From the NCBI GenBank assembly GCA_002842095.1, contig PHCB01000006.1, positions 332,044 through 396,043 on the forward strand: a stretch of DNA of 64,000 nt, read 5' to 3'. Below the pieces are notes generated by a model that was given only the letters and a program-made list of their open reading frames with translations, searched no databases and was not told the DNA's origin. Origin of the DNA: a candidate division BRC1 bacterium HGW-BRC1-1. GTDB lineage: Bacteria; Sumerlaeota; Sumerlaeia; Sumerlaeales; Sumerlaeaceae. A program made the translations under genes and the position numbers. How positions within the stretch are numbered: the first letter of the stretch is position 1; each line of letters starts with the position of its first letter. This document shows, piece after piece, positions 1-64,000 of this stretch.

Positions 1-1945
<1,945 letters not shown>

Positions 1946-1949
<4 letters not shown>

Positions 1950-2365
1950 TCGCCCGGGTACACGAATTCCATCACCACTTCCGTGTCGGGATGCAGGCTC
2001 TGCTTAACCGGGCACAGCCGCGCCGAGGCTTCCAGCTTGGCGCGATCCGACTCCGAAAACTTGCCATGAGGCAGCGTGACCGTGGCCACCAGACGCGAGA
2101 TGCGACGCATGGGCGCCGCCGCCATTTCCTTGGTAACGTGAATGCGCGTGCCATCGATATCCAACCCGCTCGTCTTCGCGGTCAGACCCATGATCGTCAC
2201 CAGACACGCACCCAACGCCGCCGCAACGAGATCCGTGGGGGAGAAGGCCGCCCCGCGACCGCCATTGTCCACCGGAGCATCCGTCGTAACCTTCGCCCCG
2301 GATGGCCCGTGCGTCACCTCGCAAGCCAGATCCCCCCGATAAACAACGCCCATTTCCACTGCCAT
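1946..2365 (-). CDS. OsmC/Ohr-family peroxiredoxin-like protein
   Basis: A 139-residue cytoplasmic protein of the OsmC family, thiol-dependent hydroperoxide reductases. The two family cysteines are visible: Cys54 in LGACLVTIMG and Cys118 in ARLCPVKQSL, with the conserved FSPTDLVAAALGAC block around residues 41-54. Length is typical. GGAGG sits about ten bases before the ATG at 2365. It is first of a three-gene minus-strand operon (with the GT39-like protein and pyrH) held together by ATGA overlaps. The exact subfamily (OsmC, Ohr or YhfA-like) is not resolved. Confidence 0.93.
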
Positions 2366-2581
2366 TGCTCAATATCCTCCGCCGTAATGTTTCTGTAGTC
2401 CCGCCAAAAATGCCCCACCCCCGAACACGATGTCATCATGGAAATGGAGGGGGAGGCGGTGTTCGTTTTGCACCAACGCAAACCGTTTGAGACCGGTGCC
2501 TGTGCATCTTTTCATCAAATCTTCTCCCCCAATTTCGCTTGTTGCAAAAACCTTCCCCATCCCTGACTTGTACATCTCATC

Positions 2582-3979
2582 ATGCGAAAACGCAACGCCC
2601 GACGCCTTCTCTTTACGGTGTTCACCCTCACCGACGCCATCGGTGCCACCGCAGGGTTTGTTGCCGCTTATTTTCTGCGCTTTAACCTCGGCATCCTCGA
2701 AGTAACAAAAACCTACCGTCCCGCAGATTACCTCTTTTTCCTCCCCGTCGGGCTGGCCATCTGGCTCTTCTGGCTCGACCGCATGGGTTGCTACGACTTC
2801 CGCGACCGCGCCTTTAACCAGCAAATTCTGCGCCGCATTTCTCTCGCCGGATTTTTCGCCATGATGACTATCGTGGCCTGGCATTTCTTCGAACGAAACC
2901 TCCAGTTCTCACGGCTCATGTATCCGGTGGCCCTCGTGGGGACCATCATCGGCGTGGCGGGGTCGCGCCTGCTACTCGACCGCGTGCTGGCGCGGTTGCG
3001 CCGCACACGGCGTATCGCCGGAACTCCGGTCCTCATCCTCGGGACCAACCCCATGGCACTCAACCTCGCCCAGCGCATCCGAAGCCACGCCTACCTGGGG
3101 TTGAGCGTTGTGGGCCTGGTGCCCGTTACTCCTCACCATGCCGAGGACAACCTCGACGGATTCCCCCTGCTGGGCGATTTCGCCAACATCCGTTCCACCA
3201 TCCGCGCCCACAATGTGGAAGAGGTCATCATCGCCCAGCCCGACCTCTCGCCCCCCGAAATCCTCGACTTCATGCTCGAATGCGAAAAGGAACTCGTCGA
3301 CACCCGCGTGGTGCCCAACCTGCTGGAAAGCATGGTTGAGGAAATGCGCATGGAGCAGATCGACGGTATCCCGCTGTTCGGTCTGCGCGAAAGCCCCTTG
3401 CAGGGCTGGAGCCTCTTCTTCAAGCGCGCCATGGACATTGGCGTCAGCGCCATCGTGCTGGTCGTGCTCTCACCGATCCTGCTGCTGATTGCGCTGGCCG
3501 TGAAGCTCGGTTCGCCGGGCCCCGTGTTTTATAAACAGCGGCGCGTCGGCATCGACGGCACGCGTTTCAACATGATCAAGTTCCGCAGCATGCAAGCCGG
3601 GGCGGAGAATGAGTCGGGGCCGGTGATGGCCAAGCCCACCGACCCGCGTGTGACGCCGGTCGGGCGCTTGCTGCGCCGCACCAACCTCGACGAACTGCCC
3701 CAGTTTTTCAACGTGCTGCGGGGCGACATGAGCCTCGTGGGGCCGCGCCCCGAACGACCGCATTTCGTGAAAGAATTCCGCGAAAGCATTCCCCGATACA
3801 TGGGCCGCCACCGCGTAAAAAGCGGCATGACAGGCTGGGCCCAGGTCCACGGCCTGCGCGGCAACACCGCCATAGACGAACGAATCAAGTTTGATCTGTA
3901 CTACATAGAAAATTGGACCCTCTGGCTGGACATGAAGATACTACTCATGACCCTGAGGGCGCGGGAGAATGCTTATTAA
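2582..3979 (+). CDS. Undecaprenyl-phosphate sugar phosphotransferase (WcaJ/PssY family)
   Basis: Transfers a sugar-1-phosphate from a nucleotide sugar to undecaprenyl phosphate, the first step of an exopolysaccharide or O-antigen repeat unit at the inner membrane. The 465-residue protein has about four N-terminal membrane helices (10-132), a nucleotide-binding-like region (VLILGTNPMALNLAQRI), another helix near 285-305 and a C-terminal bacterial sugar transferase domain with FYKQRRVGIDG, IKFRSMQAGAE, TNLDELPQFFNVLRGDMSLVGPRPE and SGMTGWAQVHGLRG. Full length for the family. No strong Shine-Dalgarno precedes the ATG. It stands alone, divergent from osmC, with no polysaccharide cluster beside it. 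The sugar is unknown. Confidence 0.95.
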   Translation: MRKRNARRLLFTVFTLTDAIGATAGFVAAYFLRFNLGILEVTKTYRPADYLFFLPVGLAIWLFWLDRMGCYDFRDRAFNQQILRRISLAGFFAMMTIVAWHFFERNLQFSRLMYPVALVGTIIGVAGSRLLLDRVLARLRRTRRIAGTPVLILGTNPMALNLAQRIRSHAYLGLSVVGLVPVTPHHAEDNLDGFPLLGDFANIRSTIRAHNVEEVIIAQPDLSPPEILDFMLECEKELVDTRVVPNLLESMVEEMRMEQIDGIPLFGLRESPLQGWSLFFKRAMDIGVSAIVLVVLSPILLLIALAVKLGSPGPVFYKQRRVGIDGTRFNMIKFRSMQAGAENESGPVMAKPTDPRVTPVGRLLRRTNLDELPQFFNVLRGDMSLVGPRPERPHFVKEFRESIPRYMGRHRVKSGMTGWAQVHGLRGNTAIDERIKFDLYYIENWTLWLDMKILLMTLRARENAY

Positions 3980-3985
3980 AAGCTA

Positions 3986-4089
3986 TTTGACGCAAAGACG
4001 CAAAGAACGCAAAGAAAAGCCAAATACTATTTAATTTAAAAAGGCCCTTGTTTTAATGTTATGATTTTACTTTGCGTCTTTGCGTCAAA
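3986..4089. repeat. CAAAG-type inverted repeat between convergent genes
   Basis: A perfect 20-bp inverted repeat: TTTGACGCAAAGACGCAAAG at 3986-4005 and its reverse complement at 4070-4089, with an AT-rich loop of about 64 bp. The arms are built of 8-nt GACGCAAA units. It lies between the convergent sugar transferase and prmC, and the prmC stop codon (4085-4087) is inside the right arm. A bidirectional terminator is plausible. Related arrays occur at 6332, 10428 and 39647. Confidence 0.85.
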
Positions 4090-4957
4090 GTTTATAAGCC
4101 ACCAAGATTCTCTCTATCCCAGCATAATCCTTAATTACGCTCACTTCTGCCAGCCCTGCTGCCTTCGCAATTTCTTTAGTCTTGTCCATCTGTCCGGCGC
4201 CGACTTCCATAATTACGCTTCCCCCGGTTGCGAGTAATTCGGGAGCCGCCTTTAACACCTGCTCAATCGCTGCGTAGCCTAAGTTATCTGCGAACAGCGC
4301 CTGGTGCGGTTCGTGATTTACCACGTCGGGCATCATGGTTGCCTTGTCTGCAGGGTCCACATACGGCGGGTTCGCCGCCAGAACGTGGAACCCGTCGCCA
4401 ACCCCCTCAAAATCCGCCTGCACAAGTAACGTCACGCGGTCGCTCACGCCGTGGCGCTCTGCGTTGCGCCGCGCCACTTCCGCCGCCGCTGGACTGATTT
4501 CCGTGGCGACCACCTGCACCCGAGGTTCTTCCGCCGCCAGCGACACCGCTATGGCGCCGCTTCCCACGCCGAATTCCAGCACACGCAGTTCCGCCTCGCC
4601 CGCCCAGCGCTCATCGCGCAACGCCGCCAGCGCCGCCTCCACCAGAAGTTCGGTCTCCGGACGCGGTATCAGCACCGCCGGGTTCACTTCGAAAGACCGG
4701 CCAAAAAAATCGCGTCGCCCGAGGATGTAGGCCACCGGCTCCATCCCCGCCCGCCGCCGCACCAGTTCACGCGCCCGCGCCATCTCGCTCTCGGCCATGG
4801 GGCGGTCGAAGCTCAGATACACCTGAAGTCGATCCATCCCCAGCACCTCGCCCACCAGCAACTCGGCATCCAGGCGCGGCGTCACGATCCCCTTACCTCG
4901 GAAAAAATCCGTGGTGCGGATGATCACTTCGCCCAAAGTCAAAATTGGTTCAGCCAT
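4085..4957 (-). CDS. prmC: Peptide chain release factor glutamine methyltransferase
   Basis: Methylates the glutamine of the GGQ motif of RF1 and RF2, needed for efficient translation termination. The 290-residue protein has the N-terminal helical domain and VLIPRPETELLVEAAL (about 96-110), the SAM-binding EFGVGSGAIAV (128-138) and the catalytic NPPY motif (196-199, in AANPPYVDP). The length is normal. Its start overlaps the end of the upstream methylthiotransferase gene by eight bases, so the two are probably co-transcribed. The stop codon falls in the hairpin repeat shared with the convergent gene. Confidence 0.96.
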   Translation of the reverse strand: MAEPILTLGEVIIRTTDFFRGKGIVTPRLDAELLVGEVLGMDRLQVYLSFDRPMAESEMARARELVRRRAGMEPVAYILGRRDFFGRSFEVNPAVLIPRPETELLVEAALAALRDERWAGEAELRVLEFGVGSGAIAVSLAAEEPRVQVVATEISPAAAEVARRNAERHGVSDRVTLLVQADFEGVGDGFHVLAANPPYVDPADKATMMPDVVNHEPHQALFADNLGYAAIEQVLKAAPELLATGGSVIMEVGAGQMDKTKEIAKAAGLAEVSVIKDYAGIERILVAYKL

Positions 4958-6275
4958 GACTGGGCCTCCGCCCGGTTTCCTCGAAACAGTCGACTTGCTC
5001 TACCACCCGGCCCGTGGTGTGGAACCCTTCCACGCCGGTAATTTCAACCGTCATTCGGGTTCCCGGGGTGTGCGATTCCGCCACGATGACCGGCACATAC
5101 TGCCGCGTGCGAAACATCGTGACGTCCGCACGGGGATTATCCTCGGCGATGGCCCACACGTCCCGCCCCACCAACGGATTCAAGGCCTGCTGGTTCACCG
5201 CCACCGCTAGCGCCGCCAGTTCCTTGCTCCGCGCGGAAATAACCCGCGACTCCAACCCCGGCAGACGCGCCGCCCGGGTGCCCGGACGCGCTGAATACCG
5301 CGAGCGATTCACCACCGGCACCGCCGCCTCTTCGATCAGTTGCAACGTCTGAACAAAATCAGCATCGCCTTCGGTCGGAAACCCGACGATCACATCCGTC
5401 GCCAGCGTCAGGTCTGGCAGGCGCTCGCGCAAAACATCTGCGATGGCCCGAAAATCATCCGCCGCGTACTCGCGACCCATGGCCGCCAGCACCGCATCCG
5501 ACCCGGCCTGCACCGGTATGTGCGCAAACTGGAAGAACTTCGGATGCGCCAGCGCCTCGGCGAACTCGTCCGCCCACGGCTTCACCAGATCGGGGTTCGC
5601 CATCCCCACCCTCACCACGAAATCACCCGGCACCCGCGCCACGCGCCGCAGAAGGCGCGGCAGATTGGTGCCGCGATCGACGCCATACGCTCCGCAATCC
5701 TGCGAGGTCAGCCACATCATGCTGACGCCATCCGCCACCGCCGCTTCCACTGCGGCGATGATGTCGTCTTCCTCAAACGAATGCAGTCTCCCCCGCGCCA
5801 GCACCGTCTGGCAGAAGGTGCAGTCGCCCAGGCAGCCTTTGCTGATGGGGATAATTTCCACCGCCGGATTCTTGCGCCGCTTGGGCAACAGCAACCGGGG
5901 CGCATGTTCGCGGTGGGTCACTCTGACCCGCTCGCCCGCCAGCGTGCGGCGCACGACCTCGGCGATCTGGCCGACATTATCCGGCCCCATCTGGCTGACA
6001 GCCTCAAACTCGCGCGCCTGACCAGGCACCCGCGGCACACAACCGGCCAGCACCAGTGCAGGGACGCGGTCTCCCCGGCCCAGTTCGTTCATGCGCCGAC
6101 GGAGATCAAGCACCGTCCGGTCCTTCACGGTGCAACTGTTCACCACCACCACATCCGCAGCGGATGCCTCCGCCACCAGCGTAAACCCGGCACGCTCAAG
6201 CAACCCCGCCATCACCTCACTGTCGGAAGTATTAAAGGCACAGCCATACGTCTCAATATGAACAGAAGGACTCAC
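4950..6275 (-). CDS. Archaeal/CDKAL1-type tRNA t6A37 methylthiotransferase (MtaB-like)
   Basis: Radical-SAM enzyme that adds a methylthio group to t6A37 of tRNA. Order: N-terminal UPF0004 domain (HIETYGCAFNTSDSEVMAGLL, VVNSCTVKDRT), radical-SAM CxxxCxxC in KGCLGDCTFCQ, LATDVIVGFPTE, and a C-terminal TRAM-like domain. YGCxxNxSDSEVMAGLL and NRSRYSARPGTRAA are more like archaeal and eukaryotic (e-MtaB/CDKAL1) enzymes than bacterial MiaB. The frame is open up to 6413, but that part translates a CAAAG repeat array, so I prefer the GTG at 6275 just ahead of the conserved domain. That start lacks a clear ribosome site and is uncertain. About 441 residues. Confidence 0.88.
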   Translation of the reverse strand: MSPSVHIETYGCAFNTSDSEVMAGLLERAGFTLVAEASAADVVVVNSCTVKDRTVLDLRRRMNELGRGDRVPALVLAGCVPRVPGQAREFEAVSQMGPDNVGQIAEVVRRTLAGERVRVTHREHAPRLLLPKRRKNPAVEIIPISKGCLGDCTFCQTVLARGRLHSFEEDDIIAAVEAAVADGVSMMWLTSQDCGAYGVDRGTNLPRLLRRVARVPGDFVVRVGMANPDLVKPWADEFAEALAHPKFFQFAHIPVQAGSDAVLAAMGREYAADDFRAIADVLRERLPDLTLATDVIVGFPTEGDADFVQTLQLIEEAAVPVVNRSRYSARPGTRAARLPGLESRVISARSKELAALAVAVNQQALNPLVGRDVWAIAEDNPRADVTMFRTRQYVPVIVAESHTPGTRMTVEITGVEGFHTTGRVVEQVDCFEETGRRPSHG

Positions 6276-6331
6276 GACCAAGGAAACAGGGAGACGGCTG
6301 GAATTGTTCGAAAAAAAGAAAAGCAAACGAA

Positions 6332-6409
6332 TTTGACACGAAGACACAAAGACACAAAGAGACTCAAAAGGAAGAGTTTTGACGCAAAGATGCAAAGGCG
6401 CAAAGAAAG
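6332..6409. repeat. CAAAG-type short repeat array
   Basis: Two blocks of imperfect 8-9-nt units (GACACAAA and GACGCAAAG variants) in the spacer upstream of the minus-strand methylthiotransferase gene and downstream of the minus-strand secreted-protein gene. Same family as the arrays at 3986, 10428 and 39647. No gene is seen in this spacer. Confidence 0.75.
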
Positions 6410-6481
6410 ACATAACAAAATATTATAAGAGAAATAATCCTTATGGGGAAAATTTCCCTTTTCTTTTTTACTTAGAAATCT

Positions 6482-7396
6482 TTATTCGTGTTCAATTGTG
6501 TCTATTAGTGGTTCGTAAATACTATCGGTAAAGAACCCGGGATCCTGCTTAGTTCCCCCCAGTAATGCGTGGAGGAAACCGTTCCGTTCCACGATGACTG
6601 TATGTAATATCTTGTTTTCCGGGTTTCGGTGAGCATTTATATCCACTCGGCCGTCAAACCCCCTCGCCGACCAAATCAACGTTCCACTGGTTTCCTCAAG
6701 TGCAATAGCCTCCCGGCGGAGGTCGCGCACCATGGCCTGCGTGCGCCCCCAAGTGCCGCCTTGTTCGCTCACGATGCGCTTGCCGTTTACCTCCACCCGG
6801 CGGTCATCGTACGCCGCCACCACCAGCGCGTTGCGCTCGCCGCTCCGCAGCCACCGCGCCAGTTTCGCCGATTGCGACGTGGCGCTGTCGTACGCATAAT
6901 TCGCATCCAGAAACGCGATTCGGGTCACCGTCGATGGAATATCCTCCACCGCGTTTATAAACCCGATCAGCAAACTCCCGCCGCCGCTATGGGCCACCAG
7001 TTCATTCCGTCTCCAGGTCGGCCAGCTTCGCCCCTCCGCTTCCAGATACACCACCGCCGTGGGCACATCCGGTTGCAACTTCCGCAACGCCCGCGTCTGC
7101 GCACCAATGTGCTGAATACCGAAATGCCAATCCATCCCCGGCATCACCTTCCGACCCCGCGTCTGCTCGATGGTATTGCCATTGGGCAGCGCATACACCA
7201 CCACCCGGCCCCGCGTCCCATCCCCATGCCTCGCCGCCGAAGTTGTCGTCTCGTCAGGCAGATCAACGAACATCCTACCACCGCACTCCAGCGGTCCGGT
7301 CGTAACCACCGCCGCCGCCCCCACTGCACATCCCCACACCATGCCGGCCATCGCCAAGATCATCAAAACACCCCCGCGCCGCGCTGACCGTTTCAT
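6482..7396 (-). CDS. Secreted protein of unknown function, possible alpha/beta-hydrolase fold
   Basis: I do not recognise a named family. From the chosen ATG at 7396, 304 residues begin with a basic, hydrophobic signal peptide (KRSARRGGVLMILAMAGMVWG). GAGG lies eight bases upstream, which favours this ATG over the one at 7402 and the longer open frame to 7579. ELVAHSGGGSLLIGF followed by RIAFLDANYAYD looks like a nucleophile-elbow serine in an alpha/beta hydrolase; this is inference. Probably periplasmic or extracellular. It is divergent from korA, with a 290-bp shared upstream region. Confidence 0.7.
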   Translation of the reverse strand: MKRSARRGGVLMILAMAGMVWGCAVGAAAVVTTGPLECGGRMFVDLPDETTTSAARHGDGTRGRVVVYALPNGNTIEQTRGRKVMPGMDWHFGIQHIGAQTRALRKLQPDVPTAVVYLEAEGRSWPTWRRNELVAHSGGGSLLIGFINAVEDIPSTVTRIAFLDANYAYDSATSQSAKLARWLRSGERNALVVAAYDDRRVEVNGKRIVSEQGGTWGRTQAMVRDLRREAIALEETSGTLIWSARGFDGRVDINAHRNPENKILHTVIVERNGFLHALLGGTKQDPGFFTDSIYEPLIDTIEHE

Positions 7397-7687
7397 TTTC
7401 ATTCCCTCATCCCACCCCATCTCCACCGGCTTTTCAAGTACCCCGTTTTTCTCCTCAACTCCCCGGCCAATTTCCCTTGAGTTGTGCGATGCCGCGGTTT
7501 CGACTGTCTTTTGTACTTTAACGCTTCTGGCGACACGCCGGCTTTTCAGGCTTTCATCGAGGGGCTTCAATCGCACCACCCGCCATCCAAGCCCGCCTGC
7601 CGCAACGACAGCGTGAAAGTGCCGATCATCGCGCCCGCGGGAAACGGACGCGAGACCGGACCTACGGGAAGGAATCGCGCGTTAATC

Positions 7688-9496
7688 ATGAACCACGTCA
7701 GGCCCACCACCATCCGCTTCGAGGGCGACTCGGGTGACGGCATCATCTCCATGGGCAAACTCGTTGCCCGCACCGCAGCCCGCCTCGGCTACCACGTTTA
7801 CACCTACAGCACCTTCCTCGCCATCGTGCGCGGTGGTCAGGTCACCTTCCAACTTCGCATCGGTGCCGAACCGCTGCTCTCCCAGGGCAACGAACCCGAC
7901 ATCGTGGTGGCCCTCAACCGCCAGGCAGTGCATGAATCCCTGCCCGTTCTGCGGTCAGGCGCCATCGTTATTCACCCCAATTTCCATGGCGCGGACGAGA
8001 CTCTGCCCTCCGGCGTAACCGGTCTGGCCGTTGATTTCAAAGAACTCGCCGAAGGCAAAACCGGCAGTTCGCGTTCAAAAAACATCGTCGCTGCGGGCGC
8101 TGTCATGGCGCTTCTTGGGCTTGAAGAAGAAACCGCCGACACTGTCTTGAGCGCAATGTTTGGTGGCAAGGGCGAGGATATTCAGGCCAACAACTCTGCC
8201 GCTCTGGCGGCGGGTTATGACGAAGGTGAAAAGCACGCCGCGAAGGCTGCTCACATTCGCCCCGAGGCGCCCGCCGATCCCAAACCGCGCATGCTTATTT
8301 CAGGCAACGAAGCCATCGCGCTGGGTGCCCTCGCCGGCGGGGTGCGATTTTATGCCGGATACCCCATCACCCCCGCCAGCGAAATTATGGAATGGCTGGC
8401 CAGTCGCCTGCCCCGCGTGGGCGGCATGATGTTCCAGGCCGAGGACGAAATTGCCGCTCTGGGCATGTGCATCGGCGCCTCCTATGGCGGCGTGAAAACC
8501 ATGACCGCAACCAGCGGCCCGGGCCTTTCGCTCATGATCGAACTCATCGGCCTCGCGGGCATGGCCGAGATTCCCGTCGTCATCGTCGACGTGCAACGCG
8601 CCGGCCCCTCCACGGGCATGCCGACCAAGGAGGCCCAGGGCGATCTTATCCAGGCCGTGCACGGCACCCACGGCGAGGTTCCCCGCGTGGTCCTCGCACC
8701 ACAGACCGTGGCCGACTGCTTCACCCAGACCATCCGTGCGGTCAATCTCTCGCACCGCTTCCACATCCCGGTCATTCTCCTCAGCAGCCAGAGCCTTTCG
8801 CACCGTATGCAGACCATCGATGCGGCTGAACTCGAAAGCGTCGGCGTGTACCACGAGCCCCTGTTCGATCCCGCCAGTGTCCCCACCCCCGAGGCCCCCT
8901 TCCTGCGCTACCGCGAGGAACCCGACGGGGCGACCTCGCTGCGTTCCGTCCCCGGCCAGCCGGGCGGAATGTACCGCGCCGGCGGCCTCGAACACGACGA
9001 AGCCGGCAACCCCAACTTCGAACCCGCAGGCCGACGCAAGATGGTCGAACGACGCCGCCTGCGCATGCGCGCCATTTCCCGCGCGCTTCGCGGCGAAACC
9101 ATATATCACAAGCCCGAGGAAGTCACCACACTGGGCCTCATGAGCTGGGGAGCCACCGCCAGCGTTGCCCGCGAAGCACTGCTGAAGCTTGGTCAGCAAG
9201 GCACCATCGTGGCCGATCTTCTACCCCATCTGCTCTGGCCCATGCCCAGCATCGCCATCCGGGATTTCCTCGCCAGCGGCATTAAAACCCTCTTCATCGC
9301 GGAACTCAATGCCACGCGGCAATTCGCCGAAATGCTCAGCGCACGGTTCACGAGCGATCTCCTCCATTACGGCATTGAGGTGGTAAGCATCACCAAGGAC
9401 GAAGGCCTCCCCTTCACCCCCGACGAAATCCAATCCGCGATTCAAAATCATCTTAACCGGCACCAACCGGCTCCCGAGGAGGTCCTCGCAAAATGA
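7688..9496 (+). CDS. korA: 2-oxoacid:ferredoxin oxidoreductase, alpha (fused gamma-alpha) subunit
   Basis: With the next gene, catalyses CoA-dependent oxidative decarboxylation of a 2-oxoacid, probably 2-oxoglutarate, reducing ferredoxin. The 602-residue protein has an N-terminal gamma-like domain (RFEGDSGDGIISMGKL, about 9-24, to ~190) and a pyrimidine-binding alpha domain (ALGALAGGVRFYAGYPITPASEIMEWL, MTATSGPGLSLM, GPSTGMPTKEAQGDL). This two-subunit layout matches KorAB-type enzymes. The open frame extends back to 7484, but conservation begins at the ATG at 7688. The stop overlaps the korB start as ATGA. The substrate call rests on domain layout only. Confidence 0.92.
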   Translation: MNHVRPTTIRFEGDSGDGIISMGKLVARTAARLGYHVYTYSTFLAIVRGGQVTFQLRIGAEPLLSQGNEPDIVVALNRQAVHESLPVLRSGAIVIHPNFHGADETLPSGVTGLAVDFKELAEGKTGSSRSKNIVAAGAVMALLGLEEETADTVLSAMFGGKGEDIQANNSAALAAGYDEGEKHAAKAAHIRPEAPADPKPRMLISGNEAIALGALAGGVRFYAGYPITPASEIMEWLASRLPRVGGMMFQAEDEIAALGMCIGASYGGVKTMTATSGPGLSLMIELIGLAGMAEIPVVIVDVQRAGPSTGMPTKEAQGDLIQAVHGTHGEVPRVVLAPQTVADCFTQTIRAVNLSHRFHIPVILLSSQSLSHRMQTIDAAELESVGVYHEPLFDPASVPTPEAPFLRYREEPDGATSLRSVPGQPGGMYRAGGLEHDEAGNPNFEPAGRRKMVERRRLRMRAISRALRGETIYHKPEEVTTLGLMSWGATASVAREALLKLGQQGTIVADLLPHLLWPMPSIAIRDFLASGIKTLFIAELNATRQFAEMLSARFTSDLLHYGIEVVSITKDEGLPFTPDEIQSAIQNHLNRHQPAPEEVLAK

Positions 9497-10404
9497 GCGA
9501 CAATACCACTACCACCCAATCCGCCGGCACAGCCGTTGCCCAAGGCCCGACCGCCGCAACCCGCAAAAGCTATAAAGGCTCCGCCAAGGTCACGTGGTGC
9601 CCGGGCTGTGGAGACTACGGCGTGCTGGCTTTCCTCGACAAAGCTCTCGTCGCCTATGGCCGACCCGAACACGACATCGCCGTTATATCCGGCATCGGAT
9701 GCTCCAGCCGCTTCCCCTACTTCATGAACACCTATGGTTTCCACACCTTGCATGGTCGTGCGTTGCCCGTGGCCACCGGTCTGAAACTCGCGCGGCCCGA
9801 CCTCACCGTCATCGCCACGGGCGGAGACGGCGATGCGCTCGCCATTGGTGGCAATCACTTTTTCCACACCATGCGCCGCAACCCCGACCTCACCTACATC
9901 CTGATGGACAACCAGATCTACGGCATGACCAAAGGCCAGGCCGCCCCCACCAGCAAACTCGGCATGCACAGCAAGAGTTCCCCCCTGGGCACCATCGAGG
10001 AACCGGTCGATCCCGTCTGGGCGGCCCTCACCATGGGAGCGACCTTCGTTGCCCAGGCCGCCAGCCACGATGCAACCTCACTGACCGAACTCATTCTTGC
10101 AGGTCTGCGCCACCCGGGCATGGCGTTCATCAACTGCCTCAGCCCATGCGTTACCTTCAATGCCGGCATGGATAAAAATTACTTCAAGGAACGCTCCACC
10201 CCCCTGCCCGAGGGCTACGATCCCACCGATTACGGTCAGGCGTTGAACCTGATGCACAACGCCAGGGATTCATTCCCGCTGGGCCTGATCTATACCACCC
10301 GTCGCCCCACGCTGCACGAACGGGCCGAAGCCATCGGAGCCGCCATCAAACCCGGCACCGCCCCCCCCGCCGACGTGGAAAGCATCATGGCGGAGTTTAT
10401 GTAA
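9493..10404 (+). CDS. korB: 2-oxoacid:ferredoxin oxidoreductase, beta subunit
   Basis: The thiamine-diphosphate-binding partner of KorA, 303 residues. Shows the cysteine motif WCPGCGDYGVLAFLD (about 36-50), GIGCSSRFPYFMNTYGFHTLHGRALPVATG as TEENSS-like blocks, and the ThDP/Mg motif GDGDALAIGGNHF with NQIYGMTKGQ. Length fits KorB. Coupled to korA by ATGA at 9493-9496. It is followed by a CAAAG-type repeat and then the ilv leader. Confidence 0.95.
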   Translation: MSDNTTTTQSAGTAVAQGPTAATRKSYKGSAKVTWCPGCGDYGVLAFLDKALVAYGRPEHDIAVISGIGCSSRFPYFMNTYGFHTLHGRALPVATGLKLARPDLTVIATGGDGDALAIGGNHFFHTMRRNPDLTYILMDNQIYGMTKGQAAPTSKLGMHSKSSPLGTIEEPVDPVWAALTMGATFVAQAASHDATSLTELILAGLRHPGMAFINCLSPCVTFNAGMDKNYFKERSTPLPEGYDPTDYGQALNLMHNARDSFPLGLIYTTRRPTLHERAEAIGAAIKPGTAPPADVESIMAEFM

Positions 10405-10427
10405 GGTCGCTTTTCGTTTTTCGCTTT

Positions 10428-10457
10428 TCTTTGCGCTCTTCGCGTCTTTGCGTCAAA
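10428..10457. repeat. CAAAG-type repeat, single arm
   Basis: CTTTGCGCTCTTCGCGTC followed by TTTGCGTCAAA, a half copy of the CAAAG family, just downstream of korB and upstream of the ilv leader. Only one arm is evident, so it is not a hairpin by itself. Confidence 0.65.
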
Positions 10458-10521
10458 TTTTTCGACCCACACCATTTTTCCATGAAGTCTCCACAACCGC
10501 CGTTGTACCGCTTTACCAATC

Positions 10522-10623
10522 ATGCAATCCACAAACTACGCAACCACCTCTGCCACAGTGCCCGCCTCCCCGCTGGCGCTCGTAGCTGTAGTACGCGTAG
10601 TACTTTTGGCCATCGCGCCATAG
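10522..10623 (+). CDS. Branched-chain leader peptide (ivbL-like) controlling ilvBN
   Basis: A 33-codon open frame (ATG 10522, TAG 10621) whose second half reads LALVAVVRVVLLAIAP. Ten of those sixteen residues are Val, Leu or Ile. E. coli IvbL ends VVVVRVVVVVGNAP, strikingly similar in composition, the central Arg and the final AP. It lies 28 bases before a terminator hairpin and 175 bases before ilvB, and encodes two segments of an alternative-pairing attenuator. Scarce charged Val/Leu/Ile tRNA would stall the ribosome and permit readthrough. There is no obvious Shine-Dalgarno, the main weakness. Confidence 0.85.
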   Translation: MQSTNYATTSATVPASPLALVAVVRVVLLAIAP

Positions 10624-10690
10624 CGGGGATCGCATAACACAAGGTTTGCGGCCCCTGCCGGCGCGATAGCCGGCGGGGGCTTCTTCTTGT
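10568..10690 (+). promoter_or_regulatory. Transcription attenuator of ilvBN (alternative RNA hairpins)
   Basis: Mutually exclusive pairings can be drawn. Pause hairpin 1:2: CCCCGCTGGCGC (10568-10579) with GCGCC (10615-10619) plus AGCGGGG (10622-10628), 12 bp with a two-base bulge. Antiterminator 2:3: GGGG (10625-10628) with CCCC (10652-10655), GC (10623-10624) with GC (10657-10658), GCGCC with GGCGC (10660-10664). Terminator 3:4: 10651-10680 followed by a T-rich tract. Segment 1 lies in the leader codons and segment 2 covers the leader stop, the classic geometry. Pairings are by eye; energies were not calculated. Confidence 0.8.
10651..10690 (+). terminator. Intrinsic terminator of the ilv attenuator
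   Basis: GCCCCTGCCGGC (10651-10662), a six-base loop, and GCCGGCGGGGGC (10669-10680): a 12-bp stem with one G-U pair, followed by TTCTTCTTGT. It sits between the leader peptide stop and ilvB, so termination here must be relieved for ilvBN expression. Confidence 0.85.
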
Positions 10691-10798
10691 CTGGCCCCGA
10701 TTCTCTCCCCCGCCGGCGGCCCCTTCCCCTCGCGCCGCCCGGGCGGCCTCCCCAAACCACCATTTTGCAGGTTTCACATTACGAAGGAGAGCATCACC

Positions 10799-12478
10799 AT
10801 GAACATGACTGGCGCAGAACTCATCATGAGGCTGCTGGAACGGCAGGGCATCACCACCATCGCTGGAATCCCCGGCGGCGCAAACCTGCCGATGTATGAC
10901 GCATTTCACACCAGTTCCATCCAGCACATTCTCGTGCGTCATGAACAGGCCGCCGGCTTCATGGCCCAGGGCATGGCGCGCACCACCGGACTGCCCGCCG
11001 TCTGTTTCGCCACCAGCGGACCGGGTGCCACGAACATCCTCACCGCCATCGCCGACGCGAAGCTCGACTCCGTTCCCGTGATCTGCATCACCGGTCAGGT
11101 GCCCACGGGCCTCATCGGGTCCGACGCCTTTCAGGAAATCGACACCTACGGCCTCACGGTCCCCATCACCAAACACAACTATCTGGTGCGCACGGTGGAG
11201 GAACTGCTGACGGTCATCCCCGACGCCTTCCGCATTGCCATGAGCGGCCGCCCCGGTCCCGTGGTGATCGATGTGCCCAAGGACGTGCAGTCGGCCAGGA
11301 TCGAGTTCGACGCCTACCCCGAACCCGGCGCGCCCGACGCACCGCCCCGCTTCTCCCACGACGACATCTTCCGCGCTGCCGGTCTGATCAACGCCTCCGA
11401 GAAACCGGTCATCTACGCCGGCGCCGGCATCATCGGCTCCAACGCCGCACCCGCGCTCCACGCGTTGGCTGAAAAGGCATCCATCCCCGTTGCATGCACC
11501 CTGCTGGGACTGGGTTCCATGCCCGATTCCCACCCGCTGTACCTCGGCATGCTGGGCATGCACGGCTCGCGCGGCACGAACATGATCATGGAAGAATGCG
11601 ACCTGGTCATCGCGCTGGGCGTGCGGTTCGACGACCGTGCCACCGGCAAGGCCGCCGAGTTCTGCCCCAAGGCACACATCATCCACATCGACATCGACCG
11701 CTCCGAGCTGGGCAAAATTAAGCTGCCCATGCTGGGCATCGAGGCCGACGTGCGGCTCGCCATCGAGGCGCTGCTGCCCGAGGTGGGTGCCGACAAACGC
11801 TCCGATTGGACCGCCCGCACCACCGAACTGCGCGAGGCCCACCCCATGGCCATGCCCGGCGCCGACGACCTGCTGACGCCCTACGGCATCATCCGGCAAA
11901 CCGCCGCGATGCTCGACGACGACGCCATCATTTCCACCGACGTGGGCCAGCACCAGATGTGGACCGCACAAGCGTACCCATTCACATACCCGCGCCAGTG
12001 GTTGACCTCCGGCGGGCTCGGCACCATGGGCTTCGGCCTGCCCACCGCCATCGGCGCTGCAGTCGCCTTCCCCGAGCGCACATCCGTCTGCTTCAGCGGC
12101 GACGGCAGCATCCTCATGAACATTCAGGAACTGGCCACCGCCGTGGAGATTAACGCCAACGTGAAAATCGTGTTGCTGAACAACGGCCATCTGGGCCTCG
12201 TGCGCCAGCAGCAGGAACTGTTCTACGGGGCGCGCTACATGGCGTCGCGGTTCGAGGCGCGGCCCGATTTCGCCACCATCGCCCGCGGCTTTGGCATGGC
12301 CGCCTGCGACCTGGCCAACGAAGCCAACCCCGCCGAGGCCCTGGCCGCCGCCCTGCGCCAGCCCGGACCCTGCTTCATCAACGTGCCCATCGCCGAGGAA
12401 GACTGCGTCTTCCCCATGGTGCCCCCCGGCGCCGCCAACCATACCATGATAGGAGGAGAGACCCATGCAACAGCGTGA
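10799..12478 (+). CDS. ilvB: Acetolactate synthase, large (catalytic) subunit
   Basis: ThDP- and FAD-dependent enzyme that condenses pyruvate with pyruvate or 2-oxobutyrate in valine, leucine and isoleucine synthesis. 559 residues: N-terminal ThDP domain with catalytic Glu49 (VRHEQAAGFMAQG) and FATSGPGATN, a central FAD-binding domain (VIYAGAGII, LGVRFDDRATG), and a C-terminal ThDP domain with GDGSILMNIQELATA and NNGHLGLVRQQQELF. GAAGGAGAG precedes the ATG. Preceded by the attenuator; overlaps ilvN by 14 bases. The ivbL-type leader fits biosynthetic control. Confidence 0.96.
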   Translation: MNMTGAELIMRLLERQGITTIAGIPGGANLPMYDAFHTSSIQHILVRHEQAAGFMAQGMARTTGLPAVCFATSGPGATNILTAIADAKLDSVPVICITGQVPTGLIGSDAFQEIDTYGLTVPITKHNYLVRTVEELLTVIPDAFRIAMSGRPGPVVIDVPKDVQSARIEFDAYPEPGAPDAPPRFSHDDIFRAAGLINASEKPVIYAGAGIIGSNAAPALHALAEKASIPVACTLLGLGSMPDSHPLYLGMLGMHGSRGTNMIMEECDLVIALGVRFDDRATGKAAEFCPKAHIIHIDIDRSELGKIKLPMLGIEADVRLAIEALLPEVGADKRSDWTARTTELREAHPMAMPGADDLLTPYGIIRQTAAMLDDDAIISTDVGQHQMWTAQAYPFTYPRQWLTSGGLGTMGFGLPTAIGAAVAFPERTSVCFSGDGSILMNIQELATAVEINANVKIVLLNNGHLGLVRQQQELFYGARYMASRFEARPDFATIARGFGMAACDLANEANPAEALAAALRQPGPCFINVPIAEEDCVFPMVPPGAANHTMIGGETHATA

Positions 12479-12875
12479 CCCCCACGAAGAGATGAACCCC
12501 AACGAAGCCGACCACGACGAAGCCACCTGCGAGGGCGGATGCTGCAGCAAGGGCGCCGCCTACGACCCGCCCGCCCCCAAGGCCCCCGCCGGCACCGTGG
12601 TGCCCACCGTGGTGCTGCGCCTGAGCGTGCGCAACCACCCCGGCGTGATGAGCCACGTCTGCGGAATGTTCGCCCGCCGCGCCTTCAACCTGGAGGGGAT
12701 ACTAGTCCTCCCGGTGATGGACGGCACCACCAGCACCATGCTCCTCCTCGTGCACGACGACCGCCGCCTCGACCAGCTCGAGCGCCAGTTGTCGAAGCTG
12801 GAAGACGTGCTGGAAATCCACCGGGAAGCCACCGGCCACCGAGCCTTCGCCGCCGTGGCGGAGTTCATCGGATAG
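12465..12875 (+). CDS. ilvN: Acetolactate synthase, small regulatory subunit (short IlvN type)
   Basis: Regulatory subunit giving valine feedback to IlvB. 136 residues with one ACT domain (about 46-125: VVLRLSVRNHPGVMSHVCGMFARRAFNLEGI, then QLSKLEDVLEIHRE). That is the short enterobacterial IlvN class rather than the longer IlvH class. Unusual is a ~40-residue acidic N-terminal extension carrying the cysteine cluster CEGGCC (about 22-27) before the ACT fold. TAGGAGGAGAG, inside the end of ilvB, precedes the ATG, so translation is coupled. Followed at once by a strong terminator. Confidence 0.92.
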   Translation: MQQRDPHEEMNPNEADHDEATCEGGCCSKGAAYDPPAPKAPAGTVVPTVVLRLSVRNHPGVMSHVCGMFARRAFNLEGILVLPVMDGTTSTMLLLVHDDRRLDQLERQLSKLEDVLEIHREATGHRAFAAVAEFIG

Positions 12876-12885
12876 CAGATACGGA

Positions 12886-12909
12886 GGGAGGGCGAAAGCC
12901 CTCCCTTTT
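12886..12909 (+). terminator. Intrinsic terminator after ilvN
   Basis: GGGAGGGC, GAAA loop, GCCCTCCC, then TTTT: an 8-bp GC stem eleven bases after the ilvN stop. It closes the ilvBN operon. Confidence 0.9.
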
Positions 12910-12915
12910 CCCCCC

Positions 12916-12948
12916 GGGGAACGCCAATCTCCCGATTGGCGCTTTTAA
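12916..12948 (+). repeat. Dispersed CGCCAATC hairpin, copy 1
   Basis: GGGGAACGCCAATCTCCC followed by GATTGGCGCTTTTAA: arms CGCCAATC/GATTGGCG, a four-base loop and CTTTT. Nearly the same sequence recurs at 63754-63786 and inverted at 63902-63928. In both places it lies just past a plus-strand gene, so it may act as a mobile or repeated terminator. Confidence 0.8.
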
Positions 12949-12995
12949 GTCTGTTACGGTTGCGCCCAACACCCCGCAACACAAGAGAATCAAAC

Positions 12996-13120
12996 GTGGG
13001 ACCGGCGCCCCCTCCGGTCGCAGTGAGGCGTGTTGCCCGCGCAAAAATGTTTTTCTGGTGGGAACGCTTTTCCACGCCACCGCAACAAGGTCAGGCGACC
13101 GGCGGGGGCGCCGGTCCCAC
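12996..13120. repeat. 26-bp long-range inverted repeat
   Basis: GTGGGACCGGCGCCCCCTCC plus GGTCGC at 12996-13021 is matched by its reverse complement at 13095-13120 with a single mismatch. The 73-bp spacer holds no gene that I can support. It lies between the ilvN terminator and the convergent GH28-like gene. It resembles a paired REP/BIME-type element. Confidence 0.8.
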
Positions 13121-13141
13121 ATTAAAAGCCTCGTATCGCGG

Positions 13142-14575
13142 TCAATCCTTCTGCGGACCAAAATCACAATTGCGCACCACCACCCCGCGCACGGTTTGCA
13201 GGTCGGGTTCTTTAGTCGCCCCATCGCCCGCCATCGCCCCGCCGCGCCAGCCGTCCAGCACCAGGCCGTCCACCTCGCGACACTTCAGCGGGAAGTCGCC
13301 AGCGGCCCCCGCCCCCTCGCAATGTGGAGCAGACATTCCTGTCTGCTCATCCGTCCCCTCCCACCGGAACGTCACGTTCCGCACCACCATATCGCGCACG
13401 TGCCGCACGAACACGCCCCACGGCGCGAAGTGCGCGTGGCCGTAGGCCGGCACCGGATCGGGCATTTCCGCCCCGTGCCATTTGCGCTTGGGCGTCACGC
13501 GGAAATCAATATCCTCCAGCCGGATCCCCTCCAGCGGCTGTCCTGCCGTGCCCATCACCGTGGCCGCGCCGTTGCCCCGCGCAACCACCTGCGAGATGCG
13601 CACGTTGCGGATCCGCCCGCGCATGTTCATCAGATAAAACGCCGTCCCCTCCTGCTCCTGGGTCACCGTCAGGTTCGACACCGCCACGTTCTCGATGAGC
13701 CCGTTCTCCGCCGTAATGTTCACCACGCCCGCCGCGTTCGTCACCGCGCAGTTGCTCATGGCCACGTTGCGCACCACCGCCCGCGCCGAATCCTCCGGCG
13801 TCATCCCCGGGTCCAGTCCCGTGTACACCCGCAGCGCGTTCACCGACGTGTTGAACGTGCACCCCGAAATCGTCATGCCGTCGCTCGGCCCCGACCCGTT
13901 GCCGTCCACCGCCAGCGCGTCGTCGCCGGTGGTGAAGTCGCACCCCTCCACCCGCACCGCGCGACACGAACAGAAATGAAACCCGTCGGTGTTCGGCCCG
14001 TAAAACTCGTTCAGCACCGTAACGCCGCGCACCGCCACATGCTCGCAATCGATCAGCCACCCCGCGTAGGCCGGCGCGTCGTCGAACACCACGCCCTCCA
14101 CCAGCACGTTGCGGCACTGCTCGAACAACACCATCATCGGCCGCCACGCCTGCGCGGTGAACCGCGGAGGAATCGTGTTCCACGCCTCGCCCATCTCGTC
14201 GGGCGGGATCGGCGTCCAGAACGCGTGCCCCTGCCCCGCTATCCGCCCGCGCCCCGTCACCGCCACATCCTCGCACCCGAAAGCGTAAATCAACCCGATG
14301 CGCTCGGCCTTCAACGCACACCCCGGCGGCGCCTCAACAAACCGATAATCCTCCCGCCGCACCGACCCCACCAGCACCGCCCCCGCCTCCAGATGCAACG
14401 TCACCCGGTCGCGCAATTCAACCGTCCCCACAAGATAACGCCCAGCCGGCACCACCACCGTCCCCCCGCCGGACGCCGCGCAAGCATCCACCGCCGACTG
14501 CACCGCAGCCGTGTCGTAAGCCACGCCGTCGCCCACGGCGCCGAAGTCGCGGATGTTCCATTCATAATGTGTCAT
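13142..14575 (-). CDS. GH28-like right-handed beta-helix glycosidase (polygalacturonase-related)
   Basis: A 477-residue beta-helix protein. The N-terminus has the pectate-lyase/GH28 pattern NIRDFGAVGDGVAYDTAAVQ. GH28 catalytic blocks are PNTDG (194-198) and TGDDAL (216-221). The usual third block G-H-G is not visible where expected; NTSVNALRVYTG occupies that region, so activity or specificity may differ. No signal peptide, so it is cytoplasmic or a start upstream is missed. Near the C-terminus DEQTGMSAPHC is encoded by a dispersed palindromic repeat (13327-13348), apparently inserted without breaking the frame. Its substrate is unknown. Confidence 0.85.
   Translation of the reverse strand: MTHYEWNIRDFGAVGDGVAYDTAAVQSAVDACAASGGGTVVVPAGRYLVGTVELRDRVTLHLEAGAVLVGSVRREDYRFVEAPPGCALKAERIGLIYAFGCEDVAVTGRGRIAGQGHAFWTPIPPDEMGEAWNTIPPRFTAQAWRPMMVLFEQCRNVLVEGVVFDDAPAYAGWLIDCEHVAVRGVTVLNEFYGPNTDGFHFCSCRAVRVEGCDFTTGDDALAVDGNGSGPSDGMTISGCTFNTSVNALRVYTGLDPGMTPEDSARAVVRNVAMSNCAVTNAAGVVNITAENGLIENVAVSNLTVTQEQEGTAFYLMNMRGRIRNVRISQVVARGNGAATVMGTAGQPLEGIRLEDIDFRVTPKRKWHGAEMPDPVPAYGHAHFAPWGVFVRHVRDMVVRNVTFRWEGTDEQTGMSAPHCEGAGAAGDFPLKCREVDGLVLDGWRGGAMAGDGATKEPDLQTVRGVVVRNCDFGPQKD
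13327..13348. repeat. GCAGACA palindrome inside the GH28-like gene
   Basis: GAGCAGACA, TTCC, TGTCTGCTC: perfect 9-bp arms around a four-base loop, within the coding region. The same GCAGACA-N4-TGTCTGC form is at 35812-35831 (inside the terminase gene) and, imperfect, at 63936-63955. Confidence 0.85.
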
Positions 14576-14587
14576 GCTTTCACGCCC

Positions 14588-15094
14588 TCACATCCCGAAA
14601 AATTCGGGCGGAGTCACTACGATTTCTTTGGTCACCCCGTAGCCCGCGTCGATGGGCAGGTCTGGCTTGGACAGTGCCAGCCCCGCCAGTTCGTCGCAGC
14701 GTTCGTTCTCGGCGTTTCCCGCATGGCCACGCACCCATTCAAACTTTACGGAGTGACGCTCACAGAGAAGAAGCATCCGCTCCCAAAGGTCCGGATTGGA
14801 AGCCCGCTCCGTCTTGTTGCGCATCCACCCCAGCCGACGCCAACGCTTCGCCCACCCCTTCATAATCGCCGAAGCCAGATACTGCGAATCGGTGCGGATC
14901 GTAACCGAGCAAGTCCCCTTCAAAGCCTCAAGCCCCGCAATGGCCGCCATCATCTCCATACGGTTATTAGTCGTCAGCCGAAACCCACCCGAAAGCTCCT
15001 TGCGATGCCCCCCATGCAACAGCACCACCCCATACCCACCCTTGCCCGGGTTCGGATCGCACCCCCCATCGGTGTAGATGACAACGGACTTCAT
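14588..15094 (-). CDS. rnhA: Ribonuclease HI
   Basis: Cleaves the RNA strand of RNA-DNA hybrids. The 168-residue protein starts MKSVVIYTDGGCDPNPGKGGYG and carries the acidic set: Asp9 in YTDGGC, Glu in NNRMEMMAAIAGLEAL, Asp in IRTDSQYLASA and Asp in NERCDELAGLA, plus the basic handle-like GWAKRWRRLGW. The open frame extends 36 codons further upstream, but GGAGGTGA ten bases before the ATG at 15094 and family length decide the start. Confidence 0.96.
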   Translation of the reverse strand: MKSVVIYTDGGCDPNPGKGGYGVVLLHGGHRKELSGGFRLTTNNRMEMMAAIAGLEALKGTCSVTIRTDSQYLASAIMKGWAKRWRRLGWMRNKTERASNPDLWERMLLLCERHSVKFEWVRGHAGNAENERCDELAGLALSKPDLPIDAGYGVTKEIVVTPPEFFGM

Positions 15095-15202
15095 TATGTT
15101 AAGGTCACCTCCACTGGCGATCGCGCAAGAACTGGCGAATTTCCACCAACGAAATGCAAATCCGATGGCGTTGCCAAGTCCGAAGGACTTATCATCGCCC
15201 AT

Positions 15203-15433
15203 TAGTGCATTTTCGATTCAAATGATTACAGACTCGTGGTACGCTGAGATGTCGAATAGTGACCGCCCATCCCTGACGTCGGTGGCCACCACGGCCTCGC
15301 CCGGACACCCGATGCTACCACCACCCACTTGTTGGCGGATGGCAGCCCCGGTGAGACCGGTGTGCAACCGGTGTGCAACCGGTGTGCAAGCAGTGTGCAA
15401 GCAGTGTAATCGGCTCGCAGCGTGCTGCCCCAA
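15203..15433 (-). repeat. MITE-like element, copy A (5' part diverged)
   Basis: Read on the minus strand this matches the copies at 27734 and 34513 from CCGATT through the 11-bp minisatellite (TTGCACACCGG units) to TCTGTAATCATTTGAATCG and AAAATGCACTAATG. The 5' end with AGAGCGG is not recognisable. It fills most of the 423-bp gap between rnhA and the DinB-like gene. No gene is supported here, although one frame is open in all three copies. Confidence 0.8.
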
Positions 15434-15517
15434 ATTGCTGCGGACATGGAAAGACGCTTGATCGTCACGCCGGCCTGAGCACTCTTTGACAAGATAAGCG
15501 TCTGGAGGAAAATTGTT

Positions 15518-15994
15518 ATGATGTCGGATCGAGAACTACTGCGCCATCTCCTTGCGTCACTGACCTTTCGCAGCGCCCAGGCGTTGCGAGACGCGCCGAC
15601 CCGATTCGGTGCCTATCGCCCTTGCGACACCGCTATGAGCAACGCCGAGATCCTTGCCCACATGGGCAACACAATGGAATGGTGTTGCTGTCTTGTACAA
15701 GGACAGGAGCGCCCCCCCAACCAGCCCCGGGCAGAGTGGGCCCACGAAGTGGAACGCTTCTACACAATGCTTCAACAACTGGACGATTACCTGGCCACCG
15801 ACCAACCCCTTTCGATTCCCATCGAGAAGCTCGTAAAGGGCCCCATTGCCGACGCATTAACCCACACCGGACAACTGGCCATGCTACGCCGGATTTGCGG
15901 AGCACCCATGCCGCCGACGAGTTACTTTAAGCCCGATATGCCACTCGACTCCATAGCCGAGATGAAGGCAGAAGCCCTCGGCTCCAATCGATAG
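15518..15994 (+). CDS. DinB-superfamily protein
   Basis: A 158-residue, probably cytoplasmic four-helix-bundle protein. ILAHMGNTMEW and LTHTGQLAMLRRICG, with spaced His residues, match the DinB/YfiT-like metal-binding pattern; the reaction is unknown. TCTGGAGG lies about 13 bases before the first of two adjacent ATGs. It stands alone between a repeat element and a methyltransferase gene. Confidence 0.75.
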   Translation: MMSDRELLRHLLASLTFRSAQALRDAPTRFGAYRPCDTAMSNAEILAHMGNTMEWCCCLVQGQERPPNQPRAEWAHEVERFYTMLQQLDDYLATDQPLSIPIEKLVKGPIADALTHTGQLAMLRRICGAPMPPTSYFKPDMPLDSIAEMKAEALGSNR

Positions 15995-16154
15995 GTTCTG
16001 AGGATCGGGGACGTGGCCCACAACATTTCTCCCCGGCGTGATCACTTGGGCAAACTGGGCCCCTTCAAAACTCTTGCAGCGCAGAAGGTGATTGCTCTCT
16101 ACTGGAAGATCATGTCTTCACAACGAAGTCACTGCGAAACGCGGGCGGGCTGAT

Positions 16155-17459
16155 ATGTTTGGGAATGCTGCCGTGTATCTTTGCGCCGCGCTACAGGCAC
16201 CCGGGTATCTGGTGGAAAGATGCATGGATTCCAGTCGGCTGCCGGGCGTTCCCTTTCCGGACACGGGAGCTGTGGCAATCTATTGCGCATCCTCCGTGGA
16301 CCACCTGCTTATTCTGCTGGAACATGCCTTGGCCGCGTTTCCCGGTCTTGCATTTTACGTGTCCGCCCCGTGGGCCTCGACAGAAGCCGGACAGGCTCTT
16401 CCTAACCTGAAATCCCATCATGCCAATCTTCATGTTGGCGCGGACTTACCCGACTCGCTCGATTTAGCCATTTTGCTCTACTCCCCTAAGGGCAAGCTTG
16501 ACCGCCGCACCTCGGCTGGCATCCGGCGCCAGTTCTCCCGGTGCGTCGCTGGCCGGCGCGTCATTGTCCAGGGTGATGGTACCACGTGGCGTGGCGACCC
16601 ACGGGCCAGGGTCATGCGCAAGCTGCTGCGCCCGCTCTACAGGTTCCTCACCCGCGTTCGCGACTGCGCCGAGGAAACAGTCATTGCCGGTCGGCTTCAG
16701 GAAGAACCGAAAGATCACCCGCCCACCGCTGCGCGTCCAAAAAAACTCATCCTGTTGCTCCCACAACGCATTGAACAATCCCTGGAAACCGGGAATCTTG
16801 AGAAGCCCGACTTCCAATTGTCCGAACCTGCGGCAGATGATCTTTATGAAAACGATTATCACTCTCGGCTCTACTACGACGAGCGGCGTGATTGGGACAA
16901 TCTTCTTCAGGATTACCAGCAAAAGCGCTGGCGTAACTTGACATGCGTTGGGATTGCGCCTCCGCAAATGCGAGGCGGCGCATCCTCGCTGGATATCGGC
17001 TGCGGCACCGGCGGCCTCGTCGGCAAACTTGCGGACGAGGGGTTCGAGGCAATGGGAATCGACCGCTCGCGAGGCTCCATCCTCAAGGCGCAGGAGGTCT
17101 TTCCCGAGTCCGCGTTTGATTGCTGCGGCATTGAACCGCTGGTTGCGCAGGGCCGCCAATTTGACCTGATCACCCTCTCCCATGTGCTGGAGCACGTGAA
17201 GGATGACGTCGGGTTCCTGCGCGCGCTGCGTCCTCTGTTTAAGCCAGATGGGAAACTCTACATCGAGGTGCCCTGGGCACACCCCCGGGCGCTGCGCCTG
17301 CGCCCGCACTGGCACCGCCAGCTCGATCACTACCGCGAGTACAGCATGCAAGGCCTGGCCGCAGCCGTCAGGCAAAGCGGCTATACCATCACAGCGCACA
17401 TCGAGACATTAAGCGACGGCAACCGGGAACCCTACCAGTGCCTGGCATGCCAACCTTAG
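16155..17459 (+). CDS. Two-part protein with C-terminal class I SAM-dependent methyltransferase
   Basis: About 434 residues from the ATG at 16155; the frame can be extended to a TTG at 16092 without a better signal. The C-terminal half has SLDIGCGTGGLVGKL, FDLITLSHVLEHVKDD and GKLYIEVPW, a Methyltransf_11/23-type domain. The first ~230 residues (SVDHLLILLEHALAAFPG, LDLAILLYSPKGKLDRRTSAGIRRQFSRC) are not recognised, though the phrasing resembles proteins that modify sugars or lipids. The target is unknown. No partner genes are adjacent. Confidence 0.75.
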   Translation: MFGNAAVYLCAALQAPGYLVERCMDSSRLPGVPFPDTGAVAIYCASSVDHLLILLEHALAAFPGLAFYVSAPWASTEAGQALPNLKSHHANLHVGADLPDSLDLAILLYSPKGKLDRRTSAGIRRQFSRCVAGRRVIVQGDGTTWRGDPRARVMRKLLRPLYRFLTRVRDCAEETVIAGRLQEEPKDHPPTAARPKKLILLLPQRIEQSLETGNLEKPDFQLSEPAADDLYENDYHSRLYYDERRDWDNLLQDYQQKRWRNLTCVGIAPPQMRGGASSLDIGCGTGGLVGKLADEGFEAMGIDRSRGSILKAQEVFPESAFDCCGIEPLVAQGRQFDLITLSHVLEHVKDDVGFLRALRPLFKPDGKLYIEVPWAHPRALRLRPHWHRQLDHYREYSMQGLAAAVRQSGYTITAHIETLSDGNREPYQCLACQP

Positions 17460-17668
17460 CCCGGGCGACTGGCAGCCGAGTCAATCATAAATCGTTTAAT
17501 TTTCGCTTATCTCGGAGCATTCTCTCGATCCTCAATCAACCCCACTGGATAACCACCATTCCAATGCGGCATGCCACCTTTTCCATACCTTGATTGTCAA
17601 ACGTCTGGTGGGTGGACGGCAGGTAGATCAGTTTCCATATGGGGATCTTAATCCAAGGAGCTTTGCAA

Positions 17669-18700
17669 ATGACTCAGAGCAGGAGTATCAACCGCAGAAT
17701 CGTATTGGCGTCACGTCCGGTGGGGGCGCCTACGCGCGAGAATTTCCGTCTCGAAGAGGTGCCCGTGCCAGTCGCTTCGGATGGCCAGGTGCTGTTGCGC
17801 ACCGTCTATCTGTCGCTTGACCCGTACATGCGGGGTCGCATGAGCGATGCGCCGTCGTACAGCGATCCCGTGGCGGTGGGCGATGTGATGGTGGGCGGCA
17901 CGGTCTCCCGCGTTGAAGCGTCGAACCACGCCGATTACACGGCCGGCGATTTGGTGCTCGGTTATTCCGGCTGGCAGGATTACGCGCTCTCCGATGGGAG
18001 CGGTCTGACCAAACTCCCCGCAGATTTTTCGCGACCCTCCTATGCGCTGGGCGTTCTCGGCATGCCGGGCTTCACGGCCTACATGGGGCTGCTGGATATT
18101 GGTCAGCCGAAGGAGGGCGAAACGGTTGTTGTGGCCGCCGCAACGGGCGCGGTGGGTTCCGTGGTCGGGCAGATCGCGCGGATCAAAGGTTGCCGCGTGG
18201 TCGGTATCGCCGGCGGCGCGGAGAAATGCCGCTATGCGGTCGAGGAACTTGGCTTTGATGACTGCATCGATCACCACGGCGATGACTTGCCGCGCCGCCT
18301 GGCCGCCGCCTGCCCTAAGGGCATCGACGTTTACTTCGAAAACGTGAGCGGCCCCGTCTTCGATGCGGTGCTGCCGCTCCTCAACGCCCGTGCCCGCGTG
18401 CCGGTGTGCGGGCTGATCGCCCAATACAACGCCGCCGGTGCCCCGCAAGGGCCCGACCGTCTGCCGCGCCTGATGGGTACGATCCTCACCAAGCGGATCA
18501 CGATGCAGGGTTTCATTATCTTCCAGGATTACGGCGACAGCTTTGGTGAGTTCTCAACGAACATGCAGGCCTGGTTGGATGAGGGCAAAATCAAGTACCG
18601 GGAAGATGTCGTCGACGGACTCGAAAACGCGCCACAGGCATTCATCGGTCAGCTCGAAGGCAAGAACTTCGGCAAGCTCGTGGTTCATGTCGCCGATTAA
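17669..18700 (+). CDS. NADP-dependent enoyl/alkenal reductase, CurA-like MDR family
   Basis: Zinc-free medium-chain dehydrogenase/reductase that reduces activated carbon-carbon double bonds with NADPH. 343 residues with the family signature YLSLDPYMRGRM, the nucleotide-binding AATGAVGSVVGQIARIKGC and YFENVSGPVFDAVLPLLN. The upstream AAGGAG (spacing eight) fixes ATG 17669 over the one at 17639. Similar to E. coli CurA and plant double-bond reductases. Single gene; substrate unknown. Confidence 0.92.
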   Translation: MTQSRSINRRIVLASRPVGAPTRENFRLEEVPVPVASDGQVLLRTVYLSLDPYMRGRMSDAPSYSDPVAVGDVMVGGTVSRVEASNHADYTAGDLVLGYSGWQDYALSDGSGLTKLPADFSRPSYALGVLGMPGFTAYMGLLDIGQPKEGETVVVAAATGAVGSVVGQIARIKGCRVVGIAGGAEKCRYAVEELGFDDCIDHHGDDLPRRLAAACPKGIDVYFENVSGPVFDAVLPLLNARARVPVCGLIAQYNAAGAPQGPDRLPRLMGTILTKRITMQGFIIFQDYGDSFGEFSTNMQAWLDEGKIKYREDVVDGLENAPQAFIGQLEGKNFGKLVVHVAD

Positions 18701-18790
18701 TGACTGGGTCAAAACGAACAATACAATCAGACAACCATCATGCCACACAGCATTGGGGGCGGCGGGTCTCCACCCCAACGCAACCAGATG

Positions 18791-19300
18791 CTACTCTATG
18801 TTCAGCGGCACCGGCAGCGTGGAAACGGTATCCCCGCTGCCAAGGACAACGATGTCATAGATTCCCGCGGGAAGCTTTTTCCATTCGGCAAAGGGGATCG
18901 ACAGCATTTCACCGGAACGCGTCCGGGGCTGCAATTGCGTTTCCGGTTTGTCTGCCTGACGGGCAAAAACCCTGACACCTTCCAGATTGAAGCCTAAAAG
19001 TTCATAGTCAAAGGGGTCGGCGAAGCTGAGTTCCTTGGGGTTGGCCATGACGAGTTGGGGTGCCATGGACTTCGGCGCGACCCCCATGTTTGACAAGACT
19101 TGTGAGGCCGTCGTTTCGTTGAACGGCAAGGAATCTGGAGCAGGGACCGAAGCCGTTGGGGCGGGCTCGGTGCTGGCAACGGGTGCCGGGGTTTCGGTGG
19201 GGACGGAACCAGACGCCTGTTCTTCGGAGGGCTTTTGCGTGCATCCCCCCAGTAGGGCGATCATCAGAATAGCAGCCAGTTTGTGTGAACCTGATTTCAT
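18791..19300 (-). CDS. Small lipoprotein of unknown function
   Basis: 169 residues. A lipoprotein signal (KLAAILMIALLGGCTQKPSEE) with lipobox LGGC is followed by a Pro/Thr/Ser/Ala-rich linker and a C-terminal domain (about 75-169) ending LPAGIYDIVVLGSGDTVSTLPVPLNIE. Probably anchored in an envelope membrane. AAAGG lies upstream of the ATG. No family recognised. It is convergent with the CurA-like gene. Confidence 0.75.
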   Translation of the reverse strand: MKSGSHKLAAILMIALLGGCTQKPSEEQASGSVPTETPAPVASTEPAPTASVPAPDSLPFNETTASQVLSNMGVAPKSMAPQLVMANPKELSFADPFDYELLGFNLEGVRVFARQADKPETQLQPRTRSGEMLSIPFAEWKKLPAGIYDIVVLGSGDTVSTLPVPLNIE

Positions 19301-19411
19301 TTTTGCAGCCTTTCTGCAGGTGACATTTATGTACCACAAAACCACTTAAGCTGTATGCCCGACAGAGACCAAGCGTACAACGGGAATCTCCCGCAGCTCT
19401 GCTGACATAGC

Positions 19412-19446
19412 AAAAGAAAAACCCCGGCTGGTTTCCCAACCGGGGT
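19412..19446 (-). terminator. Intrinsic terminator of the secreted-protein gene
   Basis: On the minus strand ACCCCGGTTGG, GAAA, CCAGCCGGGGT is followed by TTTTCTTTTG: an 11-bp stem with one mismatch, just beyond the stop at 19472. Confidence 0.9.
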
Positions 19447-19471
19447 CTTGAATGTTGCTGGTCTGTTTTGC

Positions 19472-20407
19472 TTAGTAGATGTGCCAATCGGGAACGTCGG
19501 CAGCCACGTTGTCGATCACCAGATTATCAAAGAGGGTGAAGTTATCGGCTGCCCACGCTATTGTGGACGGCTGACCGGTGTTCAGATCGCTAAAGCCAAT
19601 CACCGGACTGGTGGTGCCGGCCGGCACCGTTGCAGTTGCCACGGACGTAAAGCCGGCGTCGCCCGCACGTTTCACGAAGACTTCGCACGTCGTTCCGTTA
19701 ACAACAATCTTCACTGTGATCCAAGCCTTTCCAGGAGCGCCAGACGTCTCATACCCAAGCGTATCACGGAAAAAGCCGGTGGTCGCGTCAATCCATACAG
19801 CGTCGAGGTTGTTGTAAAAAGCACCGCCCAGCCAGGTTGCGCCGGCATCGTTGCGGGCAATTGTTCCTGTGCCGCTATAGAAGCGATAATCCTGTGAAGC
19901 GCCACCGTCACCAGTCATCGTGAAGTAGAAACCCGTACCGGCGATCGAGACTGCTGTATTCGTGTTCAAAGCCATTGTGTTGGAATTCGTGGCACCGAAA
20001 AACATCATCTGGGTGGAACCGCTGCCGCCTGTTGCCGGACCGTTGTAATTCAGCCAGGTGTCAAACTGCATGGACCACATGCTGCCGATTGGGGTCACGA
20101 GGTTCGGGTACACGCCCACTCCGTCCACGTCCGCGTTCGGATCACTGGGCGTGAAGTTTGCGTTCAAGCGCAAAACGTTCTCGGTTGAGGCCCCCGGGGA
20201 TGGCGTGATGTCGGGCACCGTTCCCGTTCCGTTTGCCTGGACAAATGTCGTCGAGTCATACGTGAAATTCGCACTGGCGTCGTTGCTGGGGCTGGCAATG
20301 ACCACCGCGAAATTCGCGGCCTGATTGGTTTCAAAGTTCGCCGTGGTGGGTGCAGCCATTCCAACGGCAGCCACGGTAGTGAATGCTAAAAATGCAAATA
20401 GTCTCAT
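19472..20407 (-). CDS. Secreted protein of unknown function, lectin-like beta-sandwich features
   Basis: 311 residues with a clear signal peptide (LFAFLAFTTVAAVGMAAPTTA) and a body rich in Gly, Thr, Asn and aromatic residues (MWSMQFDTWLNYNGPAT, AVSIAGTGFYFTMTGDGG, IAWAADNFTLFDNLVIDN). The composition resembles PEP-CTERM/LamG-like extracellular proteins, but no C-terminal PEP-CTERM anchor is visible. AGGAG is ten bases before the ATG at 20407, which overrides the longer frame to 20527. It has its own terminator. Function unknown. Confidence 0.75.
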   Translation of the reverse strand: MRLFAFLAFTTVAAVGMAAPTTANFETNQAANFAVVIASPSNDASANFTYDSTTFVQANGTGTVPDITPSPGASTENVLRLNANFTPSDPNADVDGVGVYPNLVTPIGSMWSMQFDTWLNYNGPATGGSGSTQMMFFGATNSNTMALNTNTAVSIAGTGFYFTMTGDGGASQDYRFYSGTGTIARNDAGATWLGGAFYNNLDAVWIDATTGFFRDTLGYETSGAPGKAWITVKIVVNGTTCEVFVKRAGDAGFTSVATATVPAGTTSPVIGFSDLNTGQPSTIAWAADNFTLFDNLVIDNVAADVPDWHIY

Positions 20408-20741
20408 AGTGATGAATCTCCTGTTTATATTATGGGGTGGAACGTTATTTAGACATTTTGGCCGTTCTCCATTGGCACTTGCAAGCAAAAAAAGTACAGG
20501 GTTCCACCCGCGTTGCAACCGATCCATGCGCCCTCGTCAATAAAGACACCGCCTCACCGATTACCACTATGTGCCCCATGGTGCTAATGCTGACCTGTCC
20601 CCACAACCCTCACCAACCCTGATCTTATCGCGCTACACCCGTGGTCGCAGCGATTGCGCTGGCATTGGTGACGTGCGGCCCGGCGCTCGGACAGATTCCG
20701 ACCGCGCGCCGCACGTCCGAGGAGGGTCAGGATCTGCTGAA
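20408..20741. other. Spacer with no supported gene
   Basis: 334 bp between two minus-strand genes. One plus-strand stretch (20641-20745) would encode about 34 residues like a signal peptide (VVAAIALALVTCGPALGQ) from a GTG, ending in TAA. It has no ribosome site and no homologue I recognise, and may be the relic of an exported protein. Confidence 0.4.
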
Positions 20742-22379
20742 TTAAAAGCGTGGGGCGATCGTCAATCCGTCGCCATTATTGCGATATGCTTGAATGCGCG
20801 CGCGCTTAAATTCATAGGCGGTTGCGGGGTCCTCGACGTATCTTTTTGAGGCGTCCAGCGCCGCCCGAACGCCCGATTTATCTTTTCGATAGGTGAGCAA
20901 CCACACGCGCGGAGACGCTGGTGCGCAGACCTCCAGACGCTCGTCGACGGACGATGCCTCCTGCCATGGACAGGCCAGCAAATCGATCTTCGAGTAGTGA
21001 CGCAGCGCGGCCTCCACGGTTGCCGACTTGTCGAACAGGATGGGCTCACCCGGAGCGGCGTGCGCTGAAAGATATTGCACGGCTTCGCGGATTCCGGAGC
21101 CCCGATCCAGTAACTGCCCGGCAAGGCCTGCTATGGTTATGATGACAACGGCCGCCCCGAGGGCCTGGCGGGTCATTTGGTTGCGGGTGTGGGCAATGCT
21201 CCACGCAACCAGCAGCCACAGGGGCGCTGCTGCCGGCAACAGGTAGCGCTCGATTCCCACCACGTGATAGAAGAAGAAGCCGGCGATCCAGAGCAGCAGC
21301 GAGGGAACTCCCACGGCAAGCCCACAAAAGAGAAGGATACGGCGATCGGCGGCGGGGAGGCTTCCCCAGCGCCCCCGAAGCCCGGCAGCAAGCGCCGCAG
21401 AACACAGCAGCAGGACCGCAAGCGCGCCATAACGCATAAACCGCACGGCCCCATCGGATGCAAAGGCAACAAGCGCCAGGCGTTTTATCATTAACCAAGG
21501 GTCAGAACTGTGAAAGTCTAACCCCGTATACTTGCGCTGCATGAGAACGTAAATCACCGCGGCAGGCACCAGCAGAAGAAGTAACGCCACGACTCCGGCG
21601 AAAAACGCGCGAAATTGGCGTGGATGAACGCGCCTCTGCGTCCACGCAAAAGCCAGGTGCCCCGTCCAGAACACCAGCATGACGGGCTGGAATGCGATAG
21701 CCACAAAGAGCCACGCCACGTACTGCATCCATGCAGCAGCCCCGCCACGGTCAAATGCGCGCAACAGCGCCGCATGGCTAAACGTGGCCGCGACCATCAG
21801 GAACCCGTACATGCGGGCTTCCTGCCCCGCCCATACGGACATGCCGTTAAAACATGCCATTAACGCAACGGCCACCGCCACGCCGCGCGAGCAGTTCGGT
21901 CGACAAAGGGCCCAGGCAGCCGACACGATGAACGCTCCCGCCACCGCGGAGGGAAACCGAAGATTCCAGTCGCTGGTACTTCCCGTTGCCATCACCCAGG
22001 CCTTCACCAGAGCGAAGTATGTTGGGAGGTGACCGGCCGCCAGGCGCTCGCGAACCATCTCACCCATCGGCAGCAGAACCGGCCGGAGGGTGTGGAATTC
22101 ATCGGTCCACATGCCCCGATAGTCCAGATGGTAGAGCCGCAAAACCAGCGCGACCAGCGTGAGAACCGCCACGATCAAGCCGTCCCGACCGCGCCACGGG
22201 CTCTCAAATTCAGCTCTATCCACCAAGGGCAAACTCACTGATATCTTCCAAACCGGGATTTGTTGTTGCACGACTCTGCCGCGTATAACATCCACACCGT
22301 TGCAGTTTAGTCTCACAAAGTTGGCAAACAAGCCAAAAATGGCAAACGAGAGAAAGCATGGTAGCCCCGGATTTCTCAT
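20742..22379 (-). CDS. GT39/ArnT-like polytopic glycosyltransferase
   Basis: 545 residues with about ten membrane helices. LVLRLYHLDYRGMWTDEFHTLRP near 85-105 is the 'R-x-D-E' loop of dolichyl-phosphate-mannose/ArnT-type (GT-C) enzymes, followed by HLPTYFALVKAWV and LRFPSAVAGAF, also typical. It would move a sugar from a polyprenyl-phosphate donor at the outer face of the membrane. The start at 22379 is uncertain: the first ~60 residues look non-conserved. Divergent from the PAP2 gene, which could recycle the lipid carrier (inference). Confidence 0.85.
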   Translation of the reverse strand: MRNPGLPCFLSFAIFGLFANFVRLNCNGVDVIRGRVVQQQIPVWKISVSLPLVDRAEFESPWRGRDGLIVAVLTLVALVLRLYHLDYRGMWTDEFHTLRPVLLPMGEMVRERLAAGHLPTYFALVKAWVMATGSTSDWNLRFPSAVAGAFIVSAAWALCRPNCSRGVAVAVALMACFNGMSVWAGQEARMYGFLMVAATFSHAALLRAFDRGGAAAWMQYVAWLFVAIAFQPVMLVFWTGHLAFAWTQRRVHPRQFRAFFAGVVALLLLLVPAAVIYVLMQRKYTGLDFHSSDPWLMIKRLALVAFASDGAVRFMRYGALAVLLLCSAALAAGLRGRWGSLPAADRRILLFCGLAVGVPSLLLWIAGFFFYHVVGIERYLLPAAAPLWLLVAWSIAHTRNQMTRQALGAAVVIITIAGLAGQLLDRGSGIREAVQYLSAHAAPGEPILFDKSATVEAALRHYSKIDLLACPWQEASSVDERLEVCAPASPRVWLLTYRKDKSGVRAALDASKRYVEDPATAYEFKRARIQAYRNNGDGLTIAPRF

Positions 22380-22571
22380 TCTTCATTATGACAAGGTTAC
22401 CATCACGGGCTATTGCGATGAGAAATGGCCAACTCCACCAATGAAATGCCAGGTCGACGGCACTTTCAAAGCGAGGGGCGGACCTCCGACTCGCGCAGTG
22501 ACACGCGCGCAAATTCTTCTTTCCGAGGAACTCAATCCGCAGATAAAGACAGGTGAAGAGGGCAAGAAACT

Positions 22572-23288
22572 TTGAGCATAAATCAGCATGGCAGCCCGAG
22601 CGATAATTCCAAAGTTGGCTCTGAAAGAGCGGGCCAGGCCCAAGGTCGTAATGGGACCGGGGTTCGCAGCCTCGCGCAGCTCCGGGAGCGGCTGCCGCGG
22701 ATGCCATTGTTCATCGCGGTTTGGTTAATCCTGACAGCGTTGGCGGTTCCCTTTGATTATCCCGTTGCGAAATGGATGTCATCCGATTTTGCCAGAGGCA
22801 CCGTGCGGCCGGTTTTAGGAGCTATGTCTTTTATGGGGCTTTATCCAGTGCACTTGCTGGCGATTTTTGCACTTCTCGCATTGCCCAAGCCGAAGAAAAT
22901 CCTGATTGGTTATCTGACCGCAACCCTTGGCCCCATGCTGTTGTGCGGCGCGCTGAAGTTCATCATCGGGCGAGCCCGCCCCAAATTGTATATGGGGCCC
23001 TTCCATTTCGAGTTCTTCCATGGCTACCTGACCAAGATGAACTCCTTTCCATCGGGCGAGGCAACCAGCGCCATGGCGCTCGCCACGGTGCTTGGATTCT
23101 ACTTCCCCCGGTCGCGGTGGGCCTTCTGGATTCTGGGAGGCCTCACCGGCCTCGCGCGGGTTGCCAAGACAATGCATTTCCTCTCCGACGCAGTGTTTGC
23201 AGCGGGCCTCGGAATCGGTTGTGTCTTCCTTGCGGCGAGCCTGTTAGGACCGCAGTATTTCAAAATCGAGAAGCCACAACTCGATTGA
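22572..23288 (+). CDS. PAP2-family membrane phosphatase with altered C2 motif
   Basis: Dephosphorylates lipid phosphates such as undecaprenyl pyrophosphate or phosphatidic acid. 238 residues, about six helices. C1 KFIIGRARP (129-137), C3 RVAKTMHFLSD with Arg196, His202 and Asp206. The C2 motif is PSGE (160-163) rather than the normal PSGH, so the proton-donor His is replaced by Glu. I take the TTG at 22572, the first codon of the open frame; an ATG follows downstream. Divergent from a GT39-like enzyme. Confidence 0.85.
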   Translation: MSINQHGSPSDNSKVGSERAGQAQGRNGTGVRSLAQLRERLPRMPLFIAVWLILTALAVPFDYPVAKWMSSDFARGTVRPVLGAMSFMGLYPVHLLAIFALLALPKPKKILIGYLTATLGPMLLCGALKFIIGRARPKLYMGPFHFEFFHGYLTKMNSFPSGEATSAMALATVLGFYFPRSRWAFWILGGLTGLARVAKTMHFLSDAVFAAGLGIGCVFLAASLLGPQYFKIEKPQLD

Positions 23289-23436
23289 TAACAAGGCCGG
23301 TGGAGTTCTCCATTGACCCGAGATGAGTCCGCTTACACCGATACTTCCCGCTGCGCTGTCAGTGCAAGCTGCGCTCGAATAATCGTACACTGCGGTAGCA
23401 TTCTTCAGGAACAGAGACTCCGCGAAATCAGCCCTG

Positions 23437-24717
23437 ATGATCCAGCCACCCAATCCACCCGCTAACACCACCACAACCGACGGGCGCGCACCCGTCCGCA
23501 GACCCCGGTTTCTGTGGATGCTGACGGGCTCTTTGTTGGTGGCGGTTACGGCCAATGCTTGGTGGCTGCTGGCGCACTTCATCACGGAACCCTACCACGA
23601 CGGGTCCGTCGCTTCGGCCATGTTCAATCGCGTGGCCCAATTGCTCTGGTTTCCCGGAGGGGCATTCGCGCGGGCCACCGTTGCGGGGTGGGAAAGTTTT
23701 TCCTTCGTGGCTCTGGCTGTCATGGTGGCGTTCAACCTGAGCTTTTATTTCGCTATCACCTTCCTGGCCTGTCGGGCGTGGACCCACAAGGTTGACGTGG
23801 CGCCACCCGCAGACGATCCCGGCGCTGCGCCGTTACCGAGACGCCTGCCCCGAATCACCCGAATCATCCGCGGCTTCATGCTGCTTGGCCTGACGCTACT
23901 GCTCGGGGGGTTCGCATACAGCGTCATCATCGAGCCCGGAAACCTGCGCGTTACGCGCAAGGAGTTATGGGCGAAGGGGCTCCCCGATTTCCGAATCGTG
24001 CAGTTATCCGACCTGCATTACGGGCCCTGGTTCTCGCTGGATTATATGCGCGAGGTCGTGAAAATAACAAACGCGCTGGAGCCTGACATCATCATCATAA
24101 CCGGCGATCTCATCTCCGACAGGGGAACGTTCGCCGAGCCGCTGGCCCAGGTGCTCGCCGATTTGAAACCGAGAATCGGAACCTTCGGCGTTCTCGGCAA
24201 CCACGACTGGTGGGCCGACGACGAGGCGGTCAGGCAGGCGTGCACCCGTCACGGCATCAGGCTGATCGACAACTCGCGGGTTTTTATCACACCCGAGGGC
24301 AGGGTGGAGGAAATTACAACCAACGGCCTCTGTCTTGCGGGAATCGGCGACCTCTGGACCGACGAGATCAACCCCGACCGCGCCCTGGCCGGCCTGGGCG
24401 AGACGACCATCCCAACCCTGCTGATGTCGCACAACCCCGACGCCGCCGAAGAACCCAATGTCCGAAACCTGCGAATCGCCGCCATGATCTCGGGCCACAC
24501 CCACGGCGGCCAGGTCCGCCTGCCCGGGCTGGGCAGCCCCGTCGTGCCATCGCGCTACGGGCAGAAATACGCCTACGGCACAATCCAAACACCAAATTTC
24601 CCCGTCCACGTAACCAGCGGAGTAGGCATGGCCGTCCTCCCCGTTCGACTCGGCGTCCCTCCCGAGTTAGTCGTGTACCAGCTTCGGGATGGTGCCGCGC
24701 GATTCCAACTGAAGTAA
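23437..24717 (+). CDS. Membrane-anchored calcineurin-like metallophosphoesterase (YkuE-like)
   Basis: 426 residues. The N-terminal third has membrane segments (about 27-47, 88-110, 148-168); the C-terminal catalytic domain has VQLSDLHYG (~188-196), TGDLISD, GNHDWW (~251) and GHTHGGQ (~353), the metal-ligand motifs of the family. Similar to YkuE/YaeI-type phosphodiesterases acting outside the cytoplasm. Substrate not predicted. No strong ribosome site before the ATG. Confidence 0.9.
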   Translation: MIQPPNPPANTTTTDGRAPVRRPRFLWMLTGSLLVAVTANAWWLLAHFITEPYHDGSVASAMFNRVAQLLWFPGGAFARATVAGWESFSFVALAVMVAFNLSFYFAITFLACRAWTHKVDVAPPADDPGAAPLPRRLPRITRIIRGFMLLGLTLLLGGFAYSVIIEPGNLRVTRKELWAKGLPDFRIVQLSDLHYGPWFSLDYMREVVKITNALEPDIIIITGDLISDRGTFAEPLAQVLADLKPRIGTFGVLGNHDWWADDEAVRQACTRHGIRLIDNSRVFITPEGRVEEITTNGLCLAGIGDLWTDEINPDRALAGLGETTIPTLLMSHNPDAAEEPNVRNLRIAAMISGHTHGGQVRLPGLGSPVVPSRYGQKYAYGTIQTPNFPVHVTSGVGMAVLPVRLGVPPELVVYQLRDGAARFQLK

Positions 24718-24953
24718 TGCGGAAAATACGTCCGCCGTCCCGGGATTCCCATTCGCCGCCGCCTGTTTGGGGGCATTGGAGCTTGACTCCTAAGCACCGC
24801 CGCACCCCATTATGCTGGTGGTCGTGTGACACGCTTGCTGCTAAGCGTTGTGCGCGCGAGTTTGTGGATCCGGAAGACTTCGACGTTTATCGTGCCAGCC
24901 TCCTTCGATGAAAGAAGCCAGAGGATGGGTTGGGGTGAAAGGAGGTCGGACTT

Positions 24954-27620
24954 GTGAATCGCAACAAAGCCGGGAACGCGACCCGAAAACCGCGGCGCGG
25001 CGAACAGGTCTATACCCTGAGCGGGGCCGATCGTGTCTATCGGCAGCTCGTCGAGACGATGAGCGAGGGCGCGTTGACCTTGTCGCCGGACGGGGTGATC
25101 CTTTACTGCAACGTCCGTTTGGCGGAAATGTTGGGTCAGCCGCTCGACCAAATTCTGGGCAGGGCCCTGCGGGACTATATCCCGCCCGCAGACCAGCAGG
25201 AACTCGACGCAATTCTCTCGCAACAAGCCACAGCGCCAGGCCGCCGCGAGATCAACCTGAAAACTGGCGAGGGGCGGGTGGTGCCCGTCTATCTGTCGGC
25301 CTCCCGCATGCAAAGCGAAGGGGCGGAACTGGTGTTCTTCCTCGTGCTTACGGACCTAACAGAACAAAAGGATCACGAGCAAATCGCGGCGGCGGAGCGG
25401 CTTGCCCGCTTGATCCTGGAGCAGGCTGTCGCAGCAATCGTCGTGTGCGACGAGCAGGGCCGAATCCTTCGCGCCAGCCAGGCAGCCCAGCGGTTCTGCA
25501 CCGGCAGGCCCTTCTTGCGGCCCTTTGCCGAGATGTTTCCGCTGCGAACAGACACCTCCGATCCGTTCCACCTCGCCCCGGTTTTGCAGGGAGAGACGCT
25601 GCGCAACGCGGACGTCACCTTGGAACTGCAAGGGCAGGAATTCCACTTCATCTTGAACGCGGGCCCTCTTCTTAGCGGCGAGCAGCTTGTCGGCTGTGTC
25701 GTTACGTTAACCGATATCACTGAGCGCAGGAGGGCGCAGGAATCGTTGCGGGCGGGCGAACACGAGTTTCGTTCCCTGGCCGAAGCCATGCCGCAGATCG
25801 TCTGGGCTACTCGGGCCGACGGTTGGAACATCTATTTCAATCAACAATGGGTGGATTACACTGGACTGACTCTAGAAGAAAGCTATGGTCATGGATGGAA
25901 TATTCCGTTCCACCCTGACGACCGGCAGCGCGCATGGGATGCATGGCAAAACGCAACTCAAAACAACGAGACCTATGCGCTCGAGTGCCGTCTGCGGGGT
26001 GCCGACGACACTTACCGCTGGTGGTTGATCCGCGGCGTGCCGATGTGCAACGCGAGCGGGGAGATTCTCAAATGGTTCGGCACTTGCACCGACATCGAAG
26101 AGATCAAGCTGACTGAGGAGGCGCTCAAGGAAAGATCGGCCTTTCTGAACACACTTCTCAGCGCCATCCCGGTGCCAATTTTCTACAAGGATAGCGCTGG
26201 GCATTACCTGGGGATCAACAAGGCGTTCGAGGAGTTCTTTGGCAAACCACGCGATCAGCTGCTTGGCACGAGTGTGTTCGACCTTAGCCCGCATGATTTG
26301 GCTCAGGTCTATCATGCTAAGGACACCGAACTCCTGCAGAACCGGGGGACACAGGTGTATGAGTCGCAGGTCGAAGACGCTTCTGGAGCGTTGCATGATG
26401 TGGTCTTCCATAAGGCTCCATTCACGGACGGTGACGACAATGTCCTTGGGCTGATTGGCGTGATTCTTGACATCACCGAGCGCAAGAAAGCGGAGGAGCG
26501 CACGTTCGAGCACGTTCAGAGGCTGACGGCCCTGCACAACGTAGAGATGGCAGTCGCCTCCAGCCTTGATCTGGGGGTGACACTGAATATCCTGCTCAGT
26601 CAGATCCGGACCTCGCTGGAGGTCGATGCCGTTCAGGTTCTTTTATGGGACACGATCACGAACAAATTGGTGTTCCGTGCCTCAGCCGGATTCCGCACCG
26701 AGGCATTCAAGCATACCCGTCTCCGTTTCGGAGAGGGACTGGCCGGGCGGGTGATGTTGGAACGCCGAATCATTCATCTTCCCGATTTGGCCAGAGAGGC
26801 CGGTAGCCTGTGGGCGGCGCCTCTGTTCTCGCAGGAGGATTTCAAGGGGTATTACGGGGTGCCCATGGTGGCCAAGGGCGAGGTTGTGGGTGTGTTGGAG
26901 TTGTTCCACCGAACGGCGATCGGGCGCGACTCGGAGTGGATGGAAATCCTGAAAATGCTGGCACAGGAAGCCGCCATCGCGATCGACAATGCCCAATTGT
27001 TCGAACAGCTCCAGCGCTCGAACACCGAACTCTCGGTGGCATACGACTCGACATTGGAAGGATGGGCGCTCGCGATCGACATGCGCGACCACGAGACTCA
27101 CGGCCACTCGATCCGCGTTGCCGATATGACGGTTCGTCTTGCCCGGGCCGTGGGAGTCTCCGATTCGGACCAGGTTCATATTCGCCGGGGTGCTCTTCTC
27201 CACGATATCGGGAAACTCGGCGTCCCCGATTCGGTCCTTCTCAAGCCCGGCCCGCTCACCGACGACGAATGGATCATCATGCGCAAACATCCCGTGCTTG
27301 CCCACGAGATGCTGTCTTCCATCCGGTTCCTTCGAACCGCTCTCGATATCCCTCACTTTCATCATGAGAAATGGGACGGGACAGGGTATCCTGAGGGACT
27401 TGCCGGCACATCGATCCCATTGGCGGCCCGCATCTTTGCCGTGGTGGACGTGTGGGACGCCCTCGGATCCGACCGCCCGTACCGGAAAGCCTGGGAACGG
27501 GAGAAAATCATCACCCACATCCAAGCCCTTGCGGGAACTCACTTTGACCCGCATGTCGTGGATACGTTCTTAAGTATGGAACAGGCACAACCGGACCTGC
27601 TTGCTCCGCATCAGGATTGA
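24954..27620 (+). CDS. Multi-PAS/GAF HD-GYP signalling protein (putative c-di-GMP phosphodiesterase)
   Basis: 888 residues from a GTG with AAAGGAGG upstream. Domains in order: four PAS domains (about 25-130, 145-255, 265-390, 395-510; the third with the PAS_3-like QIVWATRADGWNIYFNQQWVDYTG), a GAF domain (~525-675), and HD-GYP (~690-880) with HDIGKLGVPDSVLLKPG (~750) and HHEKWDGTGYPEGL (~802). HD-GYP domains hydrolyse cyclic-di-GMP. No membrane segment or signal peptide, so it senses cytoplasmic signals. No GGDEF gene is seen in the window. Flanked downstream by MITE-like copy B. Confidence 0.95.
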   Translation: MNRNKAGNATRKPRRGEQVYTLSGADRVYRQLVETMSEGALTLSPDGVILYCNVRLAEMLGQPLDQILGRALRDYIPPADQQELDAILSQQATAPGRREINLKTGEGRVVPVYLSASRMQSEGAELVFFLVLTDLTEQKDHEQIAAAERLARLILEQAVAAIVVCDEQGRILRASQAAQRFCTGRPFLRPFAEMFPLRTDTSDPFHLAPVLQGETLRNADVTLELQGQEFHFILNAGPLLSGEQLVGCVVTLTDITERRRAQESLRAGEHEFRSLAEAMPQIVWATRADGWNIYFNQQWVDYTGLTLEESYGHGWNIPFHPDDRQRAWDAWQNATQNNETYALECRLRGADDTYRWWLIRGVPMCNASGEILKWFGTCTDIEEIKLTEEALKERSAFLNTLLSAIPVPIFYKDSAGHYLGINKAFEEFFGKPRDQLLGTSVFDLSPHDLAQVYHAKDTELLQNRGTQVYESQVEDASGALHDVVFHKAPFTDGDDNVLGLIGVILDITERKKAEERTFEHVQRLTALHNVEMAVASSLDLGVTLNILLSQIRTSLEVDAVQVLLWDTITNKLVFRASAGFRTEAFKHTRLRFGEGLAGRVMLERRIIHLPDLAREAGSLWAAPLFSQEDFKGYYGVPMVAKGEVVGVLELFHRTAIGRDSEWMEILKMLAQEAAIAIDNAQLFEQLQRSNTELSVAYDSTLEGWALAIDMRDHETHGHSIRVADMTVRLARAVGVSDSDQVHIRRGALLHDIGKLGVPDSVLLKPGPLTDDEWIIMRKHPVLAHEMLSSIRFLRTALDIPHFHHEKWDGTGYPEGLAGTSIPLAARIFAVVDVWDALGSDRPYRKAWEREKIITHIQALAGTHFDPHVVDTFLSMEQAQPDLLAPHQD

Positions 27621-27733
27621 TGCTGTCCATCCCCAACCGGGCTCGGTGCGGGGACGCCCGTGTAGGTTGTCGCTCGCAGCGCGGTTTTCTCGGCCCGGGT
27701 GAGGCAGCCACCTCGACCATTCCCTGGCGCGCA

Positions 27734-28122
27734 TTAGAGCGGTTTTGACGTAAGTATTGACAGCTCCCGCAATCTCGGATTAGTTGGAGCATTGGGTTAG
27801 GGGCGACTGTGCGTGCAGGGCAAGCTGGAGGCCGCGTGGAGGCCTGAGTCAGACCGCGGGGCAGATAATGGCTTGCCGATTGCGCGTCAGTTGCATCGCT
27901 TGCACACCGCTTGCACACCGGTTGCACACCGGTTGCCGTCCGCCAGCCAGTGGGCAAGTGGGAGGCGGTGGCATCGGGCGCCAGGGCGGGGCCGTGAGGG
28001 CCACCCAAGTCAGGGAGGGGCGGTCACAATTCGACATCCAAGCGCACCCAGAGTCTGTAGCCATTTGAGTCGAAAACGCTCTAATGCGGGATATGTCAGG
28101 ACCTAAACGAAAACCGCTCTAA
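27734..28122 (+). repeat. MITE-like element, copy B (best preserved ends)
   Basis: 389 bp bounded by a perfect 13-bp inverted repeat, TTAGAGCGGTTTT (27734-27746) and AAAACCGCTCTAA (28110-28122). A nested 12-bp perfect inverted repeat, CGCATTAGAGCG (27730-27741) and its complement (28077-28088), gives an alternative right end. The interior has an 11-bp minisatellite (TTGCACACCGG) near 27900-27935 and the conserved 3' part also found in copies A and C. It occupies most of the 650-bp gap between the HD-GYP and methyltransferase genes. No transposase is encoded. Confidence 0.85.
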
Positions 28123-28269
28123 GCGCCGCCACGCCGCGCGGCAACGCCACCCGATTTGTCCGCGGATTTTCACCGAATTTCCACCTCCGCGTGCGGTGCT
28201 ATACACCGCAACTTGCGCACCAAGCCGATCAAGTAATTGCTTGGATTGACGCCCAAAGAGGGATACAAC

Positions 28270-29034
28270 GTGGCTGACAACGACAGTGGTGTGACCGACA
28301 GAACCGAATGGGAACGGTTTCATGATCTGGAAGCTCCCACTTACGACCTGCAGGAATATACACGGAACGCCATTGCCGAAGTCGACTTTCTCATCGAGGC
28401 GTTGAACCTGTCCGCTGGTGAGAGTATTCTGGACGTTGCATGCGGGACCGGCCGGCACTCGGTGGAACTGGCCCGCCGGGGCTACGCGGTTACAGGAATC
28501 GACATCTCTGCCGGGATGCTTGCCCAGGCGGAGGCAAAGGCCCGCGCTGCAAAGGTCAGTGTCGAGTTGATTCGCGCCAACGCCTGCTCCTTTTGCGCAC
28601 CGAAGCAATTCGATGCGGCAATCTGTTTGTGCGAAGGAGCCTTCGGACTGCTGAGCAGCACGGACGATCCAATTGAACAGCCACTCAGCATCCTGCGCAA
28701 CATCAGCCACTCCCTCAAGCCCGGGGCGAAATCGCTCTTCACGGTCCTTAATGGTCTGCGGTTTATCCGAAGCCATGCACAAGCCGATGTGGAACAGCAG
28801 CGGTTCAATCCTGCGACCATGACAGCCGTGTCTGAAGTTCCTCCGTCGGACGGACTGCCGCCCATGCGCCTTGTGGAGCGCGGGTTCATCCCAACCGAAC
28901 TCGATTTGCTTTTCAGGCTGGCGGGAATGTCGGTGCTGAACATGTGGGGAGGCACTGCCGGCAACTGGGGCAGGAGGACGGTGGAACTGGATGAAATGGA
29001 AATCATGATACTGGCGGAAAACACCGCGAAGTAA
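28270..29034 (+). CDS. Class I SAM-dependent methyltransferase
   Basis: 254 residues from a GTG with GAGGG upstream; an alternative TTG at 28237 is less likely. Motif I ILDVACGTGRHSVELARRGYAVTGIDIS and FDAAICLCEGAFGLLS place it in the Methyltransf_11/25 group of small-molecule or unknown-target enzymes. Single gene after MITE-like copy B. Confidence 0.85.
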   Translation: MADNDSGVTDRTEWERFHDLEAPTYDLQEYTRNAIAEVDFLIEALNLSAGESILDVACGTGRHSVELARRGYAVTGIDISAGMLAQAEAKARAAKVSVELIRANACSFCAPKQFDAAICLCEGAFGLLSSTDDPIEQPLSILRNISHSLKPGAKSLFTVLNGLRFIRSHAQADVEQQRFNPATMTAVSEVPPSDGLPPMRLVERGFIPTELDLLFRLAGMSVLNMWGGTAGNWGRRTVELDEMEIMILAENTAK

Positions 29035-29238
29035 CCAAGATTGAAGGCAAGCCCCGCGCAGCAACGCATTCCTGCCCCCGATCGATCCAGCGGTATCCCT
29101 CGAGTATAAAGTTCTCCCTTTACTAAGCGGTCAACACTTCGCCTTGTGACACGCTATAGGATCCGCTCATGGTTTGCAGGCAGATTATGGTGTGTTCATC
29201 GATGTTTGAGGTGGCCGGATTTTCTGTGCGCATGGATC

Positions 29239-30573
29239 ATGGGGCCGGGTGAATTGGATCGAGTGAAACATCGCGTGCCCATTAATGTTGTGCTTCTGGC
29301 CGTGGCGGCGCTCGCGGTTATTGTGGCGGCGGTCATCGCGTATCGCACGCAGTCGCGCAACCACCCGACGACTCCCCAGACTTTGCAGAACTCGATGTAT
29401 GTCTGGCAGCGTTCGTGGGGGGATGCGGTTACGACCGGTGTGACTTCGGCTGCGTCGCTGACAGATCAGTTCTTTGTATATGCCGGCGACATCGTGCCGG
29501 ATGGGGGGCGTCTCAAGGGCATCGCAATCGAATGCGACTGGCCCGCGCTGGCGCGCACGGGGCGGCCGGTGGTGTTGGTGGTTCGCGCGTCGGATGACTT
29601 CGCGCGCTGGCTGCGGGACAATCCGGTTGCCACTGCGGCAACCAGCATCCGGGATTTCGCCGAGGCTCAACGGTCGCGCGCGGAGGACGACGGATGCACC
29701 ATCACCTCGCTGCAACTGGACTACGACTGCCCCACCTCGCGGATCGGCCAATACCGCGAGTTGCTTGCTGACCTGTCGGGCCGCATCGATGGAATGGAGC
29801 TGTCGCTTACCGCGCTGCCCGACTGGTTGCGCAGCCGCGACTTTCCGGCGCTGGTGCGCACGGTGCCGTGGTATGTGTTGCAGGTGCACGGCATCGAGAA
29901 GCCCCGGTCCATCGAGGCGCCCATCACGCTGTGCGATTATGACCGGGTGCCCGGTTATGTCGCGGCGGCCGCGCGCATCGGGCACCCCTTCCTGGTGGCG
30001 CTGCCCACTTATGGCCACAGCGTGCAGTTCGGTCCGGATGGCAAATTCCGCAAGTTTGCGGCGGAGGCCACTTCGGCGGGCGATCTGCCGCCGGATTGGG
30101 AGGAGCGGCAGGTGTTCGCGGACCCGGTGCGTATTGCCGAAATCGTGCGCGACCTGCGCGAGGCACCACCGCGCAGCCTTGTGGGCATGGTGTGGTTTCG
30201 CATGCCCGTGGCAACGGACCGCATGAACTGGTCGCTGCCGGTGCTGGAAAAAGTGATCGCGGGGCGTGCTCCCCAGGTTGCGATCCGCGCGGAAATGCGA
30301 CAGCCGCAACCCGCCCTGTGGGAAGTGTGGGTCGTGAACGACGGGGAGACGGACGCAGCGGGTGAGGTTTCCGTTCCGCTTGACTTTCAGGCGTCGCGGG
30401 TCCTGTCCAGTGATCTCATGGCCGGATACCGAAGAAGCGCCGACGGGGCGCTCGCGGGGCCAGCTCCACGTGCAGGCCGCTCGTTGATCGCCGCGTGGTT
30501 CAGGCTTGCACCCGCGCAAGACGAAGTGACATCCCCGGCGATCGTTGCCGGAAAAGTGAGAGTGCTTCCATGA
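29239..30573 (+). CDS. DUF3142-type exported or membrane-anchored protein
   Basis: 444 residues from ATG 29239; GTG 29263 is an equally plausible start. A single N-terminal hydrophobic segment (VVLLAVAALAVIVAAVIAY) is followed by a TIM-barrel-like domain: MYVWQRSWGD, ITSLQLDYDCPTSRIGQYRELL, DGMELSLTALPDWL, YVLQVHGIEKP and LVALPTYGHSVQF. This is the pattern of DUF3142 (uncharacterised, glycoside-hydrolase-like fold). Periplasmic side expected. Overlaps the next gene as ATGA (30570-30573), so the two are probably a functional pair. Confidence 0.8.
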   Translation: MGPGELDRVKHRVPINVVLLAVAALAVIVAAVIAYRTQSRNHPTTPQTLQNSMYVWQRSWGDAVTTGVTSAASLTDQFFVYAGDIVPDGGRLKGIAIECDWPALARTGRPVVLVVRASDDFARWLRDNPVATAATSIRDFAEAQRSRAEDDGCTITSLQLDYDCPTSRIGQYRELLADLSGRIDGMELSLTALPDWLRSRDFPALVRTVPWYVLQVHGIEKPRSIEAPITLCDYDRVPGYVAAAARIGHPFLVALPTYGHSVQFGPDGKFRKFAAEATSAGDLPPDWEERQVFADPVRIAEIVRDLREAPPRSLVGMVWFRMPVATDRMNWSLPVLEKVIAGRAPQVAIRAEMRQPQPALWEVWVVNDGETDAAGEVSVPLDFQASRVLSSDLMAGYRRSADGALAGPAPRAGRSLIAAWFRLAPAQDEVTSPAIVAGKVRVLP

Positions 30574-32741
30574 AGCTGCCGGTGATTGCTTTTCTGTGCG
30601 CCGCCATCGCGCTGGCGCAATCGACCACGCACGCATGCGGGCCGTGGTACCCCACGAGTTACCTTGTCGACGGCCGCGAGGACCGGGTCGCCCTGATGCC
30701 CGAGGGGCGGTTTGATGTGGAGGCGGCACGCATCATCGGCGTCCGCGTCCCACCGGGAGGTGTCGCATCAGAACCGAGCGGGTGGGACCAGACTCTTGAT
30801 CAGGATTTGCAGGATTTGAGCGAGGCGCTTGGCACCACCGCAACCGCCGAACTTATGGAACAGTACGCTGCCATGCGGCGCAAAATGAAGGAGTCCACCA
30901 CCAAACCGGAAAGCGAATCGTTTTTTCCGGACAGGCTGATAACCAAGGCGGTAACGCCCGAGTTCGACATCACGCTATACGACGATCTTCTCGCGCAGCT
31001 TCCCCGCGAGTTTGAGCTGTACGCGCGCGGGGCCGCTGCATACCACGATGGCAACACAACCTCGGCGGTGGGCAACTGGGAGGCACTGCTTGACCTGCCC
31101 GCAGAGCAGCGGCATTTTCGGTCCACGTGGGCGGCTTTCATGATCGGCAAGGCATATCTGGCGAGCGACCCGGATCGCGCCGTGTCATGGTTGGAAAAAT
31201 CCCGCGCACTGCGCGATGATGGTTTCGCTGACACGCTGGATCTTTCATCATCCAGCCTCGGCTGGCAGGCGCAGGCGGAGAAAAAACAGAGCGCGTTCGT
31301 GGAGGCTCTGACGCATTATACGCAAATCGCGCAACAAAAAGCCGGTGACGAAAAGGACCTCGTTTCGCTGCGATGGACCTGCCACGTAGCTTTCCAGAAT
31401 CTGGATTCGGCGGACGCACTGAAACCGCTGGCGCAGGACCCGCTGACGCGGCAGCTCATGACGGCGTGGATCGTTTGCTGCGCGACCGGCAGCTATCCCG
31501 TCGAATGGGCACCGCTTCCCCGGTGGGAGGAAACCGTACGCGCGGCAAGCGACGACATCGACACAACCACCGCAGACTATCTGGCGTGGGGGACATACCG
31601 TCAGGGTCGATTTGACGACGCGAAGAAGTGGCTGGCTGCGACGGATGACCGAGGAACCATCGGCAAGTGGGTGCGGACGAAGGTGCTCCTGCGCGACGGC
31701 CGGGTGGATGACGCGCTCACGCTGTTGCAAGAGATAGTGCCACTGCTTCCGACGGACGAAAGATGGGAGTCTGTCGATGACAGCGACTCGGTGGACGAAG
31801 TCATTCCCTCCACCACGGCCCGCGCGGAAGAGGGCGTGCTGCTGCTGGGGCGACAGGATTTCCTCGGCGCATTCGATAGTTTCGTGCACGCGCGCTATTG
31901 GGACGACGCAGCCTACATGGCGGAACGCGTGCTGACGACGAAGGAACTGGAGGGATACCTTAAAGCCCACGCGGGGGAGGACTATTTATCATCACCCACG
32001 GAGGCATTGTTTCTGCCCACCAATGAAAACTTCGAAAGCCGCTTGAAATATCTGCTCGCCCGCCGCTTCGCCCGCGCACAACAGTGGGACAAGGCGATGG
32101 AATATATGCCCGAGAAATACCGGCCCACGCTGGAGGATTATGTCAGCAGCCTGAAGGCGGGCAAAGCGGCGCGGGCATCCAAGCGCGACCGTGCCGAGGC
32201 GCTCTACCTCGCGGGGATGATCGCCCGCGAGTACGGCATGGAATTGATGGGAACGGAAAACGAACCCGACTGGACGCAGTATGATGGATCACTCGCACGC
32301 GACGATTGGGCCAGCAAAAGCCGTTTCGAAGATAAAGTGAAAGATTGGAAGGCCAGGGCCGGTGATTATCGCCCGGTAACCGGATCGCCCCTGCCGGAAG
32401 CATCGATCAAGGCTCTGTCGGGCAGCGCCGACGAGCGCAAGCGTGTGGCCCAAGCGGCGGTGAAACCGGAGAAACGCTTCCACTACCGCTACACGGCATC
32501 CGACCTCATGTGGGAGGCGGCGAAACTGTCGCCCGACAACACCCCCCTCACCGCCTCAGCGCTGTACCTCGGCGGCAACTGGCACAAGAAAACCGACGAT
32601 GCCTACGCGGATCGATTTTACCAGGCCCTGGTCCGCCGCTGCAACAAGCTGCCCATCGGCAAAGTAGCCGACACCGACCGCTGGTTCCCACAGGAGCATC
32701 CCCCCATGCCCGGAATCACTTACCGCGAGCCGAAACAGTGA
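30570..32741 (+). CDS. Large exported helical-repeat protein coupled to the DUF3142 gene
   Basis: 723 residues with signal peptide (LPVIAFLCAAIALAQSTTHA) followed by CGPWYPTSYLVDGR. The body is mostly alpha-helical with TPR-like stretches (YARGAAAYHDGNTTSAVGNW, SWLEKSRALRDDG, AKKWLAATDDRG). The ATG lies in the preceding gene's stop (ATGA). I do not recognise a catalytic motif. A scaffold or binding partner of the DUF3142 protein is an inference from coupling. Confidence 0.75.
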   Translation: MKLPVIAFLCAAIALAQSTTHACGPWYPTSYLVDGREDRVALMPEGRFDVEAARIIGVRVPPGGVASEPSGWDQTLDQDLQDLSEALGTTATAELMEQYAAMRRKMKESTTKPESESFFPDRLITKAVTPEFDITLYDDLLAQLPREFELYARGAAAYHDGNTTSAVGNWEALLDLPAEQRHFRSTWAAFMIGKAYLASDPDRAVSWLEKSRALRDDGFADTLDLSSSSLGWQAQAEKKQSAFVEALTHYTQIAQQKAGDEKDLVSLRWTCHVAFQNLDSADALKPLAQDPLTRQLMTAWIVCCATGSYPVEWAPLPRWEETVRAASDDIDTTTADYLAWGTYRQGRFDDAKKWLAATDDRGTIGKWVRTKVLLRDGRVDDALTLLQEIVPLLPTDERWESVDDSDSVDEVIPSTTARAEEGVLLLGRQDFLGAFDSFVHARYWDDAAYMAERVLTTKELEGYLKAHAGEDYLSSPTEALFLPTNENFESRLKYLLARRFARAQQWDKAMEYMPEKYRPTLEDYVSSLKAGKAARASKRDRAEALYLAGMIAREYGMELMGTENEPDWTQYDGSLARDDWASKSRFEDKVKDWKARAGDYRPVTGSPLPEASIKALSGSADERKRVAQAAVKPEKRFHYRYTASDLMWEAAKLSPDNTPLTASALYLGGNWHKKTDDAYADRFYQALVRRCNKLPIGKVADTDRWFPQEHPPMPGITYREPKQ

Positions 32742-32983
32742 GGCGTTAAAGTCGGGGACGGTTGACGTTTTCCCCAAGTACCGTCAGCGCGCAATCAAGC
32801 CGCATGGTCTGCCCCGCATGCTGCCCCGTCGTGCCATCGCGCTATCCAAACCTTTGTGAAGCCACGCCGCCATCAGCCACAGAAACACGAGAAGAGCCGT
32901 GCGAGCGTGCTGTTCGTTCTCGCATTTCTCCGTGGCCACCGCAGGGTGCCCGTGTTGGGATTCATTGTTTTGAGAGACATTGA

Positions 32984-33436
32984 ATGATGACTTGCGCGGT
33001 CATGTATGCTTTCATCACTATGATGTCGCGCTTCCTCCAGATAGTTTTCGCGGCGCTTGTACTGGCTTTCGGGCCGGCCGAAGCGGTGGCTATATCTTCG
33101 TGTTGCGCAACAGCTCCGCAGCCCCCCGCCCACCACTCATGCAAATCTGGGTGCCAGTGCTGCTGCACGGCCCACGCAGCGGATGACGCACCGGATTCGT
33201 CATGCTGCGGCGCGGGTTCATGCACCTGTCTGGGAGAGGCTCCCGCCGACGCGCAGCCCCTTGCGATTCCCGTCGCAGCACCCCGCTTCGCGCGCAGCGA
33301 CACGCCGGTTGTTCTTCCGGCGGCAACCCCCTGCGCGCTTCTTGCCGGTGCGCTTTCGAGCGCACGCCCGGCACCAATTGCCCATCGGACCACCGGTCCG
33401 CCCCTGTACCTTCTCCATCGTTCCCTATTGATTTGA
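32984..33436 (+). CDS. Cys-rich exported peptide precursor
   Basis: 150 residues. Hydrophobic N-terminus (FLQIVFAALVLAFGPAEAVA) then a cysteine-rich region: SSCCATA, SCKSGCQCCCTAH, SSCCGAGSCTCLG (13 Cys within ~55 residues), and a Pro/Ala-rich tail ending PPLYLLHRSLLI. Likely exported and metal- or redox-related. Alternative start at ATG 33023. A second Cys-rich gene and DoxX follow. Not assigned to a named family. Confidence 0.6.
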   Translation: MMTCAVMYAFITMMSRFLQIVFAALVLAFGPAEAVAISSCCATAPQPPAHHSCKSGCQCCCTAHAADDAPDSSCCGAGSCTCLGEAPADAQPLAIPVAAPRFARSDTPVVLPAATPCALLAGALSSARPAPIAHRTTGPPLYLLHRSLLI

Positions 33437-33621
33437 GGAGTTCGCCACGCGCGAACGCCCAAGCCACCTTTGGCTGTTGACCGGGGTGAGCGCGTTCCCA
33501 AAGCGTGGCGCGGTTCCCTGCCGCAGATCCTGCGACATTCAGGCGCGGCTCATTGGTTGAGCCTCCCGCCATCCGAACCTGAAGCACCCAACCCCCAGTT
33601 GAACAAAATGGAGATATTACA

Positions 33622-33831
33622 ATGAAGAACATCGCTCTCGCCGCCCTGACGGCATTCTCGCTTTTCGCAATCCCGGCGCTGGCCCCGGCCGCAGATGCTC
33701 CCTCGAAGTCGAAGCCCGTGGCCTGCTGCTGCGGCGACACCTGCAAGTGCGAGAAGTGCTCCTGCAGCGCCGGATGCACTGACAATTGCACCAAGGGCGA
33801 CACCTCCGCTAAGTGCCCCTGCAAGAAGTAA
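33622..33831 (+). CDS. Small Cys-rich exported metallothionein-like peptide
   Basis: 69 residues. Signal peptide (NIALAALTAFSLFAIPALAPAADA) and a mature part of about 45 residues with 12 Cys: CCCGDTCKCEKCSCSAGC, DNC and KCPC. The spacing suggests metal binding (Cu, Zn or Cd; inference). GGAGAT lies upstream of the ATG. It follows another Cys-rich gene and is closed by a terminator at 33900-33946. Confidence 0.75.
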   Translation: MKNIALAALTAFSLFAIPALAPAADAPSKSKPVACCCGDTCKCEKCSCSAGCTDNCTKGDTSAKCPCKK

Positions 33832-33899
33832 CCGCGGCGCGGTCGCATGAGGCTGTGCGGCCCCGTGTGGCGCGTGAACTGAAACAGTGAACCACATCG

Positions 33900-33946
33900 C
33901 CCCCCGGCTGGTTGCCCCCTGCGGGCAGTCGGCCGGGGGGTTTCTT
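33900..33946 (+). terminator. Intrinsic terminator after the Cys-rich gene
   Basis: CCCCCCGGC (33900-33908) pairs with GCCGGGGGG (33932-33940), followed by TTTCTTC. The loop of 23 bases can fold further. It also separates the convergent doxX-like gene. Confidence 0.8.
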
Positions 33947-33990
33947 CGTGCTTCCGATCCCGGAGGGGGTCACCGCAGAGGATCATGCAT

Positions 33991-34491
33991 CTACCGTGGC
34001 TCCCGGCCACTGGCCGATCCATCCCTGCCCGCCACCTTGCGGTCTATGGACCACCGCCCGCCCCCCGCGATTAGCAGGTAGATGGAGCCCAGCAGCATCG
34101 CCCAGTCCGTGCGCATTTCGTGGGCCATGGCCAGAAAGCCGTAGCGCGGCAGACTGCGGAGCGAGAAACCCCAGAAGCCATGCCCCAGAAGAATCGGGAT
34201 TTTCGTGCTGGTGATGGCGACTATCATGATAGTGACAAGCGCAAGGGCGGCAGGTCGGGTAAAGAGGCCCAGCAGGACGCACAACCCGGCGCCTATCTCG
34301 AAGCCTGCGGTGAACGGCGCCAGTATCTCCGGCGCGGGGATGCCTATTTTGATGAAGCGGCCCACACCAAGTTCCGCAGGATACAGAAATTTTTGAATGC
34401 CCTCGACCAGAAAAACAACGCCCACCATAACGCGCAGGATAATTGTTAAAGTTGAATCGTCGGTCCGGACCAGCTTTCGCAAAGTGTTCAT
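33991..34491 (-). CDS. DoxX-family membrane protein
   Basis: 166 residues with four predicted helices: TIILRVMVGVVFLVEGIQKF, FTAGFEIGAGLCVLLGLF, AALALVTIMIVAI and MLLGSIYLLIAGGG. This matches the DoxX/SURF4-like family, including the VEGIQKFLYP motif. Function is uncertain; some members act in thiol or quinone redox processes. GAGGT is six bases upstream of the ATG. Convergent with the Cys-rich peptide genes and beside MITE-like copy C. Confidence 0.9.
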   Translation of the reverse strand: MNTLRKLVRTDDSTLTIILRVMVGVVFLVEGIQKFLYPAELGVGRFIKIGIPAPEILAPFTAGFEIGAGLCVLLGLFTRPAALALVTIMIVAITSTKIPILLGHGFWGFSLRSLPRYGFLAMAHEMRTDWAMLLGSIYLLIAGGGRWSIDRKVAGRDGSASGREPR

Positions 34492-34512
34492 GAGGTTACC
34501 TCGGTCAGACTG

Positions 34513-34882
34513 TAGAGCGGTTTTGATGTAAGCATTAACAGATCCTGCAATCTCGAAATAGTTGAAGCATTGGGTTCGGGGCGACTGTGCGTGCAGGGCA
34601 AACTGGAGGCCGCATGCAAGCCTAAGGCAGACCGCTGATTAGATAATGGCTTGCCGATTGCGTGCCAGTTGCACCGCTTGCACACCGGTTGCACACCGGT
34701 TGCACACCGATCGCACGCCGGTCGCACCGGGGTTACCATCCGCCAGAAAGTGGGCAAGCGGGAGGCGGTGGGATCGGGCGCCCGGGCGATGGCGTGGGTG
34801 CCACCTACCGCAGGGATGGGCGGTCACAATTCGACATCCCAGCGCACCACGAGTCTGTAATCATTTGAATCGAAAACGCTCT
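34513..34882 (+). repeat. MITE-like element, copy C
   Basis: 370 bp from AGAGCGGTTTT (34513-34523) to CGAAAACGCTCT (34871-34882); these ends are imperfect inverted repeats. The interior matches copy B throughout, with expanded and degenerate 11-bp units near 34675-34730. It follows doxX by about 21 bp. Confidence 0.85.
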
Positions 34883-35149
34883 GGGCTGCGGCGGCGCATC
34901 CGTGGATGTGAGCGCGCTCGTGCGCTGATTCAAGGAAGCACCGGTCCGCGAGGTCGCCTACCACTTCTTGAAGATCCTTCGCGCCCGTGCACTCTGCTTC
35001 GCTCTTCGCCTTCGGCTTGCGGCTGCGTTCATGGGTGCCCGTGCGCAACCCGATTGCGCCTCCAGACGCCCGGTGAAGTTACTACTGCGCAGCGGTCTGG
35101 CCATGTAAGTTCCCATTCGCACCGCGGTTCGCTCGGCTTTAGAAAGCAC
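34883..35149. other. Spacer between MITE-like copy C and tRNA-Ser, no supported gene
   Basis: A minus-strand frame (34958-35149, up to 63 residues, ending RRRRAKQSARARRIFKKW) is open but begins at the tRNA's 3' end and has no recognisable family; I do not call it. Nothing else is seen. Confidence 0.4.
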
Positions 35150-35242
<93 letters not shown>

Positions 35243-35473
35243 GCGGGTGGGTGATGCTGTTGCACAGGGCGTGGCTTGGCCCTGCTGCGCTTGCGGGTGT
35301 TGACGGGCAAGCGATGATGGATTAGCGGCGGGCGGGGGGAGTTATTCAAGGGGAGAATGGCGGTGGGCTGCGGTTTGCCCAACCGGCGCACGGCGGGGTG
35401 TGCACGTGTGACTGCTGGGCATGGCGCTGCAAGGGAATGGGGGGCGCATCGGGCGCGGTGGTGGGGTGGCGCC

Positions 35474-37351
35474 ATGTTCACTTTTTGCGATGAGGATCTG
35501 GTGCGGTATGTGGCGCTGGCGCGCCGGCAGTTGGCGGCGTTGCGTCGGGGGGAGGGCGGGGAAATGGGAAGAATGGGAGGGATGGGAAGCATGGGAGAAA
35601 TGCGGGAGGTGGCAGCAACGGCTTCTTTGGAAGAAATGGTTCCAGGGCCTTCCCGCCCCACCATTCTTCCCATTCTTCCCATCCCTCCCATATCACCCAA
35701 CAGTCTGCCGCCACTTTGTGCGTTGGCGCATATCCGGCATTTTCATTCGGCTTATTGTCGGCTGGCGTTTTCGCGGCTGCACCTGTGGAGTTGCTTGCGC
35801 AATGATTTGCAGGCAGACACGAATGTCTGCCGCACATTCCCGGCGTTGCGGCGGGGGGTGCGGTTAGCGTTGGCGGCGCCGCGCGGGAGCGCTAAGAGCA
35901 CGATTCATTCGTTGCTGTTGCCGGTGATCGATGTGGTGCAGCGGCGCGAGCGTTACATTATTATTGTGTCGGCCACGCTGGCGCAGGCTCAGGGTCGGTT
36001 GCGAAGTTTGCGCCGCGAGTTGTTGGAGAACGACGCATTGGCGCGGGCGTATCCGGTTTTGCGCGACTCCACCTGCTCCCCCGCCATCCCGCCGACCAGC
36101 GCTACGCGATCGGCGTTGGTGGTGAACGGTGTGCGCATCGAGGCGTGTGGGGCGCGGTGCGAGTTGCGCGGGCTTAGCTGGGGCGAGTTCCGTCCCACGA
36201 AAATCATTCTGGATGACGCCGAGGCGTCGGCCGCCGCACTCACGCCCCACGGGCGGGCGGCCACGGCGCGGTGGTTTGCAGAGGTGATCGAATACCTGGG
36301 CGACCGCTACACCCACGTGGAGGTGGTGGGCACGCTGCTGCATCCGCGCAGTCTGCTGGCGGAGTTGTTGAAGCGTCCGGATTTCGAGGCGGTGCATTGC
36401 GAAGCGGTGGAGCAGTGGAGCGCGGCCACCGCGCTGTGGGAGGAGTGGCGTCGGTTGCTGACGACGCCCGGCAGCGGCGACGACGAACGCGGTGCGGCCC
36501 GCGCGCGACGGTTTTTTCTCGCGCACCGCGCCGAGATGCTCGCGGGCACACGGGTGTTGTGGAAGGCGCGGGAGGATTATCCGGAACTGATGACGCAACT
36601 GGCGCTGGGGGGCCGCGCGGCGTTTTTCAAGGAGAAGCAAAACCAGCCCGGCGGGGCCGACCTGCAACTGTTCGATGTGGCGCGGGCGCTACGGTTCGAG
36701 GTGCGCGACTCGGCGCTTTGGGTGCTGGCGGGCGAAGACGCAGACCCCGCCGCTCAGGGCGCGGCATCACCCCGGCCGGTGCCCACGGCCACGCTGGATG
36801 TGTTCGGCTTCCTCGACCCGGCGCTGGGCCACGACCCCGCCCGGGGCGATTACGCGGCCATTGCCGTGGTGGGTCGCGACTCCGATGGACTGCTTCACGT
36901 GCTGGACCTGTGGATGCAACGCGCGGCGGTGCCCGCGCAACTCGACGCCGTGTTTCACCTGCACGAGGCGTGGGGGTTTCGCGAGTTCGGATTCGAGGCG
37001 AACCACTTTCAGGAGGTGCTGGCGTATGAGCTTCACCGCCGCCGCGAAGAGCGGCGCGGGGAGGGGCGGATGTGGCATCTGCCCATGCGGCAGGTGCGCC
37101 ACCGCGAGGCGAAAACGGCGCGCATCGACCGGCTGCAGGGGCTGGTGGCGTCGGGTCTGCTGCGGTTCAACGCGGCGCTGTCGCAGGAGTTTTTCGCGCA
37201 GATGGAAGACTACCCCCACGGCCGCCACGACGACGGCCTCGACGCCCTGGCCGCCGCGGTCACGCTGGCAGGCGAGGGCGGTTCATCTGCAATCGCGCCC
37301 CGCCGCAAAGGCTACATAACCGTGGGGCGGATCGAGCCGGTGCGGGGATAG
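35474..37351 (+). CDS. Orphan phage terminase large subunit-like ATPase/nuclease
   Basis: About 625 residues from ATG 35474 (start uncertain; open to 35357). ATPase part: Walker A APRGSAKST (~135) and Walker B-like KIILDDAE (~240). C-terminal nuclease of the phage terminase type: FLDPALGHDPARGDYAAIAVVGRD (~446), FGFEANHFQEVLAYELH and HDDGLDALAAAV (~585). No portal, capsid or other phage gene is near. It sits beside tRNA-Ser, a common integration site, so it may be a prophage relic or domesticated. The N-terminal region holds two inserted repeats (35562-35690 and 35812-35831) that add MGRMGGMGSMG-type and ADTNVC segments in frame. Confidence 0.8.
   Translation: MFTFCDEDLVRYVALARRQLAALRRGEGGEMGRMGGMGSMGEMREVAATASLEEMVPGPSRPTILPILPIPPISPNSLPPLCALAHIRHFHSAYCRLAFSRLHLWSCLRNDLQADTNVCRTFPALRRGVRLALAAPRGSAKSTIHSLLLPVIDVVQRRERYIIIVSATLAQAQGRLRSLRRELLENDALARAYPVLRDSTCSPAIPPTSATRSALVVNGVRIEACGARCELRGLSWGEFRPTKIILDDAEASAAALTPHGRAATARWFAEVIEYLGDRYTHVEVVGTLLHPRSLLAELLKRPDFEAVHCEAVEQWSAATALWEEWRRLLTTPGSGDDERGAARARRFFLAHRAEMLAGTRVLWKAREDYPELMTQLALGGRAAFFKEKQNQPGGADLQLFDVARALRFEVRDSALWVLAGEDADPAAQGAASPRPVPTATLDVFGFLDPALGHDPARGDYAAIAVVGRDSDGLLHVLDLWMQRAAVPAQLDAVFHLHEAWGFREFGFEANHFQEVLAYELHRRREERRGEGRMWHLPMRQVRHREAKTARIDRLQGLVASGLLRFNAALSQEFFAQMEDYPHGRHDDGLDALAAAVTLAGEGGSSAIAPRRKGYITVGRIEPVRG
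35562..35690. repeat. ATGGGANNN 9-nt arrays as inverted arms inside the terminase gene
   Basis: Units ATGGGAAGA, ATGGGAGGG, ATGGGAAGC, ATGGGAGAA (35563-35602) face the complementary array (CCATTCTTC, CCATCCCTC units) at 35660-35690, so they can form a hairpin. The unit length keeps the reading frame. A related array is at 44913. Confidence 0.75.
35812..35831. repeat. GCAGACA palindrome inside the terminase gene
   Basis: GGCAGACA, CGAA, TGTCTGCC: perfect 8-bp arms, four-base loop. Same family as 13327-13348 and 63936-63955. In frame it encodes part of QADTNVCR. Confidence 0.85.
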
Positions 37352-37397
37352 AAAAAGCCCTCGGGAGAGGGCGAACGAAAGACACCATCCCGAGGGC
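37352..37397 (-). terminator. Intrinsic terminator of the pseudopilin gene
   Basis: On the minus strand GCCCTCGGGA (37397-37388) pairs with TCCCGAGGGC (37366-37357), then TTTTT. 10-bp perfect stem. It begins one base after the terminase stop, and may also serve that convergent gene. Confidence 0.88.
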
Positions 37398-37430
37398 AGA
37401 GATTCAGAATACTAAACGCGATGCCTTAGA

Positions 37431-38111
37431 TCACGGGGCACCGAGGAGAATGGTGGTGCCGGCGGGTCCGTAGCCTTTGCCAGGAGCCGGTTGCACGTTG
37501 TCGCTGTAGACCTGACAACGCGTAATGTTACCCATGGAAATGGTTCCATTGGTGGAGTCGTAAGCGAGTTGCGCAGTGGGAACAGTTCCGGGATGGCCAA
37601 AACGGCGGTCCGGGCCCACAGACATCATGCGCCAGTTGCCATAAAACGGAAATGCTGCCACATAAAAAGCACTACCGTAGATGTTGTTGCTCGATGGCCC
37701 CGTTGAGCGCATGAGCATATCCTGATAGGTGTAAAACTGCTCATCCAGGGCTGCGATCAGGTTCTTGTCCTGAAACACATCCTTATCGCGAGCGTTTGTC
37801 AGGTAGGAGATGGGAGTGGATAAAACAGTAGATAGAATGCCGGCGACGTTCTCCATCGAACCTGTACTTTGATTATACACCTGATCGATATTTCCATAAA
37901 CGCCCACGTTGGCTTCACGGGGGGGCTTATTGTAGTCTACCGCGTATGACTCGATAGCGGTTGCGTAGGTCCGCAAGTCCGCCTTCACGCGCGCGACCTT
38001 GGATCGTACTTGTGCTTCGAGGAAGTTGGGCACGGCGATGGCCGCCAGAATAGCGATGATGGCCACGACGATGAGCAACTCAATAAGGGTAAAAGCTCTC
38101 TTCACGTTCAA
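37431..38111 (-). CDS. Type II secretion/type IV pilus-like pseudopilin
   Basis: 226 residues with a prepilin N-terminus: NVKR, then AFTLIELLIVVAIIAILAAI with Glu5 after cleavage, and GspG-like PNFLEAQVRSKVARVKADL. The C-terminal domain (TYQDMLMRSTG, WRMMSVGPDRRFGHPG) is of the type expanded in several environmental phyla. AAAGGAGG lies just upstream. No secretion-system partners adjacent, so it is a stand-alone member. Has its own terminator. Confidence 0.93.
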   Translation of the reverse strand: MNVKRAFTLIELLIVVAIIAILAAIAVPNFLEAQVRSKVARVKADLRTYATAIESYAVDYNKPPREANVGVYGNIDQVYNQSTGSMENVAGILSTVLSTPISYLTNARDKDVFQDKNLIAALDEQFYTYQDMLMRSTGPSSNNIYGSAFYVAAFPFYGNWRMMSVGPDRRFGHPGTVPTAQLAYDSTNGTISMGNITRCQVYSDNVQPAPGKGYGPAGTTILLGAP

Positions 38112-38218
38112 AACACCTCCTTTGGATAGGTTTCAGAAGAATGAGGGTTTCAAAGATTATTGCAAGAATATATTTGGGGTCCATGCGCCCCAAACTGGGG
38201 ATGTCCCCCTGCTTTTTT

Positions 38219-39256
38219 TCACCCCAGCAGGGCGGCTTCCAAACCCTGGCGGCCTTTGGCTACCCACCGGCAGATATCCTCGGCGGGGGGCTGGTCGTGG
38301 TGCCAGGCTGTTTCGAAGGTGGTGCGGGAGAAATCTTTTCCGGCGAGGCCCACGCCGTGGGATTCGATCAGCGCGGCGTTCAGCCGTTGCTCGGCCTGGC
38401 CGCCTATGGGCACCACAACCATGGGTTTGCAGAAGGTGACCGCCTCGGCAACGCTTTCAAATCCGGCGTTGGAAACGTAAACCTTGCACGTCGCAAAATC
38501 CGCGAGGAAATCGGGCCCGCCGGGCGCGGGCAGTCGGATGTTTGTGGGCAGACCAGTTGCGGTTTCTGCGCCGACAAAATACGCGCGAATCTCGGCCTGC
38601 GGATTCGCACGGGCAAACTCGACCAGCCCCGCAGGCAGTTCGCCGATGCTCGCGTAAAAGAGCATGTGCCCGCCCACCTCGGGGGTCATGGCGCGCACGG
38701 CTTCGCGCACGCAGGGGGGCACGATCACCTGTCCGCGCAGTTGCGGCTCAAGCGGCAGGAGCGAATACGTGAGAATGCGCCGGGCGGCGGCGTAGTTGCC
38801 ATAATACGCGCACACAAAACGCCGCATGAACCGCTGGGTCGAACGCAGTTCATCGGGAACATCGACTTCCATGAGGGCCAGCGTCTGGTTGTCGAAAATC
38901 GTGAACGGTTTTTTCGCGCGGATCACGGCCCGCGCGGAAATGGGTTCGAAGTCGATGATCCATTCGTCAAAATCGCCCCCGGATACGAGACCGGTCACGT
39001 CGCGCAACAGCCCCCGCACGCGAAACAACAGCGGCGCATTGTGGCGGAAACTGGCCGGGAGATCGATGCGATTGCCGCGTATGAAAAACGAGGGGCCCAC
39101 ATCGAAGCGGTCGATGCCCCGCGCATAAGGCGGCAGGTCGCGCCCCGTGGCGTAACCGAAAACGCTGTGGCCACGGCTTTCGAGAATCTCCTTCACCACG
39201 GCAAAGCGGCTCAGGTGGCCGCGGCCCGTGGCTTGCACCCCGCAGAAAACGCGCAT
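38219..39256 (-). CDS. GT-B fold glycosyltransferase (MurG/UGT-like)
   Basis: 345 residues. N-terminal GVQATGRGHLSRFAVVKEIL is the Gly-rich acceptor loop of GT-B enzymes; the C-terminal CKVYVSNAGFESVAEAVTFCKPMVVVPIGGQAEQRLNA is the nucleotide-sugar-binding region. Resembles MJ1255/VC2487-type family members. Donor and acceptor unknown. Transcribed toward the pseudopilin gene. Confidence 0.85.
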   Translation of the reverse strand: MRVFCGVQATGRGHLSRFAVVKEILESRGHSVFGYATGRDLPPYARGIDRFDVGPSFFIRGNRIDLPASFRHNAPLLFRVRGLLRDVTGLVSGGDFDEWIIDFEPISARAVIRAKKPFTIFDNQTLALMEVDVPDELRSTQRFMRRFVCAYYGNYAAARRILTYSLLPLEPQLRGQVIVPPCVREAVRAMTPEVGGHMLFYASIGELPAGLVEFARANPQAEIRAYFVGAETATGLPTNIRLPAPGGPDFLADFATCKVYVSNAGFESVAEAVTFCKPMVVVPIGGQAEQRLNAALIESHGVGLAGKDFSRTTFETAWHHDQPPAEDICRWVAKGRQGLEAALLG

Positions 39257-39282
39257 GGGAGGAGTGTCGCCCTGTCCGGCTC

Positions 39283-39555
39283 TTAACCAGCCAAAGCCGT
39301 GCGCAAAGCGGCCTCGGCGGCGGGGGCCAGGTCGCCCCAGGCGGCTTCGGGTTGCTTCGTCACGGTTACGAAATCATTGAGGATGAAAACCGTCTTCACG
39401 CCGGGCACGGCGAAAAGCGCGGCGGCCAGGGCATCGCCCGCAGCCTCGGCGGCGGAGCCATACGTGCGGCTGCTGCCCTCGGTAAGCTGGCGGTTAACGG
39501 AAAACTTCATGGCGTTGGGATTGGGGGTAGGCTGAGCCGTTACAGTAATACTCAT
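39283..39555 (-). CDS. Stand-alone Nfu N-terminal domain protein
   Basis: 90 residues: ITVTAQPTPNPNAMKFSVNRQL, then LFAVPGVKTVFILNDFVTVTK, matching the Nfu/NifU N-terminal domain (PF08712). The Cys-containing Fe-S scaffold domain that normally follows is absent, so it cannot bind a cluster in the usual way; possible carrier or adaptor role. The open frame begins at 39654 but conservation starts at ATG 39555. Confidence 0.85.
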   Translation of the reverse strand: MSITVTAQPTPNPNAMKFSVNRQLTEGSSRTYGSAAEAAGDALAAALFAVPGVKTVFILNDFVTVTKQPEAAWGDLAPAAEAALRTALAG

Positions 39556-39646
39556 GGCGGTAATGGATGCTCCTGTTGTGATCGTGAGTTTGATTACTCT
39601 CCCTTCGATAATATCCATTCGCAAAGAAAAAGGTTTATAAAAACTA

Positions 39647-39778
39647 TGACGCAAAGACGCAAAGGCGCAAAGAAATCATGATAACAAGATCTATTAACAA
39701 CAAGTAATTTCTCTGCTTTCCTTTGCGCCTTTGCGTCTTTGCGCCTTTGCGTCTTTGCGTCTTTGCGTCTTTGCGTCT
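39647..39778. repeat. CAAAG-type array with inverted arms between divergent genes
   Basis: Left arm GACGCAAAGACGCAAAGGCG at 39648-39667 continuing to 39675; right arm of about seven complementary units (39720-39778). Unlike the copy at 3986, it lies between divergent genes (Nfu-N and SDR), so a terminator role does not explain it. Confidence 0.85.
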
Positions 39779-39837
39779 AAATGTTGTTTTCCATTTCCGG
39801 CTTGCAATGCGACGCGCATCCTTTGAAATCAGAAGTT

Positions 39838-40593
39838 ATGGAACTTAAGGATAAATGCGCAATAATCGTGGGGGCTTCTTCGGGGATTGGTGAGGCTCTG
39901 GCCCGCCGGTTGGCGGGCGAGGGTTGGACGCTGGCTCTGTTGGCACGGCGTCGTCCGGCTTTGGAAACCATTGCTGCGGAGATCAACCAACGCCACGGCG
40001 AAGGGCGCGCACTGGTCTTTGAGCACGACGTTACCAACTACGACAGCGTGCCCGCCGCGCTGGAGGAAGCTGCCGCCGCGCTGGGCGGGCTGACGCTCCT
40101 GGTGTATTCCTCGGGCGTAATGCCCGACGTGGGGATCACCGAATACAATTTCGACAAAGACCGCCAGATGGTGGAGGTGAACTTGCTGGGCATGATGGCG
40201 TGGATGAACGCCGCCGCCCCGCTGTTCGAACGCCTGCAAGGCGGCGTCATCATGGGCATCGGCTCGGTGGCCGGCGACCGCGGCCGCAAAGGCCAGCCGG
40301 GCTATAACACCAGCAAGGGCGCCCAGGCCATTTTCCTCGAATCGCTGCGCAACCGCCTGTTCGCATCCGGCGTGCGCGTGATTACCATCAAGCCCGGCCC
40401 CGTGGACACGGCCCTCATCCGCGGCGCGGGCAACATGCCTTTCATGATTTCCGCCGAACACGCCGCGCGCACCATCGCGCGGGCAATACCCCGCGAGTCG
40501 GGCACGGTTTACGTGCCCGGCCGCTGGGCGCTCATCATGCACATCATTCGGCACATTCCCTCGTTCATTTTCCGCCGGATGGACATTCGTTGA
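39838..40593 (+). CDS. Short-chain dehydrogenase/reductase (DprE2-like partner)
   Basis: 251 residues. Rossmann motif IIVGASSGIGEAL (9-21), catalytic Ser in MGIGSVAGDRG and Tyr/Lys in YNTSKG. C-terminal hydrophobic/basic end. The stop overlaps the TTG of the following FAD oxidase (TTGA). That enzyme resembles DprE1, and SDRs are its known partners (DprE2) in epimerising a polyprenyl-phosphoryl sugar. Assignment to that function is inference from context. Confidence 0.85.
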   Translation: MELKDKCAIIVGASSGIGEALARRLAGEGWTLALLARRRPALETIAAEINQRHGEGRALVFEHDVTNYDSVPAALEEAAAALGGLTLLVYSSGVMPDVGITEYNFDKDRQMVEVNLLGMMAWMNAAAPLFERLQGGVIMGIGSVAGDRGRKGQPGYNTSKGAQAIFLESLRNRLFASGVRVITIKPGPVDTALIRGAGNMPFMISAEHAARTIARAIPRESGTVYVPGRWALIMHIIRHIPSFIFRRMDIR

Positions 40594-42065
40594 GCGGCGA
40601 AACCGAAACGCCGCAGTCGCCGTCGGTCGAGCGCCACCCGGGGATAGGGCCGCGCCACTGGGCGCGTCTGGAAGGGTGGGGCATGGCGGTTCATTCGCTG
40701 GGATATCTCCACCAACCGACCACAGTGGAGGAGATCCGCGCGGTGTTCGACACGGCCCGCGAGACCGGCAAACCGGTGGCGCTGCGTGGCGGTGGACGCA
40801 GCTACGGCGACGCGTCCATCGGCGAAGATTCCATCGTGCTGGACGTGAGCCGCATGAACCGCATCCTCGCGTGGGACCCCTCCACGGGCATCGTGGAAGC
40901 GGAGCCGGGCGTGACTCTGGAGCAACTGTGGCGCAAGATTATCGGCGACGGCTGGTGGCCCGCCGTGGTGTCGGGCACCATGTACACGACGCTGGCCGGA
41001 TGCGCGGCCATGAACATCCACGGCAAGAACAACTTCCGCGTGGGGACCTTCGGCGATCAGGTGCTCGACTTCGATCTGATGCTTCCGTCGGGCGAGGTTC
41101 TCACATGCAGCCGCGACGAAAACGCCGAGCTTTTTCACGCGGCCATCAGCGGCTTCGGTATGCTCGGCTGCTTCACGCGCTTCCGCCTGAAAACGAAAAA
41201 GGTTCACTCGGGCCTCGTGCGCGTGGAGGCCTTCGACACCCACAGCATCGGCGAGATGGCCGATGAACTGGACGCCCGTGCGGGGCGCGCCGATTATCTC
41301 GTGGGGTGGATCGACTGTCTCGCCCGCGGCAGGGCGTTCGGGCGCGGCATTGTGCATCAGGCAAATTATCTGCACGAGGGCGAAGACCCCAACCCGGCGA
41401 ACTCGCTCACGCAGGCGGCGCAGGATTTACCCGCGCGGTTGTTCGGCGTGATGCCGAAAAGCATGATGTGGATGTTCATCAAGCCATTCATCAACGACAT
41501 TGGCACGCGCTTCATCAACGCGACGAAATTCCACAGCGGCAAGTTGCAGCCGCAGGGTCACACGTATTTGCAAAGCCACGCGGCGTTCGCGTTCCTGCTC
41601 GATTACGTGCCCAACTGGAAGCTGGCGTATCGCCCCGGCGGGTTGATTCAGTACCAGGCGTTTCTCACCCACGACACCGCCGTTGCAGGCCACGAGAAGT
41701 TGGTGCGCATGGCGCAGGAGGCCGGGCTTCCGCCGTACCTCGGCGTGTTCAAAAAGCATCGGCCCGATCCGTTTTTGCTGACCCATGCGCTGGATGGTTT
41801 CAGCCTCGCGCTGGATTTTCGCGTGACGAAACGCAACCGCGACCGCCTGTGGAAACTGGCCGAGCAAATGGACGAAGTGGTGCTGGACCACGGCGGGAAA
41901 TTCTATTTCGCGAAAGACGCCACGCTGCACAGCGAGATCCTGCGCCGCTACCTGCCCGAGGGAGCGCTGGACAAGTTCATCGAGCTGAAGCACCGCTGCG
42001 ACCCCGACAACGTGCTGCAAACCAACCTGTCGCGGCGGCTGTTGTCGGCGTATCTGGAGGGGTGA
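40590..42065 (+). CDS. FAD-dependent oxidoreductase, DprE1-like
   Basis: 491 residues. FAD-binding PCMH domain: VALRGGGRSYGDASIGEDSIVLD and SGTMYTTLAGCAAMNIHGKN, close to the DprE1 pattern SGT-x-Y-x-T-x-x-G-x-A-A-x-D-I-H-G-K-N, followed by GTFGDQVLDFDLMLPSGEVLTCS. DprE1 oxidises decaprenylphosphoryl ribose at C2; here the substrate is unknown. Begins with TTG overlapping the SDR stop, so expression is coupled. Soluble or membrane-peripheral. Confidence 0.87.
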   Translation: MSGETETPQSPSVERHPGIGPRHWARLEGWGMAVHSLGYLHQPTTVEEIRAVFDTARETGKPVALRGGGRSYGDASIGEDSIVLDVSRMNRILAWDPSTGIVEAEPGVTLEQLWRKIIGDGWWPAVVSGTMYTTLAGCAAMNIHGKNNFRVGTFGDQVLDFDLMLPSGEVLTCSRDENAELFHAAISGFGMLGCFTRFRLKTKKVHSGLVRVEAFDTHSIGEMADELDARAGRADYLVGWIDCLARGRAFGRGIVHQANYLHEGEDPNPANSLTQAAQDLPARLFGVMPKSMMWMFIKPFINDIGTRFINATKFHSGKLQPQGHTYLQSHAAFAFLLDYVPNWKLAYRPGGLIQYQAFLTHDTAVAGHEKLVRMAQEAGLPPYLGVFKKHRPDPFLLTHALDGFSLALDFRVTKRNRDRLWKLAEQMDEVVLDHGGKFYFAKDATLHSEILRRYLPEGALDKFIELKHRCDPDNVLQTNLSRRLLSAYLEG

Positions 42066-42080
42066 AGGAGGAGTGGGGGG

Positions 42081-42123
42081 GATGGACGATATGGACGCTT
42101 TGGACAGAATGGACGTAATGGCA
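42081..42123. repeat. ATGGACNNN 9-nt array
   Basis: About five units (ATGGACGAT, ATGGACGCT, TTGGACAGA, ATGGACGTA, ATGGCA) between the FAD oxidase and histidine kinase genes. Only one arm is present here. Confidence 0.75.
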
Positions 42124-42156
42124 GTGTATAAGGTGTTCCGAGGAGCCTGATTCCCC

Positions 42157-43347
42157 ATGGATCAAAAAGGCGGTTTTGAGAGTCGGTTTCTGTCGAAACT
42201 TTCGATCATCGATCGCACGGACATTCAAAATTTCCTTTCCCACCTGGTGAAGGAAAAGAACTTCCTCGAGATCATCTTCAACGCGCTGCTCGATGGTGTG
42301 CTGGTGCTGCGCCCCAGTCTGGAGGTGATGTATCTCAACAACACCGCCATGGAAATGCTGGGCATTACCAACCGTCGCCGCGTGGTGGATGTGCGCATTA
42401 CGGACCTCGTCAGCAATGAGGAATTCCGCGAACTGACAACGCGCTTTGCGGTGCGTCGCGACCATCGTGTGGACGCCACAATCCCCATTGGCACGCCCCC
42501 AACGCGCATGCTCCGTGTGACGATCATCCCGCTGGAGGCTGACAAGGACAACGCCAACGGCAGCGTGGTGATGATGCTCCACGACGCCACCGAAACCGAG
42601 AAGCTGGAAGAGCAGCGCCGCCGCGCCGACCGCGCCACGGCGTTCACGACACTAGCTGCGGGCCTGGCCCACGAGATAAAAAACCCACTGAACTCACTGC
42701 AGATCCATGCGCAACTTTTGCAGCGCGCTCTGCGCGAAGCCAAGCGCCCTCGCGGCCGCATGGACACGAGCCGCGCGGAGGAATCGAGCGAGATCATTCT
42801 GGAGGAAATCCGGCGGCTGGATCATGTGGTGAACTTGTTTCTCGACGCCGTGCGACCCACCCGACCCATGGCGGAACCGACCGACATTAACAAGTTAATC
42901 GACCACGTGGTTGCCACACTGCGCCCCGAGGCGGAGGCCGCCAATGTGGAACTGACTTTCGCACCCGATCACGAACTGCCGCGCATGCATGTGGACTCCA
43001 ATCAGGTAACGCAGGCCGTGATCAATCTGGTGAAGAACGGGCTGGATGCAGTGGAACACGCCGTGAATCCGCGCGTGGAAATCCGCACCGGAACCGGCGA
43101 CGACACGTGGTTCATTCGCGTGGCGGACAACGGCGTGGGTATTCCGGCCGATGAACGCGGAAAGATTTTCGAGCCGTACTTCACCACAAAAGTGAAGGGC
43201 ACGGGGTTGGGGTTGGTCATCGTGTCGCGCATCGTGGAGGAGCACGGTGGCACGCTGGACCTGTGGACCGAGGCCGGCAAAGGTACGGTGGTTACGCTGA
43301 GTTTCCCGGCCCTCGAACGCCCCGTGAGGTTGCTGGGCGGGTTGTAA
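42157..43347 (+). CDS. Soluble PAS-containing sensor histidine kinase
   Basis: 396 residues without membrane segments. PAS (~30-145), HisKA H-box LAHEIKNPLNSLQIH (~173), N-box VINLVKNGLDAV (~292), G1 VADNGVGIP and F/G2 FEPYFTTKVKGTGLGLVIV. The H-box and FTTK resemble NtrB-type kinases. No response regulator gene is adjacent, so it is an orphan. GAGGAGCC lies about 10 bases before the ATG. Confidence 0.94.
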   Translation: MDQKGGFESRFLSKLSIIDRTDIQNFLSHLVKEKNFLEIIFNALLDGVLVLRPSLEVMYLNNTAMEMLGITNRRRVVDVRITDLVSNEEFRELTTRFAVRRDHRVDATIPIGTPPTRMLRVTIIPLEADKDNANGSVVMMLHDATETEKLEEQRRRADRATAFTTLAAGLAHEIKNPLNSLQIHAQLLQRALREAKRPRGRMDTSRAEESSEIILEEIRRLDHVVNLFLDAVRPTRPMAEPTDINKLIDHVVATLRPEAEAANVELTFAPDHELPRMHVDSNQVTQAVINLVKNGLDAVEHAVNPRVEIRTGTGDDTWFIRVADNGVGIPADERGKIFEPYFTTKVKGTGLGLVIVSRIVEEHGGTLDLWTEAGKGTVVTLSFPALERPVRLLGGL

Positions 43348-43371
43348 ACGGCGCGGGCGCTCCGCCGTGGT

Positions 43372-44850
43372 TTATGCCCCCGCGGCTCCGTTGCCCTTGC
43401 CCGTCAGGCGCACGCGCACGCGATGGATGCGCTGGCGGCGCATTTCCATCACGGTGAACTCGAGGCCTTCCAGAACCATCTTATCGCCCACAGCGGGGAT
43501 TTTACCCAACTCGCTGAGCAACAAACCGCTCAACGTGTCGGCCTCGTCCATGGGCAGCGGCAGGCCGATCACTTCAGACAATTCGCTGATTTCGGTGCGG
43601 CCTTCCACGTCATATTCGGTGTCGGAAATTTTCTCGACGTGGGGGGCTTCGTGGTCGAACTCATCCTGCACTTCACCCACAATTTCCTCGATCACGTTTT
43701 CGAATGTCACCATGCCGGCCGTGCCGCCGTATTCGTCCACCACCATGGCCATGTGCACGTGGCGCGCCTGCAACTCGGTGAGCAACTTGTCGATGTGCAT
43801 GGTCTCGGGCACGATGGGCACCTTGCGCGCGATGCTGCGCAAAAAGCCCGCACCGGTGACCGGCGGGTGCGCTGCGAAGTCGCCGCCGGCGATGGCGGGG
43901 TTGTGCACCGGCGGCGCGGCCGGGCCGTCCCCGTCAGCGGTGCGCTCGCTGCCGCCCGACAGCAATTCGTTCGTCGAATCGTCGCCTGAAGCTTCCATCT
44001 CCTTCAACTGCCAGAAAAGGTCCTTCATGTGAATCACGCCGACGATGTGATCCAGATCGCCGTCCACAAGCGGATAACGACTGTGGGCGGTTTGGTACGC
44101 CACGGCGAGATTCTCGGCCAGTGACCGGCGCAGGTTGAAGGACGCGATTTCGGTGCGGGGCACCATGATCTGGCGCACCACCCGGCGCGACATGTCGAAC
44201 ACGTTATCCAGCAGATCGCGTTTGCTGCTCGTGAGGATTCCCGAGCGCTGGCTTTCGGCGATGATCAGTCGCATTTCTTCTTCGCTGTGGGTCACGTCGC
44301 TTTCCGTGAGGGGCTGGATGCCCACCAGTCGCACAATCCAGTTGGCCGATTTGTTGAGCACCGTAATGGCCGGGTACATCACTTTGTAAAACCAGCGCAG
44401 CGGCACGCCGCACCAGAGGGTCGTTCCTTCGGGGCGCGAGATGGCCAGTTGCTTGGGCGCCTGCTCGCCAAAAACCACATGCAGAAACGTGATGATGCCG
44501 ACGCCGAAAACGATGGAGATGGTCTCGGCAATGAAAGGCGTCGTGATGTTCAGCCAACGCAAGACCGGCCCAACCACCAGCGGCGTCATAACGCGCTCGC
44601 CCACCCAGCCCAGCAAAATGGAGGCGATGGTGATGCCCAACTGGCTGGCACTCAGATAAGCGTCGAGATGCCCCAGCACATGCGAAGCGATGATGGCGCG
44701 TTTGTTACCGGTCTTCGCCAGCGCGTGGATGCGGGCCCCGCGAACACGCACAATGGCAAATTCCGCCGCCACGAAAAATCCGTTAATAGCAATAAGCGCC
44801 ACGAGCATGATGCTCGTGAGAATGAGAGAAGAACCTTCTTTTTCGTCCAT
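43372..44850 (-). CDS. CNNM/CorC family transporter-like protein (hemolysin C-type)
   Basis: 492 residues. CNNM membrane domain with about four helices and AINGFFVAAEFAIVRVRGARI, a CBS pair (MVPRTEIASFNLRRSL; HMAMVVDEYGGTAGMVTFENVIEEIVGE), and the C-terminal CorC/HlyC domain (EYDVEGRTEISEL). Implicated in Mg2+/Co2+ efflux or homeostasis. A Gly/Asp/Pro-rich insert (~300-330) sits between the CBS motifs. Confidence 0.94.
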   Translation of the reverse strand: MDEKEGSSLILTSIMLVALIAINGFFVAAEFAIVRVRGARIHALAKTGNKRAIIASHVLGHLDAYLSASQLGITIASILLGWVGERVMTPLVVGPVLRWLNITTPFIAETISIVFGVGIITFLHVVFGEQAPKQLAISRPEGTTLWCGVPLRWFYKVMYPAITVLNKSANWIVRLVGIQPLTESDVTHSEEEMRLIIAESQRSGILTSSKRDLLDNVFDMSRRVVRQIMVPRTEIASFNLRRSLAENLAVAYQTAHSRYPLVDGDLDHIVGVIHMKDLFWQLKEMEASGDDSTNELLSGGSERTADGDGPAAPPVHNPAIAGGDFAAHPPVTGAGFLRSIARKVPIVPETMHIDKLLTELQARHVHMAMVVDEYGGTAGMVTFENVIEEIVGEVQDEFDHEAPHVEKISDTEYDVEGRTEISELSEVIGLPLPMDEADTLSGLLLSELGKIPAVGDKMVLEGLEFTVMEMRRQRIHRVRVRLTGKGNGAAGA

Positions 44851-44912
44851 GGATTGTCTATAAAGCTACCGAACCCCACAAACCGGGCAAGTGTTTTTCT
44901 CGGGGGGAGGGG

Positions 44913-44941
44913 AATGATGGGAGGGATGGGAGGGATGGGAT
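44913..44941. repeat. GGGAGGGAT (ATGGGANNN-type) 9-nt array
   Basis: Three to four GGGAGGGAT units between the CNNM start and the aminotransferase stop. Same family as the arrays in the terminase gene. Confidence 0.7.
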
Positions 44942-44956
44942 TGTATAAAGTTGGCG

Positions 44957-46336
44957 CTAACCCACCACCGCTTCCACCGCAGCTACCACCACATCCAGAC
45001 CTTCAAGCAGTGCTGCCTCATCGATCATCAATGGAGGATTCAGCTTGATGCAGCAGCCGCCCACGCCCACGGGGGAGAACAGCATCATGCCGGCCTCCAC
45101 CACGCGTTTGTACACTTCAAATGCCGTGTCGGGATCGCCGACCACCGCGCCGCCCTCGCCCGGTTTTGTGAACTGCAATGCCGCCACCAGACCGGTGCAA
45201 TCAACCCGCCCGATGCGCCCTTGCGACGCCGCCTTCGCGCGGTCTGCGCCTTCGCGCAGCAGCGGCTCCAGCCGCGCGGCGTTCGCCACCATGCCTTCTT
45301 CTTCGATGGCCTCGAGGTTCGCCAGCGCCGCCGCCGCACAAAGCGGATTGGCCGAGTGCGTGCTTGTCATCTCTCCCGGTCCGTACAAATCCATCACCGC
45401 GCCGCGCCCCAGCACAGCCGACAACGGCATGCCACCCGAGATCCCCTTGCCGCACGGCACCAGGTCAGGAACCACGCCATAATGCTCGAACCCGAACCAG
45501 CGCCCGGTGCGCCCGAAGCCCGCCTGCACCTCGTCAAAAATCAACAGCGCGCCGTACGCATCGCACCAACGCCGCAGCGCCTGCGCATACTCCACCGGCA
45601 TCAGCTTGGCGTTGCAGCCCTGATACGTTTCGCTGATCACGCCGCACACATCCGCCGCCGCCACGCCCTGCTTCTCCAGCGCAGCTTCGAACACCGCGAA
45701 CGACTCATCCGGCTGACGAAATCCATCGGGAAACGGCACCTGCACAAACCCGTAATCGCCCTCGCCGATCCACCCCTTCAGCGCGCCGGAGCCGCCGGCC
45801 AGCTGCGCCCCCATGGTGCGCCCGTGGAACGCGTTGTCGAATGACACAATCACCCGCTTGGACGCGCCACCGCGTTGCAATCCATACGTGCGCGCCAACT
45901 TCAGGCAGCACTCCACGGCCTCGGCACCGGTCGTCAGCAGAAACGCTTTGTTCAGTTCGTCCGGGGCCAACGCCACCAGCTTGGCCGACAACCGCGCCCG
46001 CACATCGGTGGGAAACCCGTAGGCATGATAGATGCCCCGCTCCACCATCTCGGCCAGCGCACGCCGCACCTTGGGATGCCCGTGGCCCGACGCCGTAACC
46101 AGCACGCCCGACGAAAAATCGAGCCACTGGTTGCCATACGGGTCGCGAATGTGAACGCCCTCGCCCTCGGCCCACAGCACCGGCGCCTGCCCGCGCATGG
46201 ACCGCGGTTCATCGGCGCGCATGCGCTCAAGCAGCGGAAGCGACTCGGGAACCGGAATGGATGTGGTGATGCGCCGGTTGGCGGTTTGCACCGGTGCTAC
46301 TTGCTGGGGAACCAGGGGATATTCTTTCGAGGCCAC
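44957..46336 (-). CDS. Class III PLP-dependent aminotransferase (GabT-like)
   Basis: 459 residues, last gene of a four-gene minus-strand operon. Conserved blocks: GVLVTASGHGHPKVRRAL, TGAEAVECCLKLAR, FHGRTMGAQ, LLIFDEVQAGFGRTGRWFGFEHYG with the PLP aspartate, and CGKGISGGMPLSAVLG with the Schiff-base lysine. Transfers an omega-amino group (as GABA or ornithine aminotransferases) to a 2-oxoacid. The substrate is not clear; AGE-like, oxidoreductase and peptidase neighbours suggest amino-sugar or amino-acid catabolism (inference). Confidence 0.92.
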   Translation of the reverse strand: MASKEYPLVPQQVAPVQTANRRITTSIPVPESLPLLERMRADEPRSMRGQAPVLWAEGEGVHIRDPYGNQWLDFSSGVLVTASGHGHPKVRRALAEMVERGIYHAYGFPTDVRARLSAKLVALAPDELNKAFLLTTGAEAVECCLKLARTYGLQRGGASKRVIVSFDNAFHGRTMGAQLAGGSGALKGWIGEGDYGFVQVPFPDGFRQPDESFAVFEAALEKQGVAAADVCGVISETYQGCNAKLMPVEYAQALRRWCDAYGALLIFDEVQAGFGRTGRWFGFEHYGVVPDLVPCGKGISGGMPLSAVLGRGAVMDLYGPGEMTSTHSANPLCAAAALANLEAIEEEGMVANAARLEPLLREGADRAKAASQGRIGRVDCTGLVAALQFTKPGEGGAVVGDPDTAFEVYKRVVEAGMMLFSPVGVGGCCIKLNPPLMIDEAALLEGLDVVVAAVEAVVG

Positions 46337-46392
46337 GTTGGTGGTCGTCCTTTCGGTGAAGCTTGCGTTGGGGGGATGGTGCGACGCTGCGG

Positions 46393-47463
46393 TTACAGGG
46401 TCACTACGTTACCGGTTTCGGCACTTTCGTGGATCGCGCACAGGATGCGCGTCACTTCGAGGCCGTCTTCGCCATCGGGATAGCGCCCCGCCAGCGAATC
46501 CAGCGTGCCGCCTTCCTTCAGGAAGTTCACGTTGTCGGCAAAGTCTGCGATGGAATCGTAACCATAACCCACGTAGCGCGGGTTGCCGTGGGGGTCGGTC
46601 GACACAAATTGAAAACCGGGGTTGATGGTCTGCTGCGTGGCGCCGCCGTAACACACCGCCGCGCCGCGATCCTGCGAATCGATCTCGGCGATCCCCTCGG
46701 TGCCCACGAGGCGAATGCCCTGATTGACCACCGCCTCGAAACCATCGGGCAGCACCCACGAAGTATCGAGGGCGAAGCTCAGCCCCCCTTCGAATTCGAT
46801 CTTTGCGTTGAGACAATCCCAGGTGTCCACGCCCATGGCCGACAGCCGCTTGCGCGCGCCAGTAGCGAACACGCGCACGGCCCGGGGTCCACCGGTCATC
46901 CAGCGGAAAAGGTCCAGCATGTGCGAACCGAGAAACCACGCCGGTGACGACCGCGGCGCCCAACCCGGAAACCATTTGCTCGGCACCTCGATGCGGTCTT
47001 CCATCCACGCGTAGCCATATAGTGGCTCGCCGATGCGCCCGTCGGCCACGGCCTCGCGCACTTGCGCGTGAAACGGATCGAACCGCTTGTGGAAATCGAC
47101 CTGCAGCAAACGATTGCCCGCACGGGCCGCATCCACCATGGCGCGGCAACCCTCCACGGTAACGTCCATCGGTTTTTCCACGAAGACGTGACAGCCCGCT
47201 TCAAGCGCCGTCAAAACCACGGGCAGGTGGGCCGGGTCGGGCGTGGCCACGGTCACGGCATCGAGCTTCTCCCGGTCGATCATCTCGGCCACATCGCTGT
47301 AAGTGCGCACGCCATACTTCTCCGCACGGTTGCCCCGGATCTCCTCGCTGGGATCAGCCAGACCCGCCAGTACGCATCTCCCCTGCCGTTGTAACAAGCT
47401 GAAGGTTTGAAGATGGAGTTCACCGAAGGTGCCTCCGCCGGCGGTTCCGATACGAATGGTCAT
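46393..47463 (-). CDS. Gfo/Idh/MocA-family oxidoreductase
   Basis: 356 residues. N-terminal Rossmann fold IGTAGGGTFGELHLQTF and the EKP motif CHVFVEKPMDVTVEGC (~95-110), then a C-terminal substrate domain with RFDPFHAQVREAV. Such enzymes oxidise or reduce sugars and inositols with NAD(P). Start overlaps the peptidase stop as ATGA (47460-47463). Confidence 0.93.
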   Translation of the reverse strand: MTIRIGTAGGGTFGELHLQTFSLLQRQGRCVLAGLADPSEEIRGNRAEKYGVRTYSDVAEMIDREKLDAVTVATPDPAHLPVVLTALEAGCHVFVEKPMDVTVEGCRAMVDAARAGNRLLQVDFHKRFDPFHAQVREAVADGRIGEPLYGYAWMEDRIEVPSKWFPGWAPRSSPAWFLGSHMLDLFRWMTGGPRAVRVFATGARKRLSAMGVDTWDCLNAKIEFEGGLSFALDTSWVLPDGFEAVVNQGIRLVGTEGIAEIDSQDRGAAVCYGGATQQTINPGFQFVSTDPHGNPRYVGYGYDSIADFADNVNFLKEGGTLDSLAGRYPDGEDGLEVTRILCAIHESAETGNVVTL

Positions 47464-49184
47464 GGGTGTTGCGCTCCTTCAGTAGTGGAGGCCTTGCGGC
47501 CGAAGTTCAGTGCCAGGTGGGCCAGCGCCACGGCGGCCCGCATCACGTCGTGCATATCAACGCGCTCCTCAGCGGAATGCGCCACGGCCAGCGCGCCGGG
47601 ACCAAACGTAACCACGTCGGCGTCCGGAAAGCGCTCGGCAAAAATTCGTGCGTCGCACGAGACCGTCCAGCCAGCGATGGCGCCACGCAATGGTGCGCCC
47701 GCAGCTTGCAGCGCGGACACCATGGCGCGCATGGCGGTGCTATCCGCCGGACGCGAAAAAGCGGCGTTGTGCAGCTTCTCAAAATCCATTGCAAGGCGCA
47801 CCGCGCCCGTCGCCAGCCCCGCCTCGCGCTCGTAGGTCGCGACGCCGCACCGTGCCGCGTCGCTCATGCGCGCCGTTACCTCGGGCAGTTCATGCGTGGG
47901 CAGGAAACCCTGTCCGCCTTCGAGAATCAAATCATCAGGAGTGCCACCCTCCAGATCGCAACGAACGCTGGCCCAAGCCCCACCTTTAGTGCGAGCTACG
48001 CGCGACAAGTGCCGCACGATCCACATCGCCTTGGTGATGGCACCGTCCAACCGCAGCGTGGCGCCCATGTGGCCCGACAGGCCAAACACATCCAGAACGG
48101 CTTCGTCCGTCCCCACGTCGCGCCAGGCCAGATGCTGCGCAAGAAGTGCGTCGCCCACACCGGGAATGGTTTTGTCACCGTACGCAGCGATATAGTCAGC
48201 CAGCGCCGCATCCACTTCACGCACCAGCAGAGAATGCGGCACGCCGGACCACGTCATGCGCAGCGGCACGAAATCATGAACGCGCGAGGGATGTGTGCCG
48301 AACCCACCCAACATCCCGTGGCACGTTTGCACCGGACGTTGAGGGAACATATCGTGGTTGCTCTCGGCACGAAGGGCCCGCCCCTCCTCCTCCATCGCGC
48401 CAACGGCAAATGCGGCGGTCTCCAGCAGGTTGGGCTTTGGGGTTCCGTTGCAATTAGTAGCGCCCACCGCCATGCGATACCACACCGCACCGCGATTGGC
48501 CGGGTGCGGTTGCAGGTCGGTGCATTCCAGCACCACCACGGCGTCACAAACTTGATCGGCCTCGTGGGTTACGCTCAGGCTGCCGTTGCCGCCGGTTTCT
48601 TCATCGATCACAAATTGCATGCGCAGATCGCACGACGGCACCACTCCGAAACGCTCGCGCGCCTGCTCCAGCAGGCCCGCCGCAAGCACGATGGCCGCCA
48701 CGCCGCCCTTGTCATCCGCAGAACCTCGCCCATGCAAAACATCGCCCTCGCTGCGCGGCACGATGTGAGGCGGCACGGTGTCGATGTGCGCGTTGAAAAC
48801 CAGCCCGGGTCCCTCGCCGGGCAGATGCGCCACGAGATTTGAGCGCCCCTCATATCCCGCACGAGCCGCTGCTTCGGGCTCAGCAGGCAAGTCGGCTAGA
48901 TAATAGGGCCGCGAGAAATACGGATGGGCCGCGATGGCCCCGGCTCTGATCGGCCGCCGCTCGCATGTCACCGCAGGAGCCGCCCCCGCCAGCCAACGCT
49001 CCACCGCCGCGAAGCAGACGTCCTCAGCCGCCGCGCACGCTCGCGCCTGCGGCTTGGGCGTGGTGTCCACCTCAACCAGTTGAAGCAACATTTCGTGCGC
49101 CAGGTCCAGCCACCGGCGGTCGCCCACCGCCCCCGACAACCAGGCCGCTGCGTCGGCAGTGCCAGCGGTTTTCTGCAAACTCAT
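47460..49184 (-). CDS. M20-family metallopeptidase/amidohydrolase (ArgE/DapE-like)
   Basis: 574 residues, long for the family. LVFNAHIDTVPPH supplies the first metal ligand, GRGSADDKGGVAAIV the bridging Asp, and FVIDEETGGNGSLS the catalytic Glu. GAGGAGG precedes ATG 49184, which overrides the longer frame to 49352. Substrate not predicted. Coupled by ATGA to the Gfo/Idh/MocA gene. Confidence 0.9.
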   Translation of the reverse strand: MSLQKTAGTADAAAWLSGAVGDRRWLDLAHEMLLQLVEVDTTPKPQARACAAAEDVCFAAVERWLAGAAPAVTCERRPIRAGAIAAHPYFSRPYYLADLPAEPEAAARAGYEGRSNLVAHLPGEGPGLVFNAHIDTVPPHIVPRSEGDVLHGRGSADDKGGVAAIVLAAGLLEQARERFGVVPSCDLRMQFVIDEETGGNGSLSVTHEADQVCDAVVVLECTDLQPHPANRGAVWYRMAVGATNCNGTPKPNLLETAAFAVGAMEEEGRALRAESNHDMFPQRPVQTCHGMLGGFGTHPSRVHDFVPLRMTWSGVPHSLLVREVDAALADYIAAYGDKTIPGVGDALLAQHLAWRDVGTDEAVLDVFGLSGHMGATLRLDGAITKAMWIVRHLSRVARTKGGAWASVRCDLEGGTPDDLILEGGQGFLPTHELPEVTARMSDAARCGVATYEREAGLATGAVRLAMDFEKLHNAAFSRPADSTAMRAMVSALQAAGAPLRGAIAGWTVSCDARIFAERFPDADVVTFGPGALAVAHSAEERVDMHDVMRAAVALAHLALNFGRKASTTEGAQHP

Positions 49185-49281
49185 GACATCCTCCTCAAAG
49201 CAGCGGCGCAGTCGAGAAACGACAAACCGGTGTGATAGCCCGGGTCCAGGTCGCCCGTGGCGGGAATGCTTTTGGAGACGT

Positions 49282-50595
49282 TCATCCGGTGTAATAGCCG
49301 AAAAACGCCTCGTGACACGCCTGCCAAATCCGGCGGCAGCCCTGTCGAACACTCTGGTCGTTGATGGTTTCCTCGGTCAGCATCGCCGCGCGCATTGTTT
49401 CCGGCAGGCTCCACCACGGCATGTCCGTGTGCAGCGCCGCCCGGGTGCGCAGGTCCACCAGTTTCACAATGCCGCCCAACGTGCGCGCCGTCGCATGAGG
49501 CTGATCGGTGGGCGTCTCGCTGAAGCGCGCTCCCGTGGCAAAGTTCGCCTCCAGCACACTTGGCAACAGCGCGTCGGCCCGCTTCACGATGGCGGCGTGG
49601 TGAGGCTGAAGGGCCATCTGACTGATTCGCACCGCACGCAAAAACTTCTGCGCCAGACCCACCATCTCGAGGGCGTGGCCCGGGTCGGATGGCAGCGTGT
49701 GTCCCGCGTGCCAGGGCTTGTCGTCGCCATTAATAAACTCCCACACATCGCCCGCCATGACGCCCGGACGGACAGGCGGTCCCATGGGCGATTGCACATG
49801 GCGGTCGAAGATATGCGTCAAAAGGCGCATCCCCAAATCCACCGGCTCGTCGATATTTTGACCCGCCGCCGATGCTGTTTCCAGCCACACCGTTGCCGAG
49901 CCGAGGCTGATCATGAACGGACCCAACGCATGACGCCCCGCCAACGGGCGCACCGGGTTGGCAGGGTCAAGCGCCTGTTGATCCGTTACGAAACTATGCG
50001 CGAAAATTTCCTGCGTTACAGAACGGAGATAATCCGTTGCCTCGGTCGCCAGCGGGGCGTCGCCCAGAACGGCTGAGGCCGCCAGCAAACCCTTGGCCGC
50101 GAACAAATCGCTGAAGTTGGCAGGCGACTTGGCATCCAGCGCGGCAGGAACGCGCTTGCCGGCGCGATCCAACTCGAAGGGGCGTCCGGAGGCATCGAGA
50201 AAGAAAAAGAGATGCCCGCCGTTGGACCGCCGCACGCCCTGGACACGCTGCACCAAAGCGCCCAGCAGATGGCGCAAACGAGCGGTGAGGTCCGGTGCGC
50301 ATGCGCGTTCCTCAAAATATTGAATGGCCCCCGCAACCGCCTCCAGTGCCCGCCCCTGAATCCAGCCATAGATCACGTCATGGCCGCGCAGAGGGTCCGA
50401 AGCGGGGAAGTCCTCGCCCGTCAGCGGATCGACTTTCATATCAATCCACCCCGCTGATTCGCGACGCTCGCACCGGTCTGCGAGCAGTTCCATCCCCGCG
50501 AGGACGAAATTCTCCAGAAGCTCAGCTAATATTGCAAGGGGAGGACCGGCGGGAGGGTCGGTTGTCGGGGTGGGAGATTTTTGTTGGGAATTCAT
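49282..50595 (-). CDS. N-acylglucosamine 2-epimerase-like (AGE superfamily) protein
   Basis: 437 residues with an (alpha/alpha)6-barrel pattern: RGHDVIYGWIQGRALEAVAG and HAGHTLPSDPGHALEMVGLAQKF match the AGE-type active-site helices. Known members epimerise N-acyl sugars or isomerise unmodified hexoses. It is the first gene of the minus-strand operon and diverges from a DUF6259 glycosidase, so a sugar substrate released by that enzyme is plausible (inference). Confidence 0.85.
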   Translation of the reverse strand: MNSQQKSPTPTTDPPAGPPLAILAELLENFVLAGMELLADRCERRESAGWIDMKVDPLTGEDFPASDPLRGHDVIYGWIQGRALEAVAGAIQYFEERACAPDLTARLRHLLGALVQRVQGVRRSNGGHLFFFLDASGRPFELDRAGKRVPAALDAKSPANFSDLFAAKGLLAASAVLGDAPLATEATDYLRSVTQEIFAHSFVTDQQALDPANPVRPLAGRHALGPFMISLGSATVWLETASAAGQNIDEPVDLGMRLLTHIFDRHVQSPMGPPVRPGVMAGDVWEFINGDDKPWHAGHTLPSDPGHALEMVGLAQKFLRAVRISQMALQPHHAAIVKRADALLPSVLEANFATGARFSETPTDQPHATARTLGGIVKLVDLRTRAALHTDMPWWSLPETMRAAMLTEETINDQSVRQGCRRIWQACHEAFFGYYTG

Positions 50596-50726
50596 TGATT
50601 CGGGAAATTTTGTGTGCGTTTAAAATTCTATGTAATTGTAACTCGTACTTCAATCAAGACTTAATTTAGTAACGAAAGTAATGCCGTCGCATTCACCGCA
50701 AGCCCATAAATTTCAAAGGAAAGTCG

Positions 50727-52859
50727 ATGCAAAAAAAAGAAATAACTCCCGGTCGGATCACAAAAATTACGGATCAGAATTACCATCTCGAAAACGGCGC
50801 CCTGCGCTTGTGCCTCACTTCAGGGGCCGACTTCCTTTTGCAGCAAATCGAAGACACCGGTTCCGGGCGGCGTTGGCTGACGGCGGTGGGTCCGCAAACC
50901 GGATTGTGGACTCTCACTTTCCGCGGACCCGATGGAACCTCCCCTGCCTACCTGAGCGCGAACGCTGCCTTCGAAGGGGTGCGCGAAGTTTCCAACGAGG
51001 CCGGAGGACAAACCACCGCTCTGCGGGCAAGCTGGCGGGTTCCTCTTTCCCCCACGGCTGCGGCACGGGTGAAGGTTGAGGTGTCGCTGGAGGCGGGAAC
51101 ATCCCTATCCGCCTGGCGCATTTTCGTGGCCGTACCGAAAGCCTGGTCGCTGACCAAGTGCGAATTCCCCACCTTCGACGGGTTGTCTCTCGATCCCGGA
51201 TTGCGCGCCCTCTCGCCTCAAGGGTGGGGGGTCGAGCGCCCTTTCGAGGGAGGCTACCTGTACGAGGACGATTATCCGAGCTGCCTCGCATCGATGCAGT
51301 GGTTCGCCCTACTCACCAGCACGCATGGTCTATATCTGGCCACCCACGATTCCCGTGCCTGTCTCAAAAAATATCATCTGTCAGCAGCAACAAACGCCGG
51401 CACTTTTAAGGTTATTGCGGTACCGTCGATCGTTGAAGGGGCTGGAGATGACGTCTGGACCGAACCGTTTCCCTACCCCACCATGCTCGGGGTTTTCACC
51501 GGAGGCGTGATCGAAGGCGGCAAGGTCTATCGCAACTTCGCCCGCCAGACACCCTGGGGGAAAGCCGCCGCTTGGTCACGCCGTTCAACGGCCCAGTGGC
51601 TGAAGGAAACCGACATATGGCTGCGGCCCGACGGATCGCCGGAAGTTAATCTCGAAAAAACCCGCGAAGCACTGACCTATTTTGGGCCGGAACACGCATC
51701 GCTGCACTGGTATCGCTGGCACAAAATTCCGTACGACACCAACTACCCCGAGTATCTGCCCGAGTTGCCCGGCTTCAAAGAGGCCATCGCTGAGATGCAG
51801 GCACTCGGCACCCACGTCATGCCATATATCAACGGCCGCCTTTGGGATCCCGCCTCTCGCTCCTGGCGCGAGGAGAACGCCGCTGCCTCGGCCGCGCGAC
51901 GCGACACAGGGAACTGCTACACCGAGGTTTATGGATCGAAAGTCCCCAACAATGTCATGTGCCCCGCCACCCGCCAATGGCAGGAAAAGGTGACTGATGT
52001 GGTGGAAAGCCTTTTCCGGGAACTGAAAGTGAACGGCGTTTACATCGACCAGATCGGGGCGGCTCCCGGCGTGAACTGCTATGCTGAAAACCATAATCAT
52101 GCCCCCGGCGGTGGATCATTCTGGCACGATGGCTACCGTGAACTCCTCACCTCGGTCCGCGCAAAATTACCTGTCGACACCATGATCACCACGGAAGAAA
52201 ACGCCGAGTGTTGGATTGATCAGATTGATGCGCTGTTGGTGGTGAACACCAATTCCAATCTGGGACAGCCGGCGCCCATGTTTCCCGCCGTTTACGCCGA
52301 CCGCACGATCACCTTTGGGTTCATGTATTATCCTGCAACGGAGCCCGGGAACGTCATCGCTTTCCGGCTGAAAAATGCCCGGGCGTTCTTGTGGGGGTCG
52401 CAGATCGGGTGGCTGCAACCGACTCGACTGATGACCGAACCGACCATGACCACGGCGGCATTCATGCGCGAAATGGCCGATTGTCGCGCCCATGCGCGAA
52501 ACGTGCTGTGGGGCGGCACCCTGGAGGCGGTATTGGAAGCCGCGCCGGACACACCGCGCGTGGTGAGCCAGGGAAGCGGTTCCTTCGGTGGCACATACCC
52601 CATTGATGTAACGGCGGCGATGGCCACTCTTTGGCGCGGGGCCGACGGGACGTGGTTGGTGCTGGCGACGAACTTTACCGACCAACCGGTCACGGCGCGA
52701 TTTACTCTGCCCGCAACGGCAGAACTTGCTGACGGCTGGAAGCCGGCGGACTGTGCCACGGGAAGGTCGGCGCAGGTGACGGCCGTGCGCGATGGCGACG
52801 ATCTGGTGTTGGAAATGGCGGCGGCGAGTGCCGCGGCGGTCACACTGAAACAGCCATAA
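50727..52859 (+). CDS. DUF6259-type TIM-barrel glycoside hydrolase
   Basis: 710 residues without a signal peptide. N-terminal beta-sandwich; then a barrel with HWYRWHKIPYDTNYPEYLP, VNGVYIDQIGAAPGVNCYAENHNHAPGGGSFWHDGYRELL and MITTEENAECWIDQIDALL, matching DUF6259. D in VYIDQ and E in TEENAE are candidate catalytic residues. C-terminal beta domain. AAAGGAAAG precedes the ATG. Divergent from the AGE/M20/Gfo/aminotransferase operon; the 131-bp intergenic region may hold shared control. Confidence 0.82.
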   Translation: MQKKEITPGRITKITDQNYHLENGALRLCLTSGADFLLQQIEDTGSGRRWLTAVGPQTGLWTLTFRGPDGTSPAYLSANAAFEGVREVSNEAGGQTTALRASWRVPLSPTAAARVKVEVSLEAGTSLSAWRIFVAVPKAWSLTKCEFPTFDGLSLDPGLRALSPQGWGVERPFEGGYLYEDDYPSCLASMQWFALLTSTHGLYLATHDSRACLKKYHLSAATNAGTFKVIAVPSIVEGAGDDVWTEPFPYPTMLGVFTGGVIEGGKVYRNFARQTPWGKAAAWSRRSTAQWLKETDIWLRPDGSPEVNLEKTREALTYFGPEHASLHWYRWHKIPYDTNYPEYLPELPGFKEAIAEMQALGTHVMPYINGRLWDPASRSWREENAAASAARRDTGNCYTEVYGSKVPNNVMCPATRQWQEKVTDVVESLFRELKVNGVYIDQIGAAPGVNCYAENHNHAPGGGSFWHDGYRELLTSVRAKLPVDTMITTEENAECWIDQIDALLVVNTNSNLGQPAPMFPAVYADRTITFGFMYYPATEPGNVIAFRLKNARAFLWGSQIGWLQPTRLMTEPTMTTAAFMREMADCRAHARNVLWGGTLEAVLEAAPDTPRVVSQGSGSFGGTYPIDVTAAMATLWRGADGTWLVLATNFTDQPVTARFTLPATAELADGWKPADCATGRSAQVTAVRDGDDLVLEMAAASAAAVTLKQP

Positions 52860-52864
52860 AAAAT

Positions 52865-52935
52865 GATGGCTTTCGCGGTTGGATGCACGCCGGGCGTCGA
52901 TCGTGGCCTACGCGCAAAACACCGCGAAAGCCATC
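52865..52935. repeat. 15-bp perfect inverted repeat after the DUF6259 gene
   Basis: GATGGCTTTCGCGGT (52865-52879) and its complement (52921-52935), 41-base loop. Begins five bases past the stop. No T-tract follows, so it is at best an mRNA-stabilising or rho-dependent structure. No gene is seen in the rest of the 52860-53240 spacer. Confidence 0.75.
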
Positions 52936-53064
52936 CCCGGCAAACGATACCCCATTGCTGACGCGCGAAACGATCGCAAGAAGGCGACCGCTGAATCGCT
53001 CCGATTTTCACGAAGTGAAGGACGATGATCGGAAGGCGGGAAGGCTGTCAAGGGCAATGGAGGG

Positions 53065-53121
53065 GATGGACTGTATGGACTGTATGGACGAGATGGACGA
53101 GATGGACTAAATGGACGATAT
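53065..53121. repeat. ATGGACNNN 9-nt array
   Basis: Six units (ATGGACTGT twice, ATGGACGAG twice, ATGGACTAA, ATGGACGAT) in the convergent spacer between the DUF6259 gene and groEL. Three variable positions at the end of each unit. Confidence 0.8.
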
Positions 53122-53181
53122 GCACCGACGCACACCAGCCACCATGCTTTAATGGAGGGCGAAGATTCCTTCATCGAGGAC

Positions 53182-53228
53182 AAAAAAATACCCCGCGGAC
53201 CAAGCGCTTTCGCTCGATCCGCGGGGTA
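53182..53228 (-). terminator. Intrinsic terminator of groESL
   Basis: On the minus strand TACCCCGCGGA (53228-53218) pairs with TCCGCGGGGTA (53199-53189), followed by TTTTTTT. 11-bp perfect stem, twelve bases after the groEL stop. Confidence 0.95.
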
Positions 53229-53240
53229 GCTGTTTAAAGC

Positions 53241-54908
<1,668 letters not shown>

Positions 54909-54992
54909 TTAGATTATAAAAACTTGCCCGTGCGCCGCGATGGAGGGGTCATGATGAATGGGCTCCCGGGGCGCGCGAGGCGAAACGTTAAA

Positions 54993-55283
54993 TTAGTCGA
55001 TCACACCGAGGATGTCGGTCTCATGCATGATGAGGAACTCCTCGCCGTCGATCTTGACCTCGGTGCCCGAGTACTTGCCGAACAACACCTGGTCACCAGC
55101 CTTCACATCGCATGCGATGCGCTTGCCGCTGTCGTCCTTCTTGCCTTCGCCCACGGCGACAACCTTGCCCCGCTGGGGCTTTTCCTTGGCCGTATCGGGG
55201 ATGATGATACCCGACTGGCTTTTCTGCTCTGCTTCTTCCGAGCGCTTTACCAGCACACGGTCATGCAACGGTCGAACCGGCAT
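54993..55283 (-). CDS. groES: Co-chaperonin GroES
   Basis: 96 residues. [29 protein letters not shown] includes the mobile loop, followed by [32 protein letters not shown] and ILGVID. Caps the GroEL ring. AGGAGG is ten bases before the ATG. I found no CIRCE element upstream, only GAGTGTTAT at 55306-55314, so regulation by HrcA is not supported. Confidence 0.98.
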
Positions 55284-55625
55284 TGTTTGATTCCTCCTGA
55301 GGAGTGTTATATGTCTGGGGGCATAACAGCAAACCGAATGCCGGGTTGAGCGGGCATGGCTAAACTATTTGGTCTCAATGAGGAACAGCGAACGACAGGC
55401 TGTCTGCTCAGTCCAAAAGCGTCACAATGACACACTTTGTGTAAGGTGGTGGATTTTGCGCGCCAACAGGAAACCGGAACCGGCTTGACCATTTCAGACA
55501 GGTCTGACAAATCTGACCCGTCCGACCTGTCTGACCTGTTTTGCCTAGCCATCCTTTTTCCTTGAGCCACACCGCCACTCCGCCATTCTGTTGGGCATCT
55601 TGGTTTCAGGAGCCGTTATTCGTCC
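55284..55625. other. groES/kdsB divergent spacer
   Basis: 342 bp containing a TCTGACNNN 9-nt array (55494-55541). No gene. No full CIRCE or clear heat-shock promoter was found by eye. Confidence 0.5.
55494..55541. repeat. TCTGACNNN 9-nt array
   Basis: TCAGACAGG, TCTGACAAA, TCTGACCCG, TCCGACCTG, TCTGACCTG: five units, period nine, six conserved plus three variable bases. Third family with this design in the window. Confidence 0.8.
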
Positions 55626-56378
55626 ATGAAGGTCATTGGGGTCATTCCGTCGCGGTATGCTTCGACTCGTTTGCCGGCAAAGCCGCTGGCGCTTATTGCG
55701 GGCAAGCCACTGGTACAGTGGGTGTGGGAGGGGGCCAGTCGCGCTTCCTCGCTGGATGAACTTCTGATTGCGACCGACGACGACCGCATCGCGGACCTCG
55801 CGCGCAGCTTCGGCGCGAAGGTGGTGATGACGCCGGTGGAGTGCGCCAGCGGCACGGACCGCATCGCGGCAGCGGTGGCGGACATGGCCTGCGATCTGGT
55901 GGTGAACATCCAGGGCGACGAACCGCTGATGACCGGCGCGAACATCGACGCCTGCGTTACCGCGCTGGCGAACGATGAGGCCGCATCGGTGAGCACGCCC
56001 ATGGTGCCGCTGCACGATCCCGTCGCGATCGCCGCGCCCCATGTGGTGAAGGTGGTGTCTGATGCCGCGGGCTACGCGCTGTATTTCTCGCGCGCGCCCA
56101 TCCCCGACCGCCAGCGCGCGCTGCCCGGCGACGATATGCCCGGGGCCGCACCCGCCATGAAACATCTCGGTTTGTACGTCTATCGCTATGCCGCGTTGAA
56201 CGCCTTCACGGCCATGCCGCCGTCGCGCTACGAGCGGCTGGAAAAGCTGGAGCAGTTGCGCTTCCTCGAGGCGGGATACCGCATCCGCATGGTGGAAACG
56301 AACGACGACAGCATCGGTGTGGACACTCCCGCGGACGTGGCGGAGGTGGAAGCGGTGATGGCCGCACGACGCCAGTGA
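55626..56378 (+). CDS. kdsB: 3-deoxy-manno-octulosonate cytidylyltransferase (CMP-Kdo synthetase)
   Basis: 250 residues; makes CMP-Kdo for the lipopolysaccharide inner core. Shows [30 protein letters not shown] (2-31), [23 protein letters not shown], and [20 protein letters not shown]. The stop overlaps the rmlA start (GTGA), so LPS-type sugar genes are coupled. Implies an outer membrane with Kdo. Confidence 0.97.
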
Positions 56379-57241
56379 GGGGCATCATTCTGGCCGGCGG
56401 CACGGGCACGCGACTGCATCCGCTCACGCTGGCGGCCAGCAAGCAACTCATGCCGGTGTACGACAAGCCGATGGTGTACTATCCGCTGAGCGTGCTGATG
56501 CTGGCGGGCATCCGCGAGATTCTCATCATTTCCACGCCCGAAGATCTGCCGCAGTTTCGCCGCCTGCTGGGCGACGGGTCGCGGCTGGGCGTGCGGTTTG
56601 AATTTGCCGAACAACCCGAACCGGGCGGCATCGCGCAGGCGTTCATCATCGGCGCGAAGTTCATCGGCAACCAACCCGTGGCGCTGGTGCTGGGCGATAA
56701 TATTTATTGGGGCGAGGGACTCTCGCGTACGTTGCAGGAGTGCGGAAAGCCCGACGGCGGCATCATCTTCGCCTATCACGTGAAAGACCCCGAGCGCTAC
56801 GGCGTGGTGGAATTCGACGACGCGGGTCGCGCCGTGAGCATCGAGGAGAAACCCGCACGACCGCGTTCTTCATACGCCATTCCGGGGCTGTATTTTTATG
56901 AGCCAGGCGTGGTGGAAGTGGCGCGCCGGTTGAAACCATCGGCCCGCGGCGAGGTGGAGATCACCGACGTGAACAAACATTACCTCGGCCAGGGGCGGCT
57001 TGAAGTGCGCGAGTTGCGGCGGGGCACGGCTTGGCTCGACACCGGCACCTTCGACTCGCTGATGCAAGCGGCGTCGTTCGTGCAAATCATCGAGCAACGG
57101 CAGGGACTGAAGGTTGGCTGCGTGGAGGAAGTGGCGTTTCGCATGGGCTTCATCTCGGGCGACGACCTGCGCGCCCTGGCCACACCGCTGCGCAAGAGCG
57201 GCTACGGCGAGTATCTGCTGCACGTAGCCGACGGAGAATAG
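56375..57241 (+). CDS. rmlA: Glucose-1-phosphate thymidylyltransferase
   Basis: 288 residues from a GTG inside the kdsB stop. Makes dTDP-glucose, the first step to dTDP-rhamnose. Signature [31 protein letters not shown], then [15 protein letters not shown] and [15 protein letters not shown]. Full length. The rmlBCD genes are not in this window. Followed nine bases later by an ABC importer operon. Confidence 0.97.
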
Positions 57242-57249
57242 CCGCGCCC

Positions 57250-58188
57250 ATGGAGAAGACGGAGCGGCGGGCGCGCAGCCTGCGCGGTTGGATCGTGCGG
57301 GCGGTTGCGCTGGCGATGGTAACGCTGTTGTGTGTCACAAGCATGACAGCGCAAGCCGCAGAGCCGGCTCCGGGCGACGCCCCCACCACGCGCATCGTTT
57401 CGTTGATGCCCAGCATGACCGAAATTGTGTTCGCCATCGGCGCGGGCGATCAGGTGGTGGGCGTGAGCGACTACTGCTTGTGGCCCGCCGAGGCGCAGGC
57501 CAAGCCCCACGTGGGCGGGCTGATGAACCCCAACATGGAAGCGATCCTGCTGCTGCGACCAACGACGGTACTGCTGCACAATGGACAGGGTGAATTTGCG
57601 GCGCGACTGAAACGGGCCAACGTGGAGGCACAACTAATTCCCGCCGACACACTGGCCGATGTTTACGCGAGCATCGCGAACATGGGCGCGCTGACCGGTC
57701 AGACAACTGACGCGGCGGAATTGTCGCGCAAGATACAGAGCGGCATCGCGGGCGAGAACACGACCTCGCCGCCAAGCGTTTTGCTGGTCGTGGCCCGCGA
57801 TGGCGATTCGTTGCGCGGCATTTATGCCAGCGGACCGCGTACGCACCTGGGCGAAATTCTGGAAGCCACCGGCGGTCGCAATGTGCTGGCGTCGGCAGAT
57901 CCACGCCCCTCGCGCCCCATGGGGGTTGAGGAACTTATCCTGACAAATCCGGATGTCATCATCGACTTCAGCGTTCCCGCCGGAAGCGACACCGACGCCG
58001 AAAACGCGCGTCTGATGAAACCATGGCTCAAGCTGGCAACTGTAAAAGCGGTGCAACACGGCCATGTATATTTTGTGAAAGACCCCCATCTTTCGCTGCC
58101 CGGTCCGCCCATGGTTGATCTCGCCGATCTGTTTCGCCGCTGGTTGGCCCTGGCGCAAAAGGACGCAGGCAGCGAGACAAAACGATGA
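57250..58188 (+). CDS. ABC importer substrate-binding protein (BtuF-like)
   Basis: 312 residues. Signal peptide (WIVRAVALAMVTLLCVTSMTAQA), then TTRIVSLMPSMTEIVFAIGAGDQVVGVSDYC and PHVGGLMNPNMEAILLLRPTTVLL, the pattern of class III (BtuF/FhuD-type) binding proteins for cobalamin, heme or siderophores. ATG 57250 is 9 bp after rmlA; the longer frame to 57031 overlaps rmlA and is rejected. Stop overlaps the ATPase start (ATGA). Confidence 0.9.
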   Translation: MEKTERRARSLRGWIVRAVALAMVTLLCVTSMTAQAAEPAPGDAPTTRIVSLMPSMTEIVFAIGAGDQVVGVSDYCLWPAEAQAKPHVGGLMNPNMEAILLLRPTTVLLHNGQGEFAARLKRANVEAQLIPADTLADVYASIANMGALTGQTTDAAELSRKIQSGIAGENTTSPPSVLLVVARDGDSLRGIYASGPRTHLGEILEATGGRNVLASADPRPSRPMGVEELILTNPDVIIDFSVPAGSDTDAENARLMKPWLKLATVKAVQHGHVYFVKDPHLSLPGPPMVDLADLFRRWLALAQKDAGSETKR

Positions 58189-58982
58189 CAGCGTCCGGCA
58201 ACGTTCTGCTGCAAGCGGAGGACGTGCGTTTTGGCTACGACGGACGCAACGCGCCGGTCGTGCTCGATGGGGTTTCGCTCGGCGTTTCCGCCGGAGATTT
58301 TGTGGGTCTGGCCGGACCCAACGGCGCGGGAAAAACAACGCTCCTGCATGTTCTAACCGGCGCGCTGGTGCCGGCGTCGGGGACGGTCTCGCTGGGCGGA
58401 CGCAACATCGTAACGATGCGCCGCCGCGAGGTGGCCGCGGGTGTGGCCGTGGTGCCGCAGCGCAGCGAGTCGGCGTTTCATTTCGGCGTGCTGGAGATGG
58501 TGCTCATGGGGCGTCAGCCTTATCTGGGCCTCGCGGCCTTCGACACCGCCGAGGATGTGCGCATGGCCGATGAGGCGCTGGAGCGCGTGGGCGCGGGGGC
58601 GCTGCGCGACAAACGATTCGACCGCCTGAGCGGGGGCGAGCAGCAACTGGTGATGATCGCCCGGGCGCTCACGCAGCAGGCTCCAGTGCTGGTGCTGGAC
58701 GAACCCGTGGCGTTTCTCGATCTGCGCCATCAGTTCGAGATCATGCAACTACTGGCCGAACTGGCCCGCGAAGGGCGCGGCGTGCTGGCAACGTTTCACG
58801 ACCTGAACCACGCGGCCCGCTGGTGCTCGCGGCTGGCGCTGCTGAGCGACGGTCGCGTTGCGGCGTCGGGCGCGCCTGCGGATGTGTTGCAGGAGGAACT
58901 GTTGCGGCGCGTGTATGGCATCGCCCTCAGCGTGATTCCGGGCGTGCCGCCCGCGCCGCCCCGCGTGGAGTTTCCACAATGA
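58185..58982 (+). CDS. ABC importer ATPase (BtuD/FecE-like)
   Basis: 265 residues. Walker A GPNGAGKTT (~47-55), signature LSGGEQQLVMIARAL (~149), Walker B VLVLDEPVAFLDL (~169), H-loop TFHDLNHAARWC. Powers class III corrinoid/siderophore uptake. Coupled by ATGA on both sides. Confidence 0.96.
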   Translation: MTASGNVLLQAEDVRFGYDGRNAPVVLDGVSLGVSAGDFVGLAGPNGAGKTTLLHVLTGALVPASGTVSLGGRNIVTMRRREVAAGVAVVPQRSESAFHFGVLEMVLMGRQPYLGLAAFDTAEDVRMADEALERVGAGALRDKRFDRLSGGEQQLVMIARALTQQAPVLVLDEPVAFLDLRHQFEIMQLLAELAREGRGVLATFHDLNHAARWCSRLALLSDGRVAASGAPADVLQEELLRRVYGIALSVIPGVPPAPPRVEFPQ

Positions 58983-60061
58983 GCAACGCACCACGCCAAC
59001 ACCACGCTTCGGTTGCGCGCCCGCTCACGCTTGCGAAAGTTGCGATTCCGGTCGGGCTTGGCGCGCTGGTTTGCATCGCACTGGTGCTGCTGGTGCCGCT
59101 GGCGGGAGGTGGCGTGAACCTTCGTGCGGCCCTCGCGGCTGGACCATGGGCCGACACGGGCAATGTGGACGCGCTGATTTTCTGGGGCACCCGCGTGCCG
59201 CGCGTGGTGCTGGGATTGATCGTCGGCGGAAGCCTCGCCCTCACGGGCCTGGTGCTGCAAGCGGTGCTACGCAACCCGCTGGCCGAGCCGTACATCCTGG
59301 GCATCAGCACCGGCGCGTCGCTGGGGCGCTACACCGCGCTGGCGTTGGCGTCGGCGGGGTTGGTCACGTGGCCGCTGTTTTCGCCAGTGCTCTGCTTCGT
59401 GGGGGCGCTTGCACCAATGCTCATTTTGCAAATGCTCGCGGGGCGTCACCGCCGCTTTTCCGCCATCACAATTCTGCTGGGCGGCGTCATGCTGAACGTC
59501 TTTTTCACGTCGCTCATTTTGCTGGTCCAGTTCCTCACCGACTTCACGCAGGTGCGCTCGATGGTGCTCTGGATGATGGGCGCGCTGGACGTGGTGGGCT
59601 GGCGCGAAGTGATGTGGGCCGCACCCGTGGCGCTGGTGTGCGCCGTGGCCATTTTGTTTCAGTCGCGGGCGCTGAACCTGCTCAGCCTGGGCGAAATGAC
59701 AGCAGGTCACCTCGGCATCGACGTGCGACGAACCGTGGCGCGGCTGCTGTGGATCGCCACGTTGCTAACCAGCGTGATGGTGTCGGTCAGCGGACCCATC
59801 GGGTTTGTCGGTCTGCTGGTGCCCCACGGATTGCGGCTGATATTCGGCGCCGACAACCGCCTGCTGGCGCCGCTGTGTGTGGTGTGGGGCGGGGTGTTTC
59901 TGGTCGTGTGCGATTTCATCGGCTGGCGCGGTTTGGCGATGTTGCAAGCCACCGGCCTGGGCGGCGGCTTTGGTGGGGAGATACCGATTGGTGTGGTAAC
60001 CAGCGTGCTGGGCGCCCCGGCGTTTTTGTGGCTGCTGCTAAGGGAGAAGCGCGGGGAGTGA
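58979..60061 (+). CDS. ABC importer permease (BtuC/FecCD family)
   Basis: 360 residues from the ATG overlapping the ATPase stop; the longer frame to 58823 is rejected. About nine to ten helices. RVPRVVLGLIVGGSLALTGLVLQAVLRNPLAEPYILGISTGASLG and GPIGFVGLLVPHGLRLIFG are FecCD hallmarks. With the two genes before it, a complete BtuFDC-type system. No cobalamin riboswitch or TonB gene seen, so the ligand (corrinoid, heme or siderophore) is open. Confidence 0.95.
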   Translation: MSNAPRQHHASVARPLTLAKVAIPVGLGALVCIALVLLVPLAGGGVNLRAALAAGPWADTGNVDALIFWGTRVPRVVLGLIVGGSLALTGLVLQAVLRNPLAEPYILGISTGASLGRYTALALASAGLVTWPLFSPVLCFVGALAPMLILQMLAGRHRRFSAITILLGGVMLNVFFTSLILLVQFLTDFTQVRSMVLWMMGALDVVGWREVMWAAPVALVCAVAILFQSRALNLLSLGEMTAGHLGIDVRRTVARLLWIATLLTSVMVSVSGPIGFVGLLVPHGLRLIFGADNRLLAPLCVVWGGVFLVVCDFIGWRGLAMLQATGLGGGFGGEIPIGVVTSVLGAPAFLWLLLREKRGE

Positions 60062-60067
60062 CGAGGG

Positions 60068-60233
60068 TGGATGGACGATATGGACACTATGGACGAGATG
60101 GACACAATGGACCAGCCGGTGCCAGCAACAGAGCGAACCGGTTAATCGGTGGTTTGGGCCGTTCGTAAATCGCCCCTAAAAAAGTTTTTGTCCATCTCGT
60201 CCATAGTGTCCATTTCGTCCATCTCGTCCATCC
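60068..60233. repeat. ATGGACNNN arrays as inverted arms, overlapping the HAD gene's 3' end
   Basis: Perfect 25-nt inverted repeat at 60080-60104 and 60189-60213 inside larger arrays (60068-60112 and 60189-60233). It lies between the convergent permease and HAD genes; the right arm is translated as the end of the HAD protein. A bidirectional terminator is plausible. Confidence 0.85.
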
Positions 60234-60909
60234 CCACCAATTCCCCCAGCTCCGCTATCACCGCATCCGCATAAGGCGCCAGCCGCTCGCGCGAAAACGT
60301 GTTGGTCACGCCCACCGCGAACATCCCCGCCGCGCGCGCTGCCACCAGACCGTTGATCGAATCCTCCACCACCACGCAATTCACAGGGTCCACGTTCAGG
60401 CGTCGCGCGGCTTCTACAAAAATTTCGGGATCGGGTTTTCCCCGTTCGCATTCTTCGCCCGACACCACGACCTCGAACAACCCGACCAACCCCGCGGCCT
60501 CGAGATTGTGTGCGATTTTCTCCCGTGGTGCCGACGACGCCAGCGCAACCGCCGTGCCCCGCGCGCGCAACGCTTCCAGCACATGCCGCGCTCCCGCAAA
60601 CGCCGGCAATCCACGCGTTTCCGAATGCGCGAAATACAGCTCGCGTTTGCGCGCCTCGAACTGCGCGAGATTCAGCGAACGCCCGTGCATCCTCTCCAGA
60701 TCGCGCACGATGTCGGCATCGGTCAGCCCGCAATAACGCTCATCGTCGGCATCGCTCAGGTCGACTCCCTGCTCGCCCATGGCATCGCGATACGCGCACA
60801 GGCTCACCGGTTCGCTGTCCACCAACACACCGTCGTTATCGAAGATAATCGCTGCCGCGCCATCCGCCGCGCGTCGCGCTGTTTCTGTTGCAGCCGCCTC
60901 TTGCGTCAT
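60142..60909 (-). CDS. HAD-superfamily phosphatase/beta-phosphoglucomutase-like protein
   Basis: 255 residues. Nucleophile motif IIFDNDGVLVDSEP (~21-34), motif II VALASSAPRE and motif III/IV GKPDPEIFVEAARRLNV with VVEDSINGL. Class of small-sugar phosphatases. The last ~30 residues (MDEMDEMDTMDEMDKNF onward) come from the 9-nt repeat, not from the HAD fold. The start overlaps the rseP stop (TAATG). Confidence 0.92.
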   Translation of the reverse strand: MTQEAAATETARRAADGAAAIIFDNDGVLVDSEPVSLCAYRDAMGEQGVDLSDADDERYCGLTDADIVRDLERMHGRSLNLAQFEARKRELYFAHSETRGLPAFAGARHVLEALRARGTAVALASSAPREKIAHNLEAAGLVGLFEVVVSGEECERGKPDPEIFVEAARRLNVDPVNCVVVEDSINGLVAARAAGMFAVGVTNTFSRERLAPYADAVIAELGELVGMDEMDEMDTMDEMDKNFFRGDLRTAQTTD

Positions 60910-62561
60910 TAAAAAATGCGCCAGGCGTTCATCACCACGTCGTTAAACGTGACCAGCAGCGCCAGTCCGATGAGCAGGAAAATGAAAACGTTATACACGC
61001 GCACCATCACCCTGGGGGGAAGCGGTCGCCGGATAACACTCTCGATGGTTGCGAACAGAATGTGCCCGCCATCCAACACCGGCAGCGGCAGCAGATTTGT
61101 CACCGCGAGGATGATGTTGAACAACGCGAACAGCTCGAAGAACCACACCGGCCCCTTTTGCGCCGCGCTATAGGTTTGCTGAGCGATGGCAATGGGTCCG
61201 CCGAGGCTTTCGCGGATCGTCTGGAACGACGACCGGAACAGCAGATTGCCGACCGCATCGAGGTAGCGCACCACCAGCCGCGACGCTTTCCGAACCGCTG
61301 CTTTAGCCGCTGGCACCGCTGACAGTTTGTACAGCTCCGTGGGGGGAGTGCCCCAGCTTACGCCAATTTGTCCGCGCCCCGGAGATTCGGGGTCGTCGCG
61401 CACCGGCACATCGAGGGTCACTTCGTGTTCGCCGGATATCTTGTCGGTGCGTTTCACGGTAATGGGAATCGTGCGCCCCGCGGCGGCACGAATGAGTTCC
61501 GTCGCCACGCCCACGGTTTGCACCGGTTTGCCATCCACCGCCGTCACGGTGTCATACATCATCATCCCGGCCTTGTCGGCGGGGAGGTTCGGCAGAGGGA
61601 GCGCCACGTAGGGGATGAGATGCGGCTCGGCCGCAGCGGACAGCCACATGGGACCCAGCGTTGCGATGGGCGCAGCTTCGCGGGTGGTCAACTTGCCCGC
61701 ATTATCCGACACCGTCACCGCCACGCTGGTGGTGTCGTCATCAAGTAATTTTCCCACCGCGCGGTACAGGTCTTTGCGATCGACCACATCGGTGTCGCCG
61801 ATCTTCACAATCTTCGACCCCGGCTGGGCCGTCAGGGCCGAGTCGAGATGCGACGGCAGTTCCAGCGCCACCTTCGCACCGTCGCGTTCCACGGTCATCG
61901 CGATTAACGGTGACGTTGTCCCGGCATCCTCAAACTTGTTCAGCATGTCGCCATAGTCGCTCACGGGCATACCGTTGATGGCCAGCACCTTGTCGCCGCC
62001 GTGCAGCGGGACTTCCATGCCCGGAGGCATGTCGGACAGGCGGTCAATCAGCGCCGGAGGCGCAGCCGCACGATAATGCCCCACCCAGGCGAGCATGAAA
62101 TACACGAGCACGGCCGTGAGGAAATTGTTGATGCAGCCCGCAGAGAAAATGAGGAACTTCGCCGGCCACGGCTTCGACCGCAACGCGCTCATTTCTTCCA
62201 CCACGGATTCGCTGAGGGTCTCGCGCGGAGGAATCACGCCGGCGGTATCGGTCACGCCCGTGGAGACGGGTTCGGTGGGCTTGTCGGAGGCCTCAGCCTT
62301 CTCGTCATCCTCGGCCAGATATTCTTCCATCTCTTTCGAGTGCATGCCCACGAGCTTCACATAACCGCCGAACGGCAGGATACCGATGGCGTATTCCGTC
62401 TCACCCCATTGACGCTTCCAAATCTTGCGCCCAAATCCGATGGAGAACGTGTCCACCCTCACGCGAAACAGCTTTGCGAATAGGAAATGGCCCAACTCGT
62501 GAACGAAAATAGCCACGCTGAACGTGAAGAGGATAGCGACAATGCCGCGGATGGTTTCCAT
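60909..62561 (-). CDS. rseP: Site-2 intramembrane zinc protease RseP/RasP family
   Basis: 550 residues from ATG 62561. HExxH in IFVHELGHFLFAKLF (~20-32), the second motif NLLPLPVLDGGHILFATIE near 490, and PDZ-like regions between (DKVLAINGMPVSDYGDML; YDTVTAVDGKPVQTV). Longer than the usual ~450 because of an acidic Glu/Asp/Thr-rich insert around 80-125. Regulated cleavage of anti-sigma factors is the known role in other bacteria. Long frame to 62723 is not conserved. Confidence 0.93.
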   Translation of the reverse strand: METIRGIVAILFTFSVAIFVHELGHFLFAKLFRVRVDTFSIGFGRKIWKRQWGETEYAIGILPFGGYVKLVGMHSKEMEEYLAEDDEKAEASDKPTEPVSTGVTDTAGVIPPRETLSESVVEEMSALRSKPWPAKFLIFSAGCINNFLTAVLVYFMLAWVGHYRAAAPPALIDRLSDMPPGMEVPLHGGDKVLAINGMPVSDYGDMLNKFEDAGTTSPLIAMTVERDGAKVALELPSHLDSALTAQPGSKIVKIGDTDVVDRKDLYRAVGKLLDDDTTSVAVTVSDNAGKLTTREAAPIATLGPMWLSAAAEPHLIPYVALPLPNLPADKAGMMMYDTVTAVDGKPVQTVGVATELIRAAAGRTIPITVKRTDKISGEHEVTLDVPVRDDPESPGRGQIGVSWGTPPTELYKLSAVPAAKAAVRKASRLVVRYLDAVGNLLFRSSFQTIRESLGGPIAIAQQTYSAAQKGPVWFFELFALFNIILAVTNLLPLPVLDGGHILFATIESVIRRPLPPRVMVRVYNVFIFLLIGLALLVTFNDVVMNAWRIF

Positions 62562-62801
62562 GAGTAAAACTATATAGCCGCCGCGAATCGCGGAATTCTT
62601 TACAGAGACGGATTCGATTGGTGTGCCCCCCGTCCCATGAACCCGTATGGTCGCAAGACAGGGATATGGAGCCAGCCCTCTGTGGGTGGGGAAAATTCTT
62701 GAGGTCTCGACCACATTACGCAACGTTGCCCGACGATTGATTCACCCGGCGCCCGTGCTGTACCACCTCGCGCTCATTCTAAGTTGCCAAGGAATCCTAC
62801 C

Positions 62802-63740
62802 ATGAAACGATTGCTGCTCGCACCTCTGGCTACCGTGTTGCTGTTCGCTGTCGGAACTACCGGCGCCGCCCCGCAGGACACCACCCAGACAGCTCCGTGG
62901 CGCGACATGCCCTGGGGCGAGTTGGGAGTGGTGGCGCTGAACGCGGCCCCGTATCCCGACGACAGCCGCACCACCGGTTACACCCGCAATGGGGTCGACT
63001 ACCTCCGCGAGGGGCATTACGATGACAGCTCGGTGGCGTTTGCCGTGCCTGCCGGATTTAAGAAAGACGCCACGGTGGACCTGATCGTCACGATGCACGG
63101 CCACGGCAACACGGCAGAAAATTTCACGCTGCAATCCAATGCCGGAGGGTTACTGGAGGCGTCGGGTCGCAACGCGATTTTCGTGGCACCGCAGGGACCA
63201 AAGAACGTGCCCGACAGCGGCGGCGGCAAGTTCGAAAAACCGGGCGGCTTCACCGCCTTTCTGGCCGAGACCATGGCAGTGCTGCGCAAATCTGGCCGCG
63301 TGGCACCCGACGCAAAATTGGGTTCGGTGGCGCTGTGCGGTTACAGCGGCGGCGGGCGGCCCGTGGGGTACATCCTGCGAAACGGCGATTCTGCCGATGC
63401 CATCCGCGAAGTATGGCTGATCGACTGCGCCTACGGGCAGTTGGACGGTCTGTCAAAACTCGCAGCTCGGCCGGAAGCGACCACGAGATTGCGCAGCGTT
63501 TTCACCGAGCATCTGTCGCAGGAAAACATCGAGTTAATGAGCATGATCTGCGCCGGCGGCGGCGAGATAGGCGTGCTGCGCGACCCGGCCACCACGTCCA
63601 CAGCCAGCGATCTGACGGGACCGGACCCGCTGCCCGACGCCATGAAACGCCACAACGCGCTGTTCATCCGCACACAATTGCCCCACGCCATCGATGCGTT
63701 GAGCGTAAGGTACGTGGCGCGGTTTATGGCCGAGCGTTAA
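62802..63740 (+). CDS. Secreted protein with alpha/beta-hydrolase-like motif
   Basis: 312 residues. Signal peptide (RLLLAPLATVLLFAVGTTGA). DLIVTMHGHGNTAENF and CGYSGGGRPVGYIL (nucleophile-elbow-like G-x-S-x-G) suggest a serine hydrolase or esterase; later His and Asp assignments cannot be made confidently. AAGGA is upstream of ATG 62802. Not recognised as a named family. It shares the SGGG motif with the secreted protein at 6482. Confidence 0.7.
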   Translation: MKRLLLAPLATVLLFAVGTTGAAPQDTTQTAPWRDMPWGELGVVALNAAPYPDDSRTTGYTRNGVDYLREGHYDDSSVAFAVPAGFKKDATVDLIVTMHGHGNTAENFTLQSNAGGLLEASGRNAIFVAPQGPKNVPDSGGGKFEKPGGFTAFLAETMAVLRKSGRVAPDAKLGSVALCGYSGGGRPVGYILRNGDSADAIREVWLIDCAYGQLDGLSKLAARPEATTRLRSVFTEHLSQENIELMSMICAGGGEIGVLRDPATTSTASDLTGPDPLPDAMKRHNALFIRTQLPHAIDALSVRYVARFMAER

Positions 63741-63753
63741 GGCTTTCGCTTTT

Positions 63754-63928
63754 CCCGGGAACGCCAATCTCCTGATTGGCGCTTTTAACCTATCGCTGAG
63801 CAAATCGATTCATTAGAATTAAAGACTGTTAAGTTGGCAGAATCCAAAGCGGGCTTTTTCAACCAAAGGATCAGCAGTTATCTTGCTGGCGGTTCGAGCC
63901 AGCCAATCAGGAGATTGGCGTTCCCGGG
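63754..63928. repeat. 27-bp perfect inverted repeat with CGCCAATC hairpins
   Basis: CCCGGGAACGCCAATCTCCT plus GATTGGC at 63754-63780 is repeated as the exact reverse complement at 63902-63928, 121-bp spacer. Each arm is itself a hairpin (CGCCAATC/GATTGGCG). The spacer has no gene. Same element as 12916-12948. Confidence 0.88.
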
Positions 63929-63935
63929 AAAACCA

Positions 63936-63955
63936 GTCAGACAGGAACGTCTGCC
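63936..63955. repeat. GCAGACA palindrome, intergenic copy
   Basis: CAGACA, GGAA, CGTCTG: imperfect relative of the palindromes at 13327 and 35812, just outside the right arm of the 27-bp inverted repeat. Confidence 0.7.
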
Positions 63956-63970
63956 TCACTCTCGCCCGCC

Positions 63971-64000
63971 TTACACGCTGGCTTTCAGCTTCTCGGCGTT
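63971..64000 (-). CDS. 3' end of an unidentified gene
   Basis: Minus-strand codons read NAEKLKASV then TAA at 63971-63973, in the orientation of a gene entering from beyond the window. Nine residues cannot be assigned. Confidence 0.4.
   Translation of the reverse strand, partial: NAEKLKASV

Follow-up and report, generated by a model that had tools for sequence, protein, structure and literature searches.

Most descriptions of the ivbL attenuator concern enteric bacteria. The locus reported here, which lies in a 64,000-nucleotide stretch of DNA (the window in what follows) from a genome of another phylum, raises the question of whether a device of the same kind controls ilvBN in this genome and, if so, whether it arose there independently. 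Both points had been raised in a first-pass annotation, which claimed a complete ivbL-type attenuator in front of ilvBN and left two options for its origin, convergence or descent from an old conserved device. On the basis of the leader open reading frame (ORF), the alternative pairings and their covariation, an in silico stall switch, the linkage to acetolactate synthase isozyme I (AHAS I) and shared sequence, we consider it very probable that ilvBN is controlled by a ribosome-mediated attenuator of the ivbL type, most likely homologous to that of the Enterobacteriaceae.

The leader ORF (10522 to 10623; forward strand, as are all features of the locus described below) is situated between korB, which ends at 10404, and ilvB, which starts at 10799. 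It runs from ATG to TAG over 33 codons and encodes the peptide MQSTNYATTSATVPASPLALVAVVRVVLLAIAP, ending in LALVAVVRVVLLAIAP-stop. At its 3' end it reads CTG GCG CTC GTA GCT GTA GTA CGC GTA GTA CTT TTG GCC ATC GCG CCA TAG, in which the nine codons from the first GTA to TTG (10582 to 10608) would be the regulatory ones, comprising Val21, Val23, Val24, Val26, Val27, Leu28 and Leu29. A Val-rich leader combined with a terminator was found in 0.0% of mononucleotide shuffles of AHAS I upstream regions, which excludes a chance origin.

Downstream, ilvB (10799 to 12478; 559 amino acids) is preceded by the Shine-Dalgarno sequence AAGGAG (10784 to 10789) and overlaps ilvN (12465 to 12875) by 14 bases. 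IlvB scores 918.9 bits against NF006016 (PRK08155; cut-off, 870), does not reach the thresholds of the models shown for other named isozymes and groups with the AHAS I of Enterobacteriaceae in the tree. IlvN, with a single ACT domain like that of E. coli IlvN, has as its best PDB match the small subunit of E. coli isozyme 1 (2lvw; E = 5.6e-28). At 127.9 bits, it misses the cut-off of NF006036 (128) by 0.1 bit; the protein either carries an N-terminal extension or had its start codon set too far upstream. Judged by these models and the tree, the genes downstream of the leader are the enterobacterial isozyme AHAS I rather than a generic ilvBN pair. The genome also encodes a second acetolactate synthase that belongs to a different type (L012), and for which the screen of upstream regions recorded no Val-rich leader.

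Four segments account for the predicted pairings. Segment 1 (CCCCGCTGGCGC; 10570 to 10581) pairs with segment 2 (10612 to 10629), which consists of the final leader codons, the stop codon and the bases beyond it, to give the protector hairpin 1:2; alternatively, segment 2 pairs with segment 3 (10650 to 10667), which comprises the 5' arm of the terminator and most of its loop, to give the antiterminator. Segment 4 (10669 to 10681) is the 3' arm of the intrinsic terminator and is followed by a T-rich tail (10682 to 10691). The 12 pairs that had been claimed for hairpin 1:2 are indeed present (10570 to 10581 with 10616 to 10629; -25.5 kcal/mol as a hairpin), together with a 2-nucleotide bulge. 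The terminator 3:4 (10650 to 10681) is likewise present, albeit with 13 pairs rather than 12 (11 of them G-C), a loop of 6, the tail TCTTCTTGTC and an energy of -31.1 kcal/mol. Hairpin 2:3 (10612 to 10628 with 10653 to 10667) reaches -34.0 kcal/mol. The fold of the 179-nucleotide region is 3.7 standard deviations more stable than those of dinucleotide shuffles, none of 200 of which equalled it. As for the earlier claim that the three hairpins are mutually exclusive, 2:3 is incompatible with either of the others, but in the free transcript 1:2 and 3:4 coexist, which is precisely what attenuation requires. With the run of Val and Leu codons, the switchable pairings and the terminator all present, the description of a complete attenuator holds.

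The effect of a ribosome on these pairings was evaluated by setting it at each leader codon in turn and folding the RNA that lies 3' of the ribosome footprint and nothing else. When the A-site is anywhere from Val21 to Val26, 2:3 keeps 18 to 20 pairs and 3:4 keeps 1 to 2; at Val27 and Leu28, the terminator is already ahead; and from Leu29 to the stop codon, the terminator has about 13 pairs and the antiterminator 0 to 2. Folding with and without a ribosome at the Val and Leu codons, a check proposed in the first-pass annotation, thus gave the expected switch, with a stall on valine leading to the antiterminator and a ribosome at the stop codon leaving the terminator only. The border of the switch depends on the chosen transcript end by 1 to 2 codons: with the end placed 6 nucleotides earlier, it shifts to about Arg25/Val26. 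From these borders, valine is the likely signal, and the Leu codons at 10573 and 10579, 5' of the run, are possible secondary inputs. When full transcripts of the relatives described below were scanned at equilibrium, the terminator was favoured in most of them, including E. coli, the proven case. The switch in those relatives must therefore be kinetic and, since the full-length scan is uninformative for most of them, partial transcripts were used instead. These put the switch towards the 3' end of the run of Val codons in all groups, with Val making up 52% of the codons before it and 11% of those after it.

Taken together with the gene layout, the pairings suggest the following mechanism. Transcription would start just 5' of the leader, and the quantity sensed would be charged tRNA-Val, mainly the isoacceptor reading GTA, and to a lesser extent charged tRNA-Leu. 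When Val-tRNA is scarce, the ribosome would stall between codon 21 and about codon 26, covering segment 1, so that 2:3 pairs and RNA polymerase continues into ilvBN. When it is ample, the ribosome would either reach the stop codon and cover segment 2 or depart, allowing 1:2 to form; with segment 2 occupied in either way, terminator 3:4 would form and transcription would end before ilvB. Leader translation and regulation in vivo are presumed in this scheme.

A simpler function for the region would be that of a constitutive terminator, or a translated upstream ORF, which insulates ilvBN from korAB and senses no valine. There is indeed a strong terminator between korB and ilvB, and a scan of this genome and its family with the consensus sigma-70 promoter identified nothing convincing. 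Such an insulator would, however, have no use for the Val run, for the rare-codon bias and for the covariation of 2:3 described below, and homologous loci in several phyla retain both the leader and the alternative pairings; we therefore regard this explanation as extremely improbable. Elsewhere, eight loci of Verrucomicrobiota and two of Myxococcota have a TTGACA-like box, in each case a consensus match, 37 to 48 nucleotides 5' of the leader ATG, a position from which the transcript is predicted to start 2 to 12 nucleotides before the leader ATG.

The leader lacks a Shine-Dalgarno sequence, as had been noted before, and its translation is therefore something that we infer. The calculated Shine-Dalgarno energy is +0.9 kcal/mol for the leader versus -8.8 kcal/mol for ilvB, and the absence recurs in most related leaders: the means are -2.8 (leader) versus -9.1 kcal/mol (ilvB) within the phylum of this genome and -1.2 versus -6.5 kcal/mol in Pseudomonadota outside the Enterobacteriaceae. 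In Verrucomicrobiota, the leader has no good Shine-Dalgarno sequence and ilvB mostly lacks one too. A precedent exists in Corynebacterium glutamicum, for which work cited in PMC10272879 describes a leader peptide formed without a ribosome binding site. Read-through of the leader's TAG codon as pyrrolysine was considered and rejected, the genome containing no pylS above the cut-off and TAG ending 5 of the 22 window ORFs counted. ARAGORN did call a Pyl(CTA) tRNA in this search (L182:68-142; G000:C2:82558-82629), which is probably a degenerate tRNA-Arg(TCT).

All five Val codons of the leader run are GTA. Within the phylum of this genome, GTA accounts for 32 of 50 leader Val codons (64%) versus 7 of 243 in ilvB (3%; p = 3e-23). 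Outside it, the bias recurs, with a GTA share of leader Val codons of 50% in Pseudomonadota other than Enterobacteriaceae, 35% in Myxococcota and 19% in Verrucomicrobiota, whereas Enterobacteriaceae do not show it. One tRNA-Val gene each with the anticodons UAC, CAC and GAC was found in this genome, nine long tRNAs lying outside the scan. In theory, regulatory codons are expected to be those whose reader loses its charge first (PMC1183508).

Compared with known systems, the locus most resembles ivbL of E. coli and other Enterobacteriaceae. Shared features are a leader with a Val run, an Arg within that run and a terminal Ala-Pro (the IvbL ending quoted in the first-pass annotation, VVVVRVVVVVGNAP, is the one present in the E. 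coli locus, L021), a stop codon inside segment 2, a terminator core that is CCCCGCCGGCGC or close to it, AHAS I as the downstream isozyme and the same stall geometry. Differences are that the Val run is shorter here and is followed by Leu28 and Leu29, that its Val codons are all GTA rather than GTC and GTG, that no Shine-Dalgarno sequence precedes the leader whereas E. coli has a weak one, that hairpin 1:2 is strong and 2:3 and 3:4 are nearly isoenergetic, and that the gene neighbourhood and the phylum are not those of ivbL. The C. glutamicum ilvBNC attenuator (ilvB-II motif) likewise combines a leader rich in branched-chain amino acid (BCAA) codons with three hairpins and no ribosome binding site (PMC10272879, PMC11857589), but its leader, MTIIRLVVVTARRLP, is dissimilar and its operon is ilvBNC. 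The ilvB-OMG RNA motif, reported from various phyla, also features an upstream ORF rich in BCAA codons before ilvB (PMC10272879); no Rfam match of this type was obtained in the region or the scanned relatives, a result that presupposes that the family is in the Rfam copy scanned.

A structured 5' region in front of a biosynthetic operon might also be a small-molecule riboswitch or a member of another known RNA family. Rfam scans of the window and the relatives yielded no matching family over the attenuator at the gathering threshold, the sub-threshold matches being only a miRNA and a ribozyme model. A T-box would read out tRNA charging as well, but it does so by binding uncharged tRNA directly and has no leader peptide; no match to RF00230 was found at the attenuator, while the same search detected the T-box of Fusibacter paucivorans (L024), which served as positive control. 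We accordingly give an RNA family of this kind almost no weight and retain the leader-peptide attenuator.

To what extent the attenuator accompanies AHAS I was assessed by whole-genome IlvB searches, with a threshold chosen to select this isozyme. AHAS I was present in 8 of 40 genomes of the phylum under study, in 13 of 387 from the phylum to which an Opitutaceae locus belongs, in 2 of 282 from that of a Myxococcales locus and in 5 of 300 from the order that includes Azospira. Further loci came from a scan of contigs and belong to Enterobacteriaceae, Rhodocyclaceae and other Pseudomonadota, as well as to one Bacteroidota and one Bacillota. The resulting 43 AHAS I loci represent the phylum of this genome, Verrucomicrobiota, Pseudomonadota, Myxococcota, Bacteroidota and Bacillota. 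A Val-rich leader was found in 41 of the 43 distinct AHAS I upstream regions, compared with 15 of 69 other ilvB loci and 5 to 9% of shuffles. All 41 leaders have a terminator hairpin on their 3' side, which in the two Myxococcota loci has no T-run. The terminators of these two loci and of L006 were assigned by eye; a fold-based finder was used because a finder allowing no mismatch missed bulged terminators (23 of 43). The two AHAS I loci without such a leader are that of F. paucivorans, where a T-box precedes the AHAS I operon, an exchange of the sensing device on the same AHAS I gene, and that of an Accumulibacter-like genome (L045/L105), in which the leader has decayed. Breznakibacter xylanolyticus (L106, also L057) carries two complete Val-leader attenuators in tandem in the 420 bases upstream of ilvB; the leaders end in SVVVVVVSLRIIRRIVA and SVVVVVVCQPPQG, and each has its own matching terminator and a strong cognate 2:3.

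The comparison with relatives that the first-pass annotation had proposed bears directly on the origin of the device, as the leader is conserved and the pairing is kept by compensatory change. Cognate 2:3 pairings average -25.8 kcal/mol versus -20.6 kcal/mol when partners are swapped between loci; none of 20,000 permutations equals the cognate average, and the advantage always persists with one locus per group. When 15 sequences are aligned, the antiterminator contains 18 two-sided-change cells versus 8.7 in shuffles (0 of 500); most of these cells fall in column pairs 37:100, 38:99 and 39:98, which vary on both sides, and the signal falls sharply when slid. The terminator covaries likewise, and the protector 1:2 has a smaller cognate advantage (permutation p = 0.0001). 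A nucleotide profile built without the phylum of this genome matches the window at 10574 to 10682 with an E value of 1.2e-8 (next window match, 0.01) and also matches 8 of 8 sites of the phylum, and the reverse profile search recovers every Pseudomonadota site tested. The core common across phyla is GCGCC.TAG.GGG / CCCCGCCGGCGC, and the terminal Ala-Pro-stop is conserved because of the RNA, in which GCGCC base-pairs with GGCGC in the arm of the terminator. With these codons inside segment 2, conservation of the peptide and of the RNA can be assessed independently only to a limited degree, and some of the profile similarity may stem from shared constraints.

In the IlvB tree, the Enterobacteriaceae are a shallow clade that neighbours Rhodocyclaceae and related sequences and is nested in a larger set composed of Verrucomicrobiota sequences and sequences from the phylum of this genome. 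With thin taxon sampling, Verrucomicrobiota as a single clade is rejected (AU p = 2e-5), and the phylum of this genome as a single clade is borderline (AU p = 0.046). The sequences from Bacteroidota, Bacillota and Myxococcota sit on long branches and are placed with little certainty, that of Bacteroidota falling outside the AHAS I side. As read from this tree, the enterobacterial ilvBN would be a derived tip and the E. coli version a late branch.

Could a generic BCAA leader nevertheless have arisen here independently, its likeness to IvbL following from shared constraints such as Val codons and a GC-rich terminator? BCAA leaders have repeatedly originated in this setting: two Spirochaetota loci (L029 and L030), a Fibrobacterota locus (L040) and others have such leaders with unrelated sequences, so that attenuation of ilvB by a leader probably arose more than once, and the published ilvB motifs of Corynebacterium and Leptospira appear distinct too. 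(At L029, L030 and L040, the BCAA-rich leaders and their terminators precede ilvB genes that are not clearly AHAS I.) Against independent origin at the present locus stand the nucleotide profiles, which match the exact place across phyla in both directions, the common core, the near-complete linkage to one isozyme and the fact that the AHAS I genes are one family across the phyla concerned. We therefore consider convergence improbable; given the profile matches, the cross-phylum covariation, the linkage to AHAS I and the tree, the second of the two options is favoured, namely, an old conserved device that most likely shares its ancestry with enterobacterial ivbL and moves along with its gene. 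Under this reading, the attenuator would have passed on jointly with the AHAS I genes, by inheritance as well as by transfer.

A covariance model identified the attenuator in every AHAS I genome of the phylum; as the model was built with sequences from that phylum, a match is counted as a find only where its locus was absent from the alignment. One such find, at 60.5 bits (L144:284-403), is in a genome of the same class (G016), where it precedes an ilvH-ilvB operon of the AHAS III type. The IlvB genome search did not find AHAS I in this genome. The position before an AHAS III operon suggests that the attenuator has moved to another isozyme or was kept while its gene was replaced. The leader at this site ends in LLLVAVLVATCAP.

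A published survey reported AHAS I only in gamma-proteobacteria, with the exception of Desulfovibrio and one firmicute (PMC5727371). We observed AHAS I together with the attenuator in Verrucomicrobiota, Myxococcota, beta-proteobacteria and a small further phylum. On balance, we lean toward regarding leader, attenuator and AHAS I as one transferable cassette that predates the Enterobacteriaceae and has travelled from phylum to phylum in one piece, E. coli ivbL being a late copy. Outside the Enterobacteriaceae, this cassette would largely rely on translation free of Shine-Dalgarno sequences, with a near-leaderless mRNA in Verrucomicrobiota and Myxococcota, and in one genome of the same class it would stand before a different AHAS isozyme. 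Both the mechanism and the kind of element are known; what is new is the breadth of the distribution, the link to a single isozyme, the bias towards GTA and the weakness of the initiation signals. Here, a ribosome-mediated attenuator can be traced as a homologous element across phyla, which turns the age and horizontal transfer of attenuators, as well as the choice of leader codons, into directly testable questions.

The remaining, weaker matches to the covariance model include some with BCAA leaders (L135) and others that are ordinary terminators. At L145 (G032), a leader, MNTVAKDLSLLPVAALDGRLAGLVLVVAIIIVATMPSGATG, and a terminator precede another acetolactate synthase, the product of a minus-strand gene ending at 3219; this is a candidate second BCAA attenuator in the phylum. 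Finally, at L141/L146 (G010:C234, about 12487 to 12596), a short leader, MNRIDHMPHRSITPVAVCVVVCGFVP, and a terminator are found in front of a gene starting MQKNTVKKVGIIRCQQTEDMCPG, and the Val and Cys codons of this leader suggest a cysteine- or valine-responsive attenuator of a different gene.

Follow-up and report, generated by a model that had tools for sequence, protein, structure and literature searches.

A dispersed, MITE-like repeat family with an internal minisatellite and a YTAR/TA insertion signature in a BRC1 bacterium genome

Three copies of a repeat, here called A, B and C, lie in the window, the whole 64-kb stretch of DNA analysed. That these copies are real, that they have an 11-bp TTGCACACCGG array in common and that they carry no transposase had been proposed in a sequence-only reading of the window, and all three points were borne out; two units of the array used as a query gave seven matches at three or fewer mismatches, with 0.00 expected. 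The same reading placed the similarity in a ~200-bp 3′ core. This description suits copy A, a piece of ~210 bp that keeps the minisatellite and the 3′ end, with TA at 15203–15204, but copies B (27735–28083) and C (34513–34883) match over their entire ~350 bp. The position of the right TA in copy C is occupied by TG (34882–34883). The features are as follows.

15203..15414, minus strand: copy A, a 5′-truncated piece of ~210 bp (C1:347237-347434 in the genome search)
27735..27736, plus strand: TA at the left of copy B, presumably half of the target duplication, preceded by T27734 as Y (flank statistics, 30 copies)
27737..28081, plus strand: copy B of the putative MITE, full length (GAGCGGTTTTGACG...GAAAACGCTC), bounded by the alignment of 29 full copies and by self match
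27898..27935, plus strand: 11-bp tandem array of copy B (GCTTGCACACC/GGTTGCACACC)
28082..28083, plus strand: TA at the right of copy B, with A28084 next to it as R (flank statistics)
28110..28122, plus strand: stray AAAACCGCTCTAA outside copy B, previously read as a right 13-bp arm
34513..34514, plus strand: left TA of copy C
34515..34881, plus strand: full-length copy C, with 82% identity to B (C1:366556-366925 in the genome search)

When the assembly from which the window comes (3,768,617 bases in 34 contigs, 94.8% complete) was searched with copy B, ~40 whole or partial copies were found in the 3.77-Mb genome, about 30 of the 40 being near full length with 74–87% identity to the query. Boundaries were set where similarity stops in an alignment of 29 full copies. 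They define a unit of ~340–415 bp that runs from GAGCGGTTTTGAYGTAAGTGTTAACAGA to TCTGTAATCATTTGAATCGAAAACGCTC (in the aligned element, from GAGCGGTTTTGAYGTAAGTGTTAACAGATCC to GAGTCTGTAATCATTTGAATCGAAAACGCTC), with TA abutting each end. In the genome, both ends occurred only within units of ~340–420 bp, other than background-level matches and the stray arm beside copy B. The terminal inverted repeats are perfect over TAGAGCG and imperfect over ~28–30 bp: an ungapped comparison of the first 30 bases, counting the TA, gives 21 agreements, which none of 5000 shuffles equalled, while the inner 18 bp taken alone are marginal (p~0.05).

These ends differ from those first proposed for copy B. The arms of a perfect 13-bp inverted repeat, TTAGAGCGGTTTT and AAAACCGCTCTAA, are present (27734–27746 and 28110–28122), but as a terminal repeat of the element the pair is not supported, the right arm lying 27–39 bp past the 3′ end defined by the 29 aligned copies; its 15-base form, TTAGAGCGGTTTTCG, has no other genome match among the matches listed. 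The nested 12-bp pair, CGCATTAGAGCG/CGCTCTAATGCG, does contain the true terminal repeat (TAGAGCG...CGCTCTA), but the remainder of it consists of flanking target bases, which are absent from most other copies. The stray AAAACCGCTCTAA (reverse TTAGAGCGGTTTTCG) lies within the DNA that follows copy B (window 28084–28122), and a near match to it, AGCGCGGTTTT, is found at 27678–27688, ~50 bp upstream of the copy; the two may be what is left of an older element that copy B entered.

No reading frame is conserved between the consensus and the copies, and each copy has between two and eight array units when these are counted by a simple motif. We consider that the family is very probably one of MITEs, that is, non-autonomous DNA transposons. 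The suggestion that the window copies represent a MITE-like family with many members genome-wide thus held, with 40 matches, intergenic positions, mostly unrelated flanks, defined ends and a signature of TA duplication; an absence of further copies, or copies always within the same flanks, was looked for and did not occur. Minisatellite-bearing MITEs with IS5-like ends are already known, and the present family adds its own sequence to that kind.

Most copies are flanked by TA on both sides. A T or C precedes the left TA in 27 of 29 copies, and an A or G follows the right TA in all 29. Rejoining the flanks around one TA yielded TTAG 13 times, TTAA eight times, CTAA seven times, CTAG never and other sequences twice; YTAR is therefore present at 28 of 30 rejoined targets as compared with 19% of intergenic NTAN sites in the window (p 2.4e-18). 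CTAG is itself rare, at one of 245 intergenic NTAN sites, and its absence among the targets is in keeping with this. We read Y and R as target because they are mixed among copies, while bases of the element would be expected to be fixed. A fixed TA in a mixed Y/R context suggests insertion at YTAR with duplication of TA, which is the rule given for IS711 (PMC2266754); the target motif of IS5 has also been stated as YTAR (PMC10359306). A blind scan for duplications of 2–9 bp with free offsets gave no strong signal, and no relative carries the family, so that no empty site could be aligned. Several of the rejoined sites look palindromic (CGCAT-TA-ATGCG at copy B), and terminator hairpins were considered as the target, but this reading failed on a folding test: matched flanks folded no better than mismatched ones at five flank lengths (p 0.29–0.75), nor were they more symmetric.

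According to a simple coding-score gene call, all copies are intergenic. Convergent intervals outnumber divergent ones by 14 to 5, a difference that is not significant alone; a convergent excess is as expected if promoter insertions were lost. Flanks are largely unrelated between copies, although a few pairs have short similar stretches, as would be anticipated if the repeat had spread by segmental duplication or recombination instead of transposition. These stretches, however, consist of other small repeats, a tRNA and coding sequence at differing distances from the copies (their nature was judged by eye), and the copies have sharp ends, each starting at its own YTAR. We regard such a spread as extremely unlikely.

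The copies differ from the consensus by 5–15%, and even the two most alike differ by 6.6%, which indicates that those in the assembly are old. Identical copies of recent origin may have been collapsed where contigs end; both C16 and C21 start inside copies of the element. Singleton substitutions, which postdate insertion, are uniform along the element (chi2 p 0.14), while shared substitutions are clustered (p 3e-15). Even singletons together with clustered shared changes point to subfamilies from several source lineages, followed by neutral decay. The uniformity of singletons also bears on whether the repeats are functional structured RNAs, or regulatory repeats, under selection at gene ends. 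Their exclusively intergenic placement, the preponderance of convergent over divergent genes and a fold of the consensus that for one of its strands is somewhat better than that of shuffles (z −2.4) would be consistent with such a role. Against it, besides the evenly spread singletons, stand a covariation term of −0.13, with any double change in two of 68 pairs, folding of the other strand that is little better than that of shuffles (z −0.9) and the lack of any Rfam family matching the element. Selection for an RNA or regulatory function is, in our judgement, very improbable. We would give just as little weight to the idea that the GC-rich 11-bp array found inside every copy serves a conserved function, perhaps as a site bound by a protein of the host or by the transposase, and that activity depends on this iteron-like array in addition to the ends; were it true, this would be a new sort of MITE.

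What moved the element? The element, GAGCGGTTTTGA...TCGAAAACGCTC, is without genes, and we propose that a transposase acting in trans would have recognized its imperfect terminal repeats of ~28 bp and placed it at YTAR sites, duplicating TA. The likeliest donor would be an IS5-family, IS427/IS711-like transposase, since lost from the genome or missing from the assembly. Intergenic copies would survive and decay neutrally to ~8% from the consensus, and the internal 11-bp array would slip between copies. The number of copies, their ends, the YTAR/TA signature, the intergenic placement, the lack of coding capacity, the even singletons and the lack of an autonomous copy in the assembly are observations, whereas transposition itself and the family of the transposase are the parts of this explanation that we infer; it is quite probable that the mover was IS5-like, and the explanation as a whole we hold to be probable.

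The sequence-only reading had anticipated a full-length autonomous relative elsewhere in the genome. Ends shared with such an element would support the MITE reading but are not strictly needed for it. No autonomous element with these ends was found in the host genome or in relatives, but with an assembly that is 94.8% complete and broken at repeats, absence is not proof. The assembly has no PF13340 (DUF4096) transposase, which is of the IS5/IS427 type; its single PF01609/PF13586 (DDE_Tnp_1, DDE_Tnp_1_2) gene, at C2:89094-89516, has no such element ends. DUF4096 elements do occur in 12 of the 39 genomes of the class. Among those with readable ends, four (L080, L088, L090 and L097) have GG-type ends and TA on both sides, and three (L078, L082 and L091) have GAG-type ends (GAGCG, GAGCC) and a 3-bp TAA/TTA duplication. 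The present element resembles the PF13340 elements of the class in ends and target, but the match to any single subgroup is incomplete because those that start with GAGC duplicate 3 bp and not TA. Likewise, it has the YTAR/TA target of IS427/IS711-like members of IS5 but neither its own nor a partner transposase of that type; with no IS5-type transposase in the element and no PF13340 in the genome, it can be said to ‘work like’ IS427/IS711 and not to be a member.

The main rival is that the same MITE was mobilized by a transposase of the IS630/Tc1-mariner type. TA duplication is a hallmark of these enzymes, and Correia/NEMIS and RUP are IS630-type MITEs that duplicate TA. The genome also has one copy of an IS630-type (DDE_3) element, with TA on either side of it; it lies at the TA next to one copy of the family (L005). 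Nevertheless, this resident IS630 begins GTATTCTCTTGC/GTACTCCCTTGC and not GAGCGGTTTT, a CGTAAGT motif alone being common to the two, and the strict YTAR context is the signature of IS711/IS5. CTAG, the target usually cited for IS630, was used at none of 30 sites, but the genome as a whole has few such sites. An IS630-type mover is accordingly unlikely, and we favour one of the IS5 type.

The family appears confined to its host in the collections searched. A DNA search of 40 relatives gave no match, and when the 39 genomes of the class were searched with a sequence model built on the conserved 3′ end, the host genome was the sole positive. There was no match to an exact 19-mer in public genomes, to an exact 18-mer in viral contigs, or to the family in plasmids. 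Weak end matches in one genome (G006; L102 and L104) were rejected as not being the element, since the two show no similarity to each other past 19 bases.

Correia/NEMIS and RUP are short, high-copy, intergenic, TA-flanked bacterial MITEs, as in the present family; to our knowledge they are shorter, have different ends and lack an 11-bp array. The closest precedent is found in Porphyromonas gingivalis, whose BrickBuilt element is a MITE with a minisatellite and IS5-family-like ends (PMC4596501). It too is gene-less, dispersed and intergenic, with a variable-number minisatellite and ends that start with GAG (GAGACCTTTGCA). In contrast to the present family, its minisatellite unit is 23 bp and not 11 bp, its terminal sequence past GAG is different, its duplications vary (CT, GAAA, AAAAA) where ours are regularly TA at YTAR, and its host has IS elements with matching ends, while none to match the present family was found in its genome. 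The likeness to IS711/IS6501 of Brucella (PMC2266754) lies in the target rule, namely a YTAR target with TA duplication; IS711/IS6501 is an insertion sequence that is autonomous and encodes a transposase, which the present element lacks. The family adds a lineage-specific, minisatellite-bearing MITE to a sparsely sampled group (40 genomes of the phylum in the collection searched), and its consensus ends and YTAR/TA rule provide a handle for tracing the lost transposase. Its main use lies in annotating its own genome and in explaining where that assembly breaks, and no new mechanism is implied.

Several other features lie near copies of the family. The sole IS630-type (DDE_3) insertion sequence (L069:~972-2059, at the end of G000:C30) stops exactly at the TA bordering copy L005, whose left flank is G000:C16:120467-120836; the ends of C30 and C16 overlap there, which suggests that the IS630 used the TA at the element's own border as its insertion site. 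A tRNA gene (Rfam RF00005; window 35153–35242, minus strand) is ~270 bp from copy C. A small palindromic dispersed repeat, GTAGGGGYGAACCTRTGTGTTCGCCC, occurs in the left flank of L026 and the right flank of L030, and a short repeat around ACATCTGCG..CATCTGCGCCATCTGTGGAT is found at 7–74 in the right flank of L003 and at 64–131 in that of L008. Finally, a 44-bp repeat (GCGCCGGTCCCACACTTGACCGG...) lies on both sides of L025, at 1245–1288 in the left flank and 193–236 in the right, the two being ~91% alike and at unequal distances from the copy.
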